Shown here: positions 1 to 64,000 of the stretch, in pieces
Position numbering within the stretch: position 1 is the stretch's first letter
Layout: every line of letters starts with the position of its first letter
NCBI GenBank assembly: GCA_014377845.1
Contig: JACMOV010000224.1
Location: forward strand, 26,404 to 90,403
Direction of reading: 5' to 3'
Source: Herminiimonas sp.
Lineage (GTDB): Bacteria; Pseudomonadota; Gammaproteobacteria; Burkholderiales; Burkholderiaceae_D
DNA: 64,000 nt
Notes under the pieces: model-generated
Databases searched by the model: none
Told to the model about the DNA's origin: nothing
What the model saw: the letters and a program-made list of their open reading frames with translations, nothing else
Translations under genes and position numbers: made by a program

Positions 1-276
1 ACTCGCGTGCGCCGCCTTCGCATGCAGGAAATCACCCAGGAACAGGATGTGTTCGACCGGATGCAGGTCCAGAAGCGCATCGACCGCATCGAGATTCTGC
101 GTGGTGGTCCCGGCCGGCACCGGCACACCGAGCGCCCGGAACGACGCCGCCTTCCCGAAATGGATATCGGCGATCGCGAGCAGCCGCTGCGCGGGCCAGT
201 ACAGGGCGCGCTGCGGCAGCAGGATCAGGACTTCGTCGGCGAGGGTGATGTGCATCGGGGGTGTAAGGGCAATCAT
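1..276 (-). CDS. pdeM: PdeM-like metallophosphoesterase (partial, 3' end outside window)
   Basis: The first 92 residues are visible; the rest lies beyond the left edge. The protein shows the calcineurin-like phosphoesterase motifs ADIHFGK (DxH, near residue 37) and FLGDFLHAK (GD motif, near residue 81). Placed 19 bp downstream of the helicase and co-directional with helicase, ligase and exonuclease genes, it matches the ligase-associated DNA damage response endonuclease PdeM, a metal-dependent nuclease/phosphodiesterase presumed to process DNA ends in the cytoplasm. The start ATG at 276 gives MIALTPPMHI; an in-frame ATG at 255 (MHITLADEV) is an equally plausible start. The catalytic C-terminal half cannot be checked here. 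Confidence 0.85.
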   Translation of the reverse strand, partial: MIALTPPMHITLADEVLILLPQRALYWPAQRLLAIADIHFGKAASFRALGVPVPAGTTTQNLDAVDALLDLHPVEHILFLGDFLHAKAAHAS

Positions 277-295
277 GACCGGGATGGGATGAATT

Positions 296-2916
<2,621 letters not shown>

Positions 2917-2920
<4 letters not shown>

Positions 2921-4536
2921 GCCAGCAGGCCCTTGAGCGTGTCGAGCGTGTCAGCTTCCTCGACCGGCTTGTCATCGCGGATGCGCAGCATGCGGGGAAA
3001 GCGCACTGCCACGCCTGCCTTGTGACGGCTCGACAGGGCGATGGCTTCGAAGCCGATTTCGAACACCATGCTCGGCTTGACGCTGCGCACCGGACCGAAT
3101 TTCTCGATGGTCGTCTTGCGGATCCTGGCGTCCACCTGGCCGATCTCGACATCGGTCAGGCCGGAGTACGCCTTGGTGAAAGGCACCAGGCGACGCTCGC
3201 CGGCGGCGTCCGTATCCCATACTGCGAAGGTGTAGTCGGTGTAGAGCGACGCCCTGCGGCCATGCCCGGCCTGGGCATAGATCAGCACCGCATCCACCGT
3301 GTAGGGATCGATTTTCCACTTCCACCAGGTACCGACATCCTTGGTGCGGCCGACGCCGTACTGCGCCGTCACGGCCTTGAGCATCATGCCTTCGACGCCG
3401 CGCTGGCGCGCGCTTTCGCGGATCGTCGCCAGCGCGCTCCAGTCGTCGGCCACGATCACCGGCGACAGGATCAGGCGATGCGAACCGACCGCGGCCACCA
3501 CTTGTTCCAGCAGCAACCGGCGCGCGCGCTGCGGCAGGGCGCGCAGGTCGGCGCCGTCGTGTTCGAGCAGATCGTAGGCGATCAGCACGGCGGGTAATTC
3601 AGCCTGCAGCCTGGCCGATACGGTCTTGCGTCCGATGCGTTTCTGCAGATCTGCGAAGGAGGCCGGGGCGTCGTTTTTCCAGATCAGGATTTCGCCGTCG
3701 ATCACGCAACCCTCCGGCAGTGCGATCGTGCTCAGGTCGGGAAAGCGGTCGGTGATCAGGTCCTCGCCGCGCGACCAGAGCCAGCTGCCGTGATCGCGCC
3801 GCACCAGCTGCGCGCGGATGCCGTCGTATTTCCATTCCGCCTGCCACTGGCCGATGTCGCCCAGGCTCGCCGGTTCGGCCTGCAGCGGATGCGCCAGGAA
3901 GAACGGATACGGCTGGCCACCGCGCTGCGCATGTTCGTCTGCCGATTGCGCGCTGATGAGCTGCGCGAAATGCGTGGCGGTCGGGCGCACGCCGCCGTCT
4001 GTCCATCCCATCAGGCGCTGCGCGATCAGCTTGCTGTCGACGCCGGCGACCACGCCCAGCGCACGCGTGACCAGCAGCCGCGAGACGCCGACCCGAAAGC
4101 CGCCGCCGATCAGCTTGACCAGCAGGAAGCGCTCGCGGCTGTCCAGCGCGTTCCAGAAGCCCGACAGCGCGGCGTGCACCACCTCGGGATCGGCGCCGCG
4201 CAGGGGTGCGATGCGCTCGGTCATCCAGGTCGCCAGTCCGATGTCGCTCACGTGTTGCGGCGGCGGCAGGATCAGCGCGATGGTTTCGGCGAGGTCGCCG
4301 ACCGCCTGATAACACTCTTCAAACAGCCAGTCGTCGATGGCGGCGAAGGCGATCGCATTTTCCCGCAGCAGCTTGGTCGGCACCGCCTGGCGCGGTTTGC
4401 CGCCTGCCAGAAAATACAGCGCCCATGCAGCATCGGTCGGCGGCGCATTGCGAAAGTAATTCTGCAGCGCGTCGAGCTTGCGGTTGGTTGACGTGGTGCC
4501 GTCAAGTTCGGCATACAGGCGCGCGAACTCACGCAT
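2917..4536 (-). CDS. ATP-dependent DNA ligase (ligase-associated repair cluster)
   Basis: Predicted ATP-dependent DNA ligase of 539 residues. The N-terminal alpha-helical DNA-binding region (about 1-200) is followed by the nucleotidyltransferase core with the adenylation motif KYDG (catalytic Lys236), EGMMLK, and the terminal WKWKID motif, then an OB-fold C-terminus. It seals nicks using ATP, separately from the NAD-dependent replicative LigA. The chosen start [11 protein letters not shown] at 4536 is the family's normal N-terminus and overlaps the upstream exonuclease stop by 8 bp; its own stop overlaps the helicase GTG. An upstream ATG at 4617 would add 27 basic residues from within the exonuclease gene and is not used. 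Confidence 0.93.
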
Positions 4537-5554
4537 CGGCTGGTGCCGCAGTTTGCACGACCTCGTTCCCGTCCTCGGCGCCGTATTCGGTTTCGAACGC
4601 GCCGGCCTCCAGCCCATTTTGCTGCAGCCAGCGCACCATGGTCGGAATCTGCCCGTGCGTGACGATCACCCGCGGCGCGCCCGATGCGCCGATCGCCTGC
4701 ATCAGGCCGGGCCAGTCGGCATGGTCCGACAGCACGAAGCCGCGGTCGACGCTGCGCCGTCGCCGCGCGCCGCGCACCTGCATCCAGCCGCTGGCGAAGG
4801 CGTCGCTGTAGTCACCGAAACGCTTGATCCACGGCGAGCCACCGGCCGAGGGCGGCGCGATCACCAATGCCCGCTTGAACAGGGCCTTGTCGCTGACTTC
4901 GGTTGCCAGCAAGGTCGGCGGCAGGACCACGCCCGCTTCGCGATAGACCTGGTTCAACGGTTCTGCTGCGCCATGGCAGATGATCGGTCCGATCGTCGCG
5001 TCGATGCCGTGCAGGATGCGCTGCGCCTTGCCGAACGAATAGCAGTACAGCACGCTGGCGCGGCCTTGTTCGGCATTGGCGCGCCACCAGTCGTTGATCT
5101 CGCTGAAAATGTCAGCCTGCGCCTTCCAGCGGTAGATCGGCATGCCGAAGGTCGATTCGGTGATGAAGGTGTCGCAGCGCACCGGCTCGAACGGCGCGCA
5201 GGTGCCGTCGGCTTCGACCTTGTAGTCGCCCGATGCGACCCAGACCTCGCCCTTGTATTCCATGCGGACCTGGGCCGAACCCAGCACATGGCCGGCCGGA
5301 TGCAGGGAAATCGTCACGCCGTTGTGGATGACCGTCTGGCCGTAATCGATGGCGTCGAGCGTGATCTCGCCCAGCCGCGCGCGCAGGATGCCGGCGCCGG
5401 GCGCCGCAGCCAGGTAGTGACCGTGTCCTGTGCGCGCATGGTCGGCATGCGCATGCGTGATCACCGCGCGCTCGACCGGCCGCCACGGATCGATGTAGAA
5501 GCGGCCCGGCACGCAATACAAGCCTTCCTTGCGGACGACGACGAGATCGGTCAT
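4529..5554 (-). CDS. Ligase-associated metallo-beta-lactamase-fold exonuclease
   Basis: Protein of 341 residues with the metallo-beta-lactamase signature HAHADH (34-39), later ASGDYK, and a C-terminal beta-CASP-like region with VTHG, as in the SNM1/Artemis-like exonucleases of ligase-associated repair clusters. It probably trims DNA ends before ligation. It is the first gene of the four-gene minus-strand operon exonuclease-ligase-helicase-pdeM, with overlapping junctions. The start MTDLVVVRKEG at 5554 fits family length; an upstream ATG at 5731 would add 59 arginine-rich residues overlapping the neighbouring kinase gene in another frame and is rejected. Confidence 0.92.
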   Translation of the reverse strand: MTDLVVVRKEGLYCVPGRFYIDPWRPVERAVITHAHADHARTGHGHYLAAAPGAGILRARLGEITLDAIDYGQTVIHNGVTISLHPAGHVLGSAQVRMEYKGEVWVASGDYKVEADGTCAPFEPVRCDTFITESTFGMPIYRWKAQADIFSEINDWWRANAEQGRASVLYCYSFGKAQRILHGIDATIGPIICHGAAEPLNQVYREAGVVLPPTLLATEVSDKALFKRALVIAPPSAGGSPWIKRFGDYSDAFASGWMQVRGARRRRSVDRGFVLSDHADWPGLMQAIGASGAPRVIVTHGQIPTMVRWLQQNGLEAGAFETEYGAEDGNEVVQTAAPADA

Positions 5555-5600
5555 GCGATTTTTCAGTAGATGAAACGGATAATGAAGCGGTCGGTGCGGC

Positions 5601-6785
5601 TCAGCGTGGCGACGGCGCCGTCGCGGCCAGCGGGATCCGGATCGCCACCGTGGTCCCGCCGGTCGGGTTGCCGCGGATCGCGATATGCCCGCCGAGGAAG
5701 GCGGCGCGTTCATGCAATCCACGCAGGCCATAGGTTACCGTGTTGTGCAATCGTTCGTCGGCGATGCCCACGCCGTCGTCGCGCACGATCAGCGCAAGCT
5801 GGTCTTCGTCGATGTCGAGGATCACCTCGACCGCGGTGGCCTGTGCGTGCTTGGCGACGTTATTGAGGACTTCCTGCAGCATCCGGTACAGCGCGATGTC
5901 GAGCCTGCCATCCATCGGCAGCTCTTCATCGGGCAGGCTGGGCCGGCAGGCCAGCCCGGACTGTTCGCCGAATTCGGCCAGCAGGTCGCCGATCGCGGTC
6001 TTCAGGCCGAACAGGTCGAGCATCGTCGGCCGCAGGCTGGTCTGCATGCGGCGGGTGCTGGCCACGACTTCGGCCAGCAGCGACTGGATCTTCGCCTTGC
6101 GCACCCGCCATTTTTCTTCATCAGGAAAGAGCACGTAGGCGCCCTGCAGGTGCATCGACAGCGAGGTCAGGGTCGCGCCCATGTCGTCGTGGAGCTCGCG
6201 GGCGATGGCGCGTTTTTCTTCTTCGCGAATGGTTTCGATGTGGTTGGTCAGTTCGCGCAGCGCGGCGGTGCGTTCGGCGATGGTGGCTTCGAGCTGCAGT
6301 TCGCGCGCCCGCAGCGAGTCCTCCGCCAGCTTGCGTGCGGTGATGTCGGTGCTGATGCCGATCACGCCCAGCAGCTGCCCATCGCTGCCGTACCAGGGCG
6401 ATTTCGTGGTCGAGTAGGTGCGCACGCCTCCCGGCAAATGCAGGGTCTGCTCCAGCGTGACCGGCCGGCGCCCTTCCATCACGCGGCGGTCGTCACGATC
6501 GATGCGGTCGGCGTCTTCCTGGCGCGCAAACAGCGCCCGGCTCTTGCCGCCCATCGCCGCCTCATGTGTCCGGCCGAGCTGTTGCAGCGCGGCGGGATTG
6601 GCGAACAGCAGTTCGCCCTCGACATTTTTGACGAAGATCAGGTCGTTGGTGTTGTCGCTCACGGCAATCAGCAAGGCGCCGACGGTCAGCGGGTCGTGTT
6701 GAGTCGACGGCAAGGGCGCTCCTGTTGCGTCGTGGTTGCAAAAATAAGGCGAGGCCGCCGGAAGCGGTTCGGTGCAGACTACCAT
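5601..6785 (-). CDS. PAS-domain sensor histidine kinase (NarL-partner type)
   Basis: Soluble-looking sensor kinase of 394 residues. A PAS domain with PAC tail (about 35-150, ending GISTDITARK) is followed by a short coiled coil and a HisKA_3 dimerisation domain with the phospho-acceptor His199 in ARELHDDMGA, then a HATPase domain with DDGVGIAD and YGLRGLHERA. HisKA_3 kinases normally pair with LuxR/NarL-type response regulators, but none is encoded next to it, so it is an orphan here. No membrane segment is visible, suggesting a cytoplasmic signal such as redox state or a ligand. It lies divergently from yegD with about 77 bp between the starts. Confidence 0.9.
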   Translation of the reverse strand: MVVCTEPLPAASPYFCNHDATGAPLPSTQHDPLTVGALLIAVSDNTNDLIFVKNVEGELLFANPAALQQLGRTHEAAMGGKSRALFARQEDADRIDRDDRRVMEGRRPVTLEQTLHLPGGVRTYSTTKSPWYGSDGQLLGVIGISTDITARKLAEDSLRARELQLEATIAERTAALRELTNHIETIREEEKRAIARELHDDMGATLTSLSMHLQGAYVLFPDEEKWRVRKAKIQSLLAEVVASTRRMQTSLRPTMLDLFGLKTAIGDLLAEFGEQSGLACRPSLPDEELPMDGRLDIALYRMLQEVLNNVAKHAQATAVEVILDIDEDQLALIVRDDGVGIADERLHNTVTYGLRGLHERAAFLGGHIAIRGNPTGGTTVAIRIPLAATAPSPR

Positions 6786-6862
6786 AGACAGCCAAGGCCA
6801 AAATGGCGGTGGGTCGCATTACAAAATGACAGCTGTCGCGCAGTGAAGACGCCCGATGGCAT

Positions 6863-8191
6863 ATGATGGCGACCGTTCACAGAAGCCCAGACATGATGAA
6901 ATCCGAAGCATCCCCGGCCGCATCTCCGCTTGCATCCTCGGCGGCACACGCCTGCGGCGTCGACTTCGGCACCTCGAATTCGACCGTCGGCTGGAGTCGG
7001 CCCGGCCAGAGCGCCATGCTGGCGCTGGAAGACGGCAAGACCACGCTACCGTCGGTGGTGTTCTTCAATGCCGATGAAGACGCGGTCTACTTCGGGCGCG
7101 CCGCACTGGCAAATTACCTGGTGGGCTACGAAGGCCGGCTGATGCGCTCGCTCAAGAGCCTGCTCGGCACCAGCCTGATCGACGGCCAGACCGAGGTCAT
7201 GGGCCGCGCCCTGCCGTTTCGCACCCTGCTGGCGCAATTCCATGGCGAGCTGAAACGCCGCGCCGAACTGGCCGCCGGCCGCAGCTTCGATAGCGCCGTG
7301 CTCGGTCGGCCGGTACATTTCGTCGATGGCGACGCGGAGGCTGACCAGAAGGCCGAAGACACCCTGGCCGAGATCGCCGAGGAAGCCGGCTACCGCCACA
7401 TCGAATTCCAGTACGAACCGATCGCCGCCGCGTTCGCCTACGAGGCGACCATCGACCGCGAGGAACTGGTGCTGGTGGCCGACATTGGCGGCGGCACCTC
7501 GGATTTTTCGCTGATCCGGCTCTCGCCCGAGCGCGCCCGGTGCGACGAACGGCACGACGACATTCTCGCCAGCGCCGGCGTCCACGTCGGCGGCACCGAC
7601 TTCGACAAGTACCTGAGCCTGACCACCGTCATGCCGCTATTGGGCATGGGCTCGCTGCTCAAGAACGGCAGCGAAGTGCCGTCGAGTTACTACTTCAACC
7701 TGGCGACCTGGCACACCATCAACCTCGCATACACGCAAAAAATCTGGAGCCAGTTGCAGGACGTACTGCGCGACGCCGCCGAGCGCGACCGCCTGGAGCG
7801 CCTGCTCGACCTGGTGCGGCAGCGCGCCGGACATTGGCTGGCGATTCGCATGGAAGAAGGCAAGATCGGCTTGTCCGACGCCGCCACCATCGCCTTGCCG
7901 CTGGAGCGCCTGGCGGGCGCGCCGACGCTGGCGCTGACCCGCAGCGGCTTCGATCACGCGATCGGCCATCTGGTGGAAAAGGTCGCTGACACGGTGGACG
8001 GACTGCTGACAGACGCCGGCGTGCGTGCTGGCGACATCGATACCGTGTTCTTCACCGGCGGCTCGAGCGGCGTGCCGCTGCTGCGCGAAACCATCAGTGC
8101 GCTGCTGCCGGCGGCGCGCTCGGTCGAAGGCGATCTGTTCGGCAGCATCGGCGCCGGCCTCGCGCTCGACGCGCTGCGCAAGTTTGGCTGA
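6863..8191 (+). CDS. yegD: Hsp70-family protein, YegD-like
   Basis: Protein of 442 residues with the actin/Hsp70 ATPase fold: phosphate-1 motif GVDFGTSNSTVG (32-43), phosphate-2 motif DIGGGTSDFS (207-216) and a VFFTGGSSGVP adenosine motif near residue 405. The peptide-binding domain of DnaK is missing, which is typical of YegD, a stand-alone Hsp70-like protein of unknown client. The start is uncertain: ATGs at 6863, 6866, 6893 and 6896 are all in frame and none has a strong ribosome-binding site; homology starts only at about residue 31. It is followed 7 bp later by tag, so the two are probably co-transcribed. Confidence 0.88.
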   Translation: MMATVHRSPDMMKSEASPAASPLASSAAHACGVDFGTSNSTVGWSRPGQSAMLALEDGKTTLPSVVFFNADEDAVYFGRAALANYLVGYEGRLMRSLKSLLGTSLIDGQTEVMGRALPFRTLLAQFHGELKRRAELAAGRSFDSAVLGRPVHFVDGDAEADQKAEDTLAEIAEEAGYRHIEFQYEPIAAAFAYEATIDREELVLVADIGGGTSDFSLIRLSPERARCDERHDDILASAGVHVGGTDFDKYLSLTTVMPLLGMGSLLKNGSEVPSSYYFNLATWHTINLAYTQKIWSQLQDVLRDAAERDRLERLLDLVRQRAGHWLAIRMEEGKIGLSDAATIALPLERLAGAPTLALTRSGFDHAIGHLVEKVADTVDGLLTDAGVRAGDIDTVFFTGGSSGVPLLRETISALLPAARSVEGDLFGSIGAGLALDALRKFG

Positions 8192-8198
8192 GTCCGGC

Positions 8199-8810
8199 AT
8201 GACGACGCCCGCTTCGTCACCGGTTCGCTGCCGCTGGGCCAATCCGGCCAATCCGCTGTATCTGCATTATCACGACCACGAGTGGGGCGTGCCCTGCCAC
8301 GAGGAGCGCACCCTGTTCGAAATGCTCAACCTCGAAGGCGCGCAGGCTGGCTTGTCGTGGGAAACCATCCTCAACAAGCGGGCGCACTATGCCCGCGTCT
8401 TCGATGATTGGGACGCGGTCAGGATCGCGGCTTATGACGATGCCAAGGTTGCCGAACTTCTGATGGACCCCGGCATCGTGCGCAACCGTCTCAAGGTCGC
8501 TGCCACGATCACCAATGCGCAGGCCTATCTGCGGTTGTGCGAGAGCAGTGGTGGCCTGGCGACGTTTCTCTGGCCTTACGTCGGCGGCTCGCCGATCCGC
8601 AATGCCTGGACCGCTGCCACGACGCCCACAAGTACGCCGCTGTCGGACCGCATCTCGAAGGATCTGAAGGCGCGCGGCTTCAAGTTCATCGGCTCGACCA
8701 TCGTCTACGCCTACATGCAGTCGATGGGCATCGTCAACGACCACAGCGTCGATTGCTTCTGCCACGCTGCCGGCGGCGCACACGGACCACATCGGCCGCA
8801 CGACACCTGA
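8199..8810 (+). CDS. tag: DNA-3-methyladenine glycosylase I
   Basis: Protein of 203 residues that excises 3-methyladenine from alkylated DNA. It carries the Tag signatures YHDHEWGVP (24-32), EGAQAGLSWETIL (46-58) and the C-terminal NDHSVDCFCH. The zinc site of the family can be assembled from Cys11, His25 and the C-terminal His/Cys pair. The start ATG at 8199 lies 7 bp after the yegD stop, implying one transcript. A hairpin terminator follows within 10 bp of the stop codon. The last 15 or so residues (AAGGAHGPHRPHDT) are a non-conserved tail. Confidence 0.95.
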   Translation: MTTPASSPVRCRWANPANPLYLHYHDHEWGVPCHEERTLFEMLNLEGAQAGLSWETILNKRAHYARVFDDWDAVRIAAYDDAKVAELLMDPGIVRNRLKVAATITNAQAYLRLCESSGGLATFLWPYVGGSPIRNAWTAATTPTSTPLSDRISKDLKARGFKFIGSTIVYAYMQSMGIVNDHSVDCFCHAAGGAHGPHRPHDT

Positions 8811-8813
8811 ACG

Positions 8814-8841
8814 CAAAAAAAGCGCCGGAGCGCTTTGTTTT
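8814..8841. terminator. Bidirectional intrinsic terminator between tag and the OmpA-family gene
   Basis: A perfect 7-bp stem AAAGCGC/GCGCTTT (8819-8825 with 8830-8836, loop CGGA) is flanked by an A-run on the left and TTTGTTTT on the right. It can therefore stop the tag transcript on the plus strand and the OmpA-family transcript on the minus strand. Confidence 0.85.
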
Positions 8842-8855
8842 AAATTGCCGGATTC

Positions 8856-8889
8856 GTCGATCCGGCCGGAGGTGCCGGCCCGGATCGAC
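8856..8889. terminator. Long GC-rich hairpin downstream of the OmpA-family gene
   Basis: A near-perfect inverted repeat pairs GTCGATCCGGCCGG with its complement around the loop AGGTG, interrupted by one extra C. It lies 11 bp after the OmpA-family stop codon. It lacks its own U-tract, so it may protect the mRNA 3' end or act together with the terminator at 8814-8841. Confidence 0.55.
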
Positions 8890-8900
8890 TTGTTCCGCTG

Positions 8901-9929
8901 TTACTGCACCTTGCGTTCGATCGTGATCTGCTCGACTTCGACGCGACGGTTAGGCTCGAGGCACTTGATCAGTGCGGCCATTTTCTTTTCGGTGCACTCG
9001 ACGACCGGGTTGGCTTCACCTTTGCCAACCGCCGTCAGACGCGAACCGTCGATACCCTTGCCGACCAGATAAGCCTTCACGGCGTTTGCGCGACGCTCCG
9101 ACAGTTTCTGATTGTACTTGTCCGAACCGATGCGATCGGTGTAGCCGGTGACCACGATGTTGTTCACACCCGGGTTGTCAGACAGGACGCCAGCGATCTC
9201 GTCGAGTTTCGCCTGTGGGCCACGCAGTTCGGCGCGGTCGAATTCGAACAGTTCAGTGGCCGACATCGTCACTTTTTCAAAGCGTGGTGCTGGCGGCGGT
9301 GGTGGCGGTGCCGGTGCTGGCATCGGCGCCGGCATTGGCATCGGTGCTGCTGCGACGGCCACGGGTGCAGGCGGCTGCTTGTCGAAGTAGTAGTTCAGGC
9401 CGACCGTGATGTAGGTGTTGCTGCCGCTGTGCGAATTGAAACCGCTGTCGCGCAGATAGCCGTGTGTACGGCGTACGTCAGCCTGCATCGACCACTGGTC
9501 GCTGAAAGCGTACTGAAAACCGGCGCCAGCGGCCAGGTAGGGCGATGTCTTCGAGATTTCGCCACGTGCCGTGTTGCCCTTGTCATATTCCGCGCCGATA
9601 CCGGCCAGCAGAAACGGACGGAAAGCCGAACGCGAGAACATGTACAGCGCGTCCACGCCCAGGGTGTCTTGCTGATAACGTGTGCCATTGCCGCGTGCAC
9701 GGGCGTAGGTTGCGCCGAGCTGCATGTCCCAAGCCGGGCTCAACACCTTGCCGAACTTCAGGCCAACGCCTTGGCCGCGGTGGTCGGTGCCAAACACCGA
9801 ATCCGGGTCCATCGAATTCAGGCTCGGCATGATGTACCACGATGGGTAGTACGACATGGCTTGCGCCATCGCGCCGGATGCGCAGCCCAGCAGTGCAGCC
9901 GCGACGGCCAGTTTCATTACTTTGTTCAT
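8901..9929 (-). CDS. OmpA-family outer-membrane protein
   Basis: Protein of 342 residues. A signal peptide (1-22, cleavage after AMA) precedes a predicted eight-stranded beta-barrel of the OmpA_b-brl type (about 25-185), a proline-rich hinge (about 190-222, alternating Pro/Ala/Met) and a C-terminal OmpA-like peptidoglycan-binding domain (about 225-335) with LFEFDRAEL, GYTDRIGSDKYNQKLSERRA and the terminal NRRVEVE. It tethers the outer membrane to the cell wall. A Cys at residue 16 sits in a poor lipobox (LLGC), so signal peptidase I processing is preferred. A GAGGG ribosome-binding site precedes ATG 9929. It is monocistronic, with about 210 bp upstream for its promoter. Confidence 0.93.
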   Translation of the reverse strand: MNKVMKLAVAAALLGCASGAMAQAMSYYPSWYIMPSLNSMDPDSVFGTDHRGQGVGLKFGKVLSPAWDMQLGATYARARGNGTRYQQDTLGVDALYMFSRSAFRPFLLAGIGAEYDKGNTARGEISKTSPYLAAGAGFQYAFSDQWSMQADVRRTHGYLRDSGFNSHSGSNTYITVGLNYYFDKQPPAPVAVAAAPMPMPAPMPAPAPPPPPPAPRFEKVTMSATELFEFDRAELRGPQAKLDEIAGVLSDNPGVNNIVVTGYTDRIGSDKYNQKLSERRANAVKAYLVGKGIDGSRLTAVGKGEANPVVECTEKKMAALIKCLEPNRRVEVEQITIERKVQ

Positions 9930-10142
9930 TGTCAGCCCTCAGGATAAAAATCGGTAACGCTTGACGCTGCATGCAAGTTGCCGCAAGTCACGTTAGGTCG
10001 AAGCGTATCGAGCTTCCCGGCCCCGTTCTGTTCGGTAACGAACCTTGCGGGAACGATTGACGACTCTTTAACAAACGAATGGATTGAATGGTGCGGAACG
10101 CTCTGTATTGTTGTTTAAATGGGGCGTTGCGCCAGCATGCAT

Positions 10143-10637
10143 CTACGATTTGCGTGTGCGGCGCTTCGGCGCGAGCAACGTGCCGCGGCATCCCGGCTTG
10201 CCGCAACGGCAGGCGTAGGCGCGCTTGAGCGCCGCCGTGTAGCGCTCTTCCAGCACCAGGCCATAGTCGTAGTTCAGTTCTTCGCCGCGGGCGATGTCGC
10301 ACAGGGCATGGATGTAAATTCTGCCGTCTTCTTCGCGTGCTTCGCAATTCGGCTCGCAGCAATGATTGATCCAGCGCGCATCGTTGCCGTTGCGTCCGCC
10401 GTCGATCACGCGGCCGTCTTCCAGGCTGAACAGGAACGTGTGGTTGGAATCGTCGTCACGTGCCGCCGCATCGATGCAGGCGAGGTCGTAATCGATGCGG
10501 TCGCCGCCGTATTCGATGATCAGCGCTCCGGCCCGGATCTTGCGACGGGCAAAGACACCGCGGCCGTGGACAGGAGAATTCTTGACCCGATATGGCGGGT
10601 TGTTCAGGTCATCGGTGGGCGCGGCGGAGAGGGTCAT
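10143..10637 (-). CDS. SET-domain protein-lysine methyltransferase
   Basis: Small protein of 164 residues consisting almost entirely of a SET domain: HGRGVFARRKI (24-34), RWINHCCEPNCE (88-99), EELNYDYG (119-126) and a post-SET cysteine cluster ACRCGKPGC (142-150) that binds zinc with a Cys in the NHCCEPNC segment. SET proteins transfer methyl groups from S-adenosylmethionine to lysines; the bacterial substrate is unknown. The start MTLSAAPTDD at 10637 is preferred over an upstream ATG at 10718, which would add 27 low-similarity residues. It has no operon partner. The complete motif set argues for an active enzyme. Confidence 0.88.
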   Translation of the reverse strand: MTLSAAPTDDLNNPPYRVKNSPVHGRGVFARRKIRAGALIIEYGGDRIDYDLACIDAAARDDDSNHTFLFSLEDGRVIDGGRNGNDARWINHCCEPNCEAREEDGRIYIHALCDIARGEELNYDYGLVLEERYTAALKRAYACRCGKPGCRGTLLAPKRRTRKS

Positions 10638-11307
10638 TGGCGTTGGGTGGTGAAGTCGAAACAGACCGGATGCACCCGGACGATGGGCCGTGCCGCAACG
10701 GTGCGGAGGGCATCGCATTTTGCCACATGGGCAATCCGCTCTTGCGGCACGTGCGCGCTAAATTTTTACAAGCCGTCAACCGAGTGCGCTGCTTCTGCGT
10801 CAGTAATGAACAAACCGGTGCATTCGATGCTCTTACTTGGTGAAGCATGTAATGCGCCGAGGCGGGTTTCGATATTCGGCGTTGCACGCAACAGCAGCAA
10901 CATGCGACTACACCGCAACCCGAAACATCGTCCCGGTCAGAAAATGCGGGCGTCGATCGTTTGCGCCGGGTGCGAAATTGCGGCGATGTCGATGCGCGTG
11001 TGATAGCCAAAACCAGCAAGCGGCCGCAGTTGCATGCGTCGCGACACGGTCGAAAAGATGCAGATGTTTCAACATTGATAGTTACATGATGTAACGCCTG
11101 TTGTGGCGCTCATTCGGAAGCCTATAAACAGGCGTGGTGCAGAGTGTGGCGTGCCTGCACTTAAAATTTTTTTGCCGCACAATATGCAAGGCGGATGCAA
11201 AAGATTGCGCGTATTATTTCCTTGCGGGGTGGAAATCTTGGCAGCAAATTCCATCCTCCGTTAGCGACTGCCAGCGATCGTCAGATCAATGCAAAGGACA
11301 GCTCCAC
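10638..11307. other. 670-bp intergenic leader upstream of prkA
   Basis: I find no credible gene in this stretch. It contains a 9-bp inverted repeat GTGCCGCAA/TTGCGGCAC (10690-10698 and 10742-10750) near the SET-gene start and a cluster of palindromes 170-230 bp before the prkA start. It is long enough for more than one promoter, or an unrecognised small RNA. Confidence 0.5.
11081..11135. promoter_or_regulatory. Palindrome cluster upstream of prkA (candidate operator)
   Basis: A perfect 15-bp palindrome GTTACATGATGTAAC spans 11081-11095. It abuts a second inverted repeat, ACGCCTGTT at 11094-11102 with AACAGGCGT at 11127-11135. The first has the form of a dimeric repressor or activator site, while the second could also be an RNA hairpin. 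The regulator is not identified. Confidence 0.45.
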
Positions 11308-13230
11308 ATGAAGATCTTTGATAACTACGCAGCACGGTATGAACGTACTCGCGAGGAAGAATTTTCCCTTCAAGAGTATCTGGACCTATGCAAGCGTGAT
11401 CGGCTGGTGTATGCCAGCGCTGCGGAACGCATGCTGGCCGCCATCGGCGAGCCCGAACTGGTCGACACCCGGCACGATCCGCGGCTCTCGCGGATCTTCG
11501 CCAACAAGGTCATCAAGATCTACCCCGCATTCCGCGAGTTCTACGGCACCGAGGAAGTGATCGAACAGGTGGTCGCGTACTTCCGGCACGCGGCGCAGGG
11601 CCTCGAGGAGCGCAAGCAGATCCTCTATCTGCTCGGTCCGGTCGGCGGCGGCAAATCTTCCATCGCCGAAAAGTTGAAATCGCTGATGGAGAAGATTCCG
11701 TTTTACGCAATCAAGGGTTCGCCGGTCAACGAATCGCCGCTCGGCCTGTTCAACGATCTCGAAGATGGTGAAATCCTGGAAGAGGACTACGGCATCCCGC
11801 GCCGCTACCTGCACTCCATTCCGAGCCCGTGGGCCGTCAAGCGCCTGCATGAATTCAATGGCGACATCAACCAGTTCCGCGTGGTCAAGCGCTTTCCGTC
11901 GATCCTGAAGCAGATCGCGATCTCCAAGACCGAACCGGGCGATGAAAACAACCAGGACATTTCTTCGCTGGTCGGCAAGGTCGATATCCGCAAGCTGGAA
12001 GAATATTCGCAGGACGATCCGGACGCCTACAGCTACTCGGGCGGCCTGTGCCTGGCGAATCAGGGCCTGATGGAATTCGTCGAGATGTTCAAGGCGCCGA
12101 TCAAGGTGCTGCACCCTTTGCTCACTGCAACGCAGGAAGGCAATTTCAAGGGCACCGAAGGCTTCGGCGCAATTCCCTTCGATGGCGTCATCCTCGCGCA
12201 CTCCAACGAATCGGAGTGGAAGACATTTCGTAACAATAAAAACAATGAAGCCTTCCTCGACCGTATCTATATCGTGAAGGTGCCGTACTGCCTGCGCGTG
12301 TCGGATGAAATCAAGATCTACGACAAGCTGCTGCGCAATTCGTCGCTGTCGCAAGCGGCATGTGCGCCGGGGACGATGAAGATGATGGCGCAGTTCGCGA
12401 TCCTGTCGCGCTTGAAGGAGCCGGAGAATTCCAGCATCTTCAGCAAGTTGCAGGTCTACGACGGCGAGAACCTGAAGGATACCGATCCGAAGGCGAAGTC
12501 GATGCACGAGTACAGTGACTATGCCGGTGTGGACGAAGGCATGAACGGCCTGTCGACGCGCTTCGCATTCAAGATCCTGTCGAAGGTCTTCAACTTCGAC
12601 AACACGGAAGTGGCGGCCAACCCGGTGCATCTGCTGTATGTGCTGGAACAGCAGATCGAGCGCGAGCAGTTCCCGGCCGAAACCGAGCAGAAGTATTACG
12701 CGTACATCAAGGAGTACCTGGCGCAGCGCTACGTCGAATTCATCGGCAAGGAAATCCAGACGGCGTATCTCGAAAGCTACTCCGAGTATGGCCAGAATAT
12801 TTTCGACCGGTATGTGACGTTTGCCGATTTCTGGATTCAGGACCAGGAATTCCGCGATCCCGACACCGGCGAAAGTTTTGACCGTAACTCGTTGAACAAC
12901 GAATTGGAAAAAATCGAGAAGCCGGCCGGCATTTCCAACCCGAAGGATTTCCGCAACGAGATCGTCAATTTCGTCCTTCGGGCGCGGGCCCACAATGCGG
13001 GCAAGAACCCGGCGTGGACCAGTTACGAAAAGCTGCGCACCGTGATCGAGAAAAAAATGTTCTCGAATACGGAAGAACTATTACCGGTAATTTCATTCAA
13101 CGCGAAGGCCAGCGCCGACGATGCGCACAAGCATCAGGAGTTCGTCGCCCGCATGGTCGAGAAAGGGTATACCGCCAAGCAGGTGCGGTTGCTGTGCGAA
13201 TGGTATCTGCGGGTGCGGAAATCTTCTTGA
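11308..13230 (+). CDS. prkA: PrkA-family serine protein kinase
   Basis: Protein of 640 residues, close to the length of E. coli YeaG. An AAA-type N-terminal domain carries a Walker A LLGPVGGGKSS (about 108-118); the C-terminal half is the PrkA kinase-like region. In E. coli and Bacillus the family is linked to starvation and sporulation responses. The start MKIFDNYAARYERTREEEF at 11308 matches family N-termini, with a modest AAAGGA upstream. It heads a plus-strand cluster with yeaH 141 bp and spoVR about 1.5 kb downstream, the conserved stress trio. In E. coli the cluster depends on sigma-S; that is not demonstrable here. Confidence 0.95.
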   Translation: MKIFDNYAARYERTREEEFSLQEYLDLCKRDRLVYASAAERMLAAIGEPELVDTRHDPRLSRIFANKVIKIYPAFREFYGTEEVIEQVVAYFRHAAQGLEERKQILYLLGPVGGGKSSIAEKLKSLMEKIPFYAIKGSPVNESPLGLFNDLEDGEILEEDYGIPRRYLHSIPSPWAVKRLHEFNGDINQFRVVKRFPSILKQIAISKTEPGDENNQDISSLVGKVDIRKLEEYSQDDPDAYSYSGGLCLANQGLMEFVEMFKAPIKVLHPLLTATQEGNFKGTEGFGAIPFDGVILAHSNESEWKTFRNNKNNEAFLDRIYIVKVPYCLRVSDEIKIYDKLLRNSSLSQAACAPGTMKMMAQFAILSRLKEPENSSIFSKLQVYDGENLKDTDPKAKSMHEYSDYAGVDEGMNGLSTRFAFKILSKVFNFDNTEVAANPVHLLYVLEQQIEREQFPAETEQKYYAYIKEYLAQRYVEFIGKEIQTAYLESYSEYGQNIFDRYVTFADFWIQDQEFRDPDTGESFDRNSLNNELEKIEKPAGISNPKDFRNEIVNFVLRARAHNAGKNPAWTSYEKLRTVIEKKMFSNTEELLPVISFNAKASADDAHKHQEFVARMVEKGYTAKQVRLLCEWYLRVRKSS

Positions 13231-13371
13231 GCCACCTTGTATCTGGCGGGTCCGGACGAATGTAGGAAGCAGGCAGTGACATGCAACCGGCAGCAGACAA
13301 CAGGGATGCGGGAAGGGTGAAGCGGTGCCGGAGGCCATCCGGCGCCAGTCTGAATTCTGGCAGGAGGCAAT

Positions 13372-14637
13372 TTGTCATATCTCATCGACCGGCGTTTGCA
13401 GGGCAAGAACAAATCTGCGATCAACCGCGAGCGCTTCCTTCAGCGCCACAAGGGTCAGATCAAGGAGGCGGTCACGCGCGCCATCAAGGGACGTTCCATC
13501 ACCGATATCGACAGCGGCGAGAAAGTCTCCATCCCGGTCAAGGACACCAATGAGCCGAGTTTCGGACATACCCAGGGCGGTGTCTGGGAAAAAGTCTTGC
13601 CCGGAAATTCCGAGTACCTGAAAGGCGATCGCGTCGCGCGTCCCAAGGGCGGTGCCGGCGGCGGCCGCGGCAAGGCGGGCAACAGCGAACAGGGGGGCGA
13701 AGACGATTTCGCATTCGAGCTGACGCGCGAAGAATTCATGAATTACTTCTTCGAGGATCTCGAACTGCCCAACATGGTCAAGACGCAGCTGGCCTCGACC
13801 ACCGAACACAAGAACCAGCGCGCCGGCTACAACATGTCGGGCACCAATTCCAACATCCACGTCTTGCGTTCGCTGCGCGGCGCCCTGGGCCGGCGCATCG
13901 CCGTCGGTGGCGGCTCGCGCCGGCGTCTCACCGAAGCCGAAACCGAGCTCGCCGGCCTGTTGCTGGTGACGGATGAAGGCGATCCGAGGGTGGTCAAGCT
14001 GAAGGCGGAAATCCACTTGCTGCGCACGCGCCTCCTGGCGATTCCCTTCATCGATCCGTTCGACCTGCGCTACAGCAATCGCATCAAGGTACCGAAGCCG
14101 TCCAGCCAGGCGGTCATGTTCTGCATCCTCGACGTATCGGGATCGATGGACGAGAGCAAGAAAGAAACCGCCATGCGCTTCTTCATCCTGCTGTACCTGT
14201 TCCTGACCCGCGCCTATGACAAGATCGAGGTGGTCTTCATCCGGCACCACACCTCGGCCTCCGAAGTCGACGAGCATGAATTCTTTCATTCCCGCGAGTC
14301 GGGCGGCACCGTCGTGTCGTCGGCGTTGCACCTGCTGATGAAAATCATGCACGAGCGCTATCCGAGCAGTGAGTGGAACAGCTATGTCGCGCAGGCCTCC
14401 GACGGCGACAACTGGGACAATGACTCGGTGCTGTGCCGCCAGCTGATGATCAACAGCGTCATGCATGCGGTGCAGTACTACGCCTATGTCGAGATCACCG
14501 ATGGCGAGCCGCAGAACCTGTGGCAGGAGTACACCCAGGTGCTCGATGAACATCCCAACTTCGCGATGCAGAAGATCGAGTCGCCGGCCGATATCTACCC
14601 GGTGTTCCGTGAATTGTTCAAGAAGCAGCCGAAGTGA
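13372..14637 (+). CDS. yeaH: YeaH/YhbH-family DUF444 protein
   Basis: Protein of 421 residues, DUF444 family. The N-terminus SYLIDRRLQGKNKSAINRERF is typical of the family. A Gly-rich low-complexity segment (93-102) precedes the conserved core, and a von Willebrand A-like MIDAS motif DVSGSM lies at 254-259, so metal-dependent protein binding is likely. Translation starts at a TTG (13372) only 4 nt behind a perfect AGGAGG, which decides the start. It sits between prkA and spoVR and is presumed to work with PrkA; the molecular function is unknown. Confidence 0.92.
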   Translation: MSYLIDRRLQGKNKSAINRERFLQRHKGQIKEAVTRAIKGRSITDIDSGEKVSIPVKDTNEPSFGHTQGGVWEKVLPGNSEYLKGDRVARPKGGAGGGRGKAGNSEQGGEDDFAFELTREEFMNYFFEDLELPNMVKTQLASTTEHKNQRAGYNMSGTNSNIHVLRSLRGALGRRIAVGGGSRRRLTEAETELAGLLLVTDEGDPRVVKLKAEIHLLRTRLLAIPFIDPFDLRYSNRIKVPKPSSQAVMFCILDVSGSMDESKKETAMRFFILLYLFLTRAYDKIEVVFIRHHTSASEVDEHEFFHSRESGGTVVSSALHLLMKIMHERYPSSEWNSYVAQASDGDNWDNDSVLCRQLMINSVMHAVQYYAYVEITDGEPQNLWQEYTQVLDEHPNFAMQKIESPADIYPVFRELFKKQPK

Positions 14638-14671
14638 GGGCGCGGCACGGATACGGTAACGGACGTAGTAG

Positions 14672-14687
14672 CGGCACGGCAATGGCA
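14672..14687 (+). promoter_or_regulatory. Weak sigma-54-like box upstream of spoVR
   Basis: CGGCACGGCAATGGCA has GG and GC dinucleotides spaced 12 bp apart, as in sigma-54 promoters, and matches most of the consensus TGGCACG-N4-TTGCA. It lies about 75 bp before the spoVR start. The local sequence repeats GGCACGG three times, so chance is a real alternative. Confidence 0.25.
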
Positions 14688-14762
14688 CGGACAATGACAT
14701 GGCGCTGATCGCAGCGCACGCAGGAGCCGACAAGACGGCCGCTGAACCATGAGGCAACCGGT

Positions 14763-16319
14763 ATGACCACTTTTCTACAAAGCGCACTGCCATTGTCCGA
14801 CAACATGCCGGCCCGTCTGCCGGAACAGTCGGAGTGGACCTTCGACCTGATCGAGCAGGCGCATGCGGAGATTCGCCGGGTGGCGGAGCAGTTCGGTCTC
14901 GACACCTACCCGAACCAGCTCGAGATCATCAGTGCCGAGCAGATGATGGACGCCTACGCATCGGTCGGCATGCCGGTGTCGTACAACCACTGGTCGTTCG
15001 GCAAGCATTTTCTGTCCACCGAAAAAAGCTACAAGCGCGGACAGATGGGACTGGCGTATGAAATCGTCATCAATTCCAATCCCTGCATTGCCTACCTGAT
15101 GGAAGAAAACAGCCTGACCATGCAGGCGCTGGTGATCGCACACGCGGCGTATGGCCACAATTCCTTCTTCAAGGGGAACTACCTGTTCCGCACCTGGACC
15201 GATGCCGACGCGATCATCGACTACATGGTGTTCGCAAAAAACTACATCGCCGACTGCGAGCGCCGCCATGGCGTCGAAGCGGTTGAACTGCTGCTCGATT
15301 CCTGTCATGCGCTGCAGAGTTACGGCGTGGACCGCTACAAGCGCCCGGCCCGCTTGTCCCTGACAGAAGAAACCGCGCGCCAGAAGGAGCGCGAAGAATA
15401 CCTGCAGTCGCAGGTCAACGATCTGTGGCGTACCGTGCCGCGCCGCGACGCCGCCGTCGCCCTGACGCAAAGCGAACGTTTTCCGGCCGAGCCGCAGGAA
15501 AACCTGCTGTATTTCATCGAAAAATCTGCGCCGCTGCTGGCGCCGTGGCAGCGCGAGATCGTGCGCATTTCGCGCAAGATTTCACAGTACTTCTATCCGC
15601 AACGCCAGACCCAGGTCATGAACGAAGGCTGGGCCACCTTCTGGCATTACACGATCCTGAACCAGCTTTACGACGAGGGCGTGGTCGGCGACGGCTTCAT
15701 GATGGAATTCTTGCAGAGCCATACCAACGTGGTGTATCAGCCGCCGGTGACGAGCAACCATTTCAGCGGCATCAATCCGTATGCGCTCGGCTTTGCGATG
15801 ATGCGCGACATTCGCCGCATCTGCGAAGAACCGACCGACGAAGACCGGGCCTGGTTTCCGGACATCGCAGGCAGCGACTGGCGCAAGACGCTCGACTTCG
15901 CCATGCGCAACTTCAAGGACGAGAGTTTCATCGCCCAGTACCTGTCGCCGAAACTGATTCGCGACTTCCACTTCTTTTCGGTGCTGGACGACGACAAGGC
16001 GGACAAGCTGACGATTTCGGCGATCCACGACGAAAGCGGCTACCGCTATATCCGCGCGCAACTGGCCGAGCAATACAACCTCGGTAGCCGCGAACCGAAC
16101 ATCCAGGTCTGGTCGGTCAACACCCATAGCGATCGGGCGTTGACGTTGCGGCATAGCCAGTTCCAGCGGCGGCCCCTGAGCCAGCACACCGACGAGATGC
16201 TGAAGCATATCGTGCGGCTGTGGGGTTTCGACGTGCACTTGGAGACGGTCAGTCCGACCGGGTCGGTGCTGGCCACGCTGCACGGCAAGTCGGACCTGCG
16301 CTCGCGTTCGCATTTCTGA
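14763..16319 (+). CDS. spoVR: SpoVR-family protein (YcgB-like)
   Basis: Protein of 518 residues recognisable as SpoVR by segments such as YPNQLEIISAEQMMDAYASV near residue 50, VSYNHWSFGKHF (about 73-84), AYGHNSFFKGNY (about 133-144) and MNEGWATFWHY near residue 287. SpoVR was first described in Bacillus spore cortex formation; in non-sporulating proteobacteria it travels with prkA and yeaH and its biochemistry is unknown. Several conserved His and Glu residues suggest a metal site, which is inference. The ATG at 14763 follows the weak SD-like GAGGCAAC. It is the last gene of the trio. Confidence 0.95.
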   Translation: MTTFLQSALPLSDNMPARLPEQSEWTFDLIEQAHAEIRRVAEQFGLDTYPNQLEIISAEQMMDAYASVGMPVSYNHWSFGKHFLSTEKSYKRGQMGLAYEIVINSNPCIAYLMEENSLTMQALVIAHAAYGHNSFFKGNYLFRTWTDADAIIDYMVFAKNYIADCERRHGVEAVELLLDSCHALQSYGVDRYKRPARLSLTEETARQKEREEYLQSQVNDLWRTVPRRDAAVALTQSERFPAEPQENLLYFIEKSAPLLAPWQREIVRISRKISQYFYPQRQTQVMNEGWATFWHYTILNQLYDEGVVGDGFMMEFLQSHTNVVYQPPVTSNHFSGINPYALGFAMMRDIRRICEEPTDEDRAWFPDIAGSDWRKTLDFAMRNFKDESFIAQYLSPKLIRDFHFFSVLDDDKADKLTISAIHDESGYRYIRAQLAEQYNLGSREPNIQVWSVNTHSDRALTLRHSQFQRRPLSQHTDEMLKHIVRLWGFDVHLETVSPTGSVLATLHGKSDLRSRSHF

Positions 16320-16511
16320 TCGGGCCGACGCATTGGGGGCGGCTCCCTTTAGCCAGCGCCGGCATGGTGTGTCCGCCTGTCGCAGGGTCGCTCGCTGCAT
16401 CACGCAGGAACATCCTGATGCCGATGCTTTGCCGGATCTTGATATCGAGTCGAGTAAAATGCGGCCTTGCCGCGTCGTTCCGGCGTTTTATCCTGATCCG
16501 GATTTTCCAGC

Positions 16512-18113
16512 ATGTTGCGATTGACTGACGTTCAACTGCCGCTCGACCATGTCGAGGCGGACCTGCCGGCTGCGATTCTGGCCCGCCTCGGCATCGAGGC
16601 CGCCGACCTGCACGGCTTCACGATTTTCCGTCGCAGCTACGACGCCCGCAAGAAAACCGCGATCGTGCTGATCTACTCGCTCGATGTCGATGTGGCGAAT
16701 GAACCTGCCGTACTCAAGCGTCTGCACGGCAACCGCAGCGTGGGCATCACGCCTGACACCGGCTACCACTTCGTGGCGCAGGCGCCGGCCGGCATGACCC
16801 GGCGCCCGATCGTCATCGGCACCGGCCCGTGCGGTATTTTCGCCGGCCTGATCCTGGCGCAGATGGGATTTCGTCCGATCATCCTCGAACGTGGCAAGTC
16901 GGTGCGCGAGCGCACCAAGGACACCTTCGGCCTGTGGCGCAAGCGCGAACTCCATCCGGAATCGAACGTACAGTATGGCGAAGGCGGGGCCGGTACTTTT
17001 TCGGATGGCAAGCTGTGGAGCCAGATCAAGGACCCGAAACACTATGGCCGCAAGGTCCTGATGGAGTTCGTCAAGGCGAATGCGCCGGAAGAGATCCTCT
17101 ACGTCAGCAAGCCCCACATCGGCACCTTCCGGCTGGTGCAGATGGTGGAAAAGATGCGCGCCTCGATCGAGGAACTGGGCGGCGAGTTCCGCTTCCAGAG
17201 CAAGGTCGAGGATCTCGATATCGATCACGGCCGGATTCGCGGCGTGGTGCTGGCCGGTGGCGAGCATCTGGCAAGCGACCACGTGGTGCTGGCGGTCGGC
17301 CATAGCGCGCGCGATACCTTCCAGATGCTGCACGATCGCGGCGTTTTCCTTGAAGCCAAGCCGTTTTCACTGGGTTTCCGGATCGAGCATCCGCAGTCGC
17401 TGATCGACAATGCCCGCTTCGGACCGAACGCCGGCAATCCGATCCTCGGCGCGGCCGATTACAAACTGGTGCATCACGCCAGCAACGGCCGCTCGGTCTA
17501 CAGTTTCTGCATGTGCCCCGGCGGCACGGTAGTGGCCGCGACCTCCGAACCCGGCCGGGTGGTCACCAACGGCATGAGCCAGTATTCGCGCAACGAGCGC
17601 AATGCCAACAGCGGCATCGTGGTCGGCATCACGCCGGCGGACTATCCGGGTCACCCGTTGGCGGGGATCGATTTCCAACGGCAGTGGGAGTCGCGCGCCT
17701 ACGTGCTCGGCGGCGGCAATTACAACGCACCGGGCCAGCTGGTGGGCGACTTCCTCGCCGCCCGGCCATCAACCACGCTGGGTGCGGTGACGCCGTCCTA
17801 TACGCCGGGCGTCACCCTGGGCGACCTTGCGACCGCCCTGCCGGACTACGCCATTACGGCAATCCGCGAAGCGCTACCGGCCTTCGACAAGCAGATCAGG
17901 GGCTTTGCGATGCAGGACGCGGTACTGACCGGTGTCGAGACGCGCACCTCGGCGCCGATCCGCATCACCCGCAACGAGGGTTGCCAGAGCCTGAACACCC
18001 GCGGCCTGTTCCCGGCCGGCGAAGGCGCCGGTTATGCCGGCGGCATCCTGTCGGCGGCGGTCGATGGCATCAAGGTGGCGGAGGCGGTGGCGCTGAGCAT
18101 GCTCGCGACCTGA
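16512..18113 (+). CDS. FAD-dependent dehydrogenase of COG2509 type
   Basis: Protein of 533 residues. A small N-terminal domain (1-95), rich in charged residues, precedes a Rossmann FAD-binding motif VIGTGPCGIFAGLILAQMGF (101-120), the family segment VQYGEGGAGTFSDGKL (about 154-169), and a C-terminal FAD motif TRGLFPAGEGAGYAGGI. The family is widespread and annotated only as uncharacterised FAD-dependent dehydrogenase; the GEGGAGTFSDGKL signature is diagnostic. It stands alone between spoVR and the oppositely oriented corA, so context does not reveal the substrate. The start ATG at 16512 follows a weak ribosome-binding site in TTTTCCAGC. Confidence 0.87.
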   Translation: MLRLTDVQLPLDHVEADLPAAILARLGIEAADLHGFTIFRRSYDARKKTAIVLIYSLDVDVANEPAVLKRLHGNRSVGITPDTGYHFVAQAPAGMTRRPIVIGTGPCGIFAGLILAQMGFRPIILERGKSVRERTKDTFGLWRKRELHPESNVQYGEGGAGTFSDGKLWSQIKDPKHYGRKVLMEFVKANAPEEILYVSKPHIGTFRLVQMVEKMRASIEELGGEFRFQSKVEDLDIDHGRIRGVVLAGGEHLASDHVVLAVGHSARDTFQMLHDRGVFLEAKPFSLGFRIEHPQSLIDNARFGPNAGNPILGAADYKLVHHASNGRSVYSFCMCPGGTVVAATSEPGRVVTNGMSQYSRNERNANSGIVVGITPADYPGHPLAGIDFQRQWESRAYVLGGGNYNAPGQLVGDFLAARPSTTLGAVTPSYTPGVTLGDLATALPDYAITAIREALPAFDKQIRGFAMQDAVLTGVETRTSAPIRITRNEGCQSLNTRGLFPAGEGAGYAGGILSAAVDGIKVAEAVALSMLAT

Positions 18114-18139
18114 GCGAAATTCGAGAATCAGTAACGCGT

Positions 18140-18204
18140 CAGATTCGGCCCACAGATTCGGCTCACAGATTCCGCTCACAGATTCCGCTCACAGATTCCG
18201 CTCA
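18140..18204. repeat. Five 13-bp tandem repeats running into the corA stop codon
   Basis: Five uninterrupted 13-bp units of consensus CAGATTCSGCYCA start at 18140, 18153, 18166, 18179 and 18192. The last three are identical; the first two differ by one or two bases. The final TCA (18202-18204) is the complement of the corA TGA stop. The array is much too short in period and lacks spacers to be CRISPR. Confidence 0.95.
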
Positions 18205-19167
18205 CAACCAGCCTGATTTCCTGAACCGGTAATACAGGTAGCTGCAGACGCACACCATGATGCCGATCGCAGCCGGATAGCCGTACTCCCATTGCAGCTC
18301 AGGCATCGACTTGAAGTTCATGCCCCAGATACCGGCGAACGCGGTTGCCACCGCGAAGATGGCGGCCCATGCGGCGAGGCGCTTGTTCACTTCGCTTTCG
18401 TCGATCGCCACCATCGACAGGTTGACCTGGATCGCGGTGCTGATGGTGTCGCGGATCGTATCGATCGAGGTGTTGATGCGGTACAGGTGATCGTAGACGT
18501 CGCGGAAGTATTCCTGGGTATTGGTGCACAGTGATGGCACGCGGCCGCCGAACAGCTTGCCGGTGGCTTCCATCAGCGGCGCCACGGCATGCTTGAGGAT
18601 CAGGACCTTGCGCTTCAACTGGTAGAGGCGCTGAATGTTGGCGCGCTCCGACCCCTTGTTGAAGATCTGTTCCTCGATCGTTTCGAGCTCGTGTTCCAGC
18701 GCATCGGCGACCGGAAAATACCGGTCCACCACTGCATCCATCAGGGCGTACAGCACGAACGCCGGTCCCTGGCGCAACAGGTCTGGCTCGCGCTCGCAGC
18801 GGGCCCGCACGCCGAGAAATCCCTGCTGGCTGCGGTTACGCGCCGACAGCACGTAGTTTTCACCGACGAATACATCGAGCTCGCCGACGTTGAGTTCGCC
18901 ATCGACCAGCTCGACCGTATGTACCACGGCGAACAGCGAATCGCCGTACTCTTCGATCTTCGGCCGCTGGTGGCCGCTGGAGGCATCTTCGACCGCCAGT
19001 TCATGCAGGCCGAATTCCTCGCTCATCTGTAGCAGTTCGGCAGGCTCGGCTTCCTTCAGCGCCACCCAGACGAAGCAGTCCGGCCGCTTGAGGTATTCGC
19101 TGATGTCCTCGACCGCGACATCGGCGAGCTTGGTGCCATTTTCGTACGCAACGCAATTGATCAGCAT
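18202..19167 (-). CDS. corA: CorA-family magnesium/cobalt transporter
   Basis: Protein of 321 residues: a large acidic cytoplasmic funnel domain (about 1-245), the long stalk helix, and two C-terminal membrane helices with the pore signature GMN at 282-284, followed by the periplasmic loop FKSMPELQWEYG. CorA pentamers move Mg2+, and sometimes Co2+ or Ni2+, across the inner membrane. The C-terminus YYRFRKSGWL is normal, so the repeat array that contains its stop codon has not altered the protein. It is monocistronic, with its start at ATG 19167. No Mg-responsive leader is recognised in the short upstream region. Confidence 0.95.
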   Translation of the reverse strand: MLINCVAYENGTKLADVAVEDISEYLKRPDCFVWVALKEAEPAELLQMSEEFGLHELAVEDASSGHQRPKIEEYGDSLFAVVHTVELVDGELNVGELDVFVGENYVLSARNRSQQGFLGVRARCEREPDLLRQGPAFVLYALMDAVVDRYFPVADALEHELETIEEQIFNKGSERANIQRLYQLKRKVLILKHAVAPLMEATGKLFGGRVPSLCTNTQEYFRDVYDHLYRINTSIDTIRDTISTAIQVNLSMVAIDESEVNKRLAAWAAIFAVATAFAGIWGMNFKSMPELQWEYGYPAAIGIMVCVCSYLYYRFRKSGWL

Positions 19168-19335
19168 GCGCTGGTCCTCCGTATCGGGTTGAATCGAGAT
19201 CCGGGATCAGGATCTGCCGGCGTGGCGGCGGTCAGAGTGTACACGCCCGCTGCACGCGTGGCGACATCCTGCGCGTGCCGCACATGCGGCGTGAACCCAC
19301 GGCTGATTCGCGCGTGGCCGATGCTGTCCGGAGCG

Positions 19336-20640
19336 CTACAGCAGGGCGCCCATGTGCGACGTCACCACTTCCCAGAGCTTTTCATTCCACGGGCGCGCGT
19401 TCCACATCGCGTAGGTGATGCGGCGCGACCTGGCAATGTCCTGCTCGAAGATCACCGTCTGGCGGCGCGCGAACTCGGCATTGTAGACATTGACGTTGGC
19501 CTCGTCGTTCAGGCGCATCGAACGGTCGTCGAAATTGGTCGAGCCGACCGATGTCAGCAGGCCATCGACGATCATGACCTTGCAGTGATACATGGTCGGT
19601 TGGTATTCATACATCTCGGCGCCGGCTTTCAGCAGTTCGCCCCACATGCCGCGTGACGAACTGCGTACCGTGTCCGCATCGGTATGTGCGCCCGGCATGA
19701 TGATCTTGAGTTTGACGCCACGTTTCAACGCATTGAGCAGGGTGTCGCGGGTGCGCTGGTCCGGCACGAAGTAGGCGCTGGAAATCGAGATCGACTGGCG
19801 TGCCGCGGTGAACGCCATTTCGTACATCAGATGCATGCTTTCGGTACCGCCTGAAGGGGAACTGGAAAACGTCTGCGCGCCGAGATCGCCGACGGCTGCC
19901 AGCGGTGGGAAATAAATCGGACCGTGCAGCACACGCCCGGTGGTCTTGATCCAGTTATCCATGAACACGGCCTGCATCTGCGCCACGACCGGGCCCTCGA
20001 TGCGGAAATGGGAATCGCGCCAGTGATCCGGGTCCTGCGCATTACCGGTCCATAGCGCGGCGATGCCAACCCCGCCGGTATAGCCGATCTTGCCGTCGAC
20101 GACCATCAGCTTGCGGTGGGTACGGTTGTTGATGCGACCAAGCGTGTACCAGCGCAGCGGGTGGTATTTCTCGAACTCCACACCCGCCTTGACCATCTTG
20201 TCGATGGCCTTCGCGTCCATCTTGCTGCTGCCGACCCAGTCGACCAGCACATGCACCTTGACGCCGGCGCGGGCCCGCTCGGCCAGTGCGTCCGCAAAAT
20301 CGTCGCCGATCTTTTCGGACCAGTAGATGTAGGTTTCGAGGTTGACGCTCTGTTTGGCTTCGTGGATCGACTTGAGCATCGCCGGGAAGATCTCGTCGCC
20401 ATTGAGCAGCGCCTCGACCTTGTTGCCGCCGATGATCGCCGGGCCGAGCAGCACGCTCATGGAGCGCTCGAACTGTGTGTCCGCCACCGAGTACAGGCGG
20501 GGAATGTCCTCCATGACCCGCTTCTCGCCGCTCGAGAAATTGGCAACCAGCAGGACCGCAAAGAGCGTCATGCCGACACTCGCGAGGATGACGACGATCT
20601 TGCCTGTGATGGTTTCAGGCGTCTTGAGTTTGAGTGGCAT
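19336..20640 (-). CDS. Phospholipase D-family cardiolipin synthase
   Basis: Protein of 434 residues with one N-terminal membrane anchor (about 13-35) and two PLD active sites: HRKLMVVDG (His175, Lys177) and HCKVMIVDG (His352, Lys354), each followed by a GG or GSTNFD element. This two-HKD, single-anchor layout fits cardiolipin synthases, which join phosphatidylglycerol to a second phospholipid at the inner membrane. Its length is nearer to ClsB/ClsC than to ClsA, which has two membrane segments. It lies between corA and metH on the same strand with wide gaps, so separate transcription is likely. Confidence 0.88.
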   Translation of the reverse strand: MPLKLKTPETITGKIVVILASVGMTLFAVLLVANFSSGEKRVMEDIPRLYSVADTQFERSMSVLLGPAIIGGNKVEALLNGDEIFPAMLKSIHEAKQSVNLETYIYWSEKIGDDFADALAERARAGVKVHVLVDWVGSSKMDAKAIDKMVKAGVEFEKYHPLRWYTLGRINNRTHRKLMVVDGKIGYTGGVGIAALWTGNAQDPDHWRDSHFRIEGPVVAQMQAVFMDNWIKTTGRVLHGPIYFPPLAAVGDLGAQTFSSSPSGGTESMHLMYEMAFTAARQSISISSAYFVPDQRTRDTLLNALKRGVKLKIIMPGAHTDADTVRSSSRGMWGELLKAGAEMYEYQPTMYHCKVMIVDGLLTSVGSTNFDDRSMRLNDEANVNVYNAEFARRQTVIFEQDIARSRRITYAMWNARPWNEKLWEVVTSHMGALL

Positions 20641-20779
20641 GGTAGGGCTCGGCTGCGGGTAAAGGAAGACCTGTCGCCGTTGCTCTACGGCGATGGTTCT
20701 GCGCCGAGAGCCTACCAGAATTGCAACATTTACAAGGCGCTAACCGCACCGAAATGCGGGCAAGCGCGCATAGGCACAA

Positions 20780-23700
20780 TTAGCCGATGTTTGGCGCCAG
20801 CCAGCGTTCGACCTCGTCCTTCGAAACCCCGCGCCGGCGCGTCATGTCCGTGACCTGATCGTCGCCGATCTTGCCGACGCTGAAGTACTTCGAATCCGGA
20901 TGGGCGAAGTAGAAACCGCACACCGAGGCGCCCGGAAACATCGCGAAGGATTCGGTGAGCTGCATGCCGATCTCCTCGCACTGCAGCAGCTTGAACATGT
21001 CGGCCTTGACCGTATGTTCCGGGCAAGCCGGATAGCCGGGCGCGGGCCGGATGCCGCGATAGGTTTCGGCGATCAGGGCCGCCCTGTCGAGCGACTCGTC
21101 GGGCGCAAATCCCCACAGGTCGGTGCGAACCCGTTCGTGCAGTTGTTCTGCAAAGGCTTCGGCCAGGCGGTCGGCGAGCGACTTGAGCATGATCGACGAA
21201 TAGTCGTCATGCGCATCCTCGAAGCGCTTTTCATGCTTCTCGATACCGATGCCCGCAGTGACCGCGAACAGGCCGATGTAGTCGGCCACGCCCGACGATT
21301 TCGGCGCGATGAAATCGGCCAGGCACTGGTTCGGCCGCGCCACGCCGTCGATTACCGGCTTGACGCCCTGTTGCCGCACGCCGTAGTAGGTGAAGGCGAC
21401 GTCGGTGCGAGTGTCGTCGGTGTAGATCTCGATGTCGTCGTCGTTGACGCTGTTGGCCGGCATCATGGCGATCACGCCGTTGGCCGACAGCCAGCGGCCG
21501 TCGATGACTTTCTTGAGCAGCGCCTGCCCTTCTTCGAACACCTTGCTGGCCGATTCGCCCACCACCGGATCAGTCAGGATGGCCGGAAACGGACCGGCGA
21601 GGTCCCAGGTCTGGAAGAACGGGCCCCAGTCAACGTATTGCGCCAGCAGGCCGAGATCGACATTCTTGAACACCCGGCGGCCAATGAACTTGGGCTTTTG
21701 CGGTGCATCCGCGCCGTCGAAGCGCACCACCATCCGGTTGAGGCGGGCCTGCGCCAGGCTCAGCAGCGGCGTCGCCTTCTTGTTCGCATGCTGGATGCGG
21801 ATGCGTTCGTAGTCGACCGCGATCTCTTCGATGTAGGCGTCGCGCTGCTCGGGCGTGAGCAGCGACTGCGCCACCGAGACCGAGCGCGAGGCGTCGGCAA
21901 CGTACACCACCGGACCATCGTAGTTCTGCGCGATTTTCACCGCCGTATGCGCACGCGAGGTGGTCGCGCCGCCGATCAGCAGCGGCGTCTTCAGGCCGCG
22001 GAAATACGGATCGCGCTGCATCTCCTTGGCCACATACGCCATCTCTTCGAGCGACGGCGTGATCAGTCCCGACAGGCCGATGATGTCGGCGTTCTCGGCC
22101 TTGGCACGGGCCAGGATTTCGGCGCACGGCACCATCACGCCCATGTTCACGACTTCGAAGTTATTGCACTGCAGGACCACCGAGACGATGTTCTTGCCAA
22201 TGTCGTGGACGTCGCCCTTGACGGTGGCGATCACGATCTTGCCCTTCGGTTTGGCGGCGACGCCGGTGCGCCGCTCTTCCAGCAGTTTCTCGGCTTCGAT
22301 GTACGGAATCAGATGGGCCACCGCCTGCTTCATGACGCGCGCCGACTTGACCACCTGCGGCAGGAACATCTTGCCCTGCCCGAACAGGTCGCCGACGATG
22401 TTCATGCCATCCATCAGCGGGCCCTCGATCACATGGATCGGCCGGCCGCCGTTGACCAGCAGTTCCTGGCGCGCTTCCTCGGTGTCCTCGACGATCCATT
22501 GCGTGATGCCGTGTACCAGTGCATGCGCCAGCCGCTTCTGGACCGTGCCTTCGCGCCAGACCAGCGTCTCTTCTTCCTTCTTGCCGCCGGCCTTCAAGGT
22601 GCCGGCGAATTCGATCATGCGCTCGGTGGCATTCAGATTGTCGGGATTGTCGCCGGTCACAGGGCGGTTCAGGACCACGTCCTCGACGCGCTCGCGCAGT
22701 TCCGGCGACAGCTCGCTATAGACGCCCATCATGCCGGCATTGACGATGCCCATCGTCATGCCGGCCTGGATCGCGTGGTACAGGAAGACGGTATGAATCG
22801 CTTCGCGCGCCGGGTCGTTGCCGCGGAAGCTGAAGCTGACGTTGGAGACGCCGCCGCTGATCTTGGCATGCGGCAGGTTCGCCCTGATCCAGCGGGTGGC
22901 GTTGATGAAATCGACCGCGTAGTTGTTGTGCTCGTCGATGCCGGTGGCAATCGCAAAGATGTTCGGATCGAAGATGATGTCTTCCGGCGGAAAACCGACC
23001 TGCGACACCAGCAGCTTGTAGGCGCGTTCGCAGATCTCGATCTTGCGCTCGTAGGTATCGGCCTGGCCCTTCTCGTCGAAAGCCATCACGATCACCGCCG
23101 CGCCGTAGCGCCGGCACAGGGTGGCCTGGCGCAGGAACTCCGCCTCGCCTTCCTTCATCGAGATCGAGTTGACGATCGCCTTGCCCTGCACGCATTTCAG
23201 ACCGGCTTCGATGACCGACCATTTCGACGAATCGATCATGATCGGCACCCGTGCGATGTCGGGCTCGGAGGCGATCAGGTTCAGGAAGCGGGTCATGGCG
23301 GCGACCGAATCGAGCATCGCTTCGTCCATGTTGATGTCGATGATCTGCGCGCCGTTTTCCACCTGCTGGCGGGCGACCGTCAGCGCTTCGTCGTACTGCT
23401 CGTTCAGGATCAGGCGGGCGAAGGCTTTGGAGCCGGTGACATTGGTGCGCTCGCCGACGTTGACGAACAGCGACGCGTCGTCGATCGTGAAAGGCTCCAG
23501 GCCGGACAGACGCATCGCCGGCGCCACCTCGGGCAGCTTGCGCGGCGCGATCTTCGCCACGACCTCGGCGATCGCGCGGATGTGGGCCGGCGTGGTGCCG
23601 CAGCAGCCGCCGGCGATGTTGACGAAGCCGCTCTCGGCAAAATCCTGCAGCAGCGACGAGGTCACGTCCGGGGTTTCGTCGAAGCCGGTATCGCTCATCG

Positions 23701-24574
23701 GATTGGGCAGGCCGGCATTCGGATAGATGCTGACGAAGGTGTCGGCGATCTTCGACAGTTCCTCCGCATAGGGGCGCATCAGCGCTGCACCGAGCGCGCA
23801 ATTCAGGCCGACGGTCAGCGGGCGCGCATGCCGGACCGAATTCCAGAACGCCGGTACGGTCTGCCCCGACAGGATGCGGCCGGAGGCATCGGTGACGGTG
23901 CCGGAGATCATGATCGGCAGGGTCTTGCCGGATTCCTCGAAAAACTGGTCGATCGCAAACAGCGCTGCCTTGCAATTGAGCGTGTCGAAAATCGTCTCCA
24001 CCAGCAGCACGTCGGCACCGCCTTCGACCAGGCCGCGAGTTTGCTCCAGGTACGCCGCCACCAGCTGGTCGAAGGTGACATTGCGCGCAGCCGGATCGTT
24101 GACGTCGGGCGAAATCGACGCGGTCTTCGGTGTCGGCCCGAGTGCGCCGGCGACGAAGCGCGGCTTGTCCGGCGTCGAATACTTGTCGCAGGCAGCCCGT
24201 GCCAGGCGTGCGGCGGCGACGTTCATCTCATAGGCGAGCTCGCCCATCTGGTAATCATCCTGCGCCACCGAGGTCGCACCGAAGGTATTCGATTCGATCA
24301 GGTCGGCGCCGGCGGCCAGGTACTGTTCGTGGATTTCGCTGATGATGTGCGGCTGCGTCAGGCACAGCAACTCGTTGTTGCCCTTGACGAAAACTTCCTT
24401 GCCGGGCGGCGCGAAATCGGCAAAGCGCGTACCGCGATAGTCTGCTTCCGACAGGTGGTATTGCTGAATCATCGTGCCCATCGCGCCATCGAGAACGAGG
24501 ATGCGGCGCGCGAGCAGGTCACGCAGGATGGATTCGGTAGTCGACATGCTCGAAGGTACGGCGTCGCGTTTCAT
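20780..24574 (-). CDS. metH: Cobalamin-dependent methionine synthase
   Basis: Full-length enzyme of 1264 residues, transferring the methyl group of methyltetrahydrofolate to homocysteine through B12. Domains in order: homocysteine-binding barrel (about 10-335) with zinc ligands Cys259, Cys324 and Cys325 (GGCCGTTP), pterin-binding barrel (about 360-630), B12 cap and cobalamin domain (about 660-900) with the base-off ligand His790 in GDVHDIGKN, and the AdoMet-binding reactivation domain (about 930-1264) with [13 protein letters not shown]. The ATG at 24574 has GGAA 6 nt upstream; ATG 24547 ([11 protein letters not shown]) is an alternative. Expression is probably controlled by the SAM-II-like leader directly upstream. 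Confidence 0.97.
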
Positions 24575-24583
24575 GAAAATTCC

Positions 24584-24620
24584 AAAAAAATAACCCGGAA
24601 CTGCGTGAGCGGGGCCGGGT
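24584..24620 (-). terminator. Intrinsic terminator in the metH leader
   Basis: On the minus strand the stem ACCCGG/CCGGGT (24615-24620 with 24593-24598) encloses CCCCGCTCACGCAGTT and is followed by TA and a run of seven U residues (24584-24590), ending 10 bp before the metH ATG. Its position between an aptamer-like sequence and the start codon indicates premature termination control. Confidence 0.75.
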
Positions 24621-24629
24621 CATTCCGCG

Positions 24630-24712
24630 AGCCGCTTTAGCAGTATTTTTAAGTGGGACTGGACCCTGGCGCCCGCAAGCTGGTTTGACTGGGAAATCAA
24701 ATCGGCGCCGGC
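24630..24712 (-). promoter_or_regulatory. SAM-II-type riboswitch candidate upstream of metH
   Basis: Read on the minus strand, stem P1 is GGCGCC (24704-24709) paired with GGCGCC (24668-24673). The 5' strand is followed by GATTTG (24698-24703) and the 3' strand preceded by GCTTGC (24675-24680); TTAAAAAT (24645-24652) and GCTAAAG (24635-24641) come next. These are the conserved SAM-II blocks in the right order, and UUGC can pair with GCUAA as the pseudoknot. Extra small hairpins TTTGA/TCAAA and GGG/CCC sit in the loops, as in long-loop variants. AGCGG at the aptamer 3' edge (24632-24636) can pair with CCGCT (24608-24612), sequestering the terminator's 5' arm, so ligand binding should favour termination. 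Confidence 0.7.
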
Positions 24713-24786
24713 AAATTATACGGTAAAACCGGCGGTCGATTGCCACTGCTGGCGGTATCGCAGGCGCAGCGCCCCGCCCCGGCAGA

Positions 24787-25776
24787 CTATGTAAATCTGC
24801 CGCCATCGAGCGCGAAGCCCTTGATGAAATCGGTATCGGCCAGCTTTTTTGCGCCCGGTTTCTGTAGTGCCGTCGCCCGCAGGACGCTGGCATCCTGGCC
24901 GGCGCCGCAGGCGATCAGGACGCCGTGCTCGGCGTCGGCCGAAAGCACCGTACCGGCCGGGATGGTCGCATCGCGGCTGCCGGCAACGCCGGCCAGCGCG
25001 TGCGCATCCCATATTTTCAGGATGACGTCGTTGAAGTGCGCGCTCGCCCCCGGGAACGGGTTGAAGGCCCGAATCCGGCGCGCCACGACGTCTGCCGGCA
25101 GCAGGAAGTCGAGTGTACCTTCCTCCTTCAGGATCTTGGCGGCATACGTCACGCCGTCCGCCGGCTGCGGCGTTGCGGGCAAGCGTCGTTCGGGATGGTC
25201 GGCCAGGTTGCGCAGGCTGTCGACGATCATCCGCCCGCCGAGCGCGGCGAGCCGGTCGTGCAGGCTGGCGGTGGTGTCGTCGGCCAGGATCGGCAGCGTC
25301 TGCATCGCCAGCATCGGCCCGGTGTCCAGGCCGGCGTCCATCTGCATGATCGTGATGCCGCTTTCGCTATCGCCGGCCTCGATCGCGCGGTGGATGGGGG
25401 CGGCGCCGCGCCAGCGCGGCAACAGCGATCCGTGGATGTTGATGCAGCCCAGTGGCGGGATGTCGAGCACGCTCTGCGGCAGGATCAGGCCGTAGGCGGC
25501 GACCACCATGACATCATGCGGCGTCGAGTCGAGCAGCGCATGCGCCGCCGCGGCTTCCTCGGGATACTTGCCGTCCATACGCAGCGAGGTCGGCTGCGCC
25601 ACCGGGATGCCGTGCGCCAGCGCGAATTCCTTGACCGCAGACGGATGCAGCTGCATGCCGCGTCCGGCCGGGCGATCGGGCTGGGTCAGAACGAGGACGA
25701 TCTCGAAGCCGGCCGCGTGCAGTGCCGCCAGGGCGGTCGCTGCAAAGGCCGGTGTACCGGCGAAAATGATTTTCAT
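24787..25776 (-). CDS. fmt: Methionyl-tRNA formyltransferase
   Basis: Protein of 329 residues that formylates initiator Met-tRNA using 10-formyltetrahydrofolate. It shows the N-terminal [13 protein letters not shown], the catalytic block [17 protein letters not shown] (conserved Asn and His), the Asp in [10 protein letters not shown], and the C-terminal OB-type domain. The start at ATG 25776 is the family N-terminus; an upstream in-frame start would add a proline-only tract from the intergenic region and is rejected. It lies 92 bp downstream of def on the same strand, the usual def-fmt pair; the usual third partner rsmB is elsewhere (57.5-58.8 kb). Confidence 0.96.
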
Positions 25777-25868
25777 GGAGGGCGATCCGTGGGCTACGGG
25801 CGGTGGCGGTGGCGGTGGCGGGGGTGCGGGGAGCGGACGTGCCGCGCGGCGCAAGGCGGGCCGAGGGA

Positions 25869-26396
25869 TCAGCCGGTGCGGCTGCGCTCGCGGTTCAGCT
25901 CACGCTCTTCCTTGAGCATTTTCGCCTTGATGCGGTTGCGCTTGAGCGGCGACAGGTAGTCCACGAAGACCTTGCCCATCAGGTGATCCATCTCGTGCTG
26001 GATGCATACGGCCAGCAAACCATCTGCTTCCACTTCGAAAACCACGCCATCTGCGTCGAACGCGCGCGCCTTGACCCGCGCCGGCCGTTCCACGCCGTCG
26101 TAGATGCCCGGCACCGACAGGCAGCCTTCGTCATAGACGATGCGTTCCTCGCTGGTCCACACCAGTTCGGGGTTGACGAAGACCTTGAGGTCGCTGCGGG
26201 TTTCGGAGGTGTCGATGACGATGATCCGCTCATGCACGTCCACCTGCGATGCAGCCAGACCGACGCCAGGTGCGTCGTACATCGTGTCGGTCATGTCGGC
26301 GACGAGCTGCTTGAGGCGGGCGTCGAAAACGCTGACGCTTTTCGCAATCTTGTGCAAACGGGGATCGGGATAGCGAAGAATCGGAAGGAGTGACAT
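25869..26396 (-). CDS. def: Peptide deformylase
   Basis: Protein of 175 residues, an Fe2+/Zn2+ hydrolase removing the N-formyl group from nascent proteins. All three family motifs are present: GVGLAASQ (44-51), EGCLSVP (90-96, Cys92 metal ligand) and HEMDH (134-138). The start [11 protein letters not shown] at 26396 has a GGAG ribosome-binding site; an upstream ATG at 26414 adds only MLHKSR. It is upstream of fmt, and divergent from the LysM-domain gene across about 180 bp that must hold both promoters. Confidence 0.97.
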
Positions 26397-26574
26397 ACGA
26401 CTTTTGTGCAACAAGGCAACAGTGTAAGGGAGTGTTTATCTTGCTAGTTCAATGATATATGGGCAAAATTTGATGCGATTTGACAAGAGTTGTTGCGCTT
26501 GAAGTGTGCGCGCTGACAACAAGTTGTGGCATCGTTTCCATTATGTTTCCCAGGCCACGCTCACCGGACAAACC

Positions 26575-27660
26575 ATGAAAAAGTTTAGCACAGCCGCATT
26601 CGTTCTTGCTTCTACCGTCGCCGTCATTTCATTTTCACCCGTTGCAATGGCTGCAACCGGCGACAAGGCTGCGGTCGCTGCGAGTCGCTGTGCCTTCAAG
26701 CCGAATGCACCTGACCAGCATGTGGTGGTCAAGGGTGACACGCTGTGGGACATTTCAGGAAAATTCCTCGAGCACGCCTGGTGCTGGCCGCAGGTCTGGG
26801 GCATGAATCGGGAGCAAATCCGCAATCCGCACTGGATCTATCCGGGTCAGATCGTCTATTTCGACCGGGTAAACGGTCGCCTGAGCCTCAACAAGCCGGG
26901 TGCAGGTTCGAACGTCCGGCTGTCGCCACAAATTCGCATCAGCAATCTCGACAACGATGCGATCCGCTCGATCCTGCCGAGCGAGATCGAGCCGTTCCTG
27001 GTGCGGCCGCTGATCATCGAAGAAGATGAATTCAAGAGTGTGCCGCGGATCGTGGCCACCCAGGAAGGACACGTCATCCTTGGCAAGAACGACCGCGCGT
27101 ATGTCCGCGGCGATCTGAAGGGCGAGAAGAATTTCCAGGTATTCCATCCGGGTACGCCACTCAAGGACCCGGTCACCAAGAAAATCATCGGCTACGAAGC
27201 CGTCTATCTCGGTGACGTCGCCTTGTCGCGCACCGGCAAGACGCCGGACGAGGCAGATACCTTCGTCGTCCGCTCATCGACCGAGGAGATCGGTGTCGGC
27301 GACCGGCTCGTGCCCCTGCCGCCTACGCCGATCGTCAACTACGTGCCGCATCCGCCACAGCAAGCCGTGGATGCGCGCGTCGTCTCTGTCTACGGCGGCG
27401 TGAGCCAGGCCGGCCGCAACCAGGTCGTATCCATCAATCGCGGTTCTGAAGACGGCGTCGATGTCGGCACGGTGCTCGGGTTGTCGACCTTCGGCGGCAC
27501 GATCGCCGACACCACCGATGGCAAGAAACCGGTCAAGCTGCCGGACGAGAAATACGGCGAGCTGTTCATGTTCCGTATTTTCAAGCATGTTTCCTACGGC
27601 CTGGTCATGGACGTGCGGGCACCGGTACAGATCGGCGACGTCGCCAGCTCGCCTGAATAA
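26575..27660 (+). CDS. Secreted LysM-domain protein
   Basis: Protein of 361 residues with a signal peptide (1-26, cleavage after AMA), one LysM domain (about 48-98, HVVVKGDTLWDISGKF to WIYPGQIVYF) and a long C-terminal region without a known fold name. LysM binds peptidoglycan, so a periplasmic cell-wall-associated role is likely. The start ATG at 26575 begins a classical signal peptide, MKKFSTAAFVLAST. It is 6 bp upstream of dprA; this LysM-dprA pairing recurs in betaproteobacteria and suggests co-transcription rather than shared function. Confidence 0.9.
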   Translation: MKKFSTAAFVLASTVAVISFSPVAMAATGDKAAVAASRCAFKPNAPDQHVVVKGDTLWDISGKFLEHAWCWPQVWGMNREQIRNPHWIYPGQIVYFDRVNGRLSLNKPGAGSNVRLSPQIRISNLDNDAIRSILPSEIEPFLVRPLIIEEDEFKSVPRIVATQEGHVILGKNDRAYVRGDLKGEKNFQVFHPGTPLKDPVTKKIIGYEAVYLGDVALSRTGKTPDEADTFVVRSSTEEIGVGDRLVPLPPTPIVNYVPHPPQQAVDARVVSVYGGVSQAGRNQVVSINRGSEDGVDVGTVLGLSTFGGTIADTTDGKKPVKLPDEKYGELFMFRIFKHVSYGLVMDVRAPVQIGDVASSPE

Positions 27661-27666
27661 ACGCTC

Positions 27667-28839
27667 GTGCCGGACGAACAGGAACTGGCTGGCTGGCTGC
27701 GGCTGGACCGGACCGCCGATGTCGGCCCGGCCACCGCGCGCAAGCTGCTGGCCGCTTTCGGCCTTCCCCACAACATTTTTTCCTCCAGCCTTGCCGCGCT
27801 TGGTGAGGTCGTGCCGGCACGCGTTGCGCAAGCCTTGCGTGCACCCCTTTCTTCAGACACCCAGGCGCTGATCGATCGCACGCTGGCCTGGACCGCGCTC
27901 CCGGGAAACCATGCGCTGACGCTGGCCGACACCGCGTATCCGCGCGCCTTGCTGGAAATTGCCGATCCGCCTTTGATCCTCTATGCAAAGGGCGACATCC
28001 GCCTGCTATCCGCACCCTCGGTCGCGGTGGTGGGCAGCCGCAACGCCACGGCCCAGGGTCTCGCCAATGCCGACGCATTTTCGGCGGCGCTGTGCGCGGC
28101 CGGCTGGACCGTCGTCTCCGGCATGGCGCTCGGGATCGATACCGCGGCGCACCGCGGCTGCTTGCGAACCTTGGGCAATCAGACGACGACCAACGGTTCG
28201 ACAGTCGCCGTGATCGGCACCGGCGCCGATATTGTCTACCCCGCCCGTAATCGCGCCCTGGCACACGAGATCGTCAAGGCTGGCTGCATCGTCAGCGAAT
28301 ATCCGCTCGGCACACCGCCGATCGCCTCGAATTTCCCGCGGCGCAACCGGATCATCAGCGGCCTGTCGCGTGGCGTGCTGGTGATCGAGGCAGCGGCGCA
28401 GTCAGGCTCCCTGATCACGGCGCGCATGGCCGCCGAACAGGGCCGGGAGGTATTCGCCATACCTGGCTCGATCCATTCACCGCTGGCGAAGGGCTGCCAC
28501 CAATTGATCCGGCAAGGCGCAAAATTGGTGGAGTCGGCACAAGACATTCTTGAAGAGCTGCAGTCCGGTGACCTCGCCGGCGCGCGTGCTGTTTCGCCGG
28601 CCCGGCCGCTGTTTCGCACGGCATCGGTCGCGTCCGGCGCTTCAGTCGGTGAAATCCATGGCTTCGCCGAAACCAGCGATCCGGTCCTCCTGGCAATGGG
28701 TTTCGAGCCGGTCAGCCAGGATGCGCTCGCCGTGCGCTGTGCGATCGACAGTGCAGCTTTGTCGGCGCAGTTGCTCACCCTCGAATTGCAGGGACACGTC
28801 GAGTTGCTGCCGGGCGGGGCCTACCAGCGCCTTCGCTGA
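27667..28839 (+). CDS. dprA: DNA-processing protein DprA
   Basis: Protein of 390 residues. An N-terminal SAM-like region is followed by the DprA Rossmann fold with VAVVGSRNATAQG, SGMALGIDTAAHRG, YPLGTPPIASNFPRRNRIIS and GSLITARMAAEQGREVFAIPG, then a linker and a C-terminal winged-helix domain (about 325-390). DprA loads RecA onto incoming single-stranded DNA during natural transformation. The GTG start at 27667 lies 6 bp after the LysM-gene stop. Its presence is compatible with competence but does not prove it. Confidence 0.95.
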   Translation: MPDEQELAGWLRLDRTADVGPATARKLLAAFGLPHNIFSSSLAALGEVVPARVAQALRAPLSSDTQALIDRTLAWTALPGNHALTLADTAYPRALLEIADPPLILYAKGDIRLLSAPSVAVVGSRNATAQGLANADAFSAALCAAGWTVVSGMALGIDTAAHRGCLRTLGNQTTTNGSTVAVIGTGADIVYPARNRALAHEIVKAGCIVSEYPLGTPPIASNFPRRNRIISGLSRGVLVIEAAAQSGSLITARMAAEQGREVFAIPGSIHSPLAKGCHQLIRQGAKLVESAQDILEELQSGDLAGARAVSPARPLFRTASVASGASVGEIHGFAETSDPVLLAMGFEPVSQDALAVRCAIDSAALSAQLLTLELQGHVELLPGGAYQRLR

Positions 28840-29114
28840 GCGCGGGCGGTGGCAACTGCTGCGCGACCACCATCAAGTGGCATGACCGGGCTTTTTGCGC
28901 GGCGTCGATTTTCAGGTATCCTTTACGCCACGCGCTTCGCCTCGTCGCTCCTGCTTGGCGATCTGCACTGCAATAGACCGAAATACTGCATCGCCACGAC
29001 TGTTGGTGCGGTATCGCGACTGCTGCATGAGAGATCAGGGCTGGGGTTGCCTAACAATCCGGACCGGCATTGCCAATACTTGTGCCGTGTCCCTCTTAGC
29101 GCTAAAGTAGACCT

Positions 29115-29591
29115 ATGTTCGACGTCCTTGTTTATGTGTACGAGACTTACTATCGCCCAGACGCGTGCCCGGATTCGGTCGCCCTGGCGAAGAAACTGTC
29201 TGCCGTCGGTTTCGAGGAAGAGGAAATTTCCAAGGCGCTCGGCTGGCTCACAGATCTTGCAGAAGCCAACAGTGAGTTTTCCGGCACCTACCCGCAGCAG
29301 ACCGCTTTCTCGTTCGGCACCCGCATCTATGTGCAACAGGAGTACGACGCTCTGGGAACGGCGGCGATCGGCTTCATCCAGTTCCTCGAGGCCGCGAAGG
29401 TATTGAATCCCCTGCAGCGTGAGATCGTCATCGAGCGTGCGCTTGCCGTGCGCGAATCGCAACTCTCGCTCGACAAGCTCAAGGTCATCGTTCTCATGGT
29501 TCTCTGGAGCCAGGGCAAGGAGCCGGACGGCTTGATGTTCGACGAACTGTTTCTCGACGACGACGATCCTGAGCCACGGATGCTGCACTAG
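29115..29591 (+). CDS. smg: Smg-family protein (DUF494)
   Basis: Protein of 158 residues matching the Smg/DUF494 family: [20 protein letters not shown] at the N-terminus and an all-helical acidic body ending in DELFLDDDD. In E. coli smg also lies downstream of dprA (then called smf); the function is unknown. Here it is 275 bp after dprA and is followed by an intrinsic terminator, so it may have its own promoter in that gap. No membrane segment or catalytic motif is visible. Confidence 0.93.
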
Positions 29592-29632
29592 CCTCACACA
29601 CTCAGCCTTGCATTGCGGTCGCAATGTGCAAG

Positions 29633-29671
29633 ACGGCGCACCGGTCCGACCGCTGCGCCGTTTCTGTTTTT
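29633..29671 (+). terminator. Intrinsic terminator between smg and topB
   Basis: A perfect 8-bp stem ACGGCGCA/TGCGCCGT (29633-29640 with 29654-29661) is followed by TTTCTGTTTTT. A weaker hairpin, CTTGC-ATTGCG with its complement, lies just upstream at 29608-29632. topB must therefore start from its own promoter in the remaining 180 bp. Confidence 0.82.
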
Positions 29672-29851
29672 GGAACGCCTGGTCCGTTGCGTGCAAATGC
29701 TGTCGCAACCTGCACAAGATCGCCTGCCAGCGCGGCTTGCGGCCCGGTTCGACTGTGGTTGGCGCGACGATTCTCGGGGCGCGCCGCTTACTGCGCGCCG
29801 GAGTTTGCTTTATAGTGCGCGCATTGACCCGCATCTTTCGAGACCATTCTT

Positions 29852-32623
29852 ATGAGCAAAACCCTCATCATCGCCGAGAAGCCCTCTGTCGCGAACGACA
29901 TCGCGAAGACGCTCGGCGGCTTTACCAAGCACGATGAGTATTTTGAGTCCGACGAATTCGTTCTCTCCTCGGCGGTGGGCCACCTGCTCGAGATCGCGGT
30001 GCCGGAAGAGTTCGATGTCAAACGCGGCAAGTGGACCTTTACCCATCTGCCGATGATCCCGCCGTACTTCGCGTTGAACCCGATCGCCAAGACCGAATCG
30101 CGCCTCAAGGTGCTCAACCGCCTGATCAAGCGCAAGGATGTCACCGCACTGATCAACGCCTGCGACGCCGGGCGGGAAGGCGAGCTGATCTTTCGCCTGA
30201 TCGCACAGAACGCAAAAGCCAAGCAGCCGATCAAGCGGCTCTGGCTGCAATCGATGACACCCGGCGCGATCCGAGAAGCTTTCACGCATCTGCGCGACGA
30301 TGCCGACATGCTGCCGCTGGCCGATGCCGCGCGCTGCCGTAGCGAAGCCGACTGGCTCATCGGTATCAACGGCACCCGTGCGATGACCGCCTTTAACTCC
30401 AAGGAAGGCGGTTTCTATCTGACCACTGTCGGCCGGGTGCAGACACCTACCCTGTCGATCGTGGTCGAGCGCGAAGAGAAGATCAAGAAATTCGTCGCCC
30501 GCGATTTCTGGGAAGTACGCGCCGATTTCGTGTGCGCCGCAGGTGTATATGAAGGTCGCTGGCTCGACACCAAGCACAAGAAAGACGAGACCGATCCCGA
30601 GAAGCGCGCCGAGCGCCTCTGGAGCAAGGCAGCTGCCGAATCGATCGTCGCCGCCTGCCGCGGCAAGCAGGGCAACGTCACCGAAGAAGCCAAGCCGACC
30701 ACCTCGATGGCACCGGCACTGTTCGACCTGACCAGCCTGCAGCGCGAAGCCAATGCGCGTTTCGGCTTCTCGGCCAAGAACACGCTCGGCCTGGCGCAGG
30801 CGCTCTATGAAAAGCACAAGGTACTGACCTATCCGCGGACGGATTCGAAGCATCTGCCGGAAGACTACCTGTCCACCGTCAAGCAGACCCTGGAGACAAT
30901 CTCCGAAAACAATAATTACTACCAGTTCGCCGCGCAGATCTTGAACAAGAACTGGGTCAAGCCGAACAAGCGAATCTTCGACAACACCAAGATCAGCGAC
31001 CACTTCGCCATCATCCCGACGACACAGGCGCCTAAAAACCTGTCGGAGCCGGAGCAGAAGCTGTACGACCTGGTCACGCGCCGTTTTCTCGCGATCTTCT
31101 TCCCGGCTGCGGAATTCCAGGTCACGACCCGCTTCACCGAAGTCTCCGGCCATCAGTTCAAGACCGAGGGCAAGGTCATGACGAATCCGGGTTGGCTTGC
31201 GGTGTATGGCAAGGAAGTCCTCGAGCCGACGCAAACCAACAAGGACGGCGAAGTCGAAGGCAACGGTACGCTGGTAGCGGTTGCAAAGGGCGAAAAGGTC
31301 CTCACCGACAAGATCGCAGCAAACGGACTCGTGACGAAACCGCCAGCACGCTATTCGGAAGCGACGCTGCTGTCGGCCATGGAAACCGCCGGCAAGCTGA
31401 TCGACGACGAAGACCTGCGCGATGCGATGGCCGGCAAGGGCCTCGGCACGCCGGCCACGCGCGCCGCGATCATCGAAGGTCTGCTGAACGAAAAGTACCT
31501 GCTGCGCGAAGGCCGGGAAATGATCCCGACGGCCAAGGCATTTCAGCTGATGACATTGCTGCGCGGCCTGGGCGTGTCCGAGCTGACGGCACCGGAACTG
31601 ACCGGCGAGTGGGAATACAAGCTGTCGCAGATGGAGCGCGGCAAGATCAGCCGGGAAGAGTTCATGCGCGAGATTGCGCAGATGACCCAGATCATCGTCA
31701 AGCGCGCCAAGGAATACAACAACGACACCATCCCCGGCGACTATGCGACGCTGACGACGCCGTGCCCCAATTGCGGCGCCGTGGTCAAGGAAAACTATCG
31801 CCGCTTCGCGTGCACCAAGTGCGAATTCTCGATGAGCAAGACACCCGGCAGCCGGCAATTCGAAGTCGCCGAAGTCGAGCAGTTGCTGACCGACCGCACC
31901 ATCGGACCGCTGCAGGGTTTCCGCTCGAAGATGGGACGTCCATTCGCCGCGATCCTGAAGATTTCACGCGATGAAGAGATCAAGAACTTCAAGCTCGAAT
32001 TCGATTTCGGACAGAACGACGACGAAGGCGAAAACGGCGAGGGAGTCGACTTCACGGGCCAGACGCCGCTGGGCGCGTGTCCGAAATGCGAAGCCGGCGT
32101 CTTCGAGCTGGGTCTGGCCTACGTGTGCGAGCACAGCGTGGCCAAGCCGAAGACCTGCGACTTCCGCAGCGGCCGGATCATCCTGCAGCAAGAGATCCTG
32201 CCGGAGCAGATGATCAAGCTGCTCAACGAAGGCAAGACCGATCTGCTTCCGGGGTTCGTCTCACAGCGTACCCGCCGGCCATTCAAGGCGTACCTGGCCA
32301 AGGGCAAGGACGGCAAGGTGAGTTTCGAGTTCGAGCCACGCAAGGCGAAAGCGCCGGGCAAGGGTGCTCCAGTGTCCGAGGGCGAAGGCACTACAGGCGA
32401 CGACGCGCGCGATGCGAAGGCCGGCAAGTCCGTCGTGGCGAAGCCAACCAAGCCGGCTTCGACCAAGGTCGTGACCAAGAAACCGGCAGCCAAGAAGATC
32501 GCCACCAAGGCCATTGCCGCACCGCCTGCCGTCAAGAAGCCGGTGCTGAAAAAGGTCGTTGCGAAGAAGGCCGCGGCGAAGAAAGTGGCGGCCAAGAAGA
32601 CAGCGGTACGCAAGACTGCGTGA
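29852..32623 (+). CDS. topB: DNA topoisomerase III
   Basis: Type IA topoisomerase of 923 residues. The Toprim domain has DAGREGE (105-111) and the catalytic tyrosine is Tyr327 in LTYPRTDS. Two zinc-ribbon-like segments follow: CPNCGAVVKENYRRFACTKC near 637-656, and a second starting CPKCEAG near 746. The tail after about residue 835 is an Ala/Lys/Pro-rich stretch of KKPAAKK-type repeats resembling histone H1-like tails, which probably adds non-specific DNA binding. The enzyme decatenates DNA and resolves recombination intermediates. It is the last core gene before the mobile island. Confidence 0.95.
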   Translation: MSKTLIIAEKPSVANDIAKTLGGFTKHDEYFESDEFVLSSAVGHLLEIAVPEEFDVKRGKWTFTHLPMIPPYFALNPIAKTESRLKVLNRLIKRKDVTALINACDAGREGELIFRLIAQNAKAKQPIKRLWLQSMTPGAIREAFTHLRDDADMLPLADAARCRSEADWLIGINGTRAMTAFNSKEGGFYLTTVGRVQTPTLSIVVEREEKIKKFVARDFWEVRADFVCAAGVYEGRWLDTKHKKDETDPEKRAERLWSKAAAESIVAACRGKQGNVTEEAKPTTSMAPALFDLTSLQREANARFGFSAKNTLGLAQALYEKHKVLTYPRTDSKHLPEDYLSTVKQTLETISENNNYYQFAAQILNKNWVKPNKRIFDNTKISDHFAIIPTTQAPKNLSEPEQKLYDLVTRRFLAIFFPAAEFQVTTRFTEVSGHQFKTEGKVMTNPGWLAVYGKEVLEPTQTNKDGEVEGNGTLVAVAKGEKVLTDKIAANGLVTKPPARYSEATLLSAMETAGKLIDDEDLRDAMAGKGLGTPATRAAIIEGLLNEKYLLREGREMIPTAKAFQLMTLLRGLGVSELTAPELTGEWEYKLSQMERGKISREEFMREIAQMTQIIVKRAKEYNNDTIPGDYATLTTPCPNCGAVVKENYRRFACTKCEFSMSKTPGSRQFEVAEVEQLLTDRTIGPLQGFRSKMGRPFAAILKISRDEEIKNFKLEFDFGQNDDEGENGEGVDFTGQTPLGACPKCEAGVFELGLAYVCEHSVAKPKTCDFRSGRIILQQEILPEQMIKLLNEGKTDLLPGFVSQRTRRPFKAYLAKGKDGKVSFEFEPRKAKAPGKGAPVSEGEGTTGDDARDAKAGKSVVAKPTKPASTKVVTKKPAAKKIATKAIAAPPAVKKPVLKKVVAKKAAAKKVAAKKTAVRKTA

Positions 32624-32672
32624 GCTGCATGAAAAGCAATGCGCGTCGCACCACTGCAGTACCGGCAGGCTA

Positions 32673-32703
32673 AAGCAATTTAGGGTCAGATTCAAATTTG
32701 CGG
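32673..32703 (+). repeat. Left copy of the 31-bp inverted repeat bounding the island
   Basis: The sequence AAGCAATTTAGGGTCAGATT followed by CAAATTTGCGG matches the reverse complement of 37786-37816 at 28 of 31 positions. It begins 49 bp after the topB stop. It has the appearance of an insertion-sequence terminal repeat. Confidence 0.85.
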
Positions 32704-32746
32704 TTTGGGGGTGCGGCGTACAACTTGGACTACCTGGCGGTAGTTC

Positions 32747-32917
32747 ATGTACCCAAACAACGACCGCATTCGAGCAGTTGAGCTCTATATTAAGCTCGGG
32801 AAACGCACCGCTGCGACCATTCGGCAGTTGGGTTATCCAACTAAGAATGCGCTCGAGGTCTGGCATCGGGAATACGAACAAACTCGCGTACACCGCGATC
32901 GACTCTGTCACGCTTGA
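32747..32917 (+). pseudogene. IS3-type transposase OrfA fragment
   Basis: A 56-codon open frame begins MYPNNDRIRAVELYIKLGKR and continues [20 protein letters not shown], the helix-turn-helix start of an IS3-family OrfA. Recognisable homology stops near 32885, where the sequence joins an oppositely oriented second OrfA fragment; the last ten codons (VHRDRLCHA) are junction sequence. The OrfB integrase is absent, so it cannot be functional. Confidence 0.75.
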
Positions 32918-33071
32918 CCCAATCCAACAGCGTCTGCGGTGTGCAGCCATCCATCGGCGCGATCGATTCGATTGCCGCCCACATCGACGGGTGTTCGTTA
33001 CGCTGCTCGCGTACCAGGCGCACTGCGCGCTCCCGGACCTCTGGTGAAAATTTGCTCGGCTTCTTGTTCAT
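32841..33071 (-). pseudogene. Second IS3-type transposase OrfA fragment, opposite strand
   Basis: A 76-codon frame begins [20 protein letters not shown] and contains [13 protein letters not shown], an IS3-family OrfA helix-turn-helix of a different subgroup from the fragment at 32747. Homology ends near residue 62 (about 32885); the remaining codons are read from the other IS. A short inverted motif (TGGTGCCTCCA, 33089-33099) upstream may belong to the element's end. No OrfB remains. Confidence 0.72.
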
Positions 33072-33131
33072 GGCACCATTCTCTCAAATGTTGGTGCCTC
33101 CACAAAATCCGGTGCGGTGCAGCAGATACGC

Positions 33132-33178
33132 GACTGTTAATCCGCAGGTCCCTGGTTCGAGTCCGGCTCGGGGAGCCA
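33132..33178 (+). tRNA. tRNA-Asn(GUU) 3' fragment (5' part missing)
   Basis: The sequence GACTGTTAATCCGCAGGTC contains the anticodon loop with GUU, followed by the T-arm loop TTCGAGT, a plausible acceptor 3' strand TCGGGGA, discriminator G and encoded CCA ending at 33178. The D-arm and 5' acceptor strand are not found upstream, where IS3-related sequence lies instead. One T-stem pair (C49-C65) is mismatched. It is therefore a remnant, either an IS-truncated gene or the attachment-site half left by an integrated element. Confidence 0.7.
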
Positions 33179-33204
33179 AGAATTTCTTTTGAAATCAAAA
33201 AGCG

Positions 33205-33230
33205 ATGCCGCACGTTCTTTGCGGCATTTT
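33205..33230. terminator. Intrinsic terminator between the tRNA fragment and hipA
   Basis: A perfect 8-bp stem ATGCCGCA/TGCGGCAT (33205-33212 with 33220-33227) is followed by TTTT on the plus strand and by CGCTTTTTG on the minus strand. It can serve the tRNA transcript and the converging hipA transcript. Confidence 0.75.
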
Positions 33231-33282
33231 GCGTCTTGTACCTGACTTGTTTGTCGCATCACTTGTACAAATTGGCAGCCAC

Positions 33283-34470
33283 CTATGACGTCAGCAGCGC
33301 GCTCGCCTTGATCAATCGGGCATGCATCAATTTCTGCTGTTCGCCATTAAAAATCGTACGGACGTCCGCAAACGCTGCCTCGATTCGGGCCACGGTTTCG
33401 GCAAGCCTGCTCTCGGCTTGGCTGCGCATCAGCAATCCAAATCTTCGATGATCCGCAAGCAGTGATTCCCGCGTGATGTCGTACCGCCCGGTGCTCACCT
33501 GCATGAATAATCTTGTTGGCGTGTCGTCGGCACTTGGAACGACATCAAACGCCGGGGCAAGGCGCCAGCGCCGTTCGTCATGCCGATAGATCACTGCGTG
33601 ATTGCGAGGGTGATCGTCGTCGTTACCCACAATGGCGTTGAACACCATCCGGTCATAAAGCTCGAAGCAATCCTCGGCCGGCGCACCGATCCTGCGCAGT
33701 TCTTCCGCAAGCCGCGGGTAGCTCGCCCTGCCGGCATCGCTAGTGTCCGGTGCAGGGAATTGGGCCTGCAACAGGGTTGCGGCACTGACGGCCATGATCC
33801 GCTTTTCGCCATCGCGATCGAAGCGAAGCACGCGCACGGCACTACGGGCGCCTGCAATCGGATGGTGGACGGTCTGAGCGAATCGCATGCCGGCTGCCCG
33901 CCCCCACTGCTGGGTGCCATGCTCCAGCAACTCGAGATCCGTGGCATCGGTGGGCAAGCCGGGTTTCACGATCCAGCATTGCGTGCCATCCTGAATGGTC
34001 GCCTTTGGGCGGGCGCCACCCATGCTGGGAGTTGCAAACAGTTGTTTGCGCAACATTGGATGCACTGCCGGCAGGTTGGCTGAAATCGCCCGCAATTCAT
34101 CTGCGAGCTCAGGCAGTTTCGATAATTTCGGTGCAACGAGGGCTTGCGCATTGGGAGACGTTGACTGCCCGATAGCAAGCGCGCCCCACCGGTCCCCGTT
34201 GCCCGAATGAAGTAGGTAGCGAAGCGGTGCGGCGCCATCAGGCAGACCGTGCAGGCGACGGATGAGCATCTGGCCCCACCCATCCGGACCAGCATCACGA
34301 AGCACGTCGTGCAACCCTCCGTATCGGTCCTTCTGGGAGAACTCGCCCGGCCGAAACGGAAGATTGACGGGATCGATCGACCACGCCAATCCCTTGTCGC
34401 GGTAACTATCGGCGTAGCGAAAGTAGCCGACCTTCGTGGCGTCATCGAAGCGGTATCGGCCCGCGACCAC
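33283..34470 (-). CDS. hipA: HipA-family toxin kinase (start codon probably degraded)
   Basis: Serine/threonine kinase toxin of the HipA family, 395 residues from the GTG at 34470. It has the loop SMGGARPKATI, the HipA catalytic block IVGNDDDHPRNHAV and the metal-binding segment LAPAFDVVPS. Family kinases phosphorylate aminoacyl-tRNA synthetases and cause dormancy. Sequence that reads as genuine HipA N-terminus (SKPLFIYLQRPDTGEWV) continues in frame upstream of the GTG to an ATA codon at 34531-34533, one base after the hipB stop, where an ATG would be expected. The protein may be N-terminally truncated or start at a non-standard codon. It lies in the mobile island. Confidence 0.85.
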   Translation of the reverse strand: MVAGRYRFDDATKVGYFRYADSYRDKGLAWSIDPVNLPFRPGEFSQKDRYGGLHDVLRDAGPDGWGQMLIRRLHGLPDGAAPLRYLLHSGNGDRWGALAIGQSTSPNAQALVAPKLSKLPELADELRAISANLPAVHPMLRKQLFATPSMGGARPKATIQDGTQCWIVKPGLPTDATDLELLEHGTQQWGRAAGMRFAQTVHHPIAGARSAVRVLRFDRDGEKRIMAVSAATLLQAQFPAPDTSDAGRASYPRLAEELRRIGAPAEDCFELYDRMVFNAIVGNDDDHPRNHAVIYRHDERRWRLAPAFDVVPSADDTPTRLFMQVSTGRYDITRESLLADHRRFGLLMRSQAESRLAETVARIEAAFADVRTIFNGEQQKLMHARLIKASALLTS

Positions 34471-34534
34471 CCACTCCCCGGTATCCGGGCGCTGTAGGTA
34501 GATGAACAGGGGCTTCGATACGCCTGACGTTATC

Positions 34535-34861
34535 CTAGAAATAATCGTCCCCTGCGCCGTCAGGTGCGCGCGTGCGCGGCGCGGCGATCGTCATCTCCCA
34601 AAAATCGGGGGAAAGCGCCGGGGCAGCCTGCTCGAGCAAGCCCAGCACGTGTAGCGCCCCCAGATAGACGGCGACACTGACGCTGGATTCGCCACGCTCG
34701 AGGCGGCGCAAGGTAGGATCGGATATCCCCAGGCGAGCACAAAGGTCGACCGCGCGAATTCGTTGCGCAACCCGCTGCCGACGCACGGTCGCACCCCACA
34801 TCCTCAACCGCTCGACAACTAGGGTGTGAACTAACACTTTGTCCGGTGTTTGCTTCGGCAT
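34535..34861 (-). CDS. hipB: HipB-like XRE-family antitoxin
   Basis: Protein of 108 residues with an XRE/Cro helix-turn-helix (about 28-85: VRRQRVAQRIRAVDLCARLG, ISDPTLRRLERGESS). HipB antitoxins bind both HipA and their own operator, repressing the operon. It is immediately upstream of hipA, as in all hipBA operons, and its stop TAG ends one base before the putative original hipA start. The palindrome at 34890-34903, overlapping a TATAAT box, fits autoregulation. The C-terminus is short and tryptophan-containing (PDFWEM), which in E. coli HipB contacts HipA. Confidence 0.85.
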   Translation of the reverse strand: MPKQTPDKVLVHTLVVERLRMWGATVRRQRVAQRIRAVDLCARLGISDPTLRRLERGESSVSVAVYLGALHVLGLLEQAAPALSPDFWEMTIAAPRTRAPDGAGDDYF

Positions 34862-34889
34862 GATTGCCCGCCATTAGGAACATTATTTT

Positions 34890-34903
34890 TGGATTATATT
34901 CCA
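34890..34903 (-). promoter_or_regulatory. hipBA operator/-10 promoter candidate
   Basis: The palindrome TGGATTATATTCCA has 4-bp arms TGGA/TCCA. Its minus-strand reading contains a perfect TATAAT (34893-34898), 32 bp upstream of the hipB ATG. A repressor bound here would block the promoter. No convincing -35 at standard spacing is seen; TTGAAC lies about 20 bp upstream. Confidence 0.5.
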
Positions 34904-35416
34904 TAAAACAATTTTAATGTTCAAAATTTCATTAAGCGAGCGTTATGGCCATGGTCAGTTCTGGTCGCCAGGCTCACGCAACCGACGCCAACCAGGAAAC
35001 TGGGTGTCCGCCACGGTGTAGCGATTGCTTTGTACAGACGGACACAGAAGCAGCATGTTAGCCCCGCAAAACCGCGCGCAACACCTGCCAGCCAATGCTT
35101 CCCCGCAGGGACCCCCGACGTGTAGGAACGCTCGCCCTCTTCCCCAGCTCATTGCTGGATCGGACGACTGTAACCCTCGCTTCCGCACCGGGCCGGTTTC
35201 AGGTGAAAAACCGGCCAAGATAGTTGTCGTTTACCGGCCATGATAATTGTCGCTCACCACTACGGAATCCTTCCTATCGGAAATTTAAATCTCGGTAGTC
35301 TGACTTCTGTCAGCAGGACTTCCTATCCGTGCGCAGAACGCATCGACATGTGTGCGCACAGGATACGGCCTGGGCTGCACGAAACCCGAGGGTACTTATT
35401 TTGCAAAAGGATACTG
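34904..35416. other. Non-coding stretch between hipB and the glucanase pseudogene
   Basis: No gene is supported here. Visible structure: a 9-bp perfect inverted repeat GGCCGGTTT/AAACCGGCC (35191-35199 with 35208-35216), and two imperfect 17-bp direct repeats, GATAGTTGTCGTTTACC (35219-35235) and GATAATTGTCGCTCACC (35242-35258), 23 bp apart. The latter resemble repeats at the ends of some insertion sequences (IS21-like), but no transposase is present. The rest is featureless. Confidence 0.45.
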
Positions 35417-37158
35417 ATGAACACTCTTCACCATCCGCAACTGAAATTTCTCAAGCGCTCCGTCATCTTTGCATTAGCGTTGGCAACAGCAGGATTCAAC
35501 ACCACAGCCAACGCGCACAGCAATTTTCTGAAAGCGAGCGGCAGATCGGTCAAGAATCGAAACGGGACCGGCGACAATGTCTATCTGCGCGGCGTCAATT
35601 TAGGCGGCTGGGAAGTGCATGAAGCATGGATGTCGCCAATGAAAGGGGTCAACGACGAATACAGTTTGCGTCGCGTTTTGAGCTAGCGATTCGGTGACGC
35701 CGGACGGGACAACCTGATCAACGCCTATCAGGACACGTATTTGCAGGAAAAGGACTTTATCTACCTTTCTGAAATGGGCATGAGTGTCGTGCGCTTGCCT
35801 ATTTATTACCTGAATCACATGAACGAAGACGGCACCTGGAAGCGCGATGCGTCGGGCAATATCGACTTTCGCCGCATCGAATGGGTTGTCAACATGGCGA
35901 AGAAACATCGGCTTTACGTGATCCTCGATCTCCATGGGGCGCCAGGCTCGCAAAATGGCGCTGACCACAGCGGGAAGATCGGCGACTCGGGCGAATTGTG
36001 GAACAGCACCGTGTATCAGAACCAGACGGTGAACTTCTGGAAAGAACTGGCGAGACGATTCAAGGACGAATCGACCGTGGCTGGCTACGACCTGTTGAAC
36101 GAACCCTCGCAGAATTATCCGTCAGCTGCTTCACGCGTGGTGCTGGAGCTGTACGACCGTATTTATAAAGAAATTCGCGCAGTCGACCCCAACCACATGA
36201 TCATCCTGGAAGGTACCTGGGACTGGAGCGTCATGGCCAATCCCGCCGATTTCGGCTGGACGAACGTGATGTATCAATTCCATTACTACAACTGGGGCAA
36301 CGATTCGAATTACCAATCCCAGGTAGATTTCACGGAATCCAAGATCAACCAGGAAAAACAGTATTTTTCCTTCAACGTGCCGCATTACGTCGGCGAGTTC
36401 CAGCTGTTTGCATTGCAAAACAGCTGGGAATATGCGCTGCGCCGATACAACGAGGTCGGATGGCATTGGACGACCTGGACCTACAAAGGAACCGATATCG
36501 GTAACTGGGCCTTGTTTAACAACACCAACGCTGCAGGCAATACCCCCGACGTCTGGAATGACAGTTATGCCAGCATTGAATCAAAATGGCGCAGTTGGGA
36601 TACGGAGAAAAACATGGTACCCAATACCATGCTTACCGGTGTTGTCAAAGCGGCGCTGACGGGTAACAACAGCTTGATCCGCAACCTGCCGTATGAAGGC
36701 AACTGGGATGCGTCCAAACAAATGCGCGCAGAGAATTTTTATTCGCAAAGCGGCGTTTCAGTCAACTCCGGTATCGTTGGCAGTATCGTTCCACGAACAA
36801 TGGAGCGCGCTTGCAGCAGTGGGCCTTTATCGGAAGTGGTGGCGCAAATCAAAAATGGGTCGTTGTGAGCATGGGCAATGGATTTTGGCAGTTGCGTTCG
36901 GTGCTCAGCAACATGTGCGCGGACGTGAGTGATCTCAGTACCAACGATGGGGCCCCGATTCAGCAGTGGTCATGTCATGGAGGCAGCAATCAGCAATTCA
37001 AATTTGAAAGCCAGGGAGATGGTTATTTCTACGTACGCGCAGTAAATAGTGGCAAGTGCTTGAACGTGACGGATGTCCCGACGGCAGACGGCGCCGGCAT
37101 TCAGCAGTGGAGCTGTGGTGGCGACAATGCAAAGTGGAGATTTCAATTAACGAAATAG
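35417..37158 (+). pseudogene. Secreted GH5 beta-glucanase with ricin-type lectin domain, broken
   Basis: Remnant of a secreted enzyme of about 580 residues. A signal peptide (cleavage after TANA) leads into a GH5 catalytic domain with LRGVNLGGW, DLHGAPGSQNG, the acid/base Glu in LLNEPS and the nucleophile Glu in HYVGEFQ, resembling exo-1,3-beta-glucanases. A C-terminal ricin-B/CBM13 lectin domain has repeated QQW motifs. An in-frame TAG at 35684-35686 interrupts the N-terminal part (probably CAG to TAG, since RFGDAGRDN continues in frame), and a single-base deletion equivalent near 36785-36800 moves the lectin domain to another frame. The rest is well preserved, so inactivation is recent or partly sequencing error. 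Confidence 0.85.
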
Positions 37159-37253
37159 TTGTCACTCGCACTCCAAATGCACCGCGGTGAATAAATGATG
37201 GACTTGCTGTAACAGCCCAAAATCTGAACCGCGCCGGCAATCATGGAAGCTGT

Positions 37254-37722
37254 TTAGCTTAGTGCAGGTTCGACAACGTCATTTCTGAGTTGCCGGTATT
37301 GGTTTGCCTCAGCTGCGGCCGGCGGGATATAAGGTTCTGTCGCAATAGCACAACGAGGCGAAGGATCTGTGCAAGATCGGTGGCGATCAGAACGCCAGTG
37401 ACGCGTTTGATGGCCCGGTGGCCTTGCTCGACGATATTGTTGAGATACTTTGACTGACGCAGCATGATGGCCTAGCGGTGACTGGTCGAGTGGTCGAGTG
37501 ATCAACCGCTACGCCACGTTCGGCCATCATCTCTTCCTGACGCCGTAAGCGCAGCGGGTAGGCCACATACCGGCGCACGCAGACCAGAATCACTTCAATC
37601 AGATAATGCAGCCGCTTGAACACGCGGCACAACGTTTCGTTCATCAGTTTTGGGTCAGCGTACATCGCACCACCGTATCGCGGCAGCCTTACTGCGACAA
37701 AACCGGCATCCTTTTTGGACAT
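37254..37722 (-). pseudogene. Degenerate IS6-family transposase
   Basis: On the minus strand the N-terminus (FKRLHYLIEVILVCVRRYVAYPLRLR, EEMMAERGVAVDHST) is an IS6-type transposase start. Directly after VDHST the C-terminal element KYLNNIVEQGHRAIKRVTG appears in another frame, so about 100 residues carrying the first catalytic aspartates are deleted and the frame is shifted. Downstream, EANQYRQLRND appears in a third frame. The copy is inactive. Its upstream end carries the right inverted repeat at 37786-37816. Confidence 0.75.
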
Positions 37723-37785
37723 AGTGTCCCTTCTTTCGGATGTCCATCAAAACCAGGCTACCTCAGACGCAAAATTGCGATACGG

Positions 37786-37816
37786 CTGCAAATTTGCATC
37801 TGACCCTAAATAGCTT
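37786..37816 (-). repeat. Right copy of the 31-bp inverted repeat bounding the island
   Basis: The reverse complement matches 32673-32703 with three differences. It lies about 65 bp upstream of the degenerate IS6-type transposase start, where an IS terminal repeat is expected, and 20 bp from the stop of the GFA-family gene. Confidence 0.85.
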
Positions 37817-37835
37817 CTGCTCGCGGCATTGACCG

Positions 37836-38252
37836 TCAACCTCGGCCGGGCTCTTGCCGCGGGTACCTGGGGTACATCGCATCCAGGTCCGCCCAGCCCG
37901 GCAGGGCTTCACTAAAAATGTCCGCTTGCGGCGTCACGTTCAACGGCGAATCGATGCAGCCGATGCGTAGCCGCAGCACTTCCGGCCGATCATCGCGGCG
38001 CGAATACAGTGGCGTGCCGCACACGCTGCAAAAGGCGCGCTTCTTGCCAGGCGAGGATTCGAACTCCGTAATCTGACTCTGTCCGCGTGTCCACGTCAGC
38101 CGTGCGCTGGCGACCGGTGCGGCAATCACGCCGGTACTGCCCTGCAGCTTGCGGCAATCTGCGCAGTGACAGAACGTGACGACGCCAATATCGGCGTCAC
38201 TACCGTCATACGCGAAGGCGATCGCCTGACACTTGCAGCTGCCGTGGATCAA
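37836..38252 (-). CDS. GFA/Mss4-like zinc protein
   Basis: Protein of 138 residues of the glutathione-dependent formaldehyde-activating (GFA) superfamily. Seven zinc-ligand cysteines are visible: CKC (6, 8), CHCADC (28, 30, 33) and CSVCG (75, 78). Most family members are uncharacterised, and formaldehyde activity should not be assumed. It is the first non-mobile gene right of the island, co-directional with the CDF exporter 36 bp upstream, so the two may form one transcript. Confidence 0.85.
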   Translation of the reverse strand: MIHGSCKCQAIAFAYDGSDADIGVVTFCHCADCRKLQGSTGVIAAPVASARLTWTRGQSQITEFESSPGKKRAFCSVCGTPLYSRRDDRPEVLRLRIGCIDSPLNVTPQADIFSEALPGWADLDAMYPRYPRQEPGRG

Positions 38253-38288
38253 GTGAATCTCCTGTATTTTTCCCGAGACCGTAACGGA

Positions 38289-39209
38289 TCAATCCGCGCT
38301 GCCAACCACATCCGGCTCGAAGAAGCACCACTTCGCCTGCGGCCAGCGCTGCTGGATGCTTTCTTCCACAGCGTTGATTGCGTCGACCAGCGCCGTGTCC
38401 GATTGCACCGCGTGCATCTTCGCCTGCACCGCCACCATCAACTGCTCGCCCCATTGCAGCGTGATCAGGTTGATCACGCAGTCGACTTCAGGACGTGCTT
38501 CGATGTGGGAGCGGATCGCGGCGCGCACGTCCGGTGCAGCCGACTCGCCGGTGATCATTGCCTTGACTTCGCGCGTGACGAACATCGCCACCACCATCAG
38601 CAGCAGGCCCACCACGACCGAACCGAGCGCATCCCACAGCGGATTGCCGGTCAGCGCCGTGGCCGATACCGCGACGAACGCCACCGCCAGGCCGGCGAGG
38701 GCCGCGATGTCTTCGCCGGCGACGACCATCAGTTCGGATTGCCGGGTCTCGCGGAACCAGGCAAAGAATTTCTTGCCGTTCGAAATGCGATTGATCTCGC
38801 GCATTGCGCCGTACAGCGAGAACGCTTCCAGCAACACCGAGACGCCGAGCACGATCAGGGCGATCGTTGCGCTCTTGAGCGGCGCCGGATGCCGCACATG
38901 ATCGATGCCCTCCATGACGGAAAACGCACCGCCGACGAAGAACAGCAGCAGCGCCACCATCATGGCCCAGAAATACACGACCCGGCCATAGCCCATCGGG
39001 TGCCCTTCGTCGGGTGCGCGCTTGGCTTGTCTCAAGCCAACCAGCAGGAACACCTGGTTGGTGCAGTCGGCCAGCGAATGAATCGCTTCAGCCAGCATCG
39101 CGCCGGAGCCGGTGATCAGCGCCGCAGTAAATTTTGCGGCGGCGATACCGCCGTTGGCGCCAAGCGCATAAAAAATCGCCCGCGTCGAGCCTTCTGGACC
39201 TGAGGACAT
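38289..39209 (-). CDS. Cation diffusion facilitator (CDF) family transporter
   Basis: Protein of 306 residues with about six predicted membrane helices. The metal-site motif in helix 2 is HSLAD (45-49, conserved Asp) and a second, EDIAALAG, is in helix 5; the cytoplasmic C-terminal domain (about 210-306) contains a conserved Glu/Gln-rich strand. CDF proteins export Zn2+, Fe2+ or similar divalent ions by proton antiport. The HxxxD/ExxxD pattern does not fix the metal. The start is at ATG 39209. It probably precedes the GFA gene in one operon. Confidence 0.9.
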   Translation of the reverse strand: MSSGPEGSTRAIFYALGANGGIAAAKFTAALITGSGAMLAEAIHSLADCTNQVFLLVGLRQAKRAPDEGHPMGYGRVVYFWAMMVALLLFFVGGAFSVMEGIDHVRHPAPLKSATIALIVLGVSVLLEAFSLYGAMREINRISNGKKFFAWFRETRQSELMVVAGEDIAALAGLAVAFVAVSATALTGNPLWDALGSVVVGLLLMVVAMFVTREVKAMITGESAAPDVRAAIRSHIEARPEVDCVINLITLQWGEQLMVAVQAKMHAVQSDTALVDAINAVEESIQQRWPQAKWCFFEPDVVGSAD

Positions 39210-39640
39210 GGTGATTGTAAAAAAGGAAAAGAAGCACCTTAACGGCTTGTACCTGCGCTGGCAAGCGAGGCAGGCAGATTGTCCGATCCCGCCCGGCCGG
39301 AAGGTGAGCGTGACACATCGAATCGCTCAAACGCGACAGTGGAACTATCCATGCGACTGCTTATTCTATTAATACGCAGGCAAGCAGTTACCTGACGCGC
39401 GCACTCAGAACCGGTTTCGGTAGGCAGGGCCATTGTGGCAACAGTGATTTGTGCGGAGACCAAGGCGTGGCGACACGACATGGCTGGCCATGGCAAGGAG
39501 CCACAACGCAAGGATACGTACAAATTGCCCTGCCGCAGCGATCTTGCCTGTCGAAATAGGTTCTTAACCGTATCGCCGCTCGTTCGCAGCGCGATGCGCG
39601 CCGCATCCGCACCCTTTGCATTACCTTTCAGGAGAAACTC
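39210..39640. other. 431-bp divergent intergenic region
   Basis: This region lies between the CDF-exporter start and the lipoprotein start. I see no gene supported by codon use or family resemblance. It must hold both promoters; TTCTATTAAT near 39363 is an AT-rich -10-like element. The ribosome-binding site CAGGAG of the lipoprotein is at its right end. Confidence 0.45.
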
Positions 39641-39943
39641 ATGTACAAACGGATCGCCTTGACGGCGTGTATCGTCGCACTCGCGGGATGCAGTTCGATG
39701 CCCGGTCGACCGGGTGGCAGTTCCGGTTCGGGCTATGGCAACAGCGGCTCCAGCAGCGCGCCTGACGGTTCCGGCGGCAGCAGTGGTTCGGGCAGCTCAG
39801 GTTCAGGTGCATCCGGTACCCCCGGCACCTCTGGCGGCACGCCGGATAGCTCGGGCGCCGGCAGTCCCGGCACCTCCAGCGGCGCCGGGACCGGCACACC
39901 GATGCCGGGCACGCCCGGTACGATGATGCCGCCGGGGAAATAA
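39641..39943 (+). CDS. Small Ser/Gly/Pro-rich lipoprotein
   Basis: Protein of 100 residues with a lipoprotein signal (MYKRIALTACIVALAGC, lipid-acceptor Cys17). The mature part is low complexity: Ser-Gly and Pro-Gly-Thr runs without hydrophobic core, ending MPGTPGTMMPPGK. A CAGGAG ribosome-binding site 8 bp before ATG 39641 supports translation. Such disordered lipoproteins are common, fast-evolving envelope proteins in Burkholderiales; no function can be assigned. It stands alone upstream of the MFS gene. Confidence 0.75.
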   Translation: MYKRIALTACIVALAGCSSMPGRPGGSSGSGYGNSGSSSAPDGSGGSSGSGSSGSGASGTPGTSGGTPDSSGAGSPGTSSGAGTGTPMPGTPGTMMPPGK

Positions 39944-40085
39944 GATTCGTCCATGCGGGAGCACCGGCGGCGTGGTTTGGGCGGCCAGGAAGTCGCTTCG
40001 GTGTGACCGCGCGTCTTGTACCGAATAATTTACCGGAGCGCACTTTACGCTAAACTTGGGGCAACTTTTTTCCGGCCTGCCCCTC

Positions 40086-41303
40086 ATGTTTACTGCCGCG
40101 CGTGCACCGCATCTCAAGACCGTCCTGATTGCCAGCGGTGTTGTCCTCACCCTCGCCATGGGGGTGCGGCATGGCTTCGGCTTCTGGCTCCAGCCGATCT
40201 CGCAAGCGCATGGCTGGACCCGCGAAACCTATTCGCTGGCGCTGGCATTGCAAAACCTGATGTGGGGCGTGTTCGGCCCATTTGCCGGCATGGCGGCCGA
40301 TCGCTTCGGCACGGCGCGGGTAGTGATCGCCGGCGCGTTTTTCTACATGGGAGGGCTGCTGTGGATGGCGCTGGTCGACCAGCCCACGCTGTTCGTGGTT
40401 GGCTCCGGGATGCTGATCGGCGCGGCGCTGGCCTGTACCGCCTTCGGTGCGATCAGTGGCATCATCGGCCGCATCGCGCCGGAATCACAACGCTCCTGGG
40501 CCTTTGGCCTGTCGTCCGCGGCTGGCTCGTTCGGCCAGTTCCTGATGATGCCGGTCGAGCAGCAACTGATCGCGCATACCGGCTGGCAGAATGCGTTTTA
40601 CGTCCTCGGTGCCGTGGTGGTGCTGTTGATGGTGCCGATGGCGTTTTTCCTGCGCGAGCCGGCGGTGGTCAAGTCCACCGCGCGCCAGCAGAGCATTCTC
40701 GAAGCGATGCGCGAAGCCTTTGCCTACACGCCGTTCCGGTTGCTGCTGGCGGGTTACTTCGTCTGCGGCTTCCAGCTCGTGTTCATCGGCGTGCACTTGC
40801 CGGCCTACCTGAAGGACCGCGGCATTTCCGACGGCAACGTGGCGGTGGTCGCGCTGGCCCTGATCGGGCTGTTCAATATTTTCGGGTCGTATTACGCCGG
40901 CAAACTGGGCGGGATTTTCCCCAAGCGCTACCTGCTGTCGTCGATCTACATCACGCGGGTCGTGATCATCGGCCTGTTCCTGCTGGCGCCGCTGTCGTCG
41001 TGGTCCGTCTACATTTTTGCGGCGGGAATGGGCCTGTTGTGGCTGTCGACGGTGCCGCTGACCAACGGTGTCATCGCCGGAATTTTCGGCGTGCGCTATC
41101 TGTCGATGCTGTCGGGTTTCGTGTTCCTGTCGCACCAGGTCGGCAGTTTTCTCGGCGTCTGGCTCGGCGGCTACCTCTACACGCGCCAGGGCAGCTACAA
41201 CACGGTGTGGATCATCACGCTGCTGCTAGGCGTCGCCGCCGCACTGGTCAATCTGCCGATCAATGAAAAGCCGATCTTGCGTCCCTTGCCGGCGGCGGCA
41301 TGA
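40086..41303 (+). CDS. Major facilitator superfamily transporter
   Basis: Protein of 405 residues with twelve predicted membrane helices. The family A-motif variant GMAADRFGTARV lies in loop 2-3 and GKLGGIFPKRY in the 8-9 loop. The N-terminal segment LAMGVRHGFGFWLQPISQAHGW is typical of the MFS group related to oxalate/formate and monocarboxylate transporters, but the substrate is not predictable. The ATG at 40086 is preferred to an upstream TTG (40056). Its stop overlaps the start of the next small gene (ATGA, 41300-41303). Confidence 0.9.
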   Translation: MFTAARAPHLKTVLIASGVVLTLAMGVRHGFGFWLQPISQAHGWTRETYSLALALQNLMWGVFGPFAGMAADRFGTARVVIAGAFFYMGGLLWMALVDQPTLFVVGSGMLIGAALACTAFGAISGIIGRIAPESQRSWAFGLSSAAGSFGQFLMMPVEQQLIAHTGWQNAFYVLGAVVVLLMVPMAFFLREPAVVKSTARQQSILEAMREAFAYTPFRLLLAGYFVCGFQLVFIGVHLPAYLKDRGISDGNVAVVALALIGLFNIFGSYYAGKLGGIFPKRYLLSSIYITRVVIIGLFLLAPLSSWSVYIFAAGMGLLWLSTVPLTNGVIAGIFGVRYLSMLSGFVFLSHQVGSFLGVWLGGYLYTRQGSYNTVWIITLLLGVAAALVNLPINEKPILRPLPAAA

Positions 41304-41497
41304 CGCCACTTCCAAACGATTCCAGTCGTCGTTCCGATTTGGATTCCCGTTGCGCCGCAGGTTCCGGTTCCAGCCGTTCCATTGGCCGCCAGTTGCTGCT
41401 GCTTGCAACCGGCGCCATCCTCGCGCTGGTATTCGCAGCGTACCTGCGGCCGGATTTTGCCTTCGATCTCGCCAACCGGTTCATCCAATGCTTCTGA
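41300..41497 (+). CDS. 65-residue single-helix membrane peptide
   Basis: This small protein has a Ser/Arg-rich N-terminus (1-30), one hydrophobic helix (LLLLATGAILALVFAAYL, about 32-49) and the tail RPDFAFDLANRFIQCF. Its ATG overlaps the MFS stop as ATGA and its last 10 bases overlap the aminotransferase start, so it is translationally coupled on both sides. Short proteins ending in DLANR-like tails occur in related bacteria, from memory and not verified here. It may assist the adjacent transporter; this is inference. Confidence 0.6.
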   Translation: MTPLPNDSSRRSDLDSRCAAGSGSSRSIGRQLLLLATGAILALVFAAYLRPDFAFDLANRFIQCF

Positions 41498-42678
41498 CGC
41501 CACGCCAGTCCAGCGCCTTCGCGCGCGCCACCGTCCAGGACCTGGGCGCCTCGCGCATCCGGGAAGTCGCCAACGTCGGCCTCGACCGCGGCGACGTGCT
41601 GCCGTTCTGGTTCGGCGAGCCGGACCAGGTCACGCCGGACTTCATTCGCGAAGCAGCCAAGACCGCCCTCGATGCCGGCGACACCTTCTACACGCACAAC
41701 TGCGGCTTGCCGGCGTTGCGCGAAACCCTGGCGGCCTACCTCTCCGGCCTGCACCGGCCGATCGATGCCGGGCGCGTCGCCGTCACGTCTTCCGGCGTGT
41801 CGGCATTGATGTTGCTGGCCCAGCTGATCATCAATCCGGGCGACCGCGTGGTGGCCATCACGCCGCTCTGGCCGAACCTGTTCGAGATCCCGAAAATCCT
41901 CGGCGCCGAAGTCGAGCAGATCGCGCTGCGGTGCGGCCAGACCTGGGACCTCGATGTCGATGAACTGATCGCAAAACTGACGCCTGGCACCCGTGCAGTG
42001 TTCATCAATTCACCGAACAATCCGACCGGCTGGGTCGTCACCCGGGCCCAGCAGGAACGCATCCTGGCGCACTGCCGGCTGCATGGCATCTGGATCCTGG
42101 CCGACGATGTCTACGAGCGCCTGGTGTTCGATGCTGCCGATGGCGAGCGGGCCTGCGCGCCATCCTTCCTCGACCTGGCCGAGCCGGACGACCGGGTGGT
42201 GTGCGCCAACAGTTTTTCGAAATCCTGGCTGATGACCGGCTGGCGCTTGGGCTGGATCGTGGTGCCGGAAGCGATGATGGCCGACCTCGGCAAGCTGATC
42301 GAATACAACACCTCCTGCGCGCCCGGCTTCGTTCAGCGCGCCGGCATGATTGCGATTGCGCGAGGCGAGCCGGTGATTACTGCAACCGTCGCACGCTACC
42401 GGGCCGCGCGCGATTTCCTGCATGCGCGCCTGAATGCGATTCCTGGCATCAAGGCGCCGTTGCCGAAAGGCGCGATGTACCTGTTCTTCGAGATCGAAGG
42501 TCGGGACGATACGCTCGCGCTGTGCAAGCAACTGGTGCGGGATGCCGGGCTCGGTCTCGCTCCCGGCAGCGCCTTCGGTCCGCAGGGCGAGGGCTACGTG
42601 CGCTGGTGTTTTGCCAGTTCGATCGCGCGGCTGGAAGACGGCGTGCAGCGCCTCGAGCGGTTTCTCGGCGCGGCGTGA
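41488..42678 (+). CDS. Class I/II PLP-dependent aminotransferase
   Basis: Protein of 396 residues of fold type I. The PLP lysine is Lys245 in NSFSKSWLMTGWRLGW; NSPNNPTGW (174-182), DDVYERL and the C-terminal VRWCFASS arginine motif complete the class I set. The substrate is unresolved; aromatic amino acids, aspartate or branched-chain keto acids are all possible. The ATG at 41488 overlaps the small membrane-peptide gene, so it belongs to the MFS-peptide-aminotransferase operon, suggesting uptake or export of an amino-acid-like compound. Confidence 0.9.
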   Translation: MLLTPRQSSAFARATVQDLGASRIREVANVGLDRGDVLPFWFGEPDQVTPDFIREAAKTALDAGDTFYTHNCGLPALRETLAAYLSGLHRPIDAGRVAVTSSGVSALMLLAQLIINPGDRVVAITPLWPNLFEIPKILGAEVEQIALRCGQTWDLDVDELIAKLTPGTRAVFINSPNNPTGWVVTRAQQERILAHCRLHGIWILADDVYERLVFDAADGERACAPSFLDLAEPDDRVVCANSFSKSWLMTGWRLGWIVVPEAMMADLGKLIEYNTSCAPGFVQRAGMIAIARGEPVITATVARYRAARDFLHARLNAIPGIKAPLPKGAMYLFFEIEGRDDTLALCKQLVRDAGLGLAPGSAFGPQGEGYVRWCFASSIARLEDGVQRLERFLGAA

Positions 42679-42728
42679 GTGCGCTCGCGCCCAGTCGAAA
42701 CTGCCGTCGCGGCGCGTACAATACGGCG

Positions 42729-42950
42729 ATGGAAATCACTCTCGCCGAACTGGAACAAGCCATCAATCACTGGCGCATCGTGCACCCCTCGCGTGGCGAG
42801 GAGCGGGCGCTGTCGACCGAAGTCAATGCGCTGGCCAATGTCTATGCACGCATGATCTTCGAGCGGATACGCAGCCTGCCGGTGGAACCGATCGAGCCGC
42901 AGGCCAGGCAATTGCTTCAAAGCTGGCTCCAGCAAAAAACCGGCACCTGA
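42729..42950 (+). CDS. DUF3717 small protein
   Basis: Protein of 73 residues matching the betaproteobacterial DUF3717 family: EITLAELEQAINHWR at the N-terminus, ALSTEVNALANVYARMIFER in the middle. It is predicted to be all-helical and soluble. Its function is unknown. It lies 50 bp after the aminotransferase on the same strand and ends 3 bp from the stop of the converging radical SAM gene, so no separate terminator fits between them. Confidence 0.85.
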   Translation: MEITLAELEQAINHWRIVHPSRGEERALSTEVNALANVYARMIFERIRSLPVEPIEPQARQLLQSWLQQKTGT

Positions 42951-42953
42951 AAT

Positions 42954-44486
42954 CTACGATGCAGCCAGATGCCGCGCCTGTCGCTGCGGCAACGCGCCCT
43001 GCGCGGACTGACCCGCGGCTTTGTTGGCTTCCTTCTTCAGCGCGACATGCGCCTTTTTCTCCAACCGGCCGTTTTGACCTGCATGGTCGGCGCCCAGCAC
43101 CTCGGCCGCTTCCTGCGCCGCATGGCCGCGTGCGACCAGCCACTGCGCCACCAGCGCTGCCAGGCGGTCCAACGCGATCCGGTGCGTGGCATCGGTCCGC
43201 GCATACAGCCAGTCGGACAGGTCCATGAAGCGGGCGAACGGCGTCGCAGCCAGGATCAGTGGCAACGTATGCGCGAAGCGGCCCGAATTGGCCACCAGAT
43301 CCCAGTAGCGCGCAAAACGCACCAGGCGCTGCATGTCGCCGAAATCGATCAGGCTGGTGGCCAGGATCGTGTACGGCGGCGCCGGGTCGAACACCAGGCT
43401 GTAGGTTGCGGTATGACGGATGATGGGCGTACCGCGCAGGCGCTTGAGGATGCCGAACTGGATTTCGTGCGGCGCCAGCGCCACCAGGCGGTCGAAGCCG
43501 CGCGCGAAACTGTCGATGTCTTCACCCGGCAGGCCGGCGATCAGGTCGACGTGCAGATGCGCCTTCGAATGCGCGATCAGCCAGCGGATGTTCTCGGCCG
43601 CCTTGTCATTGTCCTGGCGGCGGCTGACCAGCGCCTGCACCTGCGGGTTGAAACTCTGGATGCCGATTTCGAACTGCAACGTGCCCGCCGGGAAGCGCGC
43701 GATGGCGTCCTTCAGCGCATCCGGCAAATGATCCGGCACGACTTCGAAATGCGCATACACCGGGTCGTCAGGATGGGCTGCCAGCTTGTCCAGAAAAAAC
43801 TGCATCAGCTTCAGGCTGGTCTTGATGTTCAGGTTGAACGTGCGGTCGACGAACTTGAACAGCCGGGCGCCACGCGCATGCAGACGTTCGAGTTCTGCCA
43901 GGAAGCGATCCGCATCGAACGGCCAGGCGGTCTTGTCCAGTGCCGACAGGCAGAATTCGCACTTGAACGGACAGCCGCGCGAGGCTTCGACATACAGCGT
44001 GCGATGTGCGATGTCGGCATCGCTGTAGAGGCCGTAGGGCAGCGCGAGATCGGCCAGTGGCGGCTGGATGCCGGCATGAATCTTCATCAGCGGCTGCGGG
44101 CCGTTCAGGATCTGCCGACACAGTTGCGCGAAGCTGATGTCGCCCCAGCCGGTGATCACATGATCGGCCAGCGCAATGATCGGCTGGTCGGCGGTTTCAT
44201 GCGAGACTTCCGGCCCGCCGAGGATGATCTTCACGTCCGGCGCGACCCGCCGCAGCATCGCGACGAGCCGCGTGGTTTCCTCGACATTCCAGATGTAGAC
44301 GCCGAAGCCGATGATCCGCGGCGCATGCGCCAGCAGTTTCTCGACCAGATCCGCGGTGCGGGTGCCGATGACGAATTCCGCCAGCCGCGTCTGTGGCTGC
44401 AGCTCGTCCATGTTGGCCAGCAGGTAACGCAAGCCGAGCGAGGCATGCGCAAAGCGCGCATTGAGGGTGGAAAGGACGATGGTCAT
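42954..44486 (-). CDS. B12-binding-domain radical SAM protein
   Basis: Protein of 510 residues: an N-terminal Rossmann B12-binding-like domain (about 1-140, IILGGPEVSHE), then a radical SAM core with CPFKCEFC (Cys172, Cys176, Cys179) and the later motifs EIGIQSFNPQVQAL and HVDLIAGLPGED, followed by a DUF4080-type C-terminal region. The DxHxxG cobalamin-ligand motif is not evident, so B12 may bind without a protein ligand. The terminal 40 residues are Lys/Ala/Gln-rich. The reaction is unknown. The start MTIVLSTLNARF at 44486 is the family N-terminus. Confidence 0.88.
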   Translation of the reverse strand: MTIVLSTLNARFAHASLGLRYLLANMDELQPQTRLAEFVIGTRTADLVEKLLAHAPRIIGFGVYIWNVEETTRLVAMLRRVAPDVKIILGGPEVSHETADQPIIALADHVITGWGDISFAQLCRQILNGPQPLMKIHAGIQPPLADLALPYGLYSDADIAHRTLYVEASRGCPFKCEFCLSALDKTAWPFDADRFLAELERLHARGARLFKFVDRTFNLNIKTSLKLMQFFLDKLAAHPDDPVYAHFEVVPDHLPDALKDAIARFPAGTLQFEIGIQSFNPQVQALVSRRQDNDKAAENIRWLIAHSKAHLHVDLIAGLPGEDIDSFARGFDRLVALAPHEIQFGILKRLRGTPIIRHTATYSLVFDPAPPYTILATSLIDFGDMQRLVRFARYWDLVANSGRFAHTLPLILAATPFARFMDLSDWLYARTDATHRIALDRLAALVAQWLVARGHAAQEAAEVLGADHAGQNGRLEKKAHVALKKEANKAAGQSAQGALPQRQARHLAAS

Positions 44487-44646
44487 CGGGAGCTGCCGGA
44501 GAGGAAAACGCAAATGCGCACGCAACCGCGGAAACGAAAGCAAACGCGCGGGGCGCAAGGCCGCATTCTACGCCGGCAGGGGCTTCAGGACCTGACGCGT
44601 TGATCGGGCCCACCGAAGTCGGCTTTCGGTATCGCGGGCAGCGCGG

Positions 44647-46314
44647 TTATTTCGATCCGTCGCCGAGTTCCTTTTCTTGCAGGGTGCGCCACATGACCTT
44701 GCCGGTGGCCGATTTCGGCAGCGTGTCGACGAACTCGACCAGCTTCGGCACTTTGTAGGCGGCCATCGTGTCGTGCGCCCACAGCATGATCTCGTCGGCG
44801 GTGACGTCGACGCCCGGCTTCCTGACGATGACTGCCTTGACGGTTTCGCCGCGATAGGCGTCGCGCGCTGCGATCACGCAGCATTCCTGGATCGCCGGAT
44901 GCTGGTACATCATGGATTCGACTTCGGCTGGCCAGACCTTGAAGCCGCTGGCGTTGATCATGCGCTTCAGGCGATCGGTAAAGAAAAAGAATCCTTCGTC
45001 GTCCATGTAGCCGAGATCGCCGGAGCGGAAGAACGGCTTGCCTTCGATCTCGACGAAGGCTTCGCGGGTTTTCTGGGGATCGTTCCAGTAGCCTTCGAAG
45101 ACTTGCGGGCCGGCCATGACGATTTCACCGACTTCGTTCGGGGCGAGTGGTTGCAGCGTGACCGGATCGATCACGCGCGAGTCGACATTGAACACCGGGA
45201 TCCCGAGACATTGCTTCTTCATTCGCTGCGCCGGATTGGTGTGGGTCGCAGCCATGGTTTCGGACAGGCCATAGCCTTCCATGTATTCGAGTCCGGTCAG
45301 GTCCAGCAGCTTTTGCGCGATCGCCGCCGGCATCGCCGCGCCGCCGCCGGAGACCCGGCGCAGGCTGCTGATATCGTATTCGGCCAGGCGTGGGTTCGAC
45401 AGGAAGTCGATCATCATCGTCGGAATGCTGGTCCAGGAAGTGACGCCATAACGCGTGATCAACTGCCCGGCCACGTCGCGGTCCCAGCGCGGCAGGATCG
45501 CGATGGCGCCACCGCTGAATATCGCCATGTTCATGCTGACCTGCATGCCGGTGACATGGAAGAACGGCAGCACCGCCAGGGTCACGCTGTCGGGCATCAC
45601 GCCGATCGACCAGCACGGGCTGGCGACGGCGGTAAACATCAGCGAGCGATGTGTATGGACGCAACCCTTCGGCTTGCCGGTGGTGCCGGAGGTGTACGGC
45701 ATGACGGCCAGGTCGGTCGTACCGGCCAGGTGCGGCTGCGGCGTCCTGTTGGCCGAAATTGCCTCGTGCCAGGTAACAACGCCGGGCGTTGCCGGCACGT
45801 CGCGCGGCGCGCGGATAAACTCCGGCACCGTCAGCGTGGTCGGCGTATCCAGGTAATCGGCGTAGGTGGCGACGATCGCCTGCCGCAGCCCGCTGTGGCC
45901 CACCAGCGGCGCCAGTTTCGGAAACACTTCCTGCGAGGTGATCGCGACGACGGCGCCGCTGTCCTCGACGTAGTGGCGCAGCTCCTCGGTCATCAGCATC
46001 GGGTTGACCGGCACCACCATCGCATCGGCCCGCAGGATGGCATAGAAGGCGATCACGAATTGCGGACTGTTCTGCATGTTCAGCAGCACCCGGTCGCCCC
46101 GTGCGACGCCGCACGAGTGCTGCAGGTAACCCGCCAGCGCCAGCACCTGGGCATGCAGTTGCGCGTAGGTCAGAATCGAATCGTAATAAATGATCGCGAC
46201 CTTGTCCGGATAGCGGCGTGCCGAGATTTCGAGGTTTTCATAGACGCTGGTTTGCGGTGCGGTCAGCGTGAACGGCAAGCCGGTTGGCCAGTGCGCGTGG
46301 TGGGTCGTGTTCAT
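44647..46314 (-). CDS. AMP-binding acyl-CoA ligase
   Basis: Protein of 555 residues of the adenylate-forming family. The P-loop is YTSGTTGKPKG (207-217); MEGYGLSE, SGDLGYMDDEGFFFFTDRLK and the C-terminal catalytic Lys in PKSATGKVMWR are present. It probably makes CoA thioesters from medium- or long-chain fatty acids; an aromatic-acid ligase cannot be excluded. The start MNTTHHAHWPTGLP resembles long-chain acyl-CoA ligases of Burkholderiales. It is flanked by unrelated genes, with 228 bp between it and phnM. Confidence 0.9.
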   Translation of the reverse strand: MNTTHHAHWPTGLPFTLTAPQTSVYENLEISARRYPDKVAIIYYDSILTYAQLHAQVLALAGYLQHSCGVARGDRVLLNMQNSPQFVIAFYAILRADAMVVPVNPMLMTEELRHYVEDSGAVVAITSQEVFPKLAPLVGHSGLRQAIVATYADYLDTPTTLTVPEFIRAPRDVPATPGVVTWHEAISANRTPQPHLAGTTDLAVMPYTSGTTGKPKGCVHTHRSLMFTAVASPCWSIGVMPDSVTLAVLPFFHVTGMQVSMNMAIFSGGAIAILPRWDRDVAGQLITRYGVTSWTSIPTMMIDFLSNPRLAEYDISSLRRVSGGGAAMPAAIAQKLLDLTGLEYMEGYGLSETMAATHTNPAQRMKKQCLGIPVFNVDSRVIDPVTLQPLAPNEVGEIVMAGPQVFEGYWNDPQKTREAFVEIEGKPFFRSGDLGYMDDEGFFFFTDRLKRMINASGFKVWPAEVESMMYQHPAIQECCVIAARDAYRGETVKAVIVRKPGVDVTADEIMLWAHDTMAAYKVPKLVEFVDTLPKSATGKVMWRTLQEKELGDGSK

Positions 46315-46542
46315 GTTTGCGGTCTCCGGCTTTTCTCGTTATGGGGAGCCTGTGGCGTCAGGCCGGGCGTGCGGCTTTTGCAGCACGTCGCGTTCGCTGT
46401 CATTCTGCCATGCTTGTCGTACAGGCATTGCACGAACGTCCATGATTGCCTGCGCCATCGGTTCCGGCGAAGGTGTTGGGCAGGCCATGCGCCGGCGTGC
46501 GGCGAGTGTGGTGGTCGGGTGCCGCAGCTTGCCAGGCGTGGC

Positions 46543-47679
46543 TCAGGCAATCCGTTGGCCTGCCTTCCATGCGCCCAGCATCACAGGCAGCCCGTCGAAC
46601 AATCGTACCCGGATGAAATCGGCGCGCAGGCCGACGGCGATCTCACCGCGGTCATCGAGGCCGGCCATGCGGGCCGGATGGTGCGAAACAGTCGCCACCG
46701 CCTGCGGCAACGAGAAGCCTTCCTGCCGCAACAGGAAGGCGGCATGCAGCAGGCTCGCCGGCACATAGTCCGATGACAGCGCATCGAGCAGCCCGGCGCG
46801 CGCCAGGTCGAGCGCCGATACGTTGCCGGAATGCGAGCCGCCGCGCACCAGGTTCGGCGCGCCCATGATGATCTGCTGGCCGAGTTCCCGCGCCGTGGTG
46901 GCTGCTGCCAGCGTGGTCGGAAATTCCGAGATCCCGATGCCGTCGGCGACGCCTTCGTGCACGTGCGCCAGGGTGGTGTCGTCATGGGTCGCCAGCGGTA
47001 TCGGTACGCTGCGATCCTTGCAACGGGCGATCACGTCGCGCCGGTTCGGGGCGGCATAGTGCTGCTGGCGCGCCAGCATGCTGTCGAACATCGCATCGAC
47101 CTGGTCGACGCTCCAGCCGCGCTTGCCGGTCATGTAGGTGCGGTAATGCGCGAGGTCGCTCCACTGCCGTTGCCCCGGCGTGTGATCCATGAGCGAGACC
47201 AGCTTCAGGCGCGGGTCGTTCAGGAATGGCGTGAAGAGGTCCAGCAGGTGCTGTTCCGCCAGCTCCAGGCGCAGGTGCAGGAAATGGTCGGCGCGCAGCA
47301 ATCCGGCCGCCGCCGCATGCTGCAAGCCATCGGCGGCGGCCCGGAAGCTCTTGACCCGCACGCTCTCGACATCGATGTCGCCGACTGCGATCGCATCGAA
47401 CACGGTGGTGATGCCGGCGCTGGCGACCTGCGCATCATGGGCGAGGATCGCCGGCAACACCGGCCACTGCACCTTGGGGCGCGGCATCAGGTGTTTTTCG
47501 AGATTGTCGGTATGCAGCTCGACCAGGCCCGGCAGCAGATAGTCGCCATGCCAGTCGTCGGCGCCGGCAACGCTGGTCGCACCGAGCGCAACGTCGGCGA
47601 TCTGCGCACCTTCGATGCAAAGCGTGCCGCTGAAGGCGTCGGAGCGGGTGACGATCTGGGCGTTTCGAATCAGTTTCAT
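46543..47679 (-). CDS. phnM: Ribose 1-methylphosphonate 5-triphosphate diphosphatase
   Basis: Amidohydrolase of 378 residues, the same length as E. coli PhnM. Motif HTDNLEKHLMPRPKVQW (family HxD variant), ATHDDTT, NVSALDLARAGLLDALSSDY and AVGLRADFI match PhnM, which removes diphosphate from the C-P lyase intermediate. No other C-P lyase subunit is encoded nearby in this window, so the pathway is either encoded elsewhere or incomplete. The start MKLIRNAQIVT at 47679 is the family N-terminus. It diverges from the 2H-phosphodiesterase-like gene across about 190 bp. Confidence 0.92.
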   Translation of the reverse strand: MKLIRNAQIVTRSDAFSGTLCIEGAQIADVALGATSVAGADDWHGDYLLPGLVELHTDNLEKHLMPRPKVQWPVLPAILAHDAQVASAGITTVFDAIAVGDIDVESVRVKSFRAAADGLQHAAAAGLLRADHFLHLRLELAEQHLLDLFTPFLNDPRLKLVSLMDHTPGQRQWSDLAHYRTYMTGKRGWSVDQVDAMFDSMLARQQHYAAPNRRDVIARCKDRSVPIPLATHDDTTLAHVHEGVADGIGISEFPTTLAAATTARELGQQIIMGAPNLVRGGSHSGNVSALDLARAGLLDALSSDYVPASLLHAAFLLRQEGFSLPQAVATVSHHPARMAGLDDRGEIAVGLRADFIRVRLFDGLPVMLGAWKAGQRIA

Positions 47680-47865
47680 TGATCTATTTAAAAAGGCGAT
47701 CCCGGGAACGGATCGGCGCGGAAGAATACCGGTCATTGAGACGAGCCCAACGCCGCCGCGGACAGCAGCCGTTACTATGCGCGCCTCGCGAGCGACAGTA
47801 TCACGAATCCAGGCCGAATCCTTACGCCATAATGGCCGAAACATTTTCCTTTGCGAGGTCTGACC

Positions 47866-48648
47866 ATGACGATGCAACTCTCATCGGAGAGCGCCCCTGC
47901 GCTCGAGGTAGTCGGTGATCGGGCGCGTTCGACTGCGCGCTATGGCATCTACTTTGCGCCGTGTCCCGAGTCGCCCTGGTGGCGCGCGGGCAGCGCTTGG
48001 CTCGGCCGCGACGCGTGGTCCGGACAGGCCTGCGTGCAGCCCGACATCGGTGGCCTGCCGCCCGCGCTGCTTGCCAGCCTGACGGCGGCGCCGCGGCGTT
48101 ACGGGCTGCACGCGACGCTCAAGGCACCTTTCCATCTGGCCGCAGGTTACGGCGAAGGCGATTTGCTGCTGCTGGCGCGTCAAGTCGCCGCCACCGAACG
48201 GCCGCTGGCACTGGCCGGCATGGCAATGCAGATGCTGCGCGGATTCCTGGCACTGCAACTGCCGCGCGCTGCGGTCGCAAGCTCGGCCGCCGTCTCGGCG
48301 CTGGCCAGCCGCTGCGTCGCAGCCTTCGATCCGCTGCGCGCCCCGCCGGATGCGCACGAGTCGACGCGACGGCGGCGCATGCGGCTCAGCCCGCGCCAGG
48401 AAGCCCTGCTGCAGCGATGGGGCTATCCCTACACTGAAGAAGAATTCTGCCTGCACATGACGCTGACCGATCGCCTCGACGCGCTGGCGCCGCCGCAGGC
48501 GGCGTGCATCGCCGCGGCAGCCGAATCTGCCTTCGCCCACGCCGCGCGCCAACAGGTGCTGGCGATCGATGCCTTGACGATCTTCAGGCAACCGCATGCC
48601 GACGCGTCGTTCGAGGTTTGGCAACGCGTCCCGTTCGGATCGATGTGA
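47866..48648 (+). CDS. DUF1045 phosphonate-associated 2H phosphodiesterase-like protein
   Basis: Protein of 260 residues of the DUF1045 family found with phosphonate genes. Two HxT motifs, HATL (His82) and HMTL (His197), are the signature of 2H phosphoesterases, which open cyclic phosphodiesters. A role on the cyclic ribose phosphate made by C-P lyase is plausible but unproven for this family. GAGG lies 7 bp before the chosen ATG 47866 (MTMQLSSESA); GCG-rich codons match the neighbours. It is divergent from phnM, forming a two-gene phosphonate unit. Confidence 0.85.
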   Translation: MTMQLSSESAPALEVVGDRARSTARYGIYFAPCPESPWWRAGSAWLGRDAWSGQACVQPDIGGLPPALLASLTAAPRRYGLHATLKAPFHLAAGYGEGDLLLLARQVAATERPLALAGMAMQMLRGFLALQLPRAAVASSAAVSALASRCVAAFDPLRAPPDAHESTRRRRMRLSPRQEALLQRWGYPYTEEEFCLHMTLTDRLDALAPPQAACIAAAAESAFAHAARQQVLAIDALTIFRQPHADASFEVWQRVPFGSM

Positions 48649-48666
48649 CGCGCCATTGAACCGTGT

Positions 48667-49614
48667 TCAGGGCGTGATTGTGATGAGTTTGCCGCCGTAG
48701 GTATGGTCGACCCAAGGATCGGTTTCCGGCAGCGGAAAGCGGGCATTCATGAACTCGACGAAGCTGCGTACCTTGGCCGACAGCAGGCGCCGGCTCGGGT
48801 ACACCATCGTGATCGACAGCTGGCCGAGATGATGGTCGGGCAGCAGCCGCACCATCCGGCCCGACGACAGGTCGTCGCCGAGCGAATACGACAGGCAGAT
48901 CGAGATGCCCATGCCGGCGATGGTGCAGTGGCGCAGCAGCGGACCGCTGTTCGAGACGAGCGTGCTGTTGATCGGCACGCTCAACACACCCGCCGGGCCT
49001 TCCACACGCCAGTGGTTGCGGATCTGGTCATGGTCGAAATTGAGGCAGTCATGTCCCGCCAGGTCTTGCGGCCGCAGCGGCGTACCGCGCCGCTTGAGGT
49101 AGTCGGGTGAGGCGCAGAGCATCACCTCGGAAGAACACAGCTTGCGCGCAATCAGCGATGCATCGAACTTTTGCAACCCGCTGTAGATGCCGACGTCGAA
49201 CCCGTTTTCGACCAGGTCGACGGTGCGTTCGGAGAGCAGGACTTCGAGCTTGACGCCGGGATGCGCCTGCGAATAAGCCGGCAGCATTGACGCCAGTTGG
49301 TACTGCCCGAAGCCCTGGTAGGCATACAGCCGCAGCGTGCCGCTGGCGCGGGTCGATGCAGAGGAGGCGATTGCATCCGCATCTTCGACCGCCTGCAATA
49401 TCTGGTGCACGCGTTCGAGGTACGCTTGTCCGCTCTCGGTGAGCGAGAGCTTGCGGGTGGTGCGGTTCATCAGGCGGGTACCGAGATGCGCCTCCAGCTC
49501 CGCGACATGACGTGTCACGACGGCGTTGGACATGTTCATGGCCGCGCCGGCCCGGGCAAAGCCGCCCTGCTCGACGACCTTGGCAAATACCCGCATCGAT
49601 TGCAATCGGTCCAT
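48667..49614 (-). CDS. LysR-family transcriptional regulator
   Basis: Protein of 315 residues: N-terminal winged helix-turn-helix (1-60, MDRLQSMRVFAKVVEQGGFA, MSNAVVTRHVAELEAHLGTRL) followed by the periplasmic-binding-protein-like effector domain (about 90-300). The effector is unknown. It converges with the DUF1045 gene (18-bp gap) and diverges from the DUF4148 gene, whose promoter (49615-49827) it may control together with its own. The sequence resembles the broad LysR group with NRTTRKLSLTE, typical of Burkholderiales paralogues. Confidence 0.92.
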   Translation of the reverse strand: MDRLQSMRVFAKVVEQGGFARAGAAMNMSNAVVTRHVAELEAHLGTRLMNRTTRKLSLTESGQAYLERVHQILQAVEDADAIASSASTRASGTLRLYAYQGFGQYQLASMLPAYSQAHPGVKLEVLLSERTVDLVENGFDVGIYSGLQKFDASLIARKLCSSEVMLCASPDYLKRRGTPLRPQDLAGHDCLNFDHDQIRNHWRVEGPAGVLSVPINSTLVSNSGPLLRHCTIAGMGISICLSYSLGDDLSSGRMVRLLPDHHLGQLSITMVYPSRRLLSAKVRSFVEFMNARFPLPETDPWVDHTYGGKLITITP

Positions 49615-49827
49615 CGGCGGCCTCCCTGACCATTTTAATTATTCTGTTTTTAGCAATAAAGCATTGTCATTATTCGTCTTTTTTGCGCGGCGCGCAACGA
49701 CTAGACTACGCTTCATCGATGAGGGCTTGCCAATACCGGCAACTCACCGAGGTCGGAGCCGACGCGCAGCATCACCGCTCGTACCGCCGCACTCTGAGTT
49801 CGCATTCAACCTGACAGGAGCACTACC

Positions 49828-50256
49828 ATGACCATCAAATCCATCAAGCCAATCGCTGCTGCAATCTCCCTCCTGGTACTGTCGTCGGCAAGTTTCGCCG
49901 GAACGACGCTGGCCGAAGTCTATCCGGACTTCACGATTGCATCGACGCAGTCGGCTAACGTCAAGACCCGCGCCGAAGTCGTTAATGAGACCGTCAAGGC
50001 CGTAGCCGTGCAGGCACCGTTGGCTGAAGCCGGCTACGACTATGCAGGCACGACCAGCCGAAGCGGCCAGCAGATCGGTGTGGGCAAGACCCGCGCAGAA
50101 GTCGTCGCCGAACTGCGCCAGTCGCAAGCCGATGGCACCTTCGTTGCAACCGGAGAAGCCGGCGTGATCCCGACCACCCTGCTGGCCAGCACGCCACGTA
50201 GCCGCGCTGAAGTGCGGGCCGACACAATCCAGTCGGCGCGCGCTGGCGCTAAATAA
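49828..50256 (+). CDS. Secreted DUF4148 protein with repeated KTRAEV motifs
   Basis: Protein of 142 residues with a signal peptide (about 1-24, SSASFA) and three spaced copies of a (K/R)(T/S)RAEV motif: KTRAEVVNE (about 46), KTRAEVVAE (about 87) and RSRAEVRAD (about 124). DUF4148 proteins are abundant in Burkholderiales, often inducible, and of unknown function. CAGGAG precedes ATG 49828. It is monocistronic, ending in two hairpins including a clear terminator. The LysR gene upstream and the sigma-54 activator downstream are candidate regulators. Confidence 0.85.
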   Translation: MTIKSIKPIAAAISLLVLSSASFAGTTLAEVYPDFTIASTQSANVKTRAEVVNETVKAVAVQAPLAEAGYDYAGTTSRSGQQIGVGKTRAEVVAELRQSQADGTFVATGEAGVIPTTLLASTPRSRAEVRADTIQSARAGAK

Positions 50257-50290
50257 GGTCGAGAAGGTCGTATCGACGGCAAGTGGTCAC

Positions 50291-50312
50291 CGCTGCGGCA
50301 ATCCCGCAGCGG
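50291..50312 (+). repeat. Hairpin downstream of the DUF4148 gene
   Basis: CGCTGCGG pairs with CCGCAGCG around CAATC, a perfect 8-bp GC stem 35 bp after the stop codon. It has no U-tract and probably stabilises the mRNA end ahead of the following terminator. Confidence 0.6.
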
Positions 50313-50335
50313 ATCGACAGTACAGCGTCACCCAG

Positions 50336-50361
50336 GCCGGCCGGCAACGGCCGGCTTTTTT
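50336..50361 (+). terminator. Intrinsic terminator of the DUF4148 gene
   Basis: The stem GCCGGCC/GGCCGGC (50336-50342 with 50349-50355, loop GGCAAC) is followed by six T residues. The T-run abuts the stop codon of the converging sigma-54 activator gene. Confidence 0.88.
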
Positions 50362-51820
50362 ATTGGGGCTGGGCCACCAGTGTCGACCCCATCTGCGCGG
50401 GCGTGTCGTTGGCCGCCTGTTGCGGACTCGACAGCGTGGCCGGCGCATGATTGTGGATGTTGTACTTGTCGATCAGCCGGTACAGGGTTACGCGTGAGAC
50501 GCCCAGCAGGATCGCTGCGCGCGAGACCTGATTGCGCGCCTGTGACAGGGCACGTCGGATCATGACCCGCTCGGCGGCGGCCCGGGCGTCTTCGAGCGTC
50601 ATCATGCCGTTGCGCTCGGTCTGGCGATCGAAGCCGAGATCCTCCGGCTGGATGAATCTTCCTTCCGCCATCACCACCGCCCGCTGCACCCGGTTGACCA
50701 GTTCGCGCACGTTGCCCGGCCACGGATGCGCCAGCAACGCATGCAGCGCCGCCTTGGAGAATCCACGCAGGCTGCGGTTGTGGTCCCGCGCGAACCGGGC
50801 GAAGTAGTGCAGCGCAATGTCTTCGATATCCTCGCCGCGATCGGCCAGCCGCGGGATCGGGATGCACACCACGTTGATGCGGTAATACAGATCCTCGCGA
50901 AAGCGCCGCTGCGCAACTGCATCGGCCAGATCCACGTGGGTCGCCGCCAGCACCCGCACGTCGATCGTGATGGCTTCGTTGCCACCCACGCGTTCGATGG
51001 TTTTTTCCTGCAGAAAGCGCAGCAGATTGACCTGCATGTCGAACGGCATGTCGCCGATCTCGTCGAGAAACAGCGTGCCGCCATGCGCCGCTTCGAGCCG
51101 TCCGATCTTGCGCTGGGCCGCGCCGGTGAAGGCACCTTTCTCGTGGCCGAACAGTTCTGACTGGAACAGCTGCGGCGCAATCGCACCGCAGTTGACCGCC
51201 ACGAACGGGCCGCTGCGCCGTGACGATTGCCGGTGGATCGCCTCCGCCGCCAACTCCTTGCCGGTGCCTGATGCGCCGGTGATCAACACCGAGGCATCGG
51301 TCCGTGCGACCTTGCGGATCTGGTCGAACAGCTTCTGCATCTGCGGCGTCTTGCCGACCATGCTGCGGGCACTGTCGGTCAGCGTCCGGTCGAGCGAACT
51401 GGCATGCAGGTCGCGCACATAGGCGATTCCCCAAGCGTGCCGCAGGGAGGGTAGCAGGCGGTCTGCCTGCAGCGGCAGCGTCAGGAAATTGGAGAGCACG
51501 TCGGCAATGCACTCCCGCCCGGCCGGCAGGCGCACCAGCGTCGGCGTGACGATGCCGATCCAGGCCGTGTGCTGCATGCGCAGCACCGGCATGAACAGAT
51601 CGAGAAAGTCGAGGTCTTCCTGTGCTTCGAGCACAAGCAGGCCGGTTCGCGCGCCACGCAGGATCGCTTGCCGTACGGTCTCGGGACAGGCGCAGGCGAG
51701 CGGTGTGAATTCACTGGCGCCGAGTGCGGCGCGGTCATCGAAGCAGCTGCCCCGGCGCCCTGATGGCCGTACGATGATCACATTCGTGTTTCGTGCGTCC
51801 GACGTCGGCACATTGAGCAT
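50360..51820 (-). CDS. Sigma-54-dependent Fis-family activator (VpsR-like)
   Basis: Protein of 486 residues. An N-terminal receiver-like domain without the phospho-acceptor pattern (about 1-130) precedes the AAA+ domain with Walker A GASGTGKE (182-189), the sigma-54 contact loop GAFTGA (229-234) and Walker B FLDEIGD (251-257), and a C-terminal Fis helix-turn-helix (QVSRAAILLGVSRVTLYRLI). The intact GAFTGA implies it activates sigma-54 promoters. The N-terminal layout resembles VpsR-type regulators of exopolysaccharide genes, but no such genes are in the window. Confidence 0.92.
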   Translation of the reverse strand: MLNVPTSDARNTNVIIVRPSGRRGSCFDDRAALGASEFTPLACACPETVRQAILRGARTGLLVLEAQEDLDFLDLFMPVLRMQHTAWIGIVTPTLVRLPAGRECIADVLSNFLTLPLQADRLLPSLRHAWGIAYVRDLHASSLDRTLTDSARSMVGKTPQMQKLFDQIRKVARTDASVLITGASGTGKELAAEAIHRQSSRRSGPFVAVNCGAIAPQLFQSELFGHEKGAFTGAAQRKIGRLEAAHGGTLFLDEIGDMPFDMQVNLLRFLQEKTIERVGGNEAITIDVRVLAATHVDLADAVAQRRFREDLYYRINVVCIPIPRLADRGEDIEDIALHYFARFARDHNRSLRGFSKAALHALLAHPWPGNVRELVNRVQRAVVMAEGRFIQPEDLGFDRQTERNGMMTLEDARAAAERVMIRRALSQARNQVSRAAILLGVSRVTLYRLIDKYNIHNHAPATLSSPQQAANDTPAQMGSTLVAQPQ

Positions 51821-52040
51821 GCGATCTACCTTGGGTTCTGCGAAGCTGCCGATGCGGGTTGGTCCGGTCGTGCCGGTGGCAGGCGGTTCGGGGCTGAGCC
51901 GGGTGCGCCGGCGTGCTGGAAATGCGTTGCGTCAAGCTTAGCGTTTTTCAATTACAGCGACAATCTTGCGGTGGTGCGAATCGCCGGTAACCGGCCCGAT
52001 TTTGCGCACTGTCAAATATTCCGAAAAGCCAGCAATTGCG

Positions 52041-52727
52041 TCACCACACGCGTCTTGCCGGGGTGAGATCTGCCTCGCAGCGCCACAGAAGGTGGCCCGA
52101 GTCCCGGTATTTTTTTTCGAACGGCGTGATCGGCGATCCGGGTTCGAATTGCTCGGAGACGACCGGCTGTCCGGTGAGTTGACGCAGCGCAGCCACGCAC
52201 TCGTCGATGTAGACGGCCCAGTTGCTGCGGCATTCGAAGCGACCACCCAGCGCCAGCGCGGTCGGAAAAACCGCGTGTCCATGCCACCGGCGCGCCAGGT
52301 GGCCGACCTTCGGCCATGGATTCGGATACAGCACGTAATGCCGCGCCAGCGTGATGCCCGCCATTTGCAGCAAGCGCCAGTAATCCGACAGTTCGGCGCG
52401 CACCAGCAGCAGGTTTTCCGGCACCGGATGCGGCCAATCCAGGTTGCGGTCGATCCGGTCCGCCGACTGATCGACACCGATCACGAAGTTTGACGGAAAG
52501 GCGCGTGCCAGATGATGGCTCGAGAGCCCCACGCCGCATCCGGCGTCCAGGATCAGCGGCGCCGTGCCGGCCTGCTGCCACGCAGCGATGCTGAAGTCGA
52601 AGGCGTGCCGGTTGTGGTTGGCGATCGGTTTCTGGAACACGGTTGCCGCATGGCGTGCCACCAAGGCAGCCAGTTGCGTGTGCACGCCGGTCTGGCTGCT
52701 GACAACGGATCTGGAATTGGAATGCAT
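52041..52727 (-). CDS. TrmB-like tRNA (guanine-N7) methyltransferase
   Basis: Protein of 228 residues. The AdoMet motif is LDAGCGVGLSS (60-70), followed by GVDQSADRI, the TrmB-type PNPWPKVGHLARRWH and the C-terminal PFEKKYRDSGHLLWR. The family makes m7G46 in tRNA. The motif PNPWPK instead of PDPWPKKRH and the modest length suggest a TrmB-like paralogue, so a canonical trmB may exist elsewhere. It is the upstream member of no obvious operon; DUF3567 lies 58 bp upstream on the same strand. Confidence 0.82.
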   Translation of the reverse strand: MHSNSRSVVSSQTGVHTQLAALVARHAATVFQKPIANHNRHAFDFSIAAWQQAGTAPLILDAGCGVGLSSHHLARAFPSNFVIGVDQSADRIDRNLDWPHPVPENLLLVRAELSDYWRLLQMAGITLARHYVLYPNPWPKVGHLARRWHGHAVFPTALALGGRFECRSNWAVYIDECVAALRQLTGQPVVSEQFEPGSPITPFEKKYRDSGHLLWRCEADLTPARRVW

Positions 52728-52785
52728 GGCCGGCAGTATAGCGGCAGCCTAGGCGACCGCTCACACCGGAATGACGACGGCTGGA

Positions 52786-53043
52786 TCAGTGAAAGACGAC
52801 TGGCTGGCTCATGACCGCGTCGTAGCCGCCGAGGAATTCATCGACTTCCTCGACGCTCGGTTCGCTGGCGATCAGGTCGGCCACGTGCTTGCGGAACGAT
52901 TCGGCCCACGTTCCGCCGATGAAGATTTCGCGTTTTCCCGGTTTGTCCATTATTTCGTAGCCACCGAAGCGCAAGGCTTCCTGCCCGTTGTCGACGCCGA
53001 ATTCGACGACGCTGTACTGATCGCTGTTGTAGATGAGGTTCAT
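52786..53043 (-). CDS. DUF3567 small protein
   Basis: Protein of 85 residues matching DUF3567, a family nearly restricted to betaproteobacteria: MNLIYNSDQYSVVEFGVD, FGGYEIMDKPGKREIF, VDEFLGGYDAVMSQP. It is acidic and soluble, with no known function. It supports the taxonomic assignment of the window. It lies between the TrmB-like gene and the ntrYX block, all on the minus strand. Confidence 0.9.
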   Translation of the reverse strand: MNLIYNSDQYSVVEFGVDNGQEALRFGGYEIMDKPGKREIFIGGTWAESFRKHVADLIASEPSVEEVDEFLGGYDAVMSQPVVFH

Positions 53044-53201
53044 GTGCGTTCCTTGCTAGGTGTGATGCGACACTATCGATAACCAACGTGGCGCCCGTCA
53101 CCGGCTTTTCAAGCCGGGCCCCGAGAAATACCTGCCGGCGGTTCGTCAGCACCGGCTCCCTCATGTAACTGGTTACGGCAGGATTGGCGGGAAATTGAGG
53201 A

Positions 53202-53567
53202 TCAGGCGTCGCAGTCGACCACCGGACAGAGCGAAACCAGTGCCGCGTAGGGCGGTGCGCGCAGGTATTGCTGGAAATGCGGCACGTGGGTGGCGTCGGC
53301 CAGGCTGACGTACAGGGTCGCGGGCTGTCGGCGCAGCACGCGGTCCAAGGTAACGCGCATGACGAGGCCGTCACCGCAGCAAGGGCAGCCGACGGCAATG
53401 GTAGTGACTTGCAGGAGGGGTGTTGCGATGGCGCTGGCGAGTGGCGATCCGGCGTCATGCAAGCCTTCAAGGATGACCGCGGTGCCGACTTGCGGATCGA
53501 TGCGGGCGGCGATTGCAGCCTGGCGCTGCGTGCCGCTGCCGCCGGCGACTAGCGTGCAGGCGGTCAT
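53202..53567 (-). CDS. COG0523-like protein with CPCC motif but no P-loop lysine
   Basis: Protein of 121 residues. The order VAGGSGTQRQAA (position of the P-loop), VGCPCCGDGLVMRVTLDRVL and LYVSLADATHVPHFQQYL copies the N-terminal half of CobW/COG0523 GTPases, including the GCxCC metal motif (60-64), but the Walker A lysine-serine is replaced by TQRQ and the later GTPase motifs and C-terminal domain are absent. GTP hydrolysis is therefore unlikely; metal binding is possible. Its ATG overlaps the ntrX-like stop (ATGA, 53564-53567). Assignment is by motif order only. Confidence 0.6.
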   Translation of the reverse strand: MTACTLVAGGSGTQRQAAIAARIDPQVGTAVILEGLHDAGSPLASAIATPLLQVTTIAVGCPCCGDGLVMRVTLDRVLRRQPATLYVSLADATHVPHFQQYLRAPPYAALVSLCPVVDCDA

Positions 53568-54283
53568 CCGCCCCGTTTGGCCAGCTTGCCGGGCTCGACG
53601 CCGAGTTGCTTGAGCTTGCGGTAGAGATGGGTGCGTTCCAGACCGGTCTTTTCCGCGACCCGCGTCATGCTGCCGCCCTCGCGCACCAGGTGATGCTCGA
53701 AGTAGGCGCGCTCGAAGGCATCGCGCGCCTCCCGCAACGGCAGCTCGAACGACAGCGTGAAGACCTTGCCCTCGATGGCCGGTGTGCCGTGGGCGGCGTT
53801 GCCCGGATGACTCAAGCCGACATTGGAGACCACGCCGAAACCCGGCTCGGACGCAGCGTTGGCATCGTTGACCGGGACCGCCAGGCGCGGATGGAAGGCG
53901 GCCGGGCGTACCACTTCCTGGCCGCGCGAGAGTCCCTGCTGCACCGCCTTCAGCAGCTTCTGCATCGAGATCGGTTTTTCGAGGAAGTTGAGGGCGCCGA
54001 TACGGGTCGCCTCGACCGCAGTATCGATCGTTGCATGACCGGACATCATGATGACCGGCATCGTCAGTACGCCATCGCGCTGCCATTCCTTGAGCAGCGT
54101 GACACCGTCGGTGTCCGGCATCCAGATGTCGAGCAGCACCAGGTCAGGCGTGGCGGCGCTCCGCAATTCGCGCGCTTGCTGCGCGTTTTCGGCAGTTGAC
54201 ACGACATGGCCTTCGTCGCCCAGTATTTCCGAGAGCAATTCACGGATTCCCATTTCATCATCAACGACCAAGATGTTCGCCAT
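53564..54283 (-). CDS. NtrX-like response regulator lacking the AAA+ domain
   Basis: Protein of 239 residues: a receiver domain (1-125) with acidic pair Asp8/Asp9, phospho-acceptor Asp52 in LLDIWMPDTDG and LEKP lysine, a linker, and a C-terminal Fis-type helix-turn-helix (about 195-232, MTRVAEKTGLERTHLYRKLK). Classical NtrX has a sigma-54 AAA+ domain between these; here it is absent, so direct sigma-54 activation is impossible. The start MANILVVDDE at 54283 is favoured by AAGGA 8 nt upstream, over ATG 54292. It follows ntrY in the same operon. Confidence 0.9.
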   Translation of the reverse strand: MANILVVDDEMGIRELLSEILGDEGHVVSTAENAQQARELRSAATPDLVLLDIWMPDTDGVTLLKEWQRDGVLTMPVIMMSGHATIDTAVEATRIGALNFLEKPISMQKLLKAVQQGLSRGQEVVRPAAFHPRLAVPVNDANAASEPGFGVVSNVGLSHPGNAAHGTPAIEGKVFTLSFELPLREARDAFERAYFEHHLVREGGSMTRVAEKTGLERTHLYRKLKQLGVEPGKLAKRGG

Positions 54284-54438
54284 ATGTTGCATCCTTCATG
54301 TAGTGGTTCAGTCGTCGACGCCTGCTGCATCAGACCATTTTCCGCGGGCATCGTTTCAACAATTTCGGCGGCGCGCACCGCCTGAAAATCGGCTGAAAGT
54401 GTTGTTTCGAGGAATTAATCGAGCGATCGTATTGCTGA

Positions 54439-56781
54439 TCAATCAACTGCGGCTAACTTTAGCAGCAAAATTGAAATCTTTGCACCATGCGCTTCAGACT
54501 GATTCTGAATATCGATGCGGCCGCCGTGCTCGTCGATGATTTTCTTGACCATCGCCAGCCCTAGGCCGGTGCCGCGCGGTTTCGAGGTGACGTATGGCTC
54601 GAAGGCGCGCGCCAGGATCTTCGGCGCGAAGCCGGGGCCGTTGTCGCTGATCGATAGCCGCACCGCCGCGCGCACCTGGTTGTCGGAGCTGCGGTAGTTG
54701 ATCTGCTCGGTGACGACGTCGATGCGTGGCGCGGCCGCCGGCAGCTCGCCGGGTGCCGCCGCCGGAGCATGCAGCCGTTCCATGGCGGCGTCCTGCGCGT
54801 TCTGCAGCAGGTTGTGAATCACTTGGCGCAGCTGGGTGGCGTCGCCCATGACCAGCGGCAGGTCATCGGCAAGCGCGGTCTCGATGATGTCGCGCTCGTC
54901 GTCGCCGATATAAAGGCCGAGGATTTCGGTGATCAGCGCATTCAGGTTCAGCGACGACAGGATCGCCGGCGGCGTCTTGGCGTAGTCGCGGAAGTCATCG
55001 ACCATCTGCTTCATGGCGGTGACCTGGTTGACGATGGTGGTGGTGCTCTTGTTGAGGATGGCGGCATCGGCCGGCGCCAGCTTGGCCTCCAGCTTCATTT
55101 GCATCCGCTCGGCCGACAGCTGGATCGGCGTCAGCGGATTCTTGATTTCATGCGCAAGCCGGCGCGCCACTTCGCCCCAGGCGATCGAGCGCTGGGCCGA
55201 GATCACTTCCGAGATATCGTCGAACACCACGACGTAGCCGGTGCCGCTTTCGACCGGCAGCCGGGAGCCGCGCGCCAGCAGCGCGATGTCGCCCATGTCG
55301 TCGCCGTCCTGCATCGAGGCGATGCTGCGCGGGATCTCGATCTGGCGCTGCCAGTGGCGCTGGAGTTCGTCGTTGCCCACGGCCGCCGACTGCGCATTCT
55401 GGCTCGAGAACGCGCCGGTGATGATGTCGGCAAAGCCATGCAAACCCTCGATATCGGAAAGCGCGGTTCCCAAGTGCGGCGCGAAGTCGTGGTGCAGGAT
55501 GCGCTCGACCGAATCGTTGCAGGTGACGAGGCGAAACTGGCTGTCGAGCACCATCACGCCGGCCGACATGTTGGCCAGCACCGATTCCAGGTACGCCTTC
55601 GCATTTTCGAGCTGGGCGCGGTTGGTCTCGACCGCATCGCGTGCATCGAGCAACTGATGCGTCATGTCGTTGAACGATTTCATGAGCGTGCCAAGCTCGT
55701 CCGAGGTCGTGACCAGCGGCCGGGGTGACAGGTCGCCCTCGGCGACTGCCTTGGTGCCTTCGGCCAGCAGCAGCAGCGGTTGGGCCAGGTCGGTGGCGAT
55801 GATGAAGGCGCTGGCGATCGCGCCGAAGATCGCCAGCAGCAGCGTCAGGGTCAGCGTCACCAGGTAGATCTTGCGCAGGCCGGTTCGGGCCAGCGAGCGT
55901 TCCTGGTACTCGCTGTATGCCGCGCGCAGGGCCTCGGCGTTGATGGCCAGATAGCTCGGCACCGGCTGCAGAAATTGCAGGAAGCGCGCCTCGCTTTGCA
56001 ACGCCAGCGCATTGCTGGGCGCCGGAATCGACACCACCACCCGCAGCCGCAGGCCGCTCGTTTCGGCGCTTGCCGCTGGCGCACGTGCAGCCGCAGGTTC
56101 GATCGACGATGGCGTTGCGTCGCTGCCGTCGCCGGTCGACTCGATTGCACCGAAACCCCGGCTGGTGCGCGCCTGGCGCAGCATGGCGGCAGTCGGTAGA
56201 TCCGGCACCAGTTGCCCGAGCCGGGTGCCGACGCTGGCGATGACGCCGCCGCTGCCGTTGACCACCGTCGCTTCGATCGTGCGTCCCTGTTCGCGCAGGT
56301 GCGACAGCTCCGTGATCAGCGTGGCATCCGACAGGTCTGACAGCTCCAGCGCCGTGCTGCGCGCCTTCGAGGAGAGGTCGGTGAGCGAGGTGTCGAGCGC
56401 CGAGCGGCCCAGGTTCAGGCCGGCTTCGAGCGCCGACTCGACCCGCACGTCGAACCAGGACTCGATCGAACGCGAGACGAACTGCACCGAGACCGTGTAG
56501 ATGACCGCGCCCGGCAGGATGCCGACGACGGCGAACAGCAGTACCAGCCGCGCGGTCAGCCGCGAGCCGAACACGCCGCGCTTGTAGCGCTTGTAGAGCC
56601 GCACCAGCAGCATCGACACCAGCGCCAGCAGGGCGATGGCGGCCAGCGCATTCAGGCCGAAAAGCCACGGATAGTGTTTGTCGAAGGCGGCGGAATTTTC
56701 GGATGCCGAGGCCAGCAGGAACAGCAGGATGCTGACGATCGCCGCGCCCACCACGAATACGTAGCGCAAACCCCGTCGCAC
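54439..56781 (-). CDS. ntrY: NtrY-like transmembrane sensor histidine kinase
   Basis: Membrane kinase of 780 residues. N-terminal hydrophobic helices (about 7-25, 37-60 and 80-100) and a further helix near 305-330 frame an extracytoplasmic segment; a HAMP domain (about 330-385), a PAS domain (about 395-500), HisKA with AHEIKNPLTPIQLSAERM (phospho-His near 545) and HATPase with HNLLQNAQDA, DNGPGFAPKIL and GTGLGLAMVKK follow. NtrY kinases sense nitrogen or redox/envelope cues and phosphorylate NtrX, which is encoded downstream. It lies 3 bp downstream of the DUF4390 gene in the rsmB-DUF4390-ntrY-ntrX order. Confidence 0.93.
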   Translation of the reverse strand: MRRGLRYVFVVGAAIVSILLFLLASASENSAAFDKHYPWLFGLNALAAIALLALVSMLLVRLYKRYKRGVFGSRLTARLVLLFAVVGILPGAVIYTVSVQFVSRSIESWFDVRVESALEAGLNLGRSALDTSLTDLSSKARSTALELSDLSDATLITELSHLREQGRTIEATVVNGSGGVIASVGTRLGQLVPDLPTAAMLRQARTSRGFGAIESTGDGSDATPSSIEPAAARAPAASAETSGLRLRVVVSIPAPSNALALQSEARFLQFLQPVPSYLAINAEALRAAYSEYQERSLARTGLRKIYLVTLTLTLLLAIFGAIASAFIIATDLAQPLLLLAEGTKAVAEGDLSPRPLVTTSDELGTLMKSFNDMTHQLLDARDAVETNRAQLENAKAYLESVLANMSAGVMVLDSQFRLVTCNDSVERILHHDFAPHLGTALSDIEGLHGFADIITGAFSSQNAQSAAVGNDELQRHWQRQIEIPRSIASMQDGDDMGDIALLARGSRLPVESGTGYVVVFDDISEVISAQRSIAWGEVARRLAHEIKNPLTPIQLSAERMQMKLEAKLAPADAAILNKSTTTIVNQVTAMKQMVDDFRDYAKTPPAILSSLNLNALITEILGLYIGDDERDIIETALADDLPLVMGDATQLRQVIHNLLQNAQDAAMERLHAPAAAPGELPAAAPRIDVVTEQINYRSSDNQVRAAVRLSISDNGPGFAPKILARAFEPYVTSKPRGTGLGLAMVKKIIDEHGGRIDIQNQSEAHGAKISILLLKLAAVD

Positions 56782-56784
56782 CGC

Positions 56785-57411
56785 CTATTCCGCCTTGAAG
56801 GTGAAATTGCGCCAGTCCGAGGACATGCGCCAGTCGGCGTTGTTGAGGGCGTTGACCTGGAATGGCTTGGGCAGGTATTCGAGGTTCAGGCGCAGGCGGG
56901 TGCTGACCACGTAGGTTTCGCCGGGCTTGAGCGCGCCGCGTTCGGCGACCACCCAGCGGCTTGGCCGGCGTACCAGCGACATGGCATCTTCGAAGCTAGG
57001 GAAGCTCTGTTGCACGCTGCCGGCCACGCCGCCACGATACTGGCGGGTCAGCACGTTGTATTCGATGCGGATGGTGCGCGAAGCGTTCAACGTGGTTTCA
57101 TCGAACCAGTACCAGCGCGGCCTGCGCAGCTCGACATCAGTGGTGAAGTGCAGGGGAATGCCGCGGGTCAGGGCTTCTTCGAGATTGTGGTTCAGGTCAA
57201 GCGCAAACGTGGCCGACAGCTTGTAGCCTTCCTCCGAACTTTCCAGGTGCGCCTGAATCACTTCGATGCCATCGGCGGCCCGGGCCGGCACGATCGCCGA
57301 CATCAGGAAACAGGCCAGCCACCAGCGCATCAGCAGAAAAAGAAATCGTCGCGTCACTGGCGCAAAAGACGGAGACGAACCCGTCGCAAAGTTGGTCGAA
57401 AAAGAGCCCAT
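56785..57411 (-). CDS. DUF4390 exported protein
   Basis: Protein of 208 residues from ATG 57411, DUF4390 family (LESSEEGYKLSATFALDLNH, PLHFTTDVELRRPRWYWFDE). An exported N-terminus with the hydrophobic stretch RFLFLLMRWWLACFLMSAIV is followed by cleavage after ARA. No strong ribosome-binding site marks the start; ATG 57330 (MRWWLACF) would give a compact signal peptide and may be the true start. The family always sits between rsmB and ntrY in betaproteobacteria; an envelope function linked to NtrY sensing is plausible, not shown. Confidence 0.88.
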   Translation of the reverse strand: MGSFSTNFATGSSPSFAPVTRRFLFLLMRWWLACFLMSAIVPARAADGIEVIQAHLESSEEGYKLSATFALDLNHNLEEALTRGIPLHFTTDVELRRPRWYWFDETTLNASRTIRIEYNVLTRQYRGGVAGSVQQSFPSFEDAMSLVRRPSRWVVAERGALKPGETYVVSTRLRLNLEYLPKPFQVNALNNADWRMSSDWRNFTFKAE

Positions 57412-57440
57412 GCATCGTTTGCGATGCGGGTCTGCTGGCT

Positions 57441-57470
57441 GTGCCGGTTGCCCTGCCGGGCACCCGGCAC
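57441..57470 (-). repeat. Hairpin in the rsmB-DUF4390 gap
   Basis: GTGCCGG (57441-57447) is complementary to CCGGCAC (57464-57470), with further pairing inside. It could modulate expression between the two genes or be an mRNA processing site; no U-tract follows. Confidence 0.4.
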
Positions 57471-57474
57471 AATG

Positions 57475-58821
57475 TCACGCGGTGGTCGAAGCGGAGGCCT
57501 GGCTTATGCCGGGCTTTTGAAACAACGCATAGAACAGGCCATCATGATCTTCGGACAAGCCCTCCCGCGATTCCCCGGGCAGCAACTGACCGGGCGCCGG
57601 CAAGCGGATGGCCTGGTTGCGGACCGCAAAAGCGGCTGCCTGTGCTTCCGATTCCTGAGGCCAGACCGAGCATGTGACGAACAACAATTTACCATCGGTA
57701 ACGAGCATCTGCCAAAGGTTGTCGAGAATTTGCGCCGAAAGTGTTGCCAGTTGCGCAGAGTCGGCCTTGCGCCTTAACCAGCGGATATCCGGATGGCGGC
57801 GCACGATGCCGGAAGCGGTGCAGGGCACGTCGGCCAGGATGCGGTCGAACGGCCGGCCATCCCACCAGCCGCTCCTTGCGGCGTCGCCTGTTATCAATTT
57901 TGCATCGAGATGCAGGCGCTGCAGGTTTTCCGTGATGCGGCCCATGCGGCGCGCGTCGTTGTCCAGCGCGACCAGGTCGATGTCGGCGGTTTCCAGCAGA
58001 TGGCCGGACTTGCCACCGGGCGCTGCGCAGGCGTCGAGCACCCGCATGCCGTCGCGCAGGTCAAGCAGCGGCGCGGCCAACTGCGCCGCCGCGTCCTGCA
58101 CCGACACCATGCCGTCAGCGAACCCGGGGATCTGCAGCACCGGCACCGGGGTATCCAGACGCACCGCATCGGCGCCGATCTGTCGAGCTGCGACGCCGGC
58201 GGCGGCCAGTTGCGCAAGGTAGGCGGCAACCGTGCTGCGGCGCCGGTTCACCCGCAGGGTCAGCGGCGGCGGCTGGTTGCCGGCTTCCAGCAACGCCTGC
58301 CAGTTGCGAGGATAGCGCGATTTCAGGGCGTCGATCCACCACGCGGGGTAATTGAACTGCGCCGGCGGCTCGCGCAGAACGTCCTGCATCAGGCTGTCGC
58401 GCTCGCGCAGGAAGCGCCGCAGCACGGCATTGACCATGCCTTTTGCATGCGCCATGTCGGGGTCGGAGGATGCGGCCGTGACCGCCTGATCGACCACGGT
58501 ATGGGCGTTGTAGGTCGCGCCGCTGCTGCCGGCCGGCGCCGAAATCAGGGTCAGCGCGACGCACAGCAGGCCGTGCAGCACCGGCGGTGTGGGCGCTTTC
58601 GACGCCAGTCGCGCCAGCAGGGCATCGACCCGGCCAAGCGCACGCATGGTGCGGTAGCTCAAGTCCTGGATCGCGCCGCGCGACTGCGGCGGCATCTCGA
58701 TGCCGGGCCGGGCGAAGACGACGGTCAGCGCCTGCGGCAGTGCAACGCCCGCGCGGACTTGCAGTACGGCGAGTGCGGCGCCGTGCAGGGCGAACGCCAG
58801 GGAATCGGATTTCAGGGTCAT
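57475..58821 (-). CDS. rsmB: 16S rRNA (cytosine967-C5) methyltransferase
   Basis: Protein of 448 residues. An N-terminal NusB-like RNA-binding domain (about 5-150) precedes the Rossmann methyltransferase domain with AdoMet motif DACAAPGGKSGHL (263-275), the first catalytic cysteine in DVPCTASGIVRRHPDIRW (Cys334) and the second in TCSVWPQESE (Cys384). It methylates C967 of 16S rRNA. In many bacteria rsmB follows def-fmt; here those genes are 31 kb away and rsmB heads the DUF4390-ntrY-ntrX block, the betaproteobacterial arrangement. Confidence 0.95.
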   Translation of the reverse strand: MTLKSDSLAFALHGAALAVLQVRAGVALPQALTVVFARPGIEMPPQSRGAIQDLSYRTMRALGRVDALLARLASKAPTPPVLHGLLCVALTLISAPAGSSGATYNAHTVVDQAVTAASSDPDMAHAKGMVNAVLRRFLRERDSLMQDVLREPPAQFNYPAWWIDALKSRYPRNWQALLEAGNQPPPLTLRVNRRRSTVAAYLAQLAAAGVAARQIGADAVRLDTPVPVLQIPGFADGMVSVQDAAAQLAAPLLDLRDGMRVLDACAAPGGKSGHLLETADIDLVALDNDARRMGRITENLQRLHLDAKLITGDAARSGWWDGRPFDRILADVPCTASGIVRRHPDIRWLRRKADSAQLATLSAQILDNLWQMLVTDGKLLFVTCSVWPQESEAQAAAFAVRNQAIRLPAPGQLLPGESREGLSEDHDGLFYALFQKPGISQASASTTA

Positions 58822-58839
58822 GAGGCGATCTTTGTCCGG

Positions 58840-59976
58840 TCAATGCCGGTGACGGTGGTGGATGTCGGGAAAGTGCGCGTGCGTGTGGGCGATCGCTTCG
58901 TGCTGGTGTGCATGGCTATGGGTGATCCTGCCGACGACGGCCACGTCATGCGCGTGGTGGTGATGCGGGTCCGCATCGGCCCGCGCATTGTCGTCGGTGT
59001 GGCCCTGGGTGTCGTCATGAGTATGTTCGTGTGCATGAAACAGCGGCTCGTGCACGTGGCGATGCACATGCCGCTCGGTCAGATGCAGCCACAGGCCCAC
59101 CGCCATCAAGCCGCCAGCCATCCAGAAGCGCGGCCCCGTGGCTTCGTGCAAGACCAGGATGGCGATTGCGGCCCCGGCGAACGGCGCGATCGAAAAATAG
59201 GCCCCGGTGCGCGCGCTGCCGAGCTGGCGCAAGGCCAGCACGAACAGCACCAGGCTGGCGCCATAGCCGCAAAAGCCCAGCAGGCCGGCTGCCAGCGCGG
59301 TCGATAGCGGCGGCCAGGACGCGCCGAGCAGCATCGCGAGAACCAGGTTGACGGCGCCGGCCGCCACACCCTTGCAGGCAGCGATCTGTACCGCATCGCT
59401 GGCCGCGATCTTGCGTGTGAGGTTGTTGTCGAGCGCCCAGCAAAGGCAGGCGCCCGCGATCGCCAGCGCACCTGGCGCCAGGGCCACTCCCGCGCCGCTT
59501 TCCCACGACAGCATCAGGCCCGCAGCGACGATTGCGGCCATGCCGAGAAGGATGCGCCGATCGAAGTTTTCATGGAAAACGAACCAGGCGAACAGCGCGG
59601 TGAACACGCCTTCGAGGTTGAGCAGCAGGGCGGCGTTCGATGCCGCCATCGTGCTCAGTCCGGCCAGCAGCAGCAACGGTCCAGCAACACCGCCCGCCAG
59701 AATTGCCCCTGCCAGCCAGCCAAGGTCAGTCTTGCCGAGGCCGGATGACCGGCGGTCCTGCAAGGTTTCAGCTGAATCATTTCTGCCGCGCCAGTGTCGC
59801 GCGGCCAGCAGCAGGCACAGTCCGAGGCCGCTGCCCGCGTACAGGAGGCCTGCCAGCAGCACTGGCGTCATCTGGCCGACCAGCAGCTTCGCCAACGGCG
59901 TGCTGGCGCCGAACAGGACTGCAGCCAGCAGGGCCGGCGCGACGCCGCGACGCATTACGGCAGGATTCGACCGCAA
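58840..59976 (-). CDS. EamA-type DMT transporter with histidine-rich tail
   Basis: Protein of 378 residues with ten predicted membrane helices in two EamA repeats (about 10-160 and 165-298). The last 80 residues form a hydrophilic tail with about 25 histidines in HxH and HHHH runs (VHRHVHEPLFHAHEHTH, HHHHAHD, HSHAHQHE). Such tails bind Zn2+, Ni2+ or Co2+, so a metal-linked or metal-sensing transporter is suggested. DMT substrates range from amino acids to metals. It ends 18 bp upstream of rsmB on the same strand, with the DUF1840 gene 16 bp upstream. Confidence 0.88.
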   Translation of the reverse strand: MRSNPAVMRRGVAPALLAAVLFGASTPLAKLLVGQMTPVLLAGLLYAGSGLGLCLLLAARHWRGRNDSAETLQDRRSSGLGKTDLGWLAGAILAGGVAGPLLLLAGLSTMAASNAALLLNLEGVFTALFAWFVFHENFDRRILLGMAAIVAAGLMLSWESGAGVALAPGALAIAGACLCWALDNNLTRKIAASDAVQIAACKGVAAGAVNLVLAMLLGASWPPLSTALAAGLLGFCGYGASLVLFVLALRQLGSARTGAYFSIAPFAGAAIAILVLHEATGPRFWMAGGLMAVGLWLHLTERHVHRHVHEPLFHAHEHTHDDTQGHTDDNARADADPHHHHAHDVAVVGRITHSHAHQHEAIAHTHAHFPDIHHRHRH

Positions 59977-59992
59977 GCCGGCGATGCGCCCG

Positions 59993-60337
59993 TCACACGC
60001 CCCACATCACGTCGTTGTTGCCCTTGTGCGCAGCGCGCAGCATTTCCAGCAGCGGATAGGCACGCGTCGAAAAGCTGACGAACTGGGCCTTCTCGTGGTC
60101 ATGGTCCTCGCCCGCTTCGCCCTGATGGAGCGCGACATCGTGGGCCATGTCTTCCGACGGATGATGCGCCTTGCTGCCGGCGATCTCTTCTTCGAGAACC
60201 GTGACGGCGCCGGCGGACTCGGCGGCAGTGATGACGCCGCGCTTGGCATCCTTGTGCAGCAGGTCGAGAATCCGTTTCGCATGCTCTTCGTACATCAGCA
60301 CATCGGCGGCGGCTTTGGATTTAAAAGTGATCAACAT
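59993..60337 (-). CDS. DUF1840 small protein
   Basis: Protein of 114 residues matching DUF1840: MLITFKSKAAADVLMYEEHA, KRILDLLHKDAKRGVITA, and a C-terminal AYPLLEMLRAAHKGNNDVMWGV. It is acidic with a His-containing middle segment and soluble; function unknown, family betaproteobacterial. The start at 60337 is preferred to an upstream ATG (60388) that adds unrelated residues. It lies directly upstream of the His-rich DMT transporter gene, suggesting co-transcription. Confidence 0.88.
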   Translation of the reverse strand: MLITFKSKAAADVLMYEEHAKRILDLLHKDAKRGVITAAESAGAVTVLEEEIAGSKAHHPSEDMAHDVALHQGEAGEDHDHEKAQFVSFSTRAYPLLEMLRAAHKGNNDVMWGV

Positions 60338-60469
60338 GAAGTACGTCCTTGGAATAGTCGGTTGAAACGGTGTTCGCGTCCAGGGCACAGGATATAGGAT
60401 ATCCGGCAGCCCGATTGCAGGCCGCCGCGCTTATGACCTCTCGAGCCGGGTCCCAACGGCTACCAGTGG

Positions 60470-61057
60470 CTATTCGATCTTGAACGAGGTCAGGAACGTA
60501 TCCACCGCCTCCGGGCGGATCGCGCTTTGCCGGCCGATCACGATGACCTGGTAGACCCGGCGGTCGCGCGCGACCAAGTGGACATGCATGGCGCTGGCCT
60601 TGGAGCCCTGGTTGGAGGCGGCGTCCTTGTCGGCCGGTGCAGCTGCGGGCCCGGCGTCGAGGTCGATGGTCGACTGGGTCTTGCTCAGCTGCGATTTTTC
60701 ATGCCGCACCACGCCGCCGATGTTCTTGACCAGGGTGTCCTTCATCACCAGCAGCGCCGCCTGCGCCTGCGCCGCATCCGGTAGTTCAGCCGTGCCGACT
60801 GCAAAGGTCACGTCGTCGATTTCGGCGGCGGTCATGGTCATGTCTGCCATGATGCCGCCGAGGTTGACCGGTCGCGCATAGATCGACGGCTTGGCCGGCA
60901 GCAGGACGCTGAACGGCGCACTGGCGCCGCGCACGTCGCGCCAGTCGTATTTCGGGGTGCATGCCGCAAGCAAGGTGAATAACGCCAGCAGGCATGGCAG
61001 CTGCCGCCCGAGACGTTTGCCGCACTGCGACACATGACGCGATAAACCTGGAACCAT
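60470..61057 (-). CDS. Lipoprotein of unknown function
   Basis: Protein of 195 residues from ATG 61057 with a lipoprotein signal: hydrophobic CLLALFTLLAAC and lipid-acceptor Cys33. The mature part holds a conserved-looking domain (TPKYDWRDVRG, FSVLLPAKPSIYARPVNL to the terminal TFLTSFKIE) that I cannot name. An Ala/Asp/Lys-rich insert (about 145-160) interrupts it. It is the last gene of the minus-strand run porin-FMN protein-ApbE-membrane protein, so it may belong to the same envelope electron-transfer module. An upstream ATG at 61240 would bury the signal and is rejected. Confidence 0.7.
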   Translation of the reverse strand: MVPGLSRHVSQCGKRLGRQLPCLLALFTLLAACTPKYDWRDVRGASAPFSVLLPAKPSIYARPVNLGGIMADMTMTAAEIDDVTFAVGTAELPDAAQAQAALLVMKDTLVKNIGGVVRHEKSQLSKTQSTIDLDAGPAAAPADKDAASNQGSKASAMHVHLVARDRRVYQVIVIGRQSAIRPEAVDTFLTSFKIE

Positions 61058-61109
61058 GACCACCGCCTGTAGAAAGTAAACGATGCTGCGCTTGCGCCGG
61101 CGGGACCGT

Positions 61110-61604
61110 TCAGCGCTGCAGCGATCGCCGGCCGCTGCGTACATGCAGCCATACCAGTGCCGGCAACAGCAGTCCGGCGATCCAGTGCAACACCGACCAG
61201 ACCGGCCGGCTGTCTTCGCCGGCGATGTAGTAGAGGGCATAGCCGGTCAAGGTCAGCAGCCCGAGCAACCCGATCATCGACCATCCGGCCAGCAGGTTGC
61301 GCCGCAGCGCCAGGCCGCGGCGGATATGCAGATACAGCATGCTGCCCACCAGCCACAGCACCGCCATCGCGGCGGCGCCGTGCAGCTTCATCGACCAGGG
61401 TTCGAGCGGATTGACCGCGACGCCGAACTCATTGACCGGCCGGAGGATGAAATGCGCAGCAAGCCACGCCACGCCGGAGAAGAACAACAGGCCGCACACG
61501 CCATGGAAGCTGCGGCGCTGCCAGGCCGGCAGGCGCATTCCCGGTGCCGCAATGACGCGCGATGGATGATGCAGACTCTGTTTGGATACGCGCATTGTTC
61601 GCAT
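61110..61604 (-). CDS. Four-helix membrane protein (DUF4405/cytochrome b-like)
   Basis: Protein of 164 residues with about four membrane helices (about 34-52, 73-95, 104-125, 138-155). Histidines near helix ends (His34, His51, His74, His92, His139, His154) are arranged as in b-type cytochromes of the DUF4405/PepSY-associated type, so heme binding and transmembrane electron transfer are plausible. It lies 7 bp downstream of apbE, and the FMN-binding protein gene is next in the run. The start MRTMRVSKQSL could also be the second Met. Family assignment is approximate. Confidence 0.65.
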   Translation of the reverse strand: MRTMRVSKQSLHHPSRVIAAPGMRLPAWQRRSFHGVCGLLFFSGVAWLAAHFILRPVNEFGVAVNPLEPWSMKLHGAAAMAVLWLVGSMLYLHIRRGLALRRNLLAGWSMIGLLGLLTLTGYALYYIAGEDSRPVWSVLHWIAGLLLPALVWLHVRSGRRSLQR

Positions 61605-61611
61605 TATAAAT

Positions 61612-62469
61612 TCAGATCAGGAAGGCAGTCGCAGAAAAACGCGCCAGCAGCGGATGGCCGGCGTCGCCGCTGGCCATCACCAGCTTGGTCAGGCCATCGG
61701 CCAGCATGCAGGTCGGCGCCATGACCGATGCGCTGCGTGCTTGGACGACGGGTTTGCCAGTGGCGCCATCGATCAACGCACTGCATGCCGCGCCCTGGTG
61801 CATGCGCGCCGAAAAATAGCAGGCCGAGGTCGCCAGCGCCTGCTCACGAACGATTAGGTGGCGGCCCGCCCGGGTTGGTTGCTGCGGATCGCGCACCATT
61901 ACCGGAAAGTCCGCGTCGCCAAACCCGCGCAAGTCGCCGCCGGCATTGACGCAGGCGGCATGGATGCCGGCCGCGCGCAGGGCTTCGACGGCAGTGTCGA
62001 CCGCATGACCCTTGGCGATGCCGCCGAGGTCGATCCGGCCGGGTTGCAGCCGCGTGACGCGATGGCCATCGCCGATGGCAATTGCGCTACGTGGTAGAGC
62101 ATTCTCGGCCATGCTGGCGTGATCGTTTTCGTCAGCGGTCGAGGCAGACGGTAACAGCCCCCAGCGCATCAACGTGTCGGCACAGGCCATGTTGAACATG
62201 CCGTCGCTGGCGTTCTCCAATAGCAGGGCGCAGCGCAGCACCGCGGCGGTGTGGGGATCGACGACGCACGACGCGCCGATCGCGAGCCGGTTGATCGCAC
62301 TGACATCGCTGTCGGGATCGTGAAAACGCATCTTCCGATGGATCAGGCCGATCGCAGCAAACGCTTCGTTGAATGCGAAGGCGCACCGTCCCGGATCGGC
62401 ATCCGCGATGTCGTCCGGCACCGCGATCTCGACCAAGGTGCCGAGCCATGGTTGGGCACGCCGCATCAT
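61612..62469 (-). CDS. apbE: FAD:protein FMN transferase ApbE
   Basis: Protein of 285 residues. Family motifs: LGTLVEIAVP at the N-terminus, KMRFHDPDSDVSAINR, RIDLGGIAKGHAVD, CVNAGGDLRGFGD and, near the end, CMLADGLTKLVM, corresponding to the Mg-binding ADALATA region. ApbE attaches FMN to a Thr of target proteins in the periplasm. No export signal is visible; the start MMRRAQPWLG at 62469 is homologous to mature ApbE, so an upstream start adding arginine-rich sequence is unlikely. The adjacent FMN-binding protein is the obvious substrate. Confidence 0.88.
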   Translation of the reverse strand: MMRRAQPWLGTLVEIAVPDDIADADPGRCAFAFNEAFAAIGLIHRKMRFHDPDSDVSAINRLAIGASCVVDPHTAAVLRCALLLENASDGMFNMACADTLMRWGLLPSASTADENDHASMAENALPRSAIAIGDGHRVTRLQPGRIDLGGIAKGHAVDTAVEALRAAGIHAACVNAGGDLRGFGDADFPVMVRDPQQPTRAGRHLIVREQALATSACYFSARMHQGAACSALIDGATGKPVVQARSASVMAPTCMLADGLTKLVMASGDAGHPLLARFSATAFLI

Positions 62470-62479
62470 CGGATCCGGC

Positions 62480-63037
62480 TCAACTCTTGAGCGCCACCTG
62501 CGCCACTGCCGCGATGCGCCGCACGCCATCGGTGACGTGCGTGCACGACAGCGTGGCGCCGCTGATGTTGGCGACGCCGTCACCGACCTGCAGGCCGGCC
62601 TGCACCGTCTTGCCGGCGAACTGCTTGCGCCAGGCCGGGCTGCGGATCTCGAAGCCGTGGCTTTCGCGGTAGGACAGGATTTCGATCTGTTGCACCACGG
62701 CTTGCGGCGAGAGCGCCACTGCGTAGCCGATCAGCTCGTACTTGCCGATCACGTCGTCGACCACGACATGGCCAAGCAATTGGCTGTCCTTGTACGCCGA
62801 GAAAACCCGCCACTGCACCGAGCGCGCCGGCAGGCCCGACAGCGCCTCGATCCGGCGCATCTGCTCGGTCGTCAGCTGGATTGACGCATCCTTGAATGCG
62901 GTGGCATCCGGATACAGCACCCGCTGCGCCTGCTCCACCGTCAGGTACTGGGTCGCGAACGCCGGTGCCGTCAAACCTGCTGCGAGCGTTGCCGTGAGCG
63001 CGGTCAGCACCGCCGCCGGGCCAAGATTATTTACCAT
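62480..63037 (-). CDS. FMN-binding exported protein (ApbE substrate)
   Basis: Protein of 185 residues: a signal peptide (1-29, cleavage after FAT) and an FMN-binding domain. The flavinylation motif SGATLS lies at 159-164, so Thr162 is the predicted covalent FMN site, as in NqrC/RnfG-type proteins. The segment ALSGLPARSVQWRVF near 65-79 is characteristic of this stand-alone group. It lies 10 bp upstream of apbE and 21 bp downstream of the porin gene. An extracytoplasmic one- or two-electron carrier role is inferred. Confidence 0.88.
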   Translation of the reverse strand: MVNNLGPAAVLTALTATLAAGLTAPAFATQYLTVEQAQRVLYPDATAFKDASIQLTTEQMRRIEALSGLPARSVQWRVFSAYKDSQLLGHVVVDDVIGKYELIGYAVALSPQAVVQQIEILSYRESHGFEIRSPAWRKQFAGKTVQAGLQVGDGVANISGATLSCTHVTDGVRRIAAVAQVALKS

Positions 63038-63058
63038 GTTGGGGTTTCGCCTTTGTCA

Positions 63059-64000
63059 TCAGAACGCATAACCGAGACCGAGGTTCAGACGATCGCGACT
63101 CGTGTCCTCGGAAAATTTCTGGTAATCCGCCTTGAGCACCACGCCTTCGCCGACGCGCAGGTTGGCGCCGACGGTGACCACTTTTTCGGTCGGTCCGGTG
63201 AACGCCTCGGCACCTGCGGGCAGGCCGGCAAACGCTTGCGCGGTATTGAAGCGTTCATACCGTACGAACGGTGACAACGTGTAGTCACCCGCCTGCCAGG
63301 CGCGGTAGGCCGCCTGCGTGTACCAGCCCGAAAACGATGATGGTATCGGATTCGGATTGCCGGCCGATATCAGGTTGAGTGAACCGGCATTGCTGATGGT
63401 ACCGCGCGCATACAGCGCCGACAGATCCCATGGCCCCGGCGTGTAGCGGGCATGCAGGTCCCACAGGCTGACGCGGGCATCGTTGCCGGCGAAATCCGCC
63501 GTCGCATGGCCGGCCTTCCCCGAAAACACCGAGCCGCCAAGCAGCAGGCCCGGTACACCACGCCAGTTCAGCGCGCCGTGCACAGCGAGGTCGCGCGACT
63601 TGGCAAGCTGGCCTTCCTGGTGGATGCTGCCCAGCGACGATTCGCGCCCCTCGCTGGACGCCGCATCCCACTTGCCCAGGTCGAAGCCGGTGGTGAGGCC
63701 GAGATCCCAGGTCAGGCCGTTGTCCAGCGTCGACGACAGGCCGAGACCGAGTTCGCGCCAGGTGGTCGGGATGATCGCGGTCTCGACGAAATTGCGTTCG
63801 ACGCCGTAATACGCGGTCGGCTCGTGATTCGTGTTGAGCAAGCCGGCAGGAATCAGGAACAGGCCGGCCTTGGCGCGCAGGCCATTGCCGAATTCGCGTT
63901 CGACATAGGCTTGCTCGACTTCCACCTCGCCACGGTCGCTGGCGGAGGTCACGGCATGTTCCCATTCGAATTCCGCGACCATTTTTGTCTTGTCATCGAA
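63059..64000 (-). CDS. Outer-membrane porin (partial, 5' end outside window)
   Basis: The 313 visible C-terminal residues show alternating beta-strand pattern and the terminal LGLGYAF with a C-terminal aromatic residue, typical of outer-membrane barrels. EREFGNGLRAKAGLFLIPAG and LNTNHEPTAYYGVERNFVET resemble phosphate-selective OprP/OprO-type porins. The reading frame is open to the right edge (FDDKTK precedes the first Met at 63982), so the ATG there is internal and the signal peptide lies outside. It is upstream of the FMN-binding protein and apbE on the same strand; the substrate is unknown. Confidence 0.82.
   Translation of the reverse strand, partial: FDDKTKMVAEFEWEHAVTSASDRGEVEVEQAYVEREFGNGLRAKAGLFLIPAGLLNTNHEPTAYYGVERNFVETAIIPTTWRELGLGLSSTLDNGLTWDLGLTTGFDLGKWDAASSEGRESSLGSIHQEGQLAKSRDLAVHGALNWRGVPGLLLGGSVFSGKAGHATADFAGNDARVSLWDLHARYTPGPWDLSALYARGTISNAGSLNLISAGNPNPIPSSFSGWYTQAAYRAWQAGDYTLSPFVRYERFNTAQAFAGLPAGAEAFTGPTEKVVTVGANLRVGEGVVLKADYQKFSEDTSRDRLNLGLGYAF

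Follow-up and report, generated by a model that had tools for sequence, protein, structure and literature searches.

A Probable SAM-II-Family Riboswitch with Two Insert Hairpins in the metH Leader of Herminiimonas sp. and Its Relatives before Other Methionine Genes

The sequence of the metH leader of Herminiimonas sp. marks it as very likely a riboswitch of the SAM-II family, carrying two insertions and working as a transcriptional OFF switch. The leader lies on the minus strand of the window, by which we mean the whole stretch of DNA analysed (64,000 nucleotides), whose numbering is used throughout. Its core is conserved among relatives and homologous to elements that the Rfam SAM-II model (SAM_alpha, RF00521) finds elsewhere; an intrinsic terminator follows the core, and the 3' strand of the pseudoknot is complementary to bases in the terminator loop. 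A sister element precedes metK in the same genome.

Results

Organization of the metH leader

The controlled gene, metH (methionine synthase, 1264 aa), occupies positions 20780..24574 on the minus strand, with its ATG at 24574-24572; the product matches TIGR02082 at 1682.9 bits (cut-off 1010.85). Its upstream neighbour, encoded on the same strand, is fmt (273.4 bits with TIGR00460; cut-off 201.5). A 1246-codon open frame runs antisense to metH (window 20900-24640, plus strand) and is probably a by-product of GC-rich codon usage. All leader features described below are on the minus strand.

A TATAAT hexamer, the presumed -10 promoter box, lies at 24715..24720, 5 bases ahead of P1, and transcription would start at about 24709. 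A consensus scan for a sigma-70-like site found none in the leader. In SAM-II elements the promoter is reported a few bases upstream of P1 (PMC1273637). The sequence-only reading had listed six SAM-II blocks in a given order, and all six are there as described: GGCGCC, GATTTG, GCTTGC (24680-24675), GGCGCC, TTAAAAAT and GCTAAAG (24641-24635). The two GGCGCC blocks, at 24704..24709 and 24668..24673, form all six pairs of P1 (24704-24709 with 24673-24668). GATTTG (24698..24703) is the predicted major-groove third strand. The P2 pseudoknot is made of a 5' strand, CC-AGC-TTGC (CCAGCTTGC, 24675..24683), and a 3' strand, ACT-GCTAAA-GCGG (ACTGCTAAAGCGG, 24632..24644), which includes the ligand-site U-A-A-A. 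TTGC pairs with the GC-AA of GCTAAA (24641-24636), CC pairs with GG at 24633-24632, and every P2b pair is present. An additional Watson-Crick pair, G24674-C24643, is of the kind predicted for SAM-II (PMC2258182).

The bases contacting SAM are known from crystal structures, and those given in PMC6061858 were mapped onto the leader. All the corresponding bases are present, namely UUU, the second U of UUGC, and the U and AAA of GCUAAA. UUU (24701-24699) would be, by motif, the ligand-site residues U8, U9 and U10 of the SAM-V crystal. The base opposite the aminoacyl-binding A of SAM-V (A18) is C here, as it is in 99 of the 109 cores introduced below. The octamer TTAAAAAT (24645..24652) supplies the loop-3 adenines; in SAM-V, adenines at the equivalent place make minor-groove contacts (PMC6061858).

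Two hairpins are inserted into this framework, in agreement with the extra loop hairpins that the sequence-only reading had pointed out. The first, in loop 1 (TTTGATT / AGTCAAA, 24684..24701), can pair the three ligand-site uridines. The second, in loop 3, is a P3 hairpin of GGG (24666-24664) and CCC (24657-24655) around a 6-nt loop (24655..24666 overall).

Downstream, the intrinsic terminator (24588..24625) has an 11-bp stem of -17.3 kcal/mol, formed by GAATGACCCGG (24625-24615) and CCGGGTTATTT (24598-24588), and a tract of seven U, read from the sequence, at 24584..24590. These seven residues had been placed 10 bp before the ATG; the gap is 9 nt. A consensus scan for terminators with loops of 3-8 only found none in the leader.

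Probable assignment to the SAM-II family

With Rfam models used at their cut-offs, there was no match anywhere in the 64-kb window. The metH leader gets 11.4 bits from RF00521, where 36 would be needed, and most of the alignment falls in the 3' part of the leader. SAM_V (RF01826), SAH (RF01057) and SAM-II_long_loops (RF01726) give no leader match up to E 10; RF01726 has none across the whole genome at E 0.001. Matches to STnc240, DsrA and HTT-AS1_3 in the leader were far below their cut-offs and were rejected. In 20 relatives, Rfam at cut-off reported only RF02278 sRNAs and missed the element; copies of this Betaproteobacteria toxic small RNA were seen near the metH leader at L005, L017, L036 and L037. 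Insert-free relatives also fall under the RF00521 cut-off (24.8-31.7 bits). The low score of the metH leader is largely due to the two insert hairpins. We regard 36 bits as a threshold set for the library, which does not define the RNA, and class the leader as a SAM-II variant on the tests that follow.

Two models were built. R1 comes from A1, a 50-sequence alignment (Oxalobacteraceae-type) with 14 rows from a set of 80 metH loci. R3 comes from A3 only, the 20 elements that RF00521 found elsewhere. Searched against the 64-kb window, R3 has a sole match at E<=1 and it is the metH leader (24628-24709, 20.5 bits, E 0.0024). The covariance-model scan that had been proposed for the leader thus misses with the Rfam SAM-II model at its cut-off and succeeds with a model made from elements that Rfam itself identified. 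In the R3 alignment the P1 3' strand is set into the P3 arm, which we take to be an effect of the inserts. Applied at E 0.5 to the 80 metH loci, R3 agrees with R1 throughout: it matches the 30 loci that R1 matches and leaves the remaining 50 without a match. Twelve insert-free members of the 30 score 54-59 bits and 13 more reach E<=0.05 (25/30 at E 0.05); L039, L034, L046, L061 and L056 lie at E 0.051-0.36, and in six of the 30 the match is partial or in two pieces. In the reverse direction, R1 was run on 15 RF00521 loci from other classes: five scored 23.7-26.2 bits and a sixth 16.7, and four stood at 14.5-15.3 bits, the level of the noise matches that R1 has in the window (14.8 and 14.4). 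At E 1 the remaining five gave nothing.

RF00521 was also searched across 299 genomes of the phylum and matched 65 of them at E 0.01, with 49 scoring above cut-off. The host's own order accounts for six of these, one of them above cut-off; all have the same blocks and lack inserts. Five of these six precede metX or metZ-like genes, and the gene at the sixth (L164) was uncalled. The places found in other classes, presumably alphaproteobacteria, share the core with a different P1. R1 matches of 18-22 bits at L230, L261, L263, L264, L265, L268 and L269 lack the blocks and were judged false by eye; weak RF00521 matches at L172, L173 and L174, where the core is absent, were set aside.

Conservation and distribution

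At the DNA level the metH leader is conserved in 67 of 196 genomes of its GTDB family (DNA search, E 0.01), and several of these have a second, shorter match elsewhere. Twenty such second places were fetched; those read adjoin metX or a gene of the cystathionine gamma-synthase family, save L131, which precedes metH. The same blocks occur in the same order before metX, metZ-like and metB-like genes, differing slightly, for the most part within TTAAAAAT and downstream of GCTAAA. In A1, 32 columns are invariant, in part by selection, since the patterns used to gather its rows already required some of the blocks; the invariant positions include GATTTG, GCTAAA, and two A and the T of TTAAAAAT. GATTTG and GCTAAA are invariant in A3 as well. 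The R1 and R3 searches were run without the gathering patterns, though R1 was built from A1. At E 0.001, R1 finds the element in 215 of 393 family genomes and 37 of 44 genera. Judged by these sequence comparisons, the resemblance of the leader blocks to SAM-II is not due to chance.

Among the 80 named metH loci, which are the best 80 of the matches listed, 30 have the element: nine from Undibacterium, two from Noviherbaspirillum, Oxalicibacterium faecigallinarum, two Herminiimonas MAGs, and 16 other MAGs or unclassified genomes. The 50 loci of these best 80 found without it include Herbaspirillum, Collimonas, Methylotenera, Cupriavidus and two named Herminiimonas species. The metH leaders of Undibacterium have the element free of inserts (52.0-56.2 bits with R1, 54.3-59.2 with R3).

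Most counts below refer to 109 cores delimited by a parser in the beta/gamma set outside L132-L161, one of them (L175) from another class. The parser demands P1 pairs 2-6, TTGC and GCTAA[AG], so that these are paired by construction both in the core counts and in A3; L157, L158, L159 and L161, which have one extra base before the P1 3' strand, were left unparsed and are excluded. The genes labelled after the 109 cores are metH (54), metX (28), metZ/Y/B-like (17), metK (2) and cysK-like (1), with seven unlabelled. The leader of metX in the host's own genome (G000:C40) has no element. TATAAT is found no more than 25 nt ahead of P1 in 52 of the 54 metH-labelled cores and in 0 of the 28 metX-labelled ones.

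Covariation

Related leaders contain the compensatory changes whose presence had been proposed as a check, in P1, in the extra G-C/A-U pair and in outer P2. Across the phylum the pair types of P1 swap together, for instance C-G, G-C and U-A at one position (pairs 2-6 being required by the parser). The extra pair is formed in 124 of 124 cores (G-C 110, A-U 13, G-U 1); in A3, where it played no part in choosing rows, it is G-C in 13 and A-U in seven. The outer P2 pair is formed in 92 of 109 cores against 74.9 expected; it is C-G in most metH elements, and U-A in many of those before metX and in some from Undibacterium. Within A1 it alone has numerous two-sided changes (C-G 25, U-A 14, unpaired 9). 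P1 and inner P2 never vary within the metH group and so yield no covariation there.

In A3, 97.3% of the cells pair. The covariation score and the number of cells changed on both sides exceed those of all 500 shuffles and of all slid versions of the alignment; two of five measures, pairs changed on both sides (165/500) and further pair types (500/500), do not rise above shuffles. This permutation test, like that for the duplexes below, ignores the relatedness of the sequences. Taken with the model match, and with no better fit to an SAH aptamer, these changes support the SAM-II reading on each of the points that had been named as decisive against it.

The insert hairpins

A loop-3 insert (of length 8 or more) is found in 77 of the 109 cores and a loop-1 insert in 60; 32 have neither. 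Folding is better than in mononucleotide shuffles for inserts of either kind; the 75 distinct loop-3 inserts average -7.4 kcal/mol compared with -2.8 after shuffling. According to PMC6061858, SAM-V has a 3-bp P3 at the place of the loop-3 insert and SAM-II has none. The loop-1 insert includes TCAA, the complement to the third-strand UUUGA, in all 44 metH-type elements that carry it (two of them typed by their P2 tail) and in none of the 16 other elements with an insert. At the next outward pair of the hairpin, covariation was looked for and none was found. It seems possible, with conservation in favor and covariation not, that the loop-1 hairpin is a latch on the ligand-site uridines. As a separate observation, the leaders at L131:1581-1790 (metH) and L241:1397-1620 (metX) have the aptamer split by a long loop-3 insertion.

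Terminator, antiterminator and proposed mode of control

The sequence-only reading had AGCGG (24636-24632) pairing with CCGCT (24612-24608), and these coordinates are right; the duplex is worth -8.0 kcal/mol. It had also described the pairing as hiding the 5' arm of the terminator. The pairing stands, with a different geometry: CCGCT lies in the terminator loop, so that the antiterminator encloses the 5' arm. Folding of successive transcript prefixes, computed without pseudoknots, further indicated that the antiterminator is longer than first described, with ACTGC (24644-24640) and GCAGT (24604-24600) pairing outside AGCGG/CCGCT. Its 3' side thus spans 24600..24612, within the terminator loop, and the P2 3' strand (24632..24644) doubles as its 5' side. 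In these prefixes the mean pair probability of AGCGG/CCGCT is 0.00 when the transcript ends at 24608 or 24604 and 0.96 at 24600 and 24596; for the antiterminator it is 0.92 at 24592, 0.05 at 24588, 0.02 at 24584 and 0.33 in the full leader. When the P2 strands were barred from pairing, as they might be in the SAM-bound state, the terminator formed from 24592 on. A terminator with a complete 3' arm outcompetes the antiterminator at equilibrium; a working switch would therefore need to be kinetic. The order of folding, antiterminator and then terminator, fits an OFF switch that decides while the polymerase crosses about a dozen bases. The folding energy of the leader as a whole resembles that of shuffles (z -0.29), as computed by a program blind to pseudoknots.

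Control by a terminator and an antiterminator, as had been suggested for the metH leader, is borne out by the relatives, in which terminators are frequent and complementarity overall is non-random, though weak in the metX group. Of the 109 cores, 100 are followed by a terminator in a permissive search, five of these terminators being weaker than -9 kcal/mol; in four of the nine others (L036, L045, L165 and L209) a hairpin is present but the T run is shorter. Duplexes of the P2 3' strand with the arm and loop of its own terminator average -8.72 kcal/mol (n=100), compared with -8.13 for permuted partners (0/5000 as low) and -5.73 for shuffled partners. By gene, the means are -8.4 for metH (51), -12.4 for metZ/metB-like genes (16), -6.5 for metX (24) and -13.9 for metK (2); the evidence from this duplex is weak for metX elements. 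Covariation was sought in the outer antiterminator helix and none was found (Fisher p 0.65).

We propose the following scheme. The pocket for SAM would be built from P1 and the pseudoknot P2, UUU (24701-24699) serving as the third strand. When SAM is low, the P2 3' strand (ACUGCUAAAGCGG) would pair with CCGCU and GCAGU as they emerge from the polymerase, and the antiterminator, by enclosing the 5' arm of the terminator, would allow read-through into metH. When SAM is high, the strand would be held in P2, the terminator would form and metH would be shut off. In the metH subgroup the loop-1 hairpin might pair the ligand-site uridines whenever SAM is absent.

A sister element before metK

A second R1 match in the host's own genome (27 bits; G000:C53:2576-2634 on the minus strand, equivalent to L238:1577-1635) lies before metK. 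Fifteen elements of this type, 11 of them before metK, were aligned (A2) and used to build model R2. In A2, 94.8% of cells are paired and five pairs are changed on both sides. At E 0.001, R2 matches 189 of 196 family genomes and 42 of 44 genera, and by a count made by eye 179 of the genomes reach 1e-10 or better. Some terminator-type elements are matched by R2 too, so its weaker matches need not represent metK. All 31 leaders read at first (the 11 chosen earlier and the 20 best-scoring) precede metK, as do all 20 read further down the R2 list, for a total of 51/51. Besides L238, the loci recorded for the metK type are L231-L233, L255, L258-L260, L262, L266, L267, L270-L289 and L291-L310. Rfam gave no match up to E 0.5 on five metK loci; with R3, 14 of the 15 elements in A2 reach 23 bits or more and the last one 13.

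Compared with the metH form, the metK form has GAGUUA for GAUUUG, an extra pair shifted by one base, and a 3-bp GAC/GUC P2a. Where the third strand begins its U run, the metK form has G; in SAM-V that first U contacts the uridine pairing with the adenine of SAM, so the pocket of the metK form may differ. No terminator was seen in metK-type elements, which mostly have an anti-Shine-Dalgarno strand. For the first set, pairing between the Shine-Dalgarno region and the bases that follow GCTAAAGC averages -15.8 (-8.2 when shuffled), and paired changes are seen in GCAGGCTC/GAGCCTGC, GCAAGCTC/GAGCTTGC and GCAGACTTT/GGAGTCTGT. The mean is -13.3 in the second set (n=20; shuffled -8.0), where six members (L291, L293, L295, L306, L309 and L310) do no better than about -8.7; the step is thus common, not universal.

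Several arrangements seen in passing are recorded here. At L239:1337-1506 and L240:1312-1494 (G042), a terminator-type element is followed by one of the GCTAAAGCGTCGCC type; these tandem aptamers precede a cystathionine gamma-synthase-like and a cysteine-synthase-like gene (named by eye) and resemble the mixed tandem SAM-II described in PMC9481103. L168 and L169, in the same class, have an RF00521-found SAM-II and a terminator before metK, with a 9-bp GCTAAACAG/CTGTTTAGC antiterminator duplex in L168 and, by eye, the same letters in L169. Elements of the metK type also precede an AAA-ATPase-like gene (by eye; L252:1229-1287) and an unnamed short gene (L254:1197-1255); L252 has a SAM-I-IV riboswitch too (53.9 bits, 2164-2271, minus strand).

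Discussion

The metH leader shares with SAM-II (RF00521) P1, the pseudoknot P2, GAUUUG, UUGC/GCUAA, the extra pair and the loop-3 adenines, as well as a promoter just before P1, a terminator and an association with methionine genes; it departs from it in the inserts of loops 1 and 3, in a score below cut-off and in having metH as target. SAM-II long loops (RF01726) is by its name a SAM-II with enlarged loops, but is from Bacteroidetes and marine sequences (PMC2864571).

The closest competitor is SAM-V (RF01826), which has the same pocket and a P3 hairpin after P1. The metH element might belong with SAM-V, or be an intermediate that unites the two classes: its P3 of 3 bp occupies the same place as that of SAM-V, and the SAM-II and SAM-V crystal cores superpose at 0.373 A (both from PMC6061858). 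We consider this unlikely. The SAM-V model is silent on the leader where SAM_alpha matches it weakly, a 6-bp P1 and a terminator are SAM-II traits, and SAM-II models give much higher scores to relatives lacking P3, in Undibacterium and elsewhere. SAM-V is translational, with a P2a of 2 bp (PMC6061858); its P2a lies over the Shine-Dalgarno sequence, whereas here a terminator sits between P2 and the metH ATG.

That the pocket senses another ligand, such as SAH, is more doubtful still. PMC4239095 does report metH under SAH riboswitches in Comamonadaceae, but the leader retains the bases that contact SAM in PMC6061858, the two uridines next to the sulfonium among them, the SAH model (RF01057) finds nothing in the leader up to E 10, and metX and metZ-like targets fit feedback by SAM. 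Slimmer again are the chances of a leader that binds a protein, or of an attenuator reading the methionine supply through another factor: PMC4239095 leaves the effector of the metXZ element open, but the conservation falls on the bases of an RNA ligand pocket. An ordinary fmt-metH terminator with a chance resemblance to an aptamer, to which the unexceptional folding energy and the want of an Rfam match above cut-off might lend color, is scarcely credible given the conservation of single-stranded blocks across 37 of 44 family genera (R1) and before several unlinked methionine genes. A SAM-II-family OFF switch thus remains the preferred reading.

The sequence-only reading regarded a SAM-II before metH in a betaproteobacterium as a notable variant. 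SAM-II in this group was already known: a Bordetella bronchiseptica element appears in a figure legend of PMC1273637, and both alpha- and beta-proteobacterial SAM-II terminators are described in PMC2258182. What appears to be unreported is the metH form with inserts. An RNA element termed metXZ was described in beta-proteobacteria by Leyn 2014 (PMC4239095), where it is given no ligand or class and is listed apart from SAM_alpha. Like the present elements, it has, as described there, six conserved regions, the first pairing with the fourth, a pseudoknot, a terminator with a proposed antiterminator, and metX/metZ targets in beta-proteobacteria; it differs in that metH is not named among the targets in the passages compared. 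The comparison was made with the description in words; on that footing, the metXZ element is almost certainly of the same family as the element of the metH leader.

Leaders of metX/metZ have also been filed as an sRNA (PMC3521395; RF02424). This Bp2_287 'sRNA' covers the same leaders and is modelled on the opposite strand. Sub-cut-off RF02424 matches were antisense to the SAM-II match in five of five cases (L215, L237, L165, L239 and L240), so the Rfam family may model the wrong strand. A literature search, with subscription papers mostly outside its reach, returned no paper joining metXZ or RF02424 to SAM-II and none with a SAM-II element before metH; the insert-bearing metH form and the link between metXZ and SAM-II are in no paper that we found.

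We lean somewhat toward a broader picture, whose parts are to be taken together, in which Burkholderiales possess a SAM-II-derived regulon with new architectures. One part would consist of terminator switches before metH, metX and metZ/metB-like genes, endowed with a P3 hairpin and, in the metH branch only, with a hairpin in loop 1 that keeps the ligand-site uridines locked until the arrival of SAM. The other would be an unlisted, almost universal metK sister aptamer that gates the Shine-Dalgarno sequence in most species by means of an anti-Shine-Dalgarno strand.

These elements would supply a probable ligand and class for the orphan metXZ element and for a family that Rfam files as an antisense sRNA, and would add metH to the targets. 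A SAM-II that bears a P3 narrows the gap between SAM-II and SAM-V. In PMC4239095, beta-proteobacterial metK is without a known methionine regulator, the authors' search having failed; the metK relative would answer the gap stated there, and, if its proposed role is true, SAM synthetase would be controlled at translation.

Follow-up and report, generated by a model that had tools for sequence, protein, structure and literature searches.

Riboswitches and leader elements described upstream of methionine genes

The SAM-II riboswitch (Rfam RF00521) is described in its founding paper as a P1 helix and a pseudoknot P2 built around a GAUUUG/GCUUGC/UUAAA/GCUAAAG core, with a promoter directly 5′ of P1, a terminator after P2, and methionine genes downstream (Corbino 2005, PMC1273637). 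Other proteobacterial lineages are mentioned in the same paper, Bordetella bronchiseptica appears in the legend of its Figure 2, and SAM-II in betaproteobacteria is already on record (PMC1273637, PMC2704228). The metH leader analyzed here, located in a 64-kb stretch of DNA (64,000 nucleotides; hereafter the window) from an Oxalobacteraceae-group genome, shares this core, structural outline, promoter and terminator placement, and association with methionine genes. Unlike RF00521 members, it carries hairpins of 7 bp in loop L1 and of 3 bp following P1, lies upstream of metH, and scores 11.4 bits versus a gathering cut-off of 36 bits, a value that is a detection threshold and not a structural feature of the SAM-II class. 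Judging from sequence comparison and folding, this leader is very probably a SAM-II-class riboswitch, predicted to act as a SAM-responsive kinetic terminator switch that turns metH OFF.

Another described system, the metXZ element, occupies the leaders of betaproteobacterial metX and metZ genes and comprises six conserved regions, a pseudoknot formed by regions 1-4 and 2-6, and a downstream terminator (Leyn 2014, PMC4239095). The passages of that report on the element propose no ligand, count one copy per genome, make no link to SAM-II, and do not name metH as a target. Gene context, terminator, and pseudoknot outline are all alike in the element studied here, whose relatives precede metX and metZ. 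We infer that the metXZ element is the same element, given the context, the outline, and the shared core as set against the textual description of the metXZ element.

Three further families were relevant for comparison. The SAM-V core superimposes on that of SAM-II and has a 3-bp P3 helix after P1, as in the window, but SAM-V is a translational riboswitch (PMC6061858). The family RF01726, SAM-II long loops, is by its name a SAM-II with longer loops and was reported from Bacteroidetes and marine samples (PMC2864571). The candidate Bp2_Cand287 was found upstream of methionine genes (PMC3521395), and the Rfam family RF02424 (Bp2_287, "Burkholderia sRNA") is named after it. Among the matches listed in our literature searches, which covered titles, the starts of abstracts, and passages, the metXZ element or RF02424 was nowhere tied to SAM-II, and SAM-II at metH in betaproteobacteria was not described.

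The metH leader contains the blocks of a SAM-II aptamer

The leader is carried by the minus strand, flanked by fmt and metH, and measures 146 nt from the TATAAT box (24720-24715) through the last base before the metH ATG, located at 24574 (Table 1). From the position of this box, the transcript is expected to begin close to the 5′ end of the aptamer. The initial annotation had placed six SAM-II blocks in a given order on this strand, and all of them were found by direct reading in that order and at those places, as were the terminator and its run of seven T residues. This run had been put 10 bp before the ATG; it is indeed close to the start codon, but the spacing is nine bases. Immediately 5′ of metH and in the same orientation are fmt, encoding Formyl_trans domains, and def, at window positions 24790-25854 and 25869-26414.

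Table 1. Features of the metH leader and its downstream gene (window coordinates).
Feature	Position	Strand	Basis or remark
-10 box TATAAT	24715..24720	-	Direct reading; 6 nt upstream of P1
GGCGCC, first copy	24709-24704	-	Direct reading
P1 5′ strand GCGCC	24704..24708	-	Pairs with 24669-24673
GATTTG/GAUUUG, third strand of the SAM-II core	24698..24703	-	Invariant in alignments A1 (n = 36) and A3 (n = 47)
L1 hairpin UUUGAUU/AGUCAAA, metH-specific insertion	24684..24701	-	Overlaps the third strand; mean pair probability 0.95
GCTTGC/GCUUGC, pseudoknot P2 5′ strand	24675..24680	-	Invariant in A1 and A3
GGCGCC, second copy	24673-24668	-	Direct reading
P1 3′ strand GGCGC	24669..24673	-	Covariation alignment
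L3 hairpin GGG/CCC, immediately 3′ of P1	24655..24666	-	Fold prediction; position of SAM-V P3
A-rich strand TTAAAAAT (DNA), UUAAAAAU (RNA), 5′ of P2	24645..24652	-	Aligns with UUAAAcAA of RF00521
GCTAAAG/GCUAAAG, pseudoknot P2 3′ strand	24635..24641	-	Invariant in A1 and A3; includes the U expected to pair with the SAM adenine
Antiterminator strand ACUGC-UAA-AGCGG (predicted)	24632..24644	-	Duplex energy versus shuffles
Antiterminator partner CCGCU-CAC-GCAGU (predicted), within the terminator loop	24600..24612	-	Duplex energy, folding
Intrinsic terminator	24584..24624	-	Arms 24624-24615 and 24598-24589, loop 24614-24599, T7 24590-24584
metH, cobalamin-dependent methionine synthase, 1264 aa	20780..24574	-	ORF; five Pfam domains, full MetH

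Intermediate sequences connect the leader to accepted SAM-II riboswitches

A gathering-level Rfam scan of the whole window returned no match. In a permissive scan of 501 bases, RF00521 (SAM_alpha) reached 11.4 bits (E = 7) on the 3′ half of the element only, and RF02424 had no match in the metH leader. An RF00521 search of the source genome likewise found nothing. The initial annotation had taken the lack of a covariance-model hit as evidence against its proposal, and no gathering match is what we obtained with Rfam; a better fit to an SAH or other aptamer, which it had also counted against itself, did not emerge from the scan. At E ≤ 10, the leader was matched by none of the models for SAH, SAM-V, SAM-SAH, and SAM-II long loops (RF01726), and these four identities were set aside on this basis. 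We read the RF00521 miss as intolerance of that model to the two loop insertions. As the Rfam scan alone gave no usable answer, intermediate sequences were needed to link the leader to SAM-II.

A BLAST search with the leader in 98 genomes of the same family gave matches with E values of 2.8e-7 or better in 36 genomes, own genome included. One of these matches, in genome G021, is a metX leader, and weaker matches to the core occurred at other sites in several of the same genomes. We extracted 49 elements, 34 before metH and 15 before metX, with downstream genes labeled from protein motifs that we take to be diagnostic; family-model checks of these labels covered one MetX, one further MetH, and the window MetH. 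Alignment A1 retained 36 of the 49 elements (26 metH and 10 metX), the remaining 13 having been dropped for very long loops or near-duplication. The series GCGCCGAUUUGA ... AGCUUGCGGGCGC ... AAAUNCNGCUAAAGCG is common to the metH and metX sets, GAUUUG, GCUUGC, AAAU, and GCUAAAG are invariant throughout A1, and the 15 metX copies carry the same core as the metH copies. Scanning named genomes with a metH-type pattern yielded 23 records, 18 of which belong, by title or genus, to the Oxalobacteraceae (Noviherbaspirillum, 7; Herminiimonas, 3; Lacisediminimonas, 2; Keguizhuia, 1; "Oxalobacteraceae," 5). The other five are Paucimonas, filed under Burkholderiaceae, and four unclassified Burkholderiaceae/Burkholderiales bins.

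At E ≤ 0.01, model R1, built from the extracted elements with the window included, had matches in 209 of the 300 genomes searched in the order. Many of the R1 matches listed are compact (53 to 60 nt), and those that were fetched mostly lie before metZ, metX, metH, or metK. O-succinylhomoserine sulfhydrylase was the best family for 6/6 MetZ-like products tested, three over the cut-off and three below it, the latter being proteins cut by the end of the locus. Genes 3′ of the relatives also include metF; metN was the best family for one such gene product, with a score under the cut-off. RF00521 itself scored over its own cut-off at these sites in 4/13 such loci found with R1, and in 6/20 loci sampled from the window's family and more broadly from the class.

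Model R2 was made from 47 sequences of other families (alignment A3), none of them from the window's family; its members were collected with R1, which includes the window, so that R2 is independent in sequence, not in ascertainment. R2 matched the window at 24632-24712 (81 nt) with 55.1 bits (E = 6.8e-15), the next-best match in the 64 kb having 10.1 bits (E = 0.33), with E values that are rough owing to a short calibration. It also recovered the RF00521 site in 30/30 loci that RF00521 had retrieved from other classes of the phylum (two families supplied 23 of these), with E values from 1.2e-10 to 4e-4. A further set of 20 RF00521-found loci from more families gave 17 matches, with L177, L183, and L185 missed. 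Since R2 finds RF00521 loci and RF00521 finds related loci, the link between the window element and accepted SAM-II riboswitches runs both ways. At phylum level, 299 genomes were searched with RF00521, including at least four from the window's family; 64 had a match over the cut-off and 75 a match of any strength, none of these 75 being of the window's family. R2, at E ≤ 0.001, matched 96 of the 98 family genomes.

Compensatory changes support P1, and the P2 core is invariant

Covariation was evaluated in alignment A5, which was fitted to P1 and whose 89 sequences represent the window's order as well as other classes. In this alignment, 99.3% of the P1 cells are paired and changes on both sides occur in four of the five pairs, one of which goes from C-G to U-A in 30/89 sequences. 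The joint covariation score for P1 and P2 was 0.216 versus 0.096 in shuffled alignments, with 0/500 shuffles as high, and slid versions of the alignment scored far lower. None of the 500 shuffles reached the observed number of cells paired or of cells changed on both sides, while 95/500 reached the count of pairs with two-sided changes and 274/500 that of pair types. In the P2 core, UUGC with GC(U)AA, the four pairs form wherever the letters are present, with one gap among the 89 sequences. These pairs never vary; of the two outer P2 pairs, one is broken in 40 and the other in 24 of the 89 sequences. Covariation is therefore no test of the P2 core, a conserved, predicted pairing, and the expectation that related leaders would show compensatory changes was borne out at P1. 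In unconstrained folds, P1 had a probability of only 0.15 to 0.73.

In SAM-V, a U in the P2 3′ strand pairs with the adenine of SAM, and U residues of the third strand contact the ligand region (PMC6061858). By our mapping of positions between the two RNAs, these ligand-contact residues would have equivalents in the metH leader.

Two hairpin insertions characterize the metH form

In all 39 long-L1 metH leaders, UUUGA of the third strand is paired with UCAA in the L1 hairpin; 5 of these leaders were fetched with a pattern requiring TCAAACC and the other 34 through their similarity to the window leader. The sixth pair of this hairpin is U.G in 33 leaders, C-G in 2, and U-A in 4, and an exact TATAAT stands 6 to 8 nt before P1 in 39/39. 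UCAA was found in 0/12 long-L1 metX leaders of the family, in 11 of which the predicted hairpin starts after GAUUUGA, and four metH leaders from other families lacked the L1 insertion when analyzed with the same script. If the pairing faces of the third-strand U residues serve a triplex as in SAM-V, the L1 hairpin and the ligand-bound state would be mutually exclusive. The second insertion consists of 3 bp directly 3′ of P1, in the position of SAM-V P3. The L3 loops fold better than shuffles (p ≤ 0.05) in 18/39 metH leaders, and L3 varies freely across the 26 metH leaders of A1, in which the core is invariant. As far as searched, this metH form, with an L1 hairpin over the expected ligand-contacting UUU strand and a hairpin resembling SAM-V P3, is new. 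The suggestion that SAM-II at metH in a betaproteobacterium would be a notable variant holds for the metH form with its extra hairpins, but not for the lineage, as SAM-II was known in betaproteobacteria (PMC1273637, PMC2704228).

These same features could be taken to mean that a SAM-II fold is used here for another ligand, such as SAH, methionine, or a cobalamin-related metabolite, which we consider improbable. The idea arises from the L1 hairpin, which masks the U strand expected to contact the ligand, and from the metH context, metH being a recycling gene. An altered SAM-II-like core is also present at metK in the same genome, and metH of Comamonadaceae is part of the SAH riboswitch regulon (PMC4239095). 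Nevertheless, GAUUUG, GCUUGC, and GCUAAAG of the leader are the same as in most RF00521-found loci of A5, and this speaks against another ligand, as does the lack of any SAH, SAM-V, or SAM-SAH match in the leader reported above.

A predicted antiterminator would compete with the metH terminator

The initial annotation had proposed that AGCGG (24636-24632) pairs with CCGCT (24612-24608). The two are complementary as claimed, and ACTGC (24644-24640) and GCAGT (24604-24600) extend the antiterminator beyond what had been recognized, so that ACUGCUAAAGCGG (24644-24632) pairs with CCGCUCACGCAGU (24612-24600) through ten bp around a 3x3 internal loop. This duplex has an energy of -14.1 kcal/mol versus a shuffle mean of -7.2 (p = 0.005, the minimum attainable with 200 shuffles). 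The accompanying claim that CCGCT lies in the 5′ arm of the terminator, which the pairing would hide, was ruled out by folding, as CCGCT sits in the terminator loop (24614-24599). The antiterminator partner is one base away from the terminator 3′ arm, a geometry in which both helices could presumably not form fully at the same time.

Folding of nascent RNA to 24599 gave the antiterminator a probability of 0.95 to 0.96; in RNA to 24594, it was only 0.20, other pairings having replaced it. In the full-length RNA, the terminator had a probability of 0.97 without any lock. Because the terminator is favored at equilibrium, any antitermination would depend on kinetics. When P2 is locked in the fold, the antiterminator is lost by construction. 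In the mechanism that we propose, low SAM would leave the emerging ACUGCUAAAGCGG able to pair with CCGCUCACGCAGU ahead of synthesis of the terminator 3′ arm, and metH would be transcribed. At high SAM, P2 would be stabilized and GCUAAAG locked, withholding the antiterminator strand. With the antiterminator blocked, the terminator would fold and transcription would halt before metH, the decision falling within a narrow kinetic window. Without ligand, the UUU strand would be held by the metH-type L1 hairpin, which would thereby compete with SAM binding. The terminator-based, SAM-II-type OFF switch of metH that had been predicted initially is supported by homology, P1 covariation, gene context, and antiterminator complementarity.

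The antiterminator was also assessed in related leaders. The terminator script found a terminator in 26/32 metX and 26/27 metZ elements and none in 16/113 elements overall. The antiterminator test covered the 97/113 elements with a script-found terminator, some of them with clumsy bounds, and reached p ≤ 0.05 in 20/35 metH, 16/26 metZ, 4/26 metX, and 5/10 other leaders. The test is thus weak in metX, and 15/35 metH leaders miss this threshold. These results were counted against our preferred explanation, as were the terminator at 0.97 in the absence of a lock and the probability of 0.20 in RNA to 24594, the last of which slightly lowered our confidence.

The lack of a significant antiterminator test in 15/35 metH leaders and the predominance of the terminator at equilibrium would also be expected of an aptamer relic, in which the ligand response was lost in the metH context and a constitutive terminator or attenuator was left behind. 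We regard such a relic as very improbable, given that the 26 metH leaders of A1 keep an unchanged core but a freely varying L3, which argues for selection on the aptamer, and given that the TATAAT spacing and the L1 hairpin are kept in 39/39 long-L1 leaders. The palindromic GGCGCC directly after the -10 box might suggest that the blocks are mimicked by a DNA operator for a SahR- or MetR-type methionine regulator, with no RNA element involved, but this is hardly credible in view of the compensatory changes in P1, including the C-G to U-A change in A5, the 81-nt span, the variable hairpins, the downstream terminator, and the relatives that score as RF00521.

A divergent SAM-II-like element precedes metK

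A second SAM-II-like element is present in the source genome outside the window (L194:1381-1437, minus strand; G000:C53:2580-2636), before a metK gene identified with TIGR01034 over its cut-off. We treat it as a lead, separate from the metH finding. In its core, GAGUUAA and CAACUUGC replace GAUUUGA and CAGCUUGC, the coupled core changes of the metK form being GAUUUGA to GAGUUAA and CAGC to CAAC. Two relatives of this element had no Rfam match at E ≤ 5. Model R3, built for the metK element, had matches at E ≤ 1e-9 in 82 of the 98 genomes of the family, and 22 of the 23 metK-type copies that were fetched precede metK; a metK-type pattern applied to 150 genomes of the order gave ten matches, all before metK. 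Changes on both sides occur in three of the five P1 pairs among 24 distinct sequences. In 21/22 metK copies, a seven-base stretch shortly 3′ of the element can pair, at 6 or 7 of its positions, with bases immediately 5′ of the ATG, counted with the best window taken; the bases 5′ of the ATG usually include those of the Shine-Dalgarno sequence. Both sides of this pairing have changed together in L220 and L224.

Distribution of related elements

RF02424 (Bp2_287) covers related leaders upstream of methionine genes, and it lies on the strand opposite the riboswitch in 4/4 loci matched (L101, L043, L044, and L209). The match in L101 (126-298, minus strand) has 203.9 bits and is opposite to both the riboswitch and metZ, and those in L043, L044, and L209 are below the cut-off. 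This "sRNA" family appears to model the antisense strand of a SAM-II leader, which is new as far as searched.

We put forward, tentatively and as a proposal that may well prove wrong, that an extensive SAM-II regulon, for the most part unannotated, exists in Burkholderiales and many other lineages of the same class, with three architectures within one pathway, namely, a compact terminator type, the metH form, and the metK form. In this proposal, the L1 hairpin of the metH form would raise the SAM threshold through folds that exclude each other, and the metK form would probably mask the Shine-Dalgarno sequence and might have a changed ligand preference. If this is true, the metK form would directly govern SAM synthesis. 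Apart from this proposal, the SAM-II reading of the metH leader gives the metXZ-type leader a testable candidate ligand, SAM. The Rfam SAM-II model misses members of its class, R1 having matched 209/300 genomes of the order and RF00521 64/299 genomes of the phylum. The metH form offers a natural case of a hairpin hiding the strand of an aptamer expected to contact the ligand, in which the tuning of the threshold in a small pseudoknot switch is directly testable.

Class-wide, R2 matched 146 of 276 genomes at E ≤ 0.001, many of them beyond the window's order. In the loci fetched, genes downstream include metZ and metF, and MetN and cystathionine gamma-synthase occur as best families below their cut-offs. 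Ten R2 matches were found in a single genome, G861. The compact element at L096:925-980 (minus strand) stands before a gene with no evident link to methionine, whose best family is threonine ammonia-lyase; this assignment is below the cut-off, and the protein is cut by the end of the locus.

More than one element can also occur at a single locus. L074 has two SAM-II-like elements about 1 kb apart in one genome, at 474-541 and 1501-1567. At L081, L084, L086, L104, L205, L206, L207, L208, L209, and L213, a second, divergent element follows 37 to 249 nt on. These second copies contain CAACUUGC in 7/10 cases and end with GCUAAAGCGU in 10/10. R3 scored the second copy higher than the first in 6/8 loci tested and lower in two, L081 and L205. 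The arrangement is reminiscent of the SAM-II/SAM-V tandem.

Follow-up and report, generated by a model that had tools for sequence, protein, structure and literature searches.

We consider it highly probable that the metH leader described here combines a SAM-II-type core with two inserts for which hairpin folds are predicted and with a predicted intrinsic terminator, and that it likely ends transcription before metH when SAM binds. The leader lies on the minus strand of the window, the 64-kb stretch of DNA analysed as a whole, and is flanked by fmt (recognised by Pfam) on one side and by metH on the other. The identity of metH is given by TIGR02082, with 1682.9 bits against a cut-off of 1010.85. 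A preliminary description had proposed a terminator-coupled element of SAM-II type on metH, with extra loop hairpins, in a betaproteobacterium; the core, its recurrence in other genomes, covariance models, and the gene identity support that proposal, for a group that includes the Oxalobacteraceae.

Layout of the leader and the predicted switch

Positions 24584 to 24720 of the minus strand contain all the SAM-II core blocks in the expected order, as read directly from the sequence, and the six blocks named in the preliminary description stand in the order and place given there (Table 1). TATAAT is followed, after six bases, by GCGCC-GAUUUGA, the L1 insert, CC-A-GCUUGC, a single G, GGCGC, the L3 insert, UUAAAAAUACU, and GCUAAAGCGG. 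GCGCC and GGCGC are complementary and make up the P1 stem that encloses L1, and GCUUGC is complementary by sequence to GCUAAAGC, as expected of the pseudoknot helices P2a and P2b. To the 3′ side of GCUAAAGCGG, there is a predicted ten-pair stem and then the seven U's. The core pattern GATTTGAN{3,33}GCTTGCN{10,40}GCTAAAG matches the window once, at 24635–24703, and it matches none of 100 dinucleotide-preserving shuffles. L1 and L3 of this copy are 17 and 27 bases long, as against 5–9 and 11–14 bases in the short-loop copies discussed below.

Table 1. Features of the metH leader and the downstream gene (window coordinates).
Feature	Position	Strand	Basis and remarks
Likely −10 box TATAAT	24715–24720	−	Sequence
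P1, 5′ strand GCGCC	24704–24708	−	Sequence; partner 24669–24673; invariant in 43/43
GAUUUG block, loop L1	24698–24703	−	Sequence, pattern match
L1 hairpin ("gate"), 5′ strand UUUGAUU	24695–24701	−	Predicted fold; 95.3% of cells paired in 43 copies
L1 hairpin ("gate"), 3′ strand AGUCAAA	24684–24690	−	Predicted fold; form restricted to metH, 46/46
CC-A-GCUUGC, 5′ strand of pseudoknot P2	24675–24683	−	Complementary to 24632–24641 with UA skipped; invariant in 43/43
P1, 3′ strand GGCGC	24669–24673	−	Sequence; alignment; short-loop covariance model
L3 inserted hairpin GGG...CCC, predicted	24655–24666	−	L3 folding test on metH copies
GCUAAAGCGG, 3′ strand of P2	24632–24641	−	Sequence; includes AGCGG (24632–24636), also the antiterminator 5′ strand
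CCGCU, antiterminator 3′ strand, inside the terminator loop	24608–24612	−	5 bp in the window copy
Terminator hairpin, predicted	24589–24624	−	Predicted fold; 5′ arm 24615–24624, 3′ arm 24589–24598
Seven-U run	24584–24590	−	Sequence
metH, B12-dependent methionine synthase	20780–24574	−	TIGR02082 and five Pfam domains

All 45 distinct long-loop metH copies have a TATAAT box with at most one mismatch, and in 43 of these the gap between it and GCGCC is 6 or 7 bases. The metH transcript therefore probably starts at or beside P1, and the aptamer is probably the first part to be transcribed. A stock promoter and terminator scan returned nothing at the leader on either strand; the terminator rule of that scan admits loops of 3–8 bases, and the loop of the window terminator has 16. 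Minimum-energy folding of the whole leader was no better than that of shuffled sequences (z of −0.22, with 85 of 200 shuffles as good), and no weight is placed on it here.

The terminator stem AAUGACCCGG/CCGGGUUAUU is present in the predicted fold of the leader. The preliminary description was right about its tail of seven U's and one base too generous about the distance to the start codon, since nine bases and not ten separate the run from the ATG at 24574. By a rule of our own, a hairpin ahead of a U run is found in 55 of 55 distinct metH leaders. AAAGCGG, the strand that closes the pseudoknot, is complementary to part of the terminator loop and 5′ arm. AGCGG, which is part of this strand, and CCGCU, in the terminator loop, lie exactly where the preliminary description had placed them; the antiterminator helix that was proposed from these two segments is supported across the group and is weak, at 5 bp, in the window copy. 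Over 43 metH leaders, the antiterminator helix scores 6.06 on average against 3.86 for shuffled loops; it exceeds the shuffle mean in 41 and is reached by no more than 5 of 100 shuffles in 26, and it is just 4 bp long in eight. The helix of the window copy is equalled by 11 of 100 shuffled loops. For the 19 distinct metX leaders, the two means are closer (4.58 versus 3.40), and p is at most 0.05 in six. Folding of the same 43 metH leaders gives the terminator a probability above 0.5 in 31 full-length transcripts and the antiterminator a probability above 0.5 in 32 transcripts cut before the terminator 3′ arm; in the window copy, the corresponding values are 1.00 and 0.10. The terminator and antiterminator pairs display no covariation above that of shuffles.

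The arrangement suggests a switch as follows. At low SAM, AAAGCGG would pair with the terminator region as an antiterminator, and metH would be read. At high SAM, the pseudoknot formed by GCUUGC and GCUAAAGC would keep the AAAGC strand, leaving the terminator free to form and so turning metH off. SAM binding would thus likely break the antiterminator and end transcription.

The same aptamer might instead act mainly on translation or mRNA stability, the terminator being a minor or constitutive attenuator. The S. meliloti metA SAM-II, for which the available part of the report describes action on translation (PMC9373788), is a precedent for this, and the window copy itself has features that fit: an antiterminator of few pairs with a low probability in the cut transcript, a full-length fold that strongly favours the terminator, and a U run that ends close to the ATG. 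Nevertheless, the recurrence of a terminator-like hairpin in every metH leader scored and the antiterminator complementarity above the shuffle mean in 41 of 43 speak for control of termination, and we judge control mainly at the later steps unlikely.

Assignment to SAM-II and distribution of the core

The Rfam model for SAM-II (RF00521, SAM_alpha) gives the window leader 11.4 bits (E of 4.9), well below its cut-off of 36. At the gathering threshold, Rfam has no matches in the 64-kb window, and a genome-wide SAM_alpha scan with an E limit of 0.001 gave none either, as was also the case in the control genomes. The gathering score of 36 bits is, in any case, a detection threshold and not a structural feature. 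The covariance-model check suggested in the preliminary description fails for the leader itself and succeeds for some of its short-loop relatives. Short-loop copies from three of the eight sources tested exceed the cut-off, namely those of a Rhodocyclaceae metX (42.5 bits), Ectothiorhodospira (41.9), and a Propionivibrio metH (40.1), the last of these betaproteobacterial; all three are beta- or gammaproteobacterial copies. Four further sources of the eight, two of them alphaproteobacterial (32.2 and 30.7 bits), score 30.7–34.7 bits (E of 0.00043–0.0052), below the cut-off, and the eighth, a Legionella copy, has no SAM_alpha match; eleven other sources of this kind have none at E up to 5.

A covariance model was built from 40 random draws out of the 83 distinct short-loop copies at named loci. 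With filters off, its two best matches in the window are the halves of the leader, at 20.8 and 19.5 bits, and the third has 9.7. With default filters, on 24 sources, the halves are joined into a single match of 27.1 bits (E of 1.1e-5), and all but one of the 24, the genome's own metX locus, give a match of at least 23 bits. Since the training copies had been found with a core-containing pattern, the model shows that the loops, and not the core, hide the leader from Rfam, and it does not amount to finding the core independently. The core letters GAUUUGA, AGCUUGC, and GCUAAAGC are identical to those in the copies that pass the Rfam SAM-II cut-off. The case for SAM-II therefore rests on a shared core, with relatives that pass the cut-off and a short-loop model that finds the leader; the leader is classed as a variant because its L1 and L3 are longer than in the short-loop copies. 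Neither the long-loop SAM-II model (RF01726) nor the SAH riboswitch model (RF01057) matches the leader at E up to 10, and there is no Rfam match to SAM-V.

These results also bear on whether the motif is a SAM-II relative of changed specificity, which would share the core only and respond to another ligand, such as SAH, or to a protein. The L1 hairpin, which pairs the U's of GAUUUG, could signal an altered pocket. However, the identity of the three core segments with those of the Rfam-passing copies and the lack of an SAH-riboswitch match in the leader, in a genome that has one elsewhere, make such a change very unlikely. That SAH riboswitch (54.5 bits) and another match (38.9 bits) are on two other contigs, and the former precedes an open frame that by eye resembles ahcY; SAM and SAH sensing are thus probably split between operons. 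The SAH riboswitch match lies at the ends of the genome's contigs C133 and C53 (L228 and L229); the two ends seem to share one sequence, and the assembly has probably repeated a contig end there.

That the metH-strand letters are merely the complement of a small RNA (Rfam RF02424, Bp2_287) encoded on the other strand is scarcely credible. Six such leaders among the 19 sources scanned do have opposite-strand matches (18.5–29.9 bits), but all six are far under the cut-off of 70, and the window leader has none with an E of 10 or less. The stock scan reports neither a promoter nor a terminator on the plus strand at the leader, and the TATAAT, the terminator, and the U run are all on the metH strand. 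Seen from the side of RF02424, which is listed as an sRNA, the match is to the opposite strand in six of six cases (L036, L025, L044, L052, L053, and L089), and the family may be the antisense strand of a SAM-II-type leader.

The core is widespread. Of 146 genomes sampled from the family, 52, in 18 of 44 genera, matched the leader DNA in a similarity search. The exact core pattern including P1 was found in 159 of 393 family genomes (26 of 44 genera) and, at the level of the order, in 132 of 399 genomes (66 of 159 genera), and the backward pattern used as a control had zero matches in both scans. Among named genomes, at least 114 stretches, 80 of them listed, contain the core in alpha-, beta-, and gammaproteobacteria; Bosea, Maricaulis, Propionivibrio, Nitrosospira, Noviherbaspirillum, and Ectothiorhodospira are examples from the matches listed. 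In all, 204 distinct copies were gathered by leader similarity, by patterns, and from chosen places, so that they are not a random sample and the invariance of the core is partly by construction. Both loops are short in 122 of them. The downstream gene is metH in 60, metX in 62, and metZ in 39, and most classified copies precede methionine genes. The genome studied here has a single copy, at metH; on the coding strand of the first 1,700 bases of its own metX locus (L226, match from base 1501), GATTTG, GCTAAAG, and AAATAC are absent.

Several other arrangements were seen among the gathered loci. In six loci from other families of the order (L213–L217 and L196), a short-loop SAM-II copy with a terminator is followed in tandem by a diverged second copy, with GCGCCGAGTTAA or similar, CAACTTGC, and GCTAAAGCG in succession, near a GGAGG-like site (GGAGT in L196) and an ATG (MYDC...); in L213 and L216, the next open frame resembles a MATE transporter. 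A SAM-II-type core with an L3 insert stands ahead of a MetN-like ABC transporter ATPase in three contigs (L054, L116, and L146), two of them titled Legionella or Legionellaceae; the L116 ATPase scores 361.8 bits with TIGR02314, under the cut-off of 499.7. Nine loci (L056, L079, L080, L099, L100, L118, L158, L162, and L163) have short-loop copies upstream of one gene cluster, the single tested member of which is an SsuA-family sulfonate-binding protein (TIGR01728, 237 bits). L057 and L207 have two copies of the 5′ half GCGCCGATTTGA, some 50 bases apart, ahead of a metX-like gene. In L016 and L025, copies of RF02278, a family of toxic small RNAs from betaproteobacteria, are found no more than about 550 bases from the metH leader.

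The loop inserts and a possible pair of set points

When the folding of the loops in the 45 distinct long-loop metH copies is compared with that of single-letter shuffles, z falls under −1 for the L1 segment (with UUUG) in every copy (mean −3.42) and for L3 in 41 (mean −2.45), so that both fold better than their shuffles. Covariation was assessed on a plain sequence alignment of 43 metH copies with 500 shuffles. The P1 and pseudoknot pairs are without variation in these copies, so that they give no covariation for or against. The L1 helix changes on one side only. In L3, all four pairs have changed on both sides, with 74.4% of cells paired. For the whole structure, paired cells amount to 94.4% versus 93.2%, more than in any of the 500 shuffles, and six shuffles reach the covariation score. 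Pairs changed on both sides number 4 versus 4.0 in shuffles (369 of 500 have as many), and sliding the structure by one column gives a covariation score just as high (0.086 versus 0.081). As to the compensatory changes that the preliminary description had suggested looking for in homologous leaders, the P1 and pseudoknot pairs are invariant and the L3 changes no more numerous than in shuffled columns. As covariation leaves the matter undecided, the evidence for the hairpins is the folding test. The outer P2 pair (CC/GG at metH, UC/GA at long metX) at one point seemed compensatory; it was dropped because unpaired combinations occur, ACA with GGG 12 times and CCA with GAG three times.

In the predicted L1 helix, UUUGA of the GAUUUG block faces UCAAA, so that the three U's of the block are paired. 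Its mean energy is −3.62 kcal/mol (−2.8 in the window copy), and the mean without the three U's is −1.40. We take these U's to line the SAM pocket, as in the SAM-II crystal structure. If they do, the L1 hairpin and the bound state are mutually exclusive, at least in the UUU/AAA part, and the hairpin would need to open at least partially before SAM binds. In SAM-II, L1 and helix P2b together form a triplex, with the ligand as a bridge between the two (PMC5352136). With such a gate in place, more SAM would be needed before metH is shut off, and raising that level may be what the hairpin does.

The 46 distinct copies with the gate form (L1 hairpin UUUGAUU/AGUCAAA) are all upstream of metH, and the form is absent from the other 158 copies, among them 14 at metH, 62 at metX, and 39 at metZ. 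In 20 genomes chosen for having one copy of the gate form and a second, short-loop copy, the second copy precedes metX in every case; the gate copy is confirmed as preceding metH in 17 of the 20, three of the 17 having been matched to named loci indirectly. It is tempting to propose that Oxalobacteraceae-type cells run two SAM-II switches with different set points. The metX aptamer would be open; the metH aptamer would be gated by a hairpin that hides the pocket U's and is restricted to metH, so that metH would still be on at SAM levels that silence metX; and the betaproteobacterial metXZ element would be SAM-II. Taken jointly, we advance this tentatively, as a reading with a real but minority chance of holding. 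If it is true, the cell contains a natural pair of riboswitches of the same class, one with and one without a helix competing for the binding site, and such a pair makes the tuning of a set point by a local hairpin directly testable.

Comparison with known systems

The window leader has in common with SAM-II (RF00521) the segments GAUUUG, GCUUGC, UUAAAnA, and GCUAAAG, the layout of P1 and pseudoknot, and a methionine gene downstream. It differs in its two inserted hairpins, in reaching only 11.4 of 36 bits, in its place at metH, and in an L1 insert that pairs core U's. SAM-II long loops (RF01726) is, judged by its name, likewise a SAM-II variant with longer loops; it is listed for Bacteroidetes and marine samples in the accessible part of its description (PMC2864571), that is, for other taxa, and has no covariance-model match in the window leader. 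The pseudoknot and ligand-contacting bases of SAM-V are described, in the portion of the source available, as similar to those of SAM-II, with the final 3′ pairing element missing (PMC2704228); the window leader, in contrast, retains GCUU/AAGC. Control of termination by SAM-II has precedent in a prediction for S. meliloti metZ (PMC9373788, in part). Among the literature matches listed, in a search that covers a minority of subscription papers and in which metH also matches other words, there is no report of a betaproteobacterial SAM-II at metH or of a hairpin over the core part of L1.

The closest comparison is with the metXZ RNA element of betaproteobacteria. The available text of the 2014 study that presents it gives it six conserved regions, a pseudoknot that pairs regions 1–4 and 2–6, a terminator, and a proposed antiterminator, places it before metXW or metZ, and names no ligand there; the same text has SAM_alpha only in Rhizobiales and Rhodobacterales (PMC4239095). 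The short-loop copies gathered here also precede metX and metZ, and the element fits them as far as a comparison by description alone can go. The reported element differs in being at metX or metZ with one copy per genome, whereas the window leader is at metH. As short-loop SAM-II copies stand before the same genes, we infer that metXZ is SAM-II, and it is probably of the same family as this leader. If so, the betaproteobacterial element described in 2014 without a ligand would be supplied with one, and it would be explained why the Rfam model misses these metH switches.
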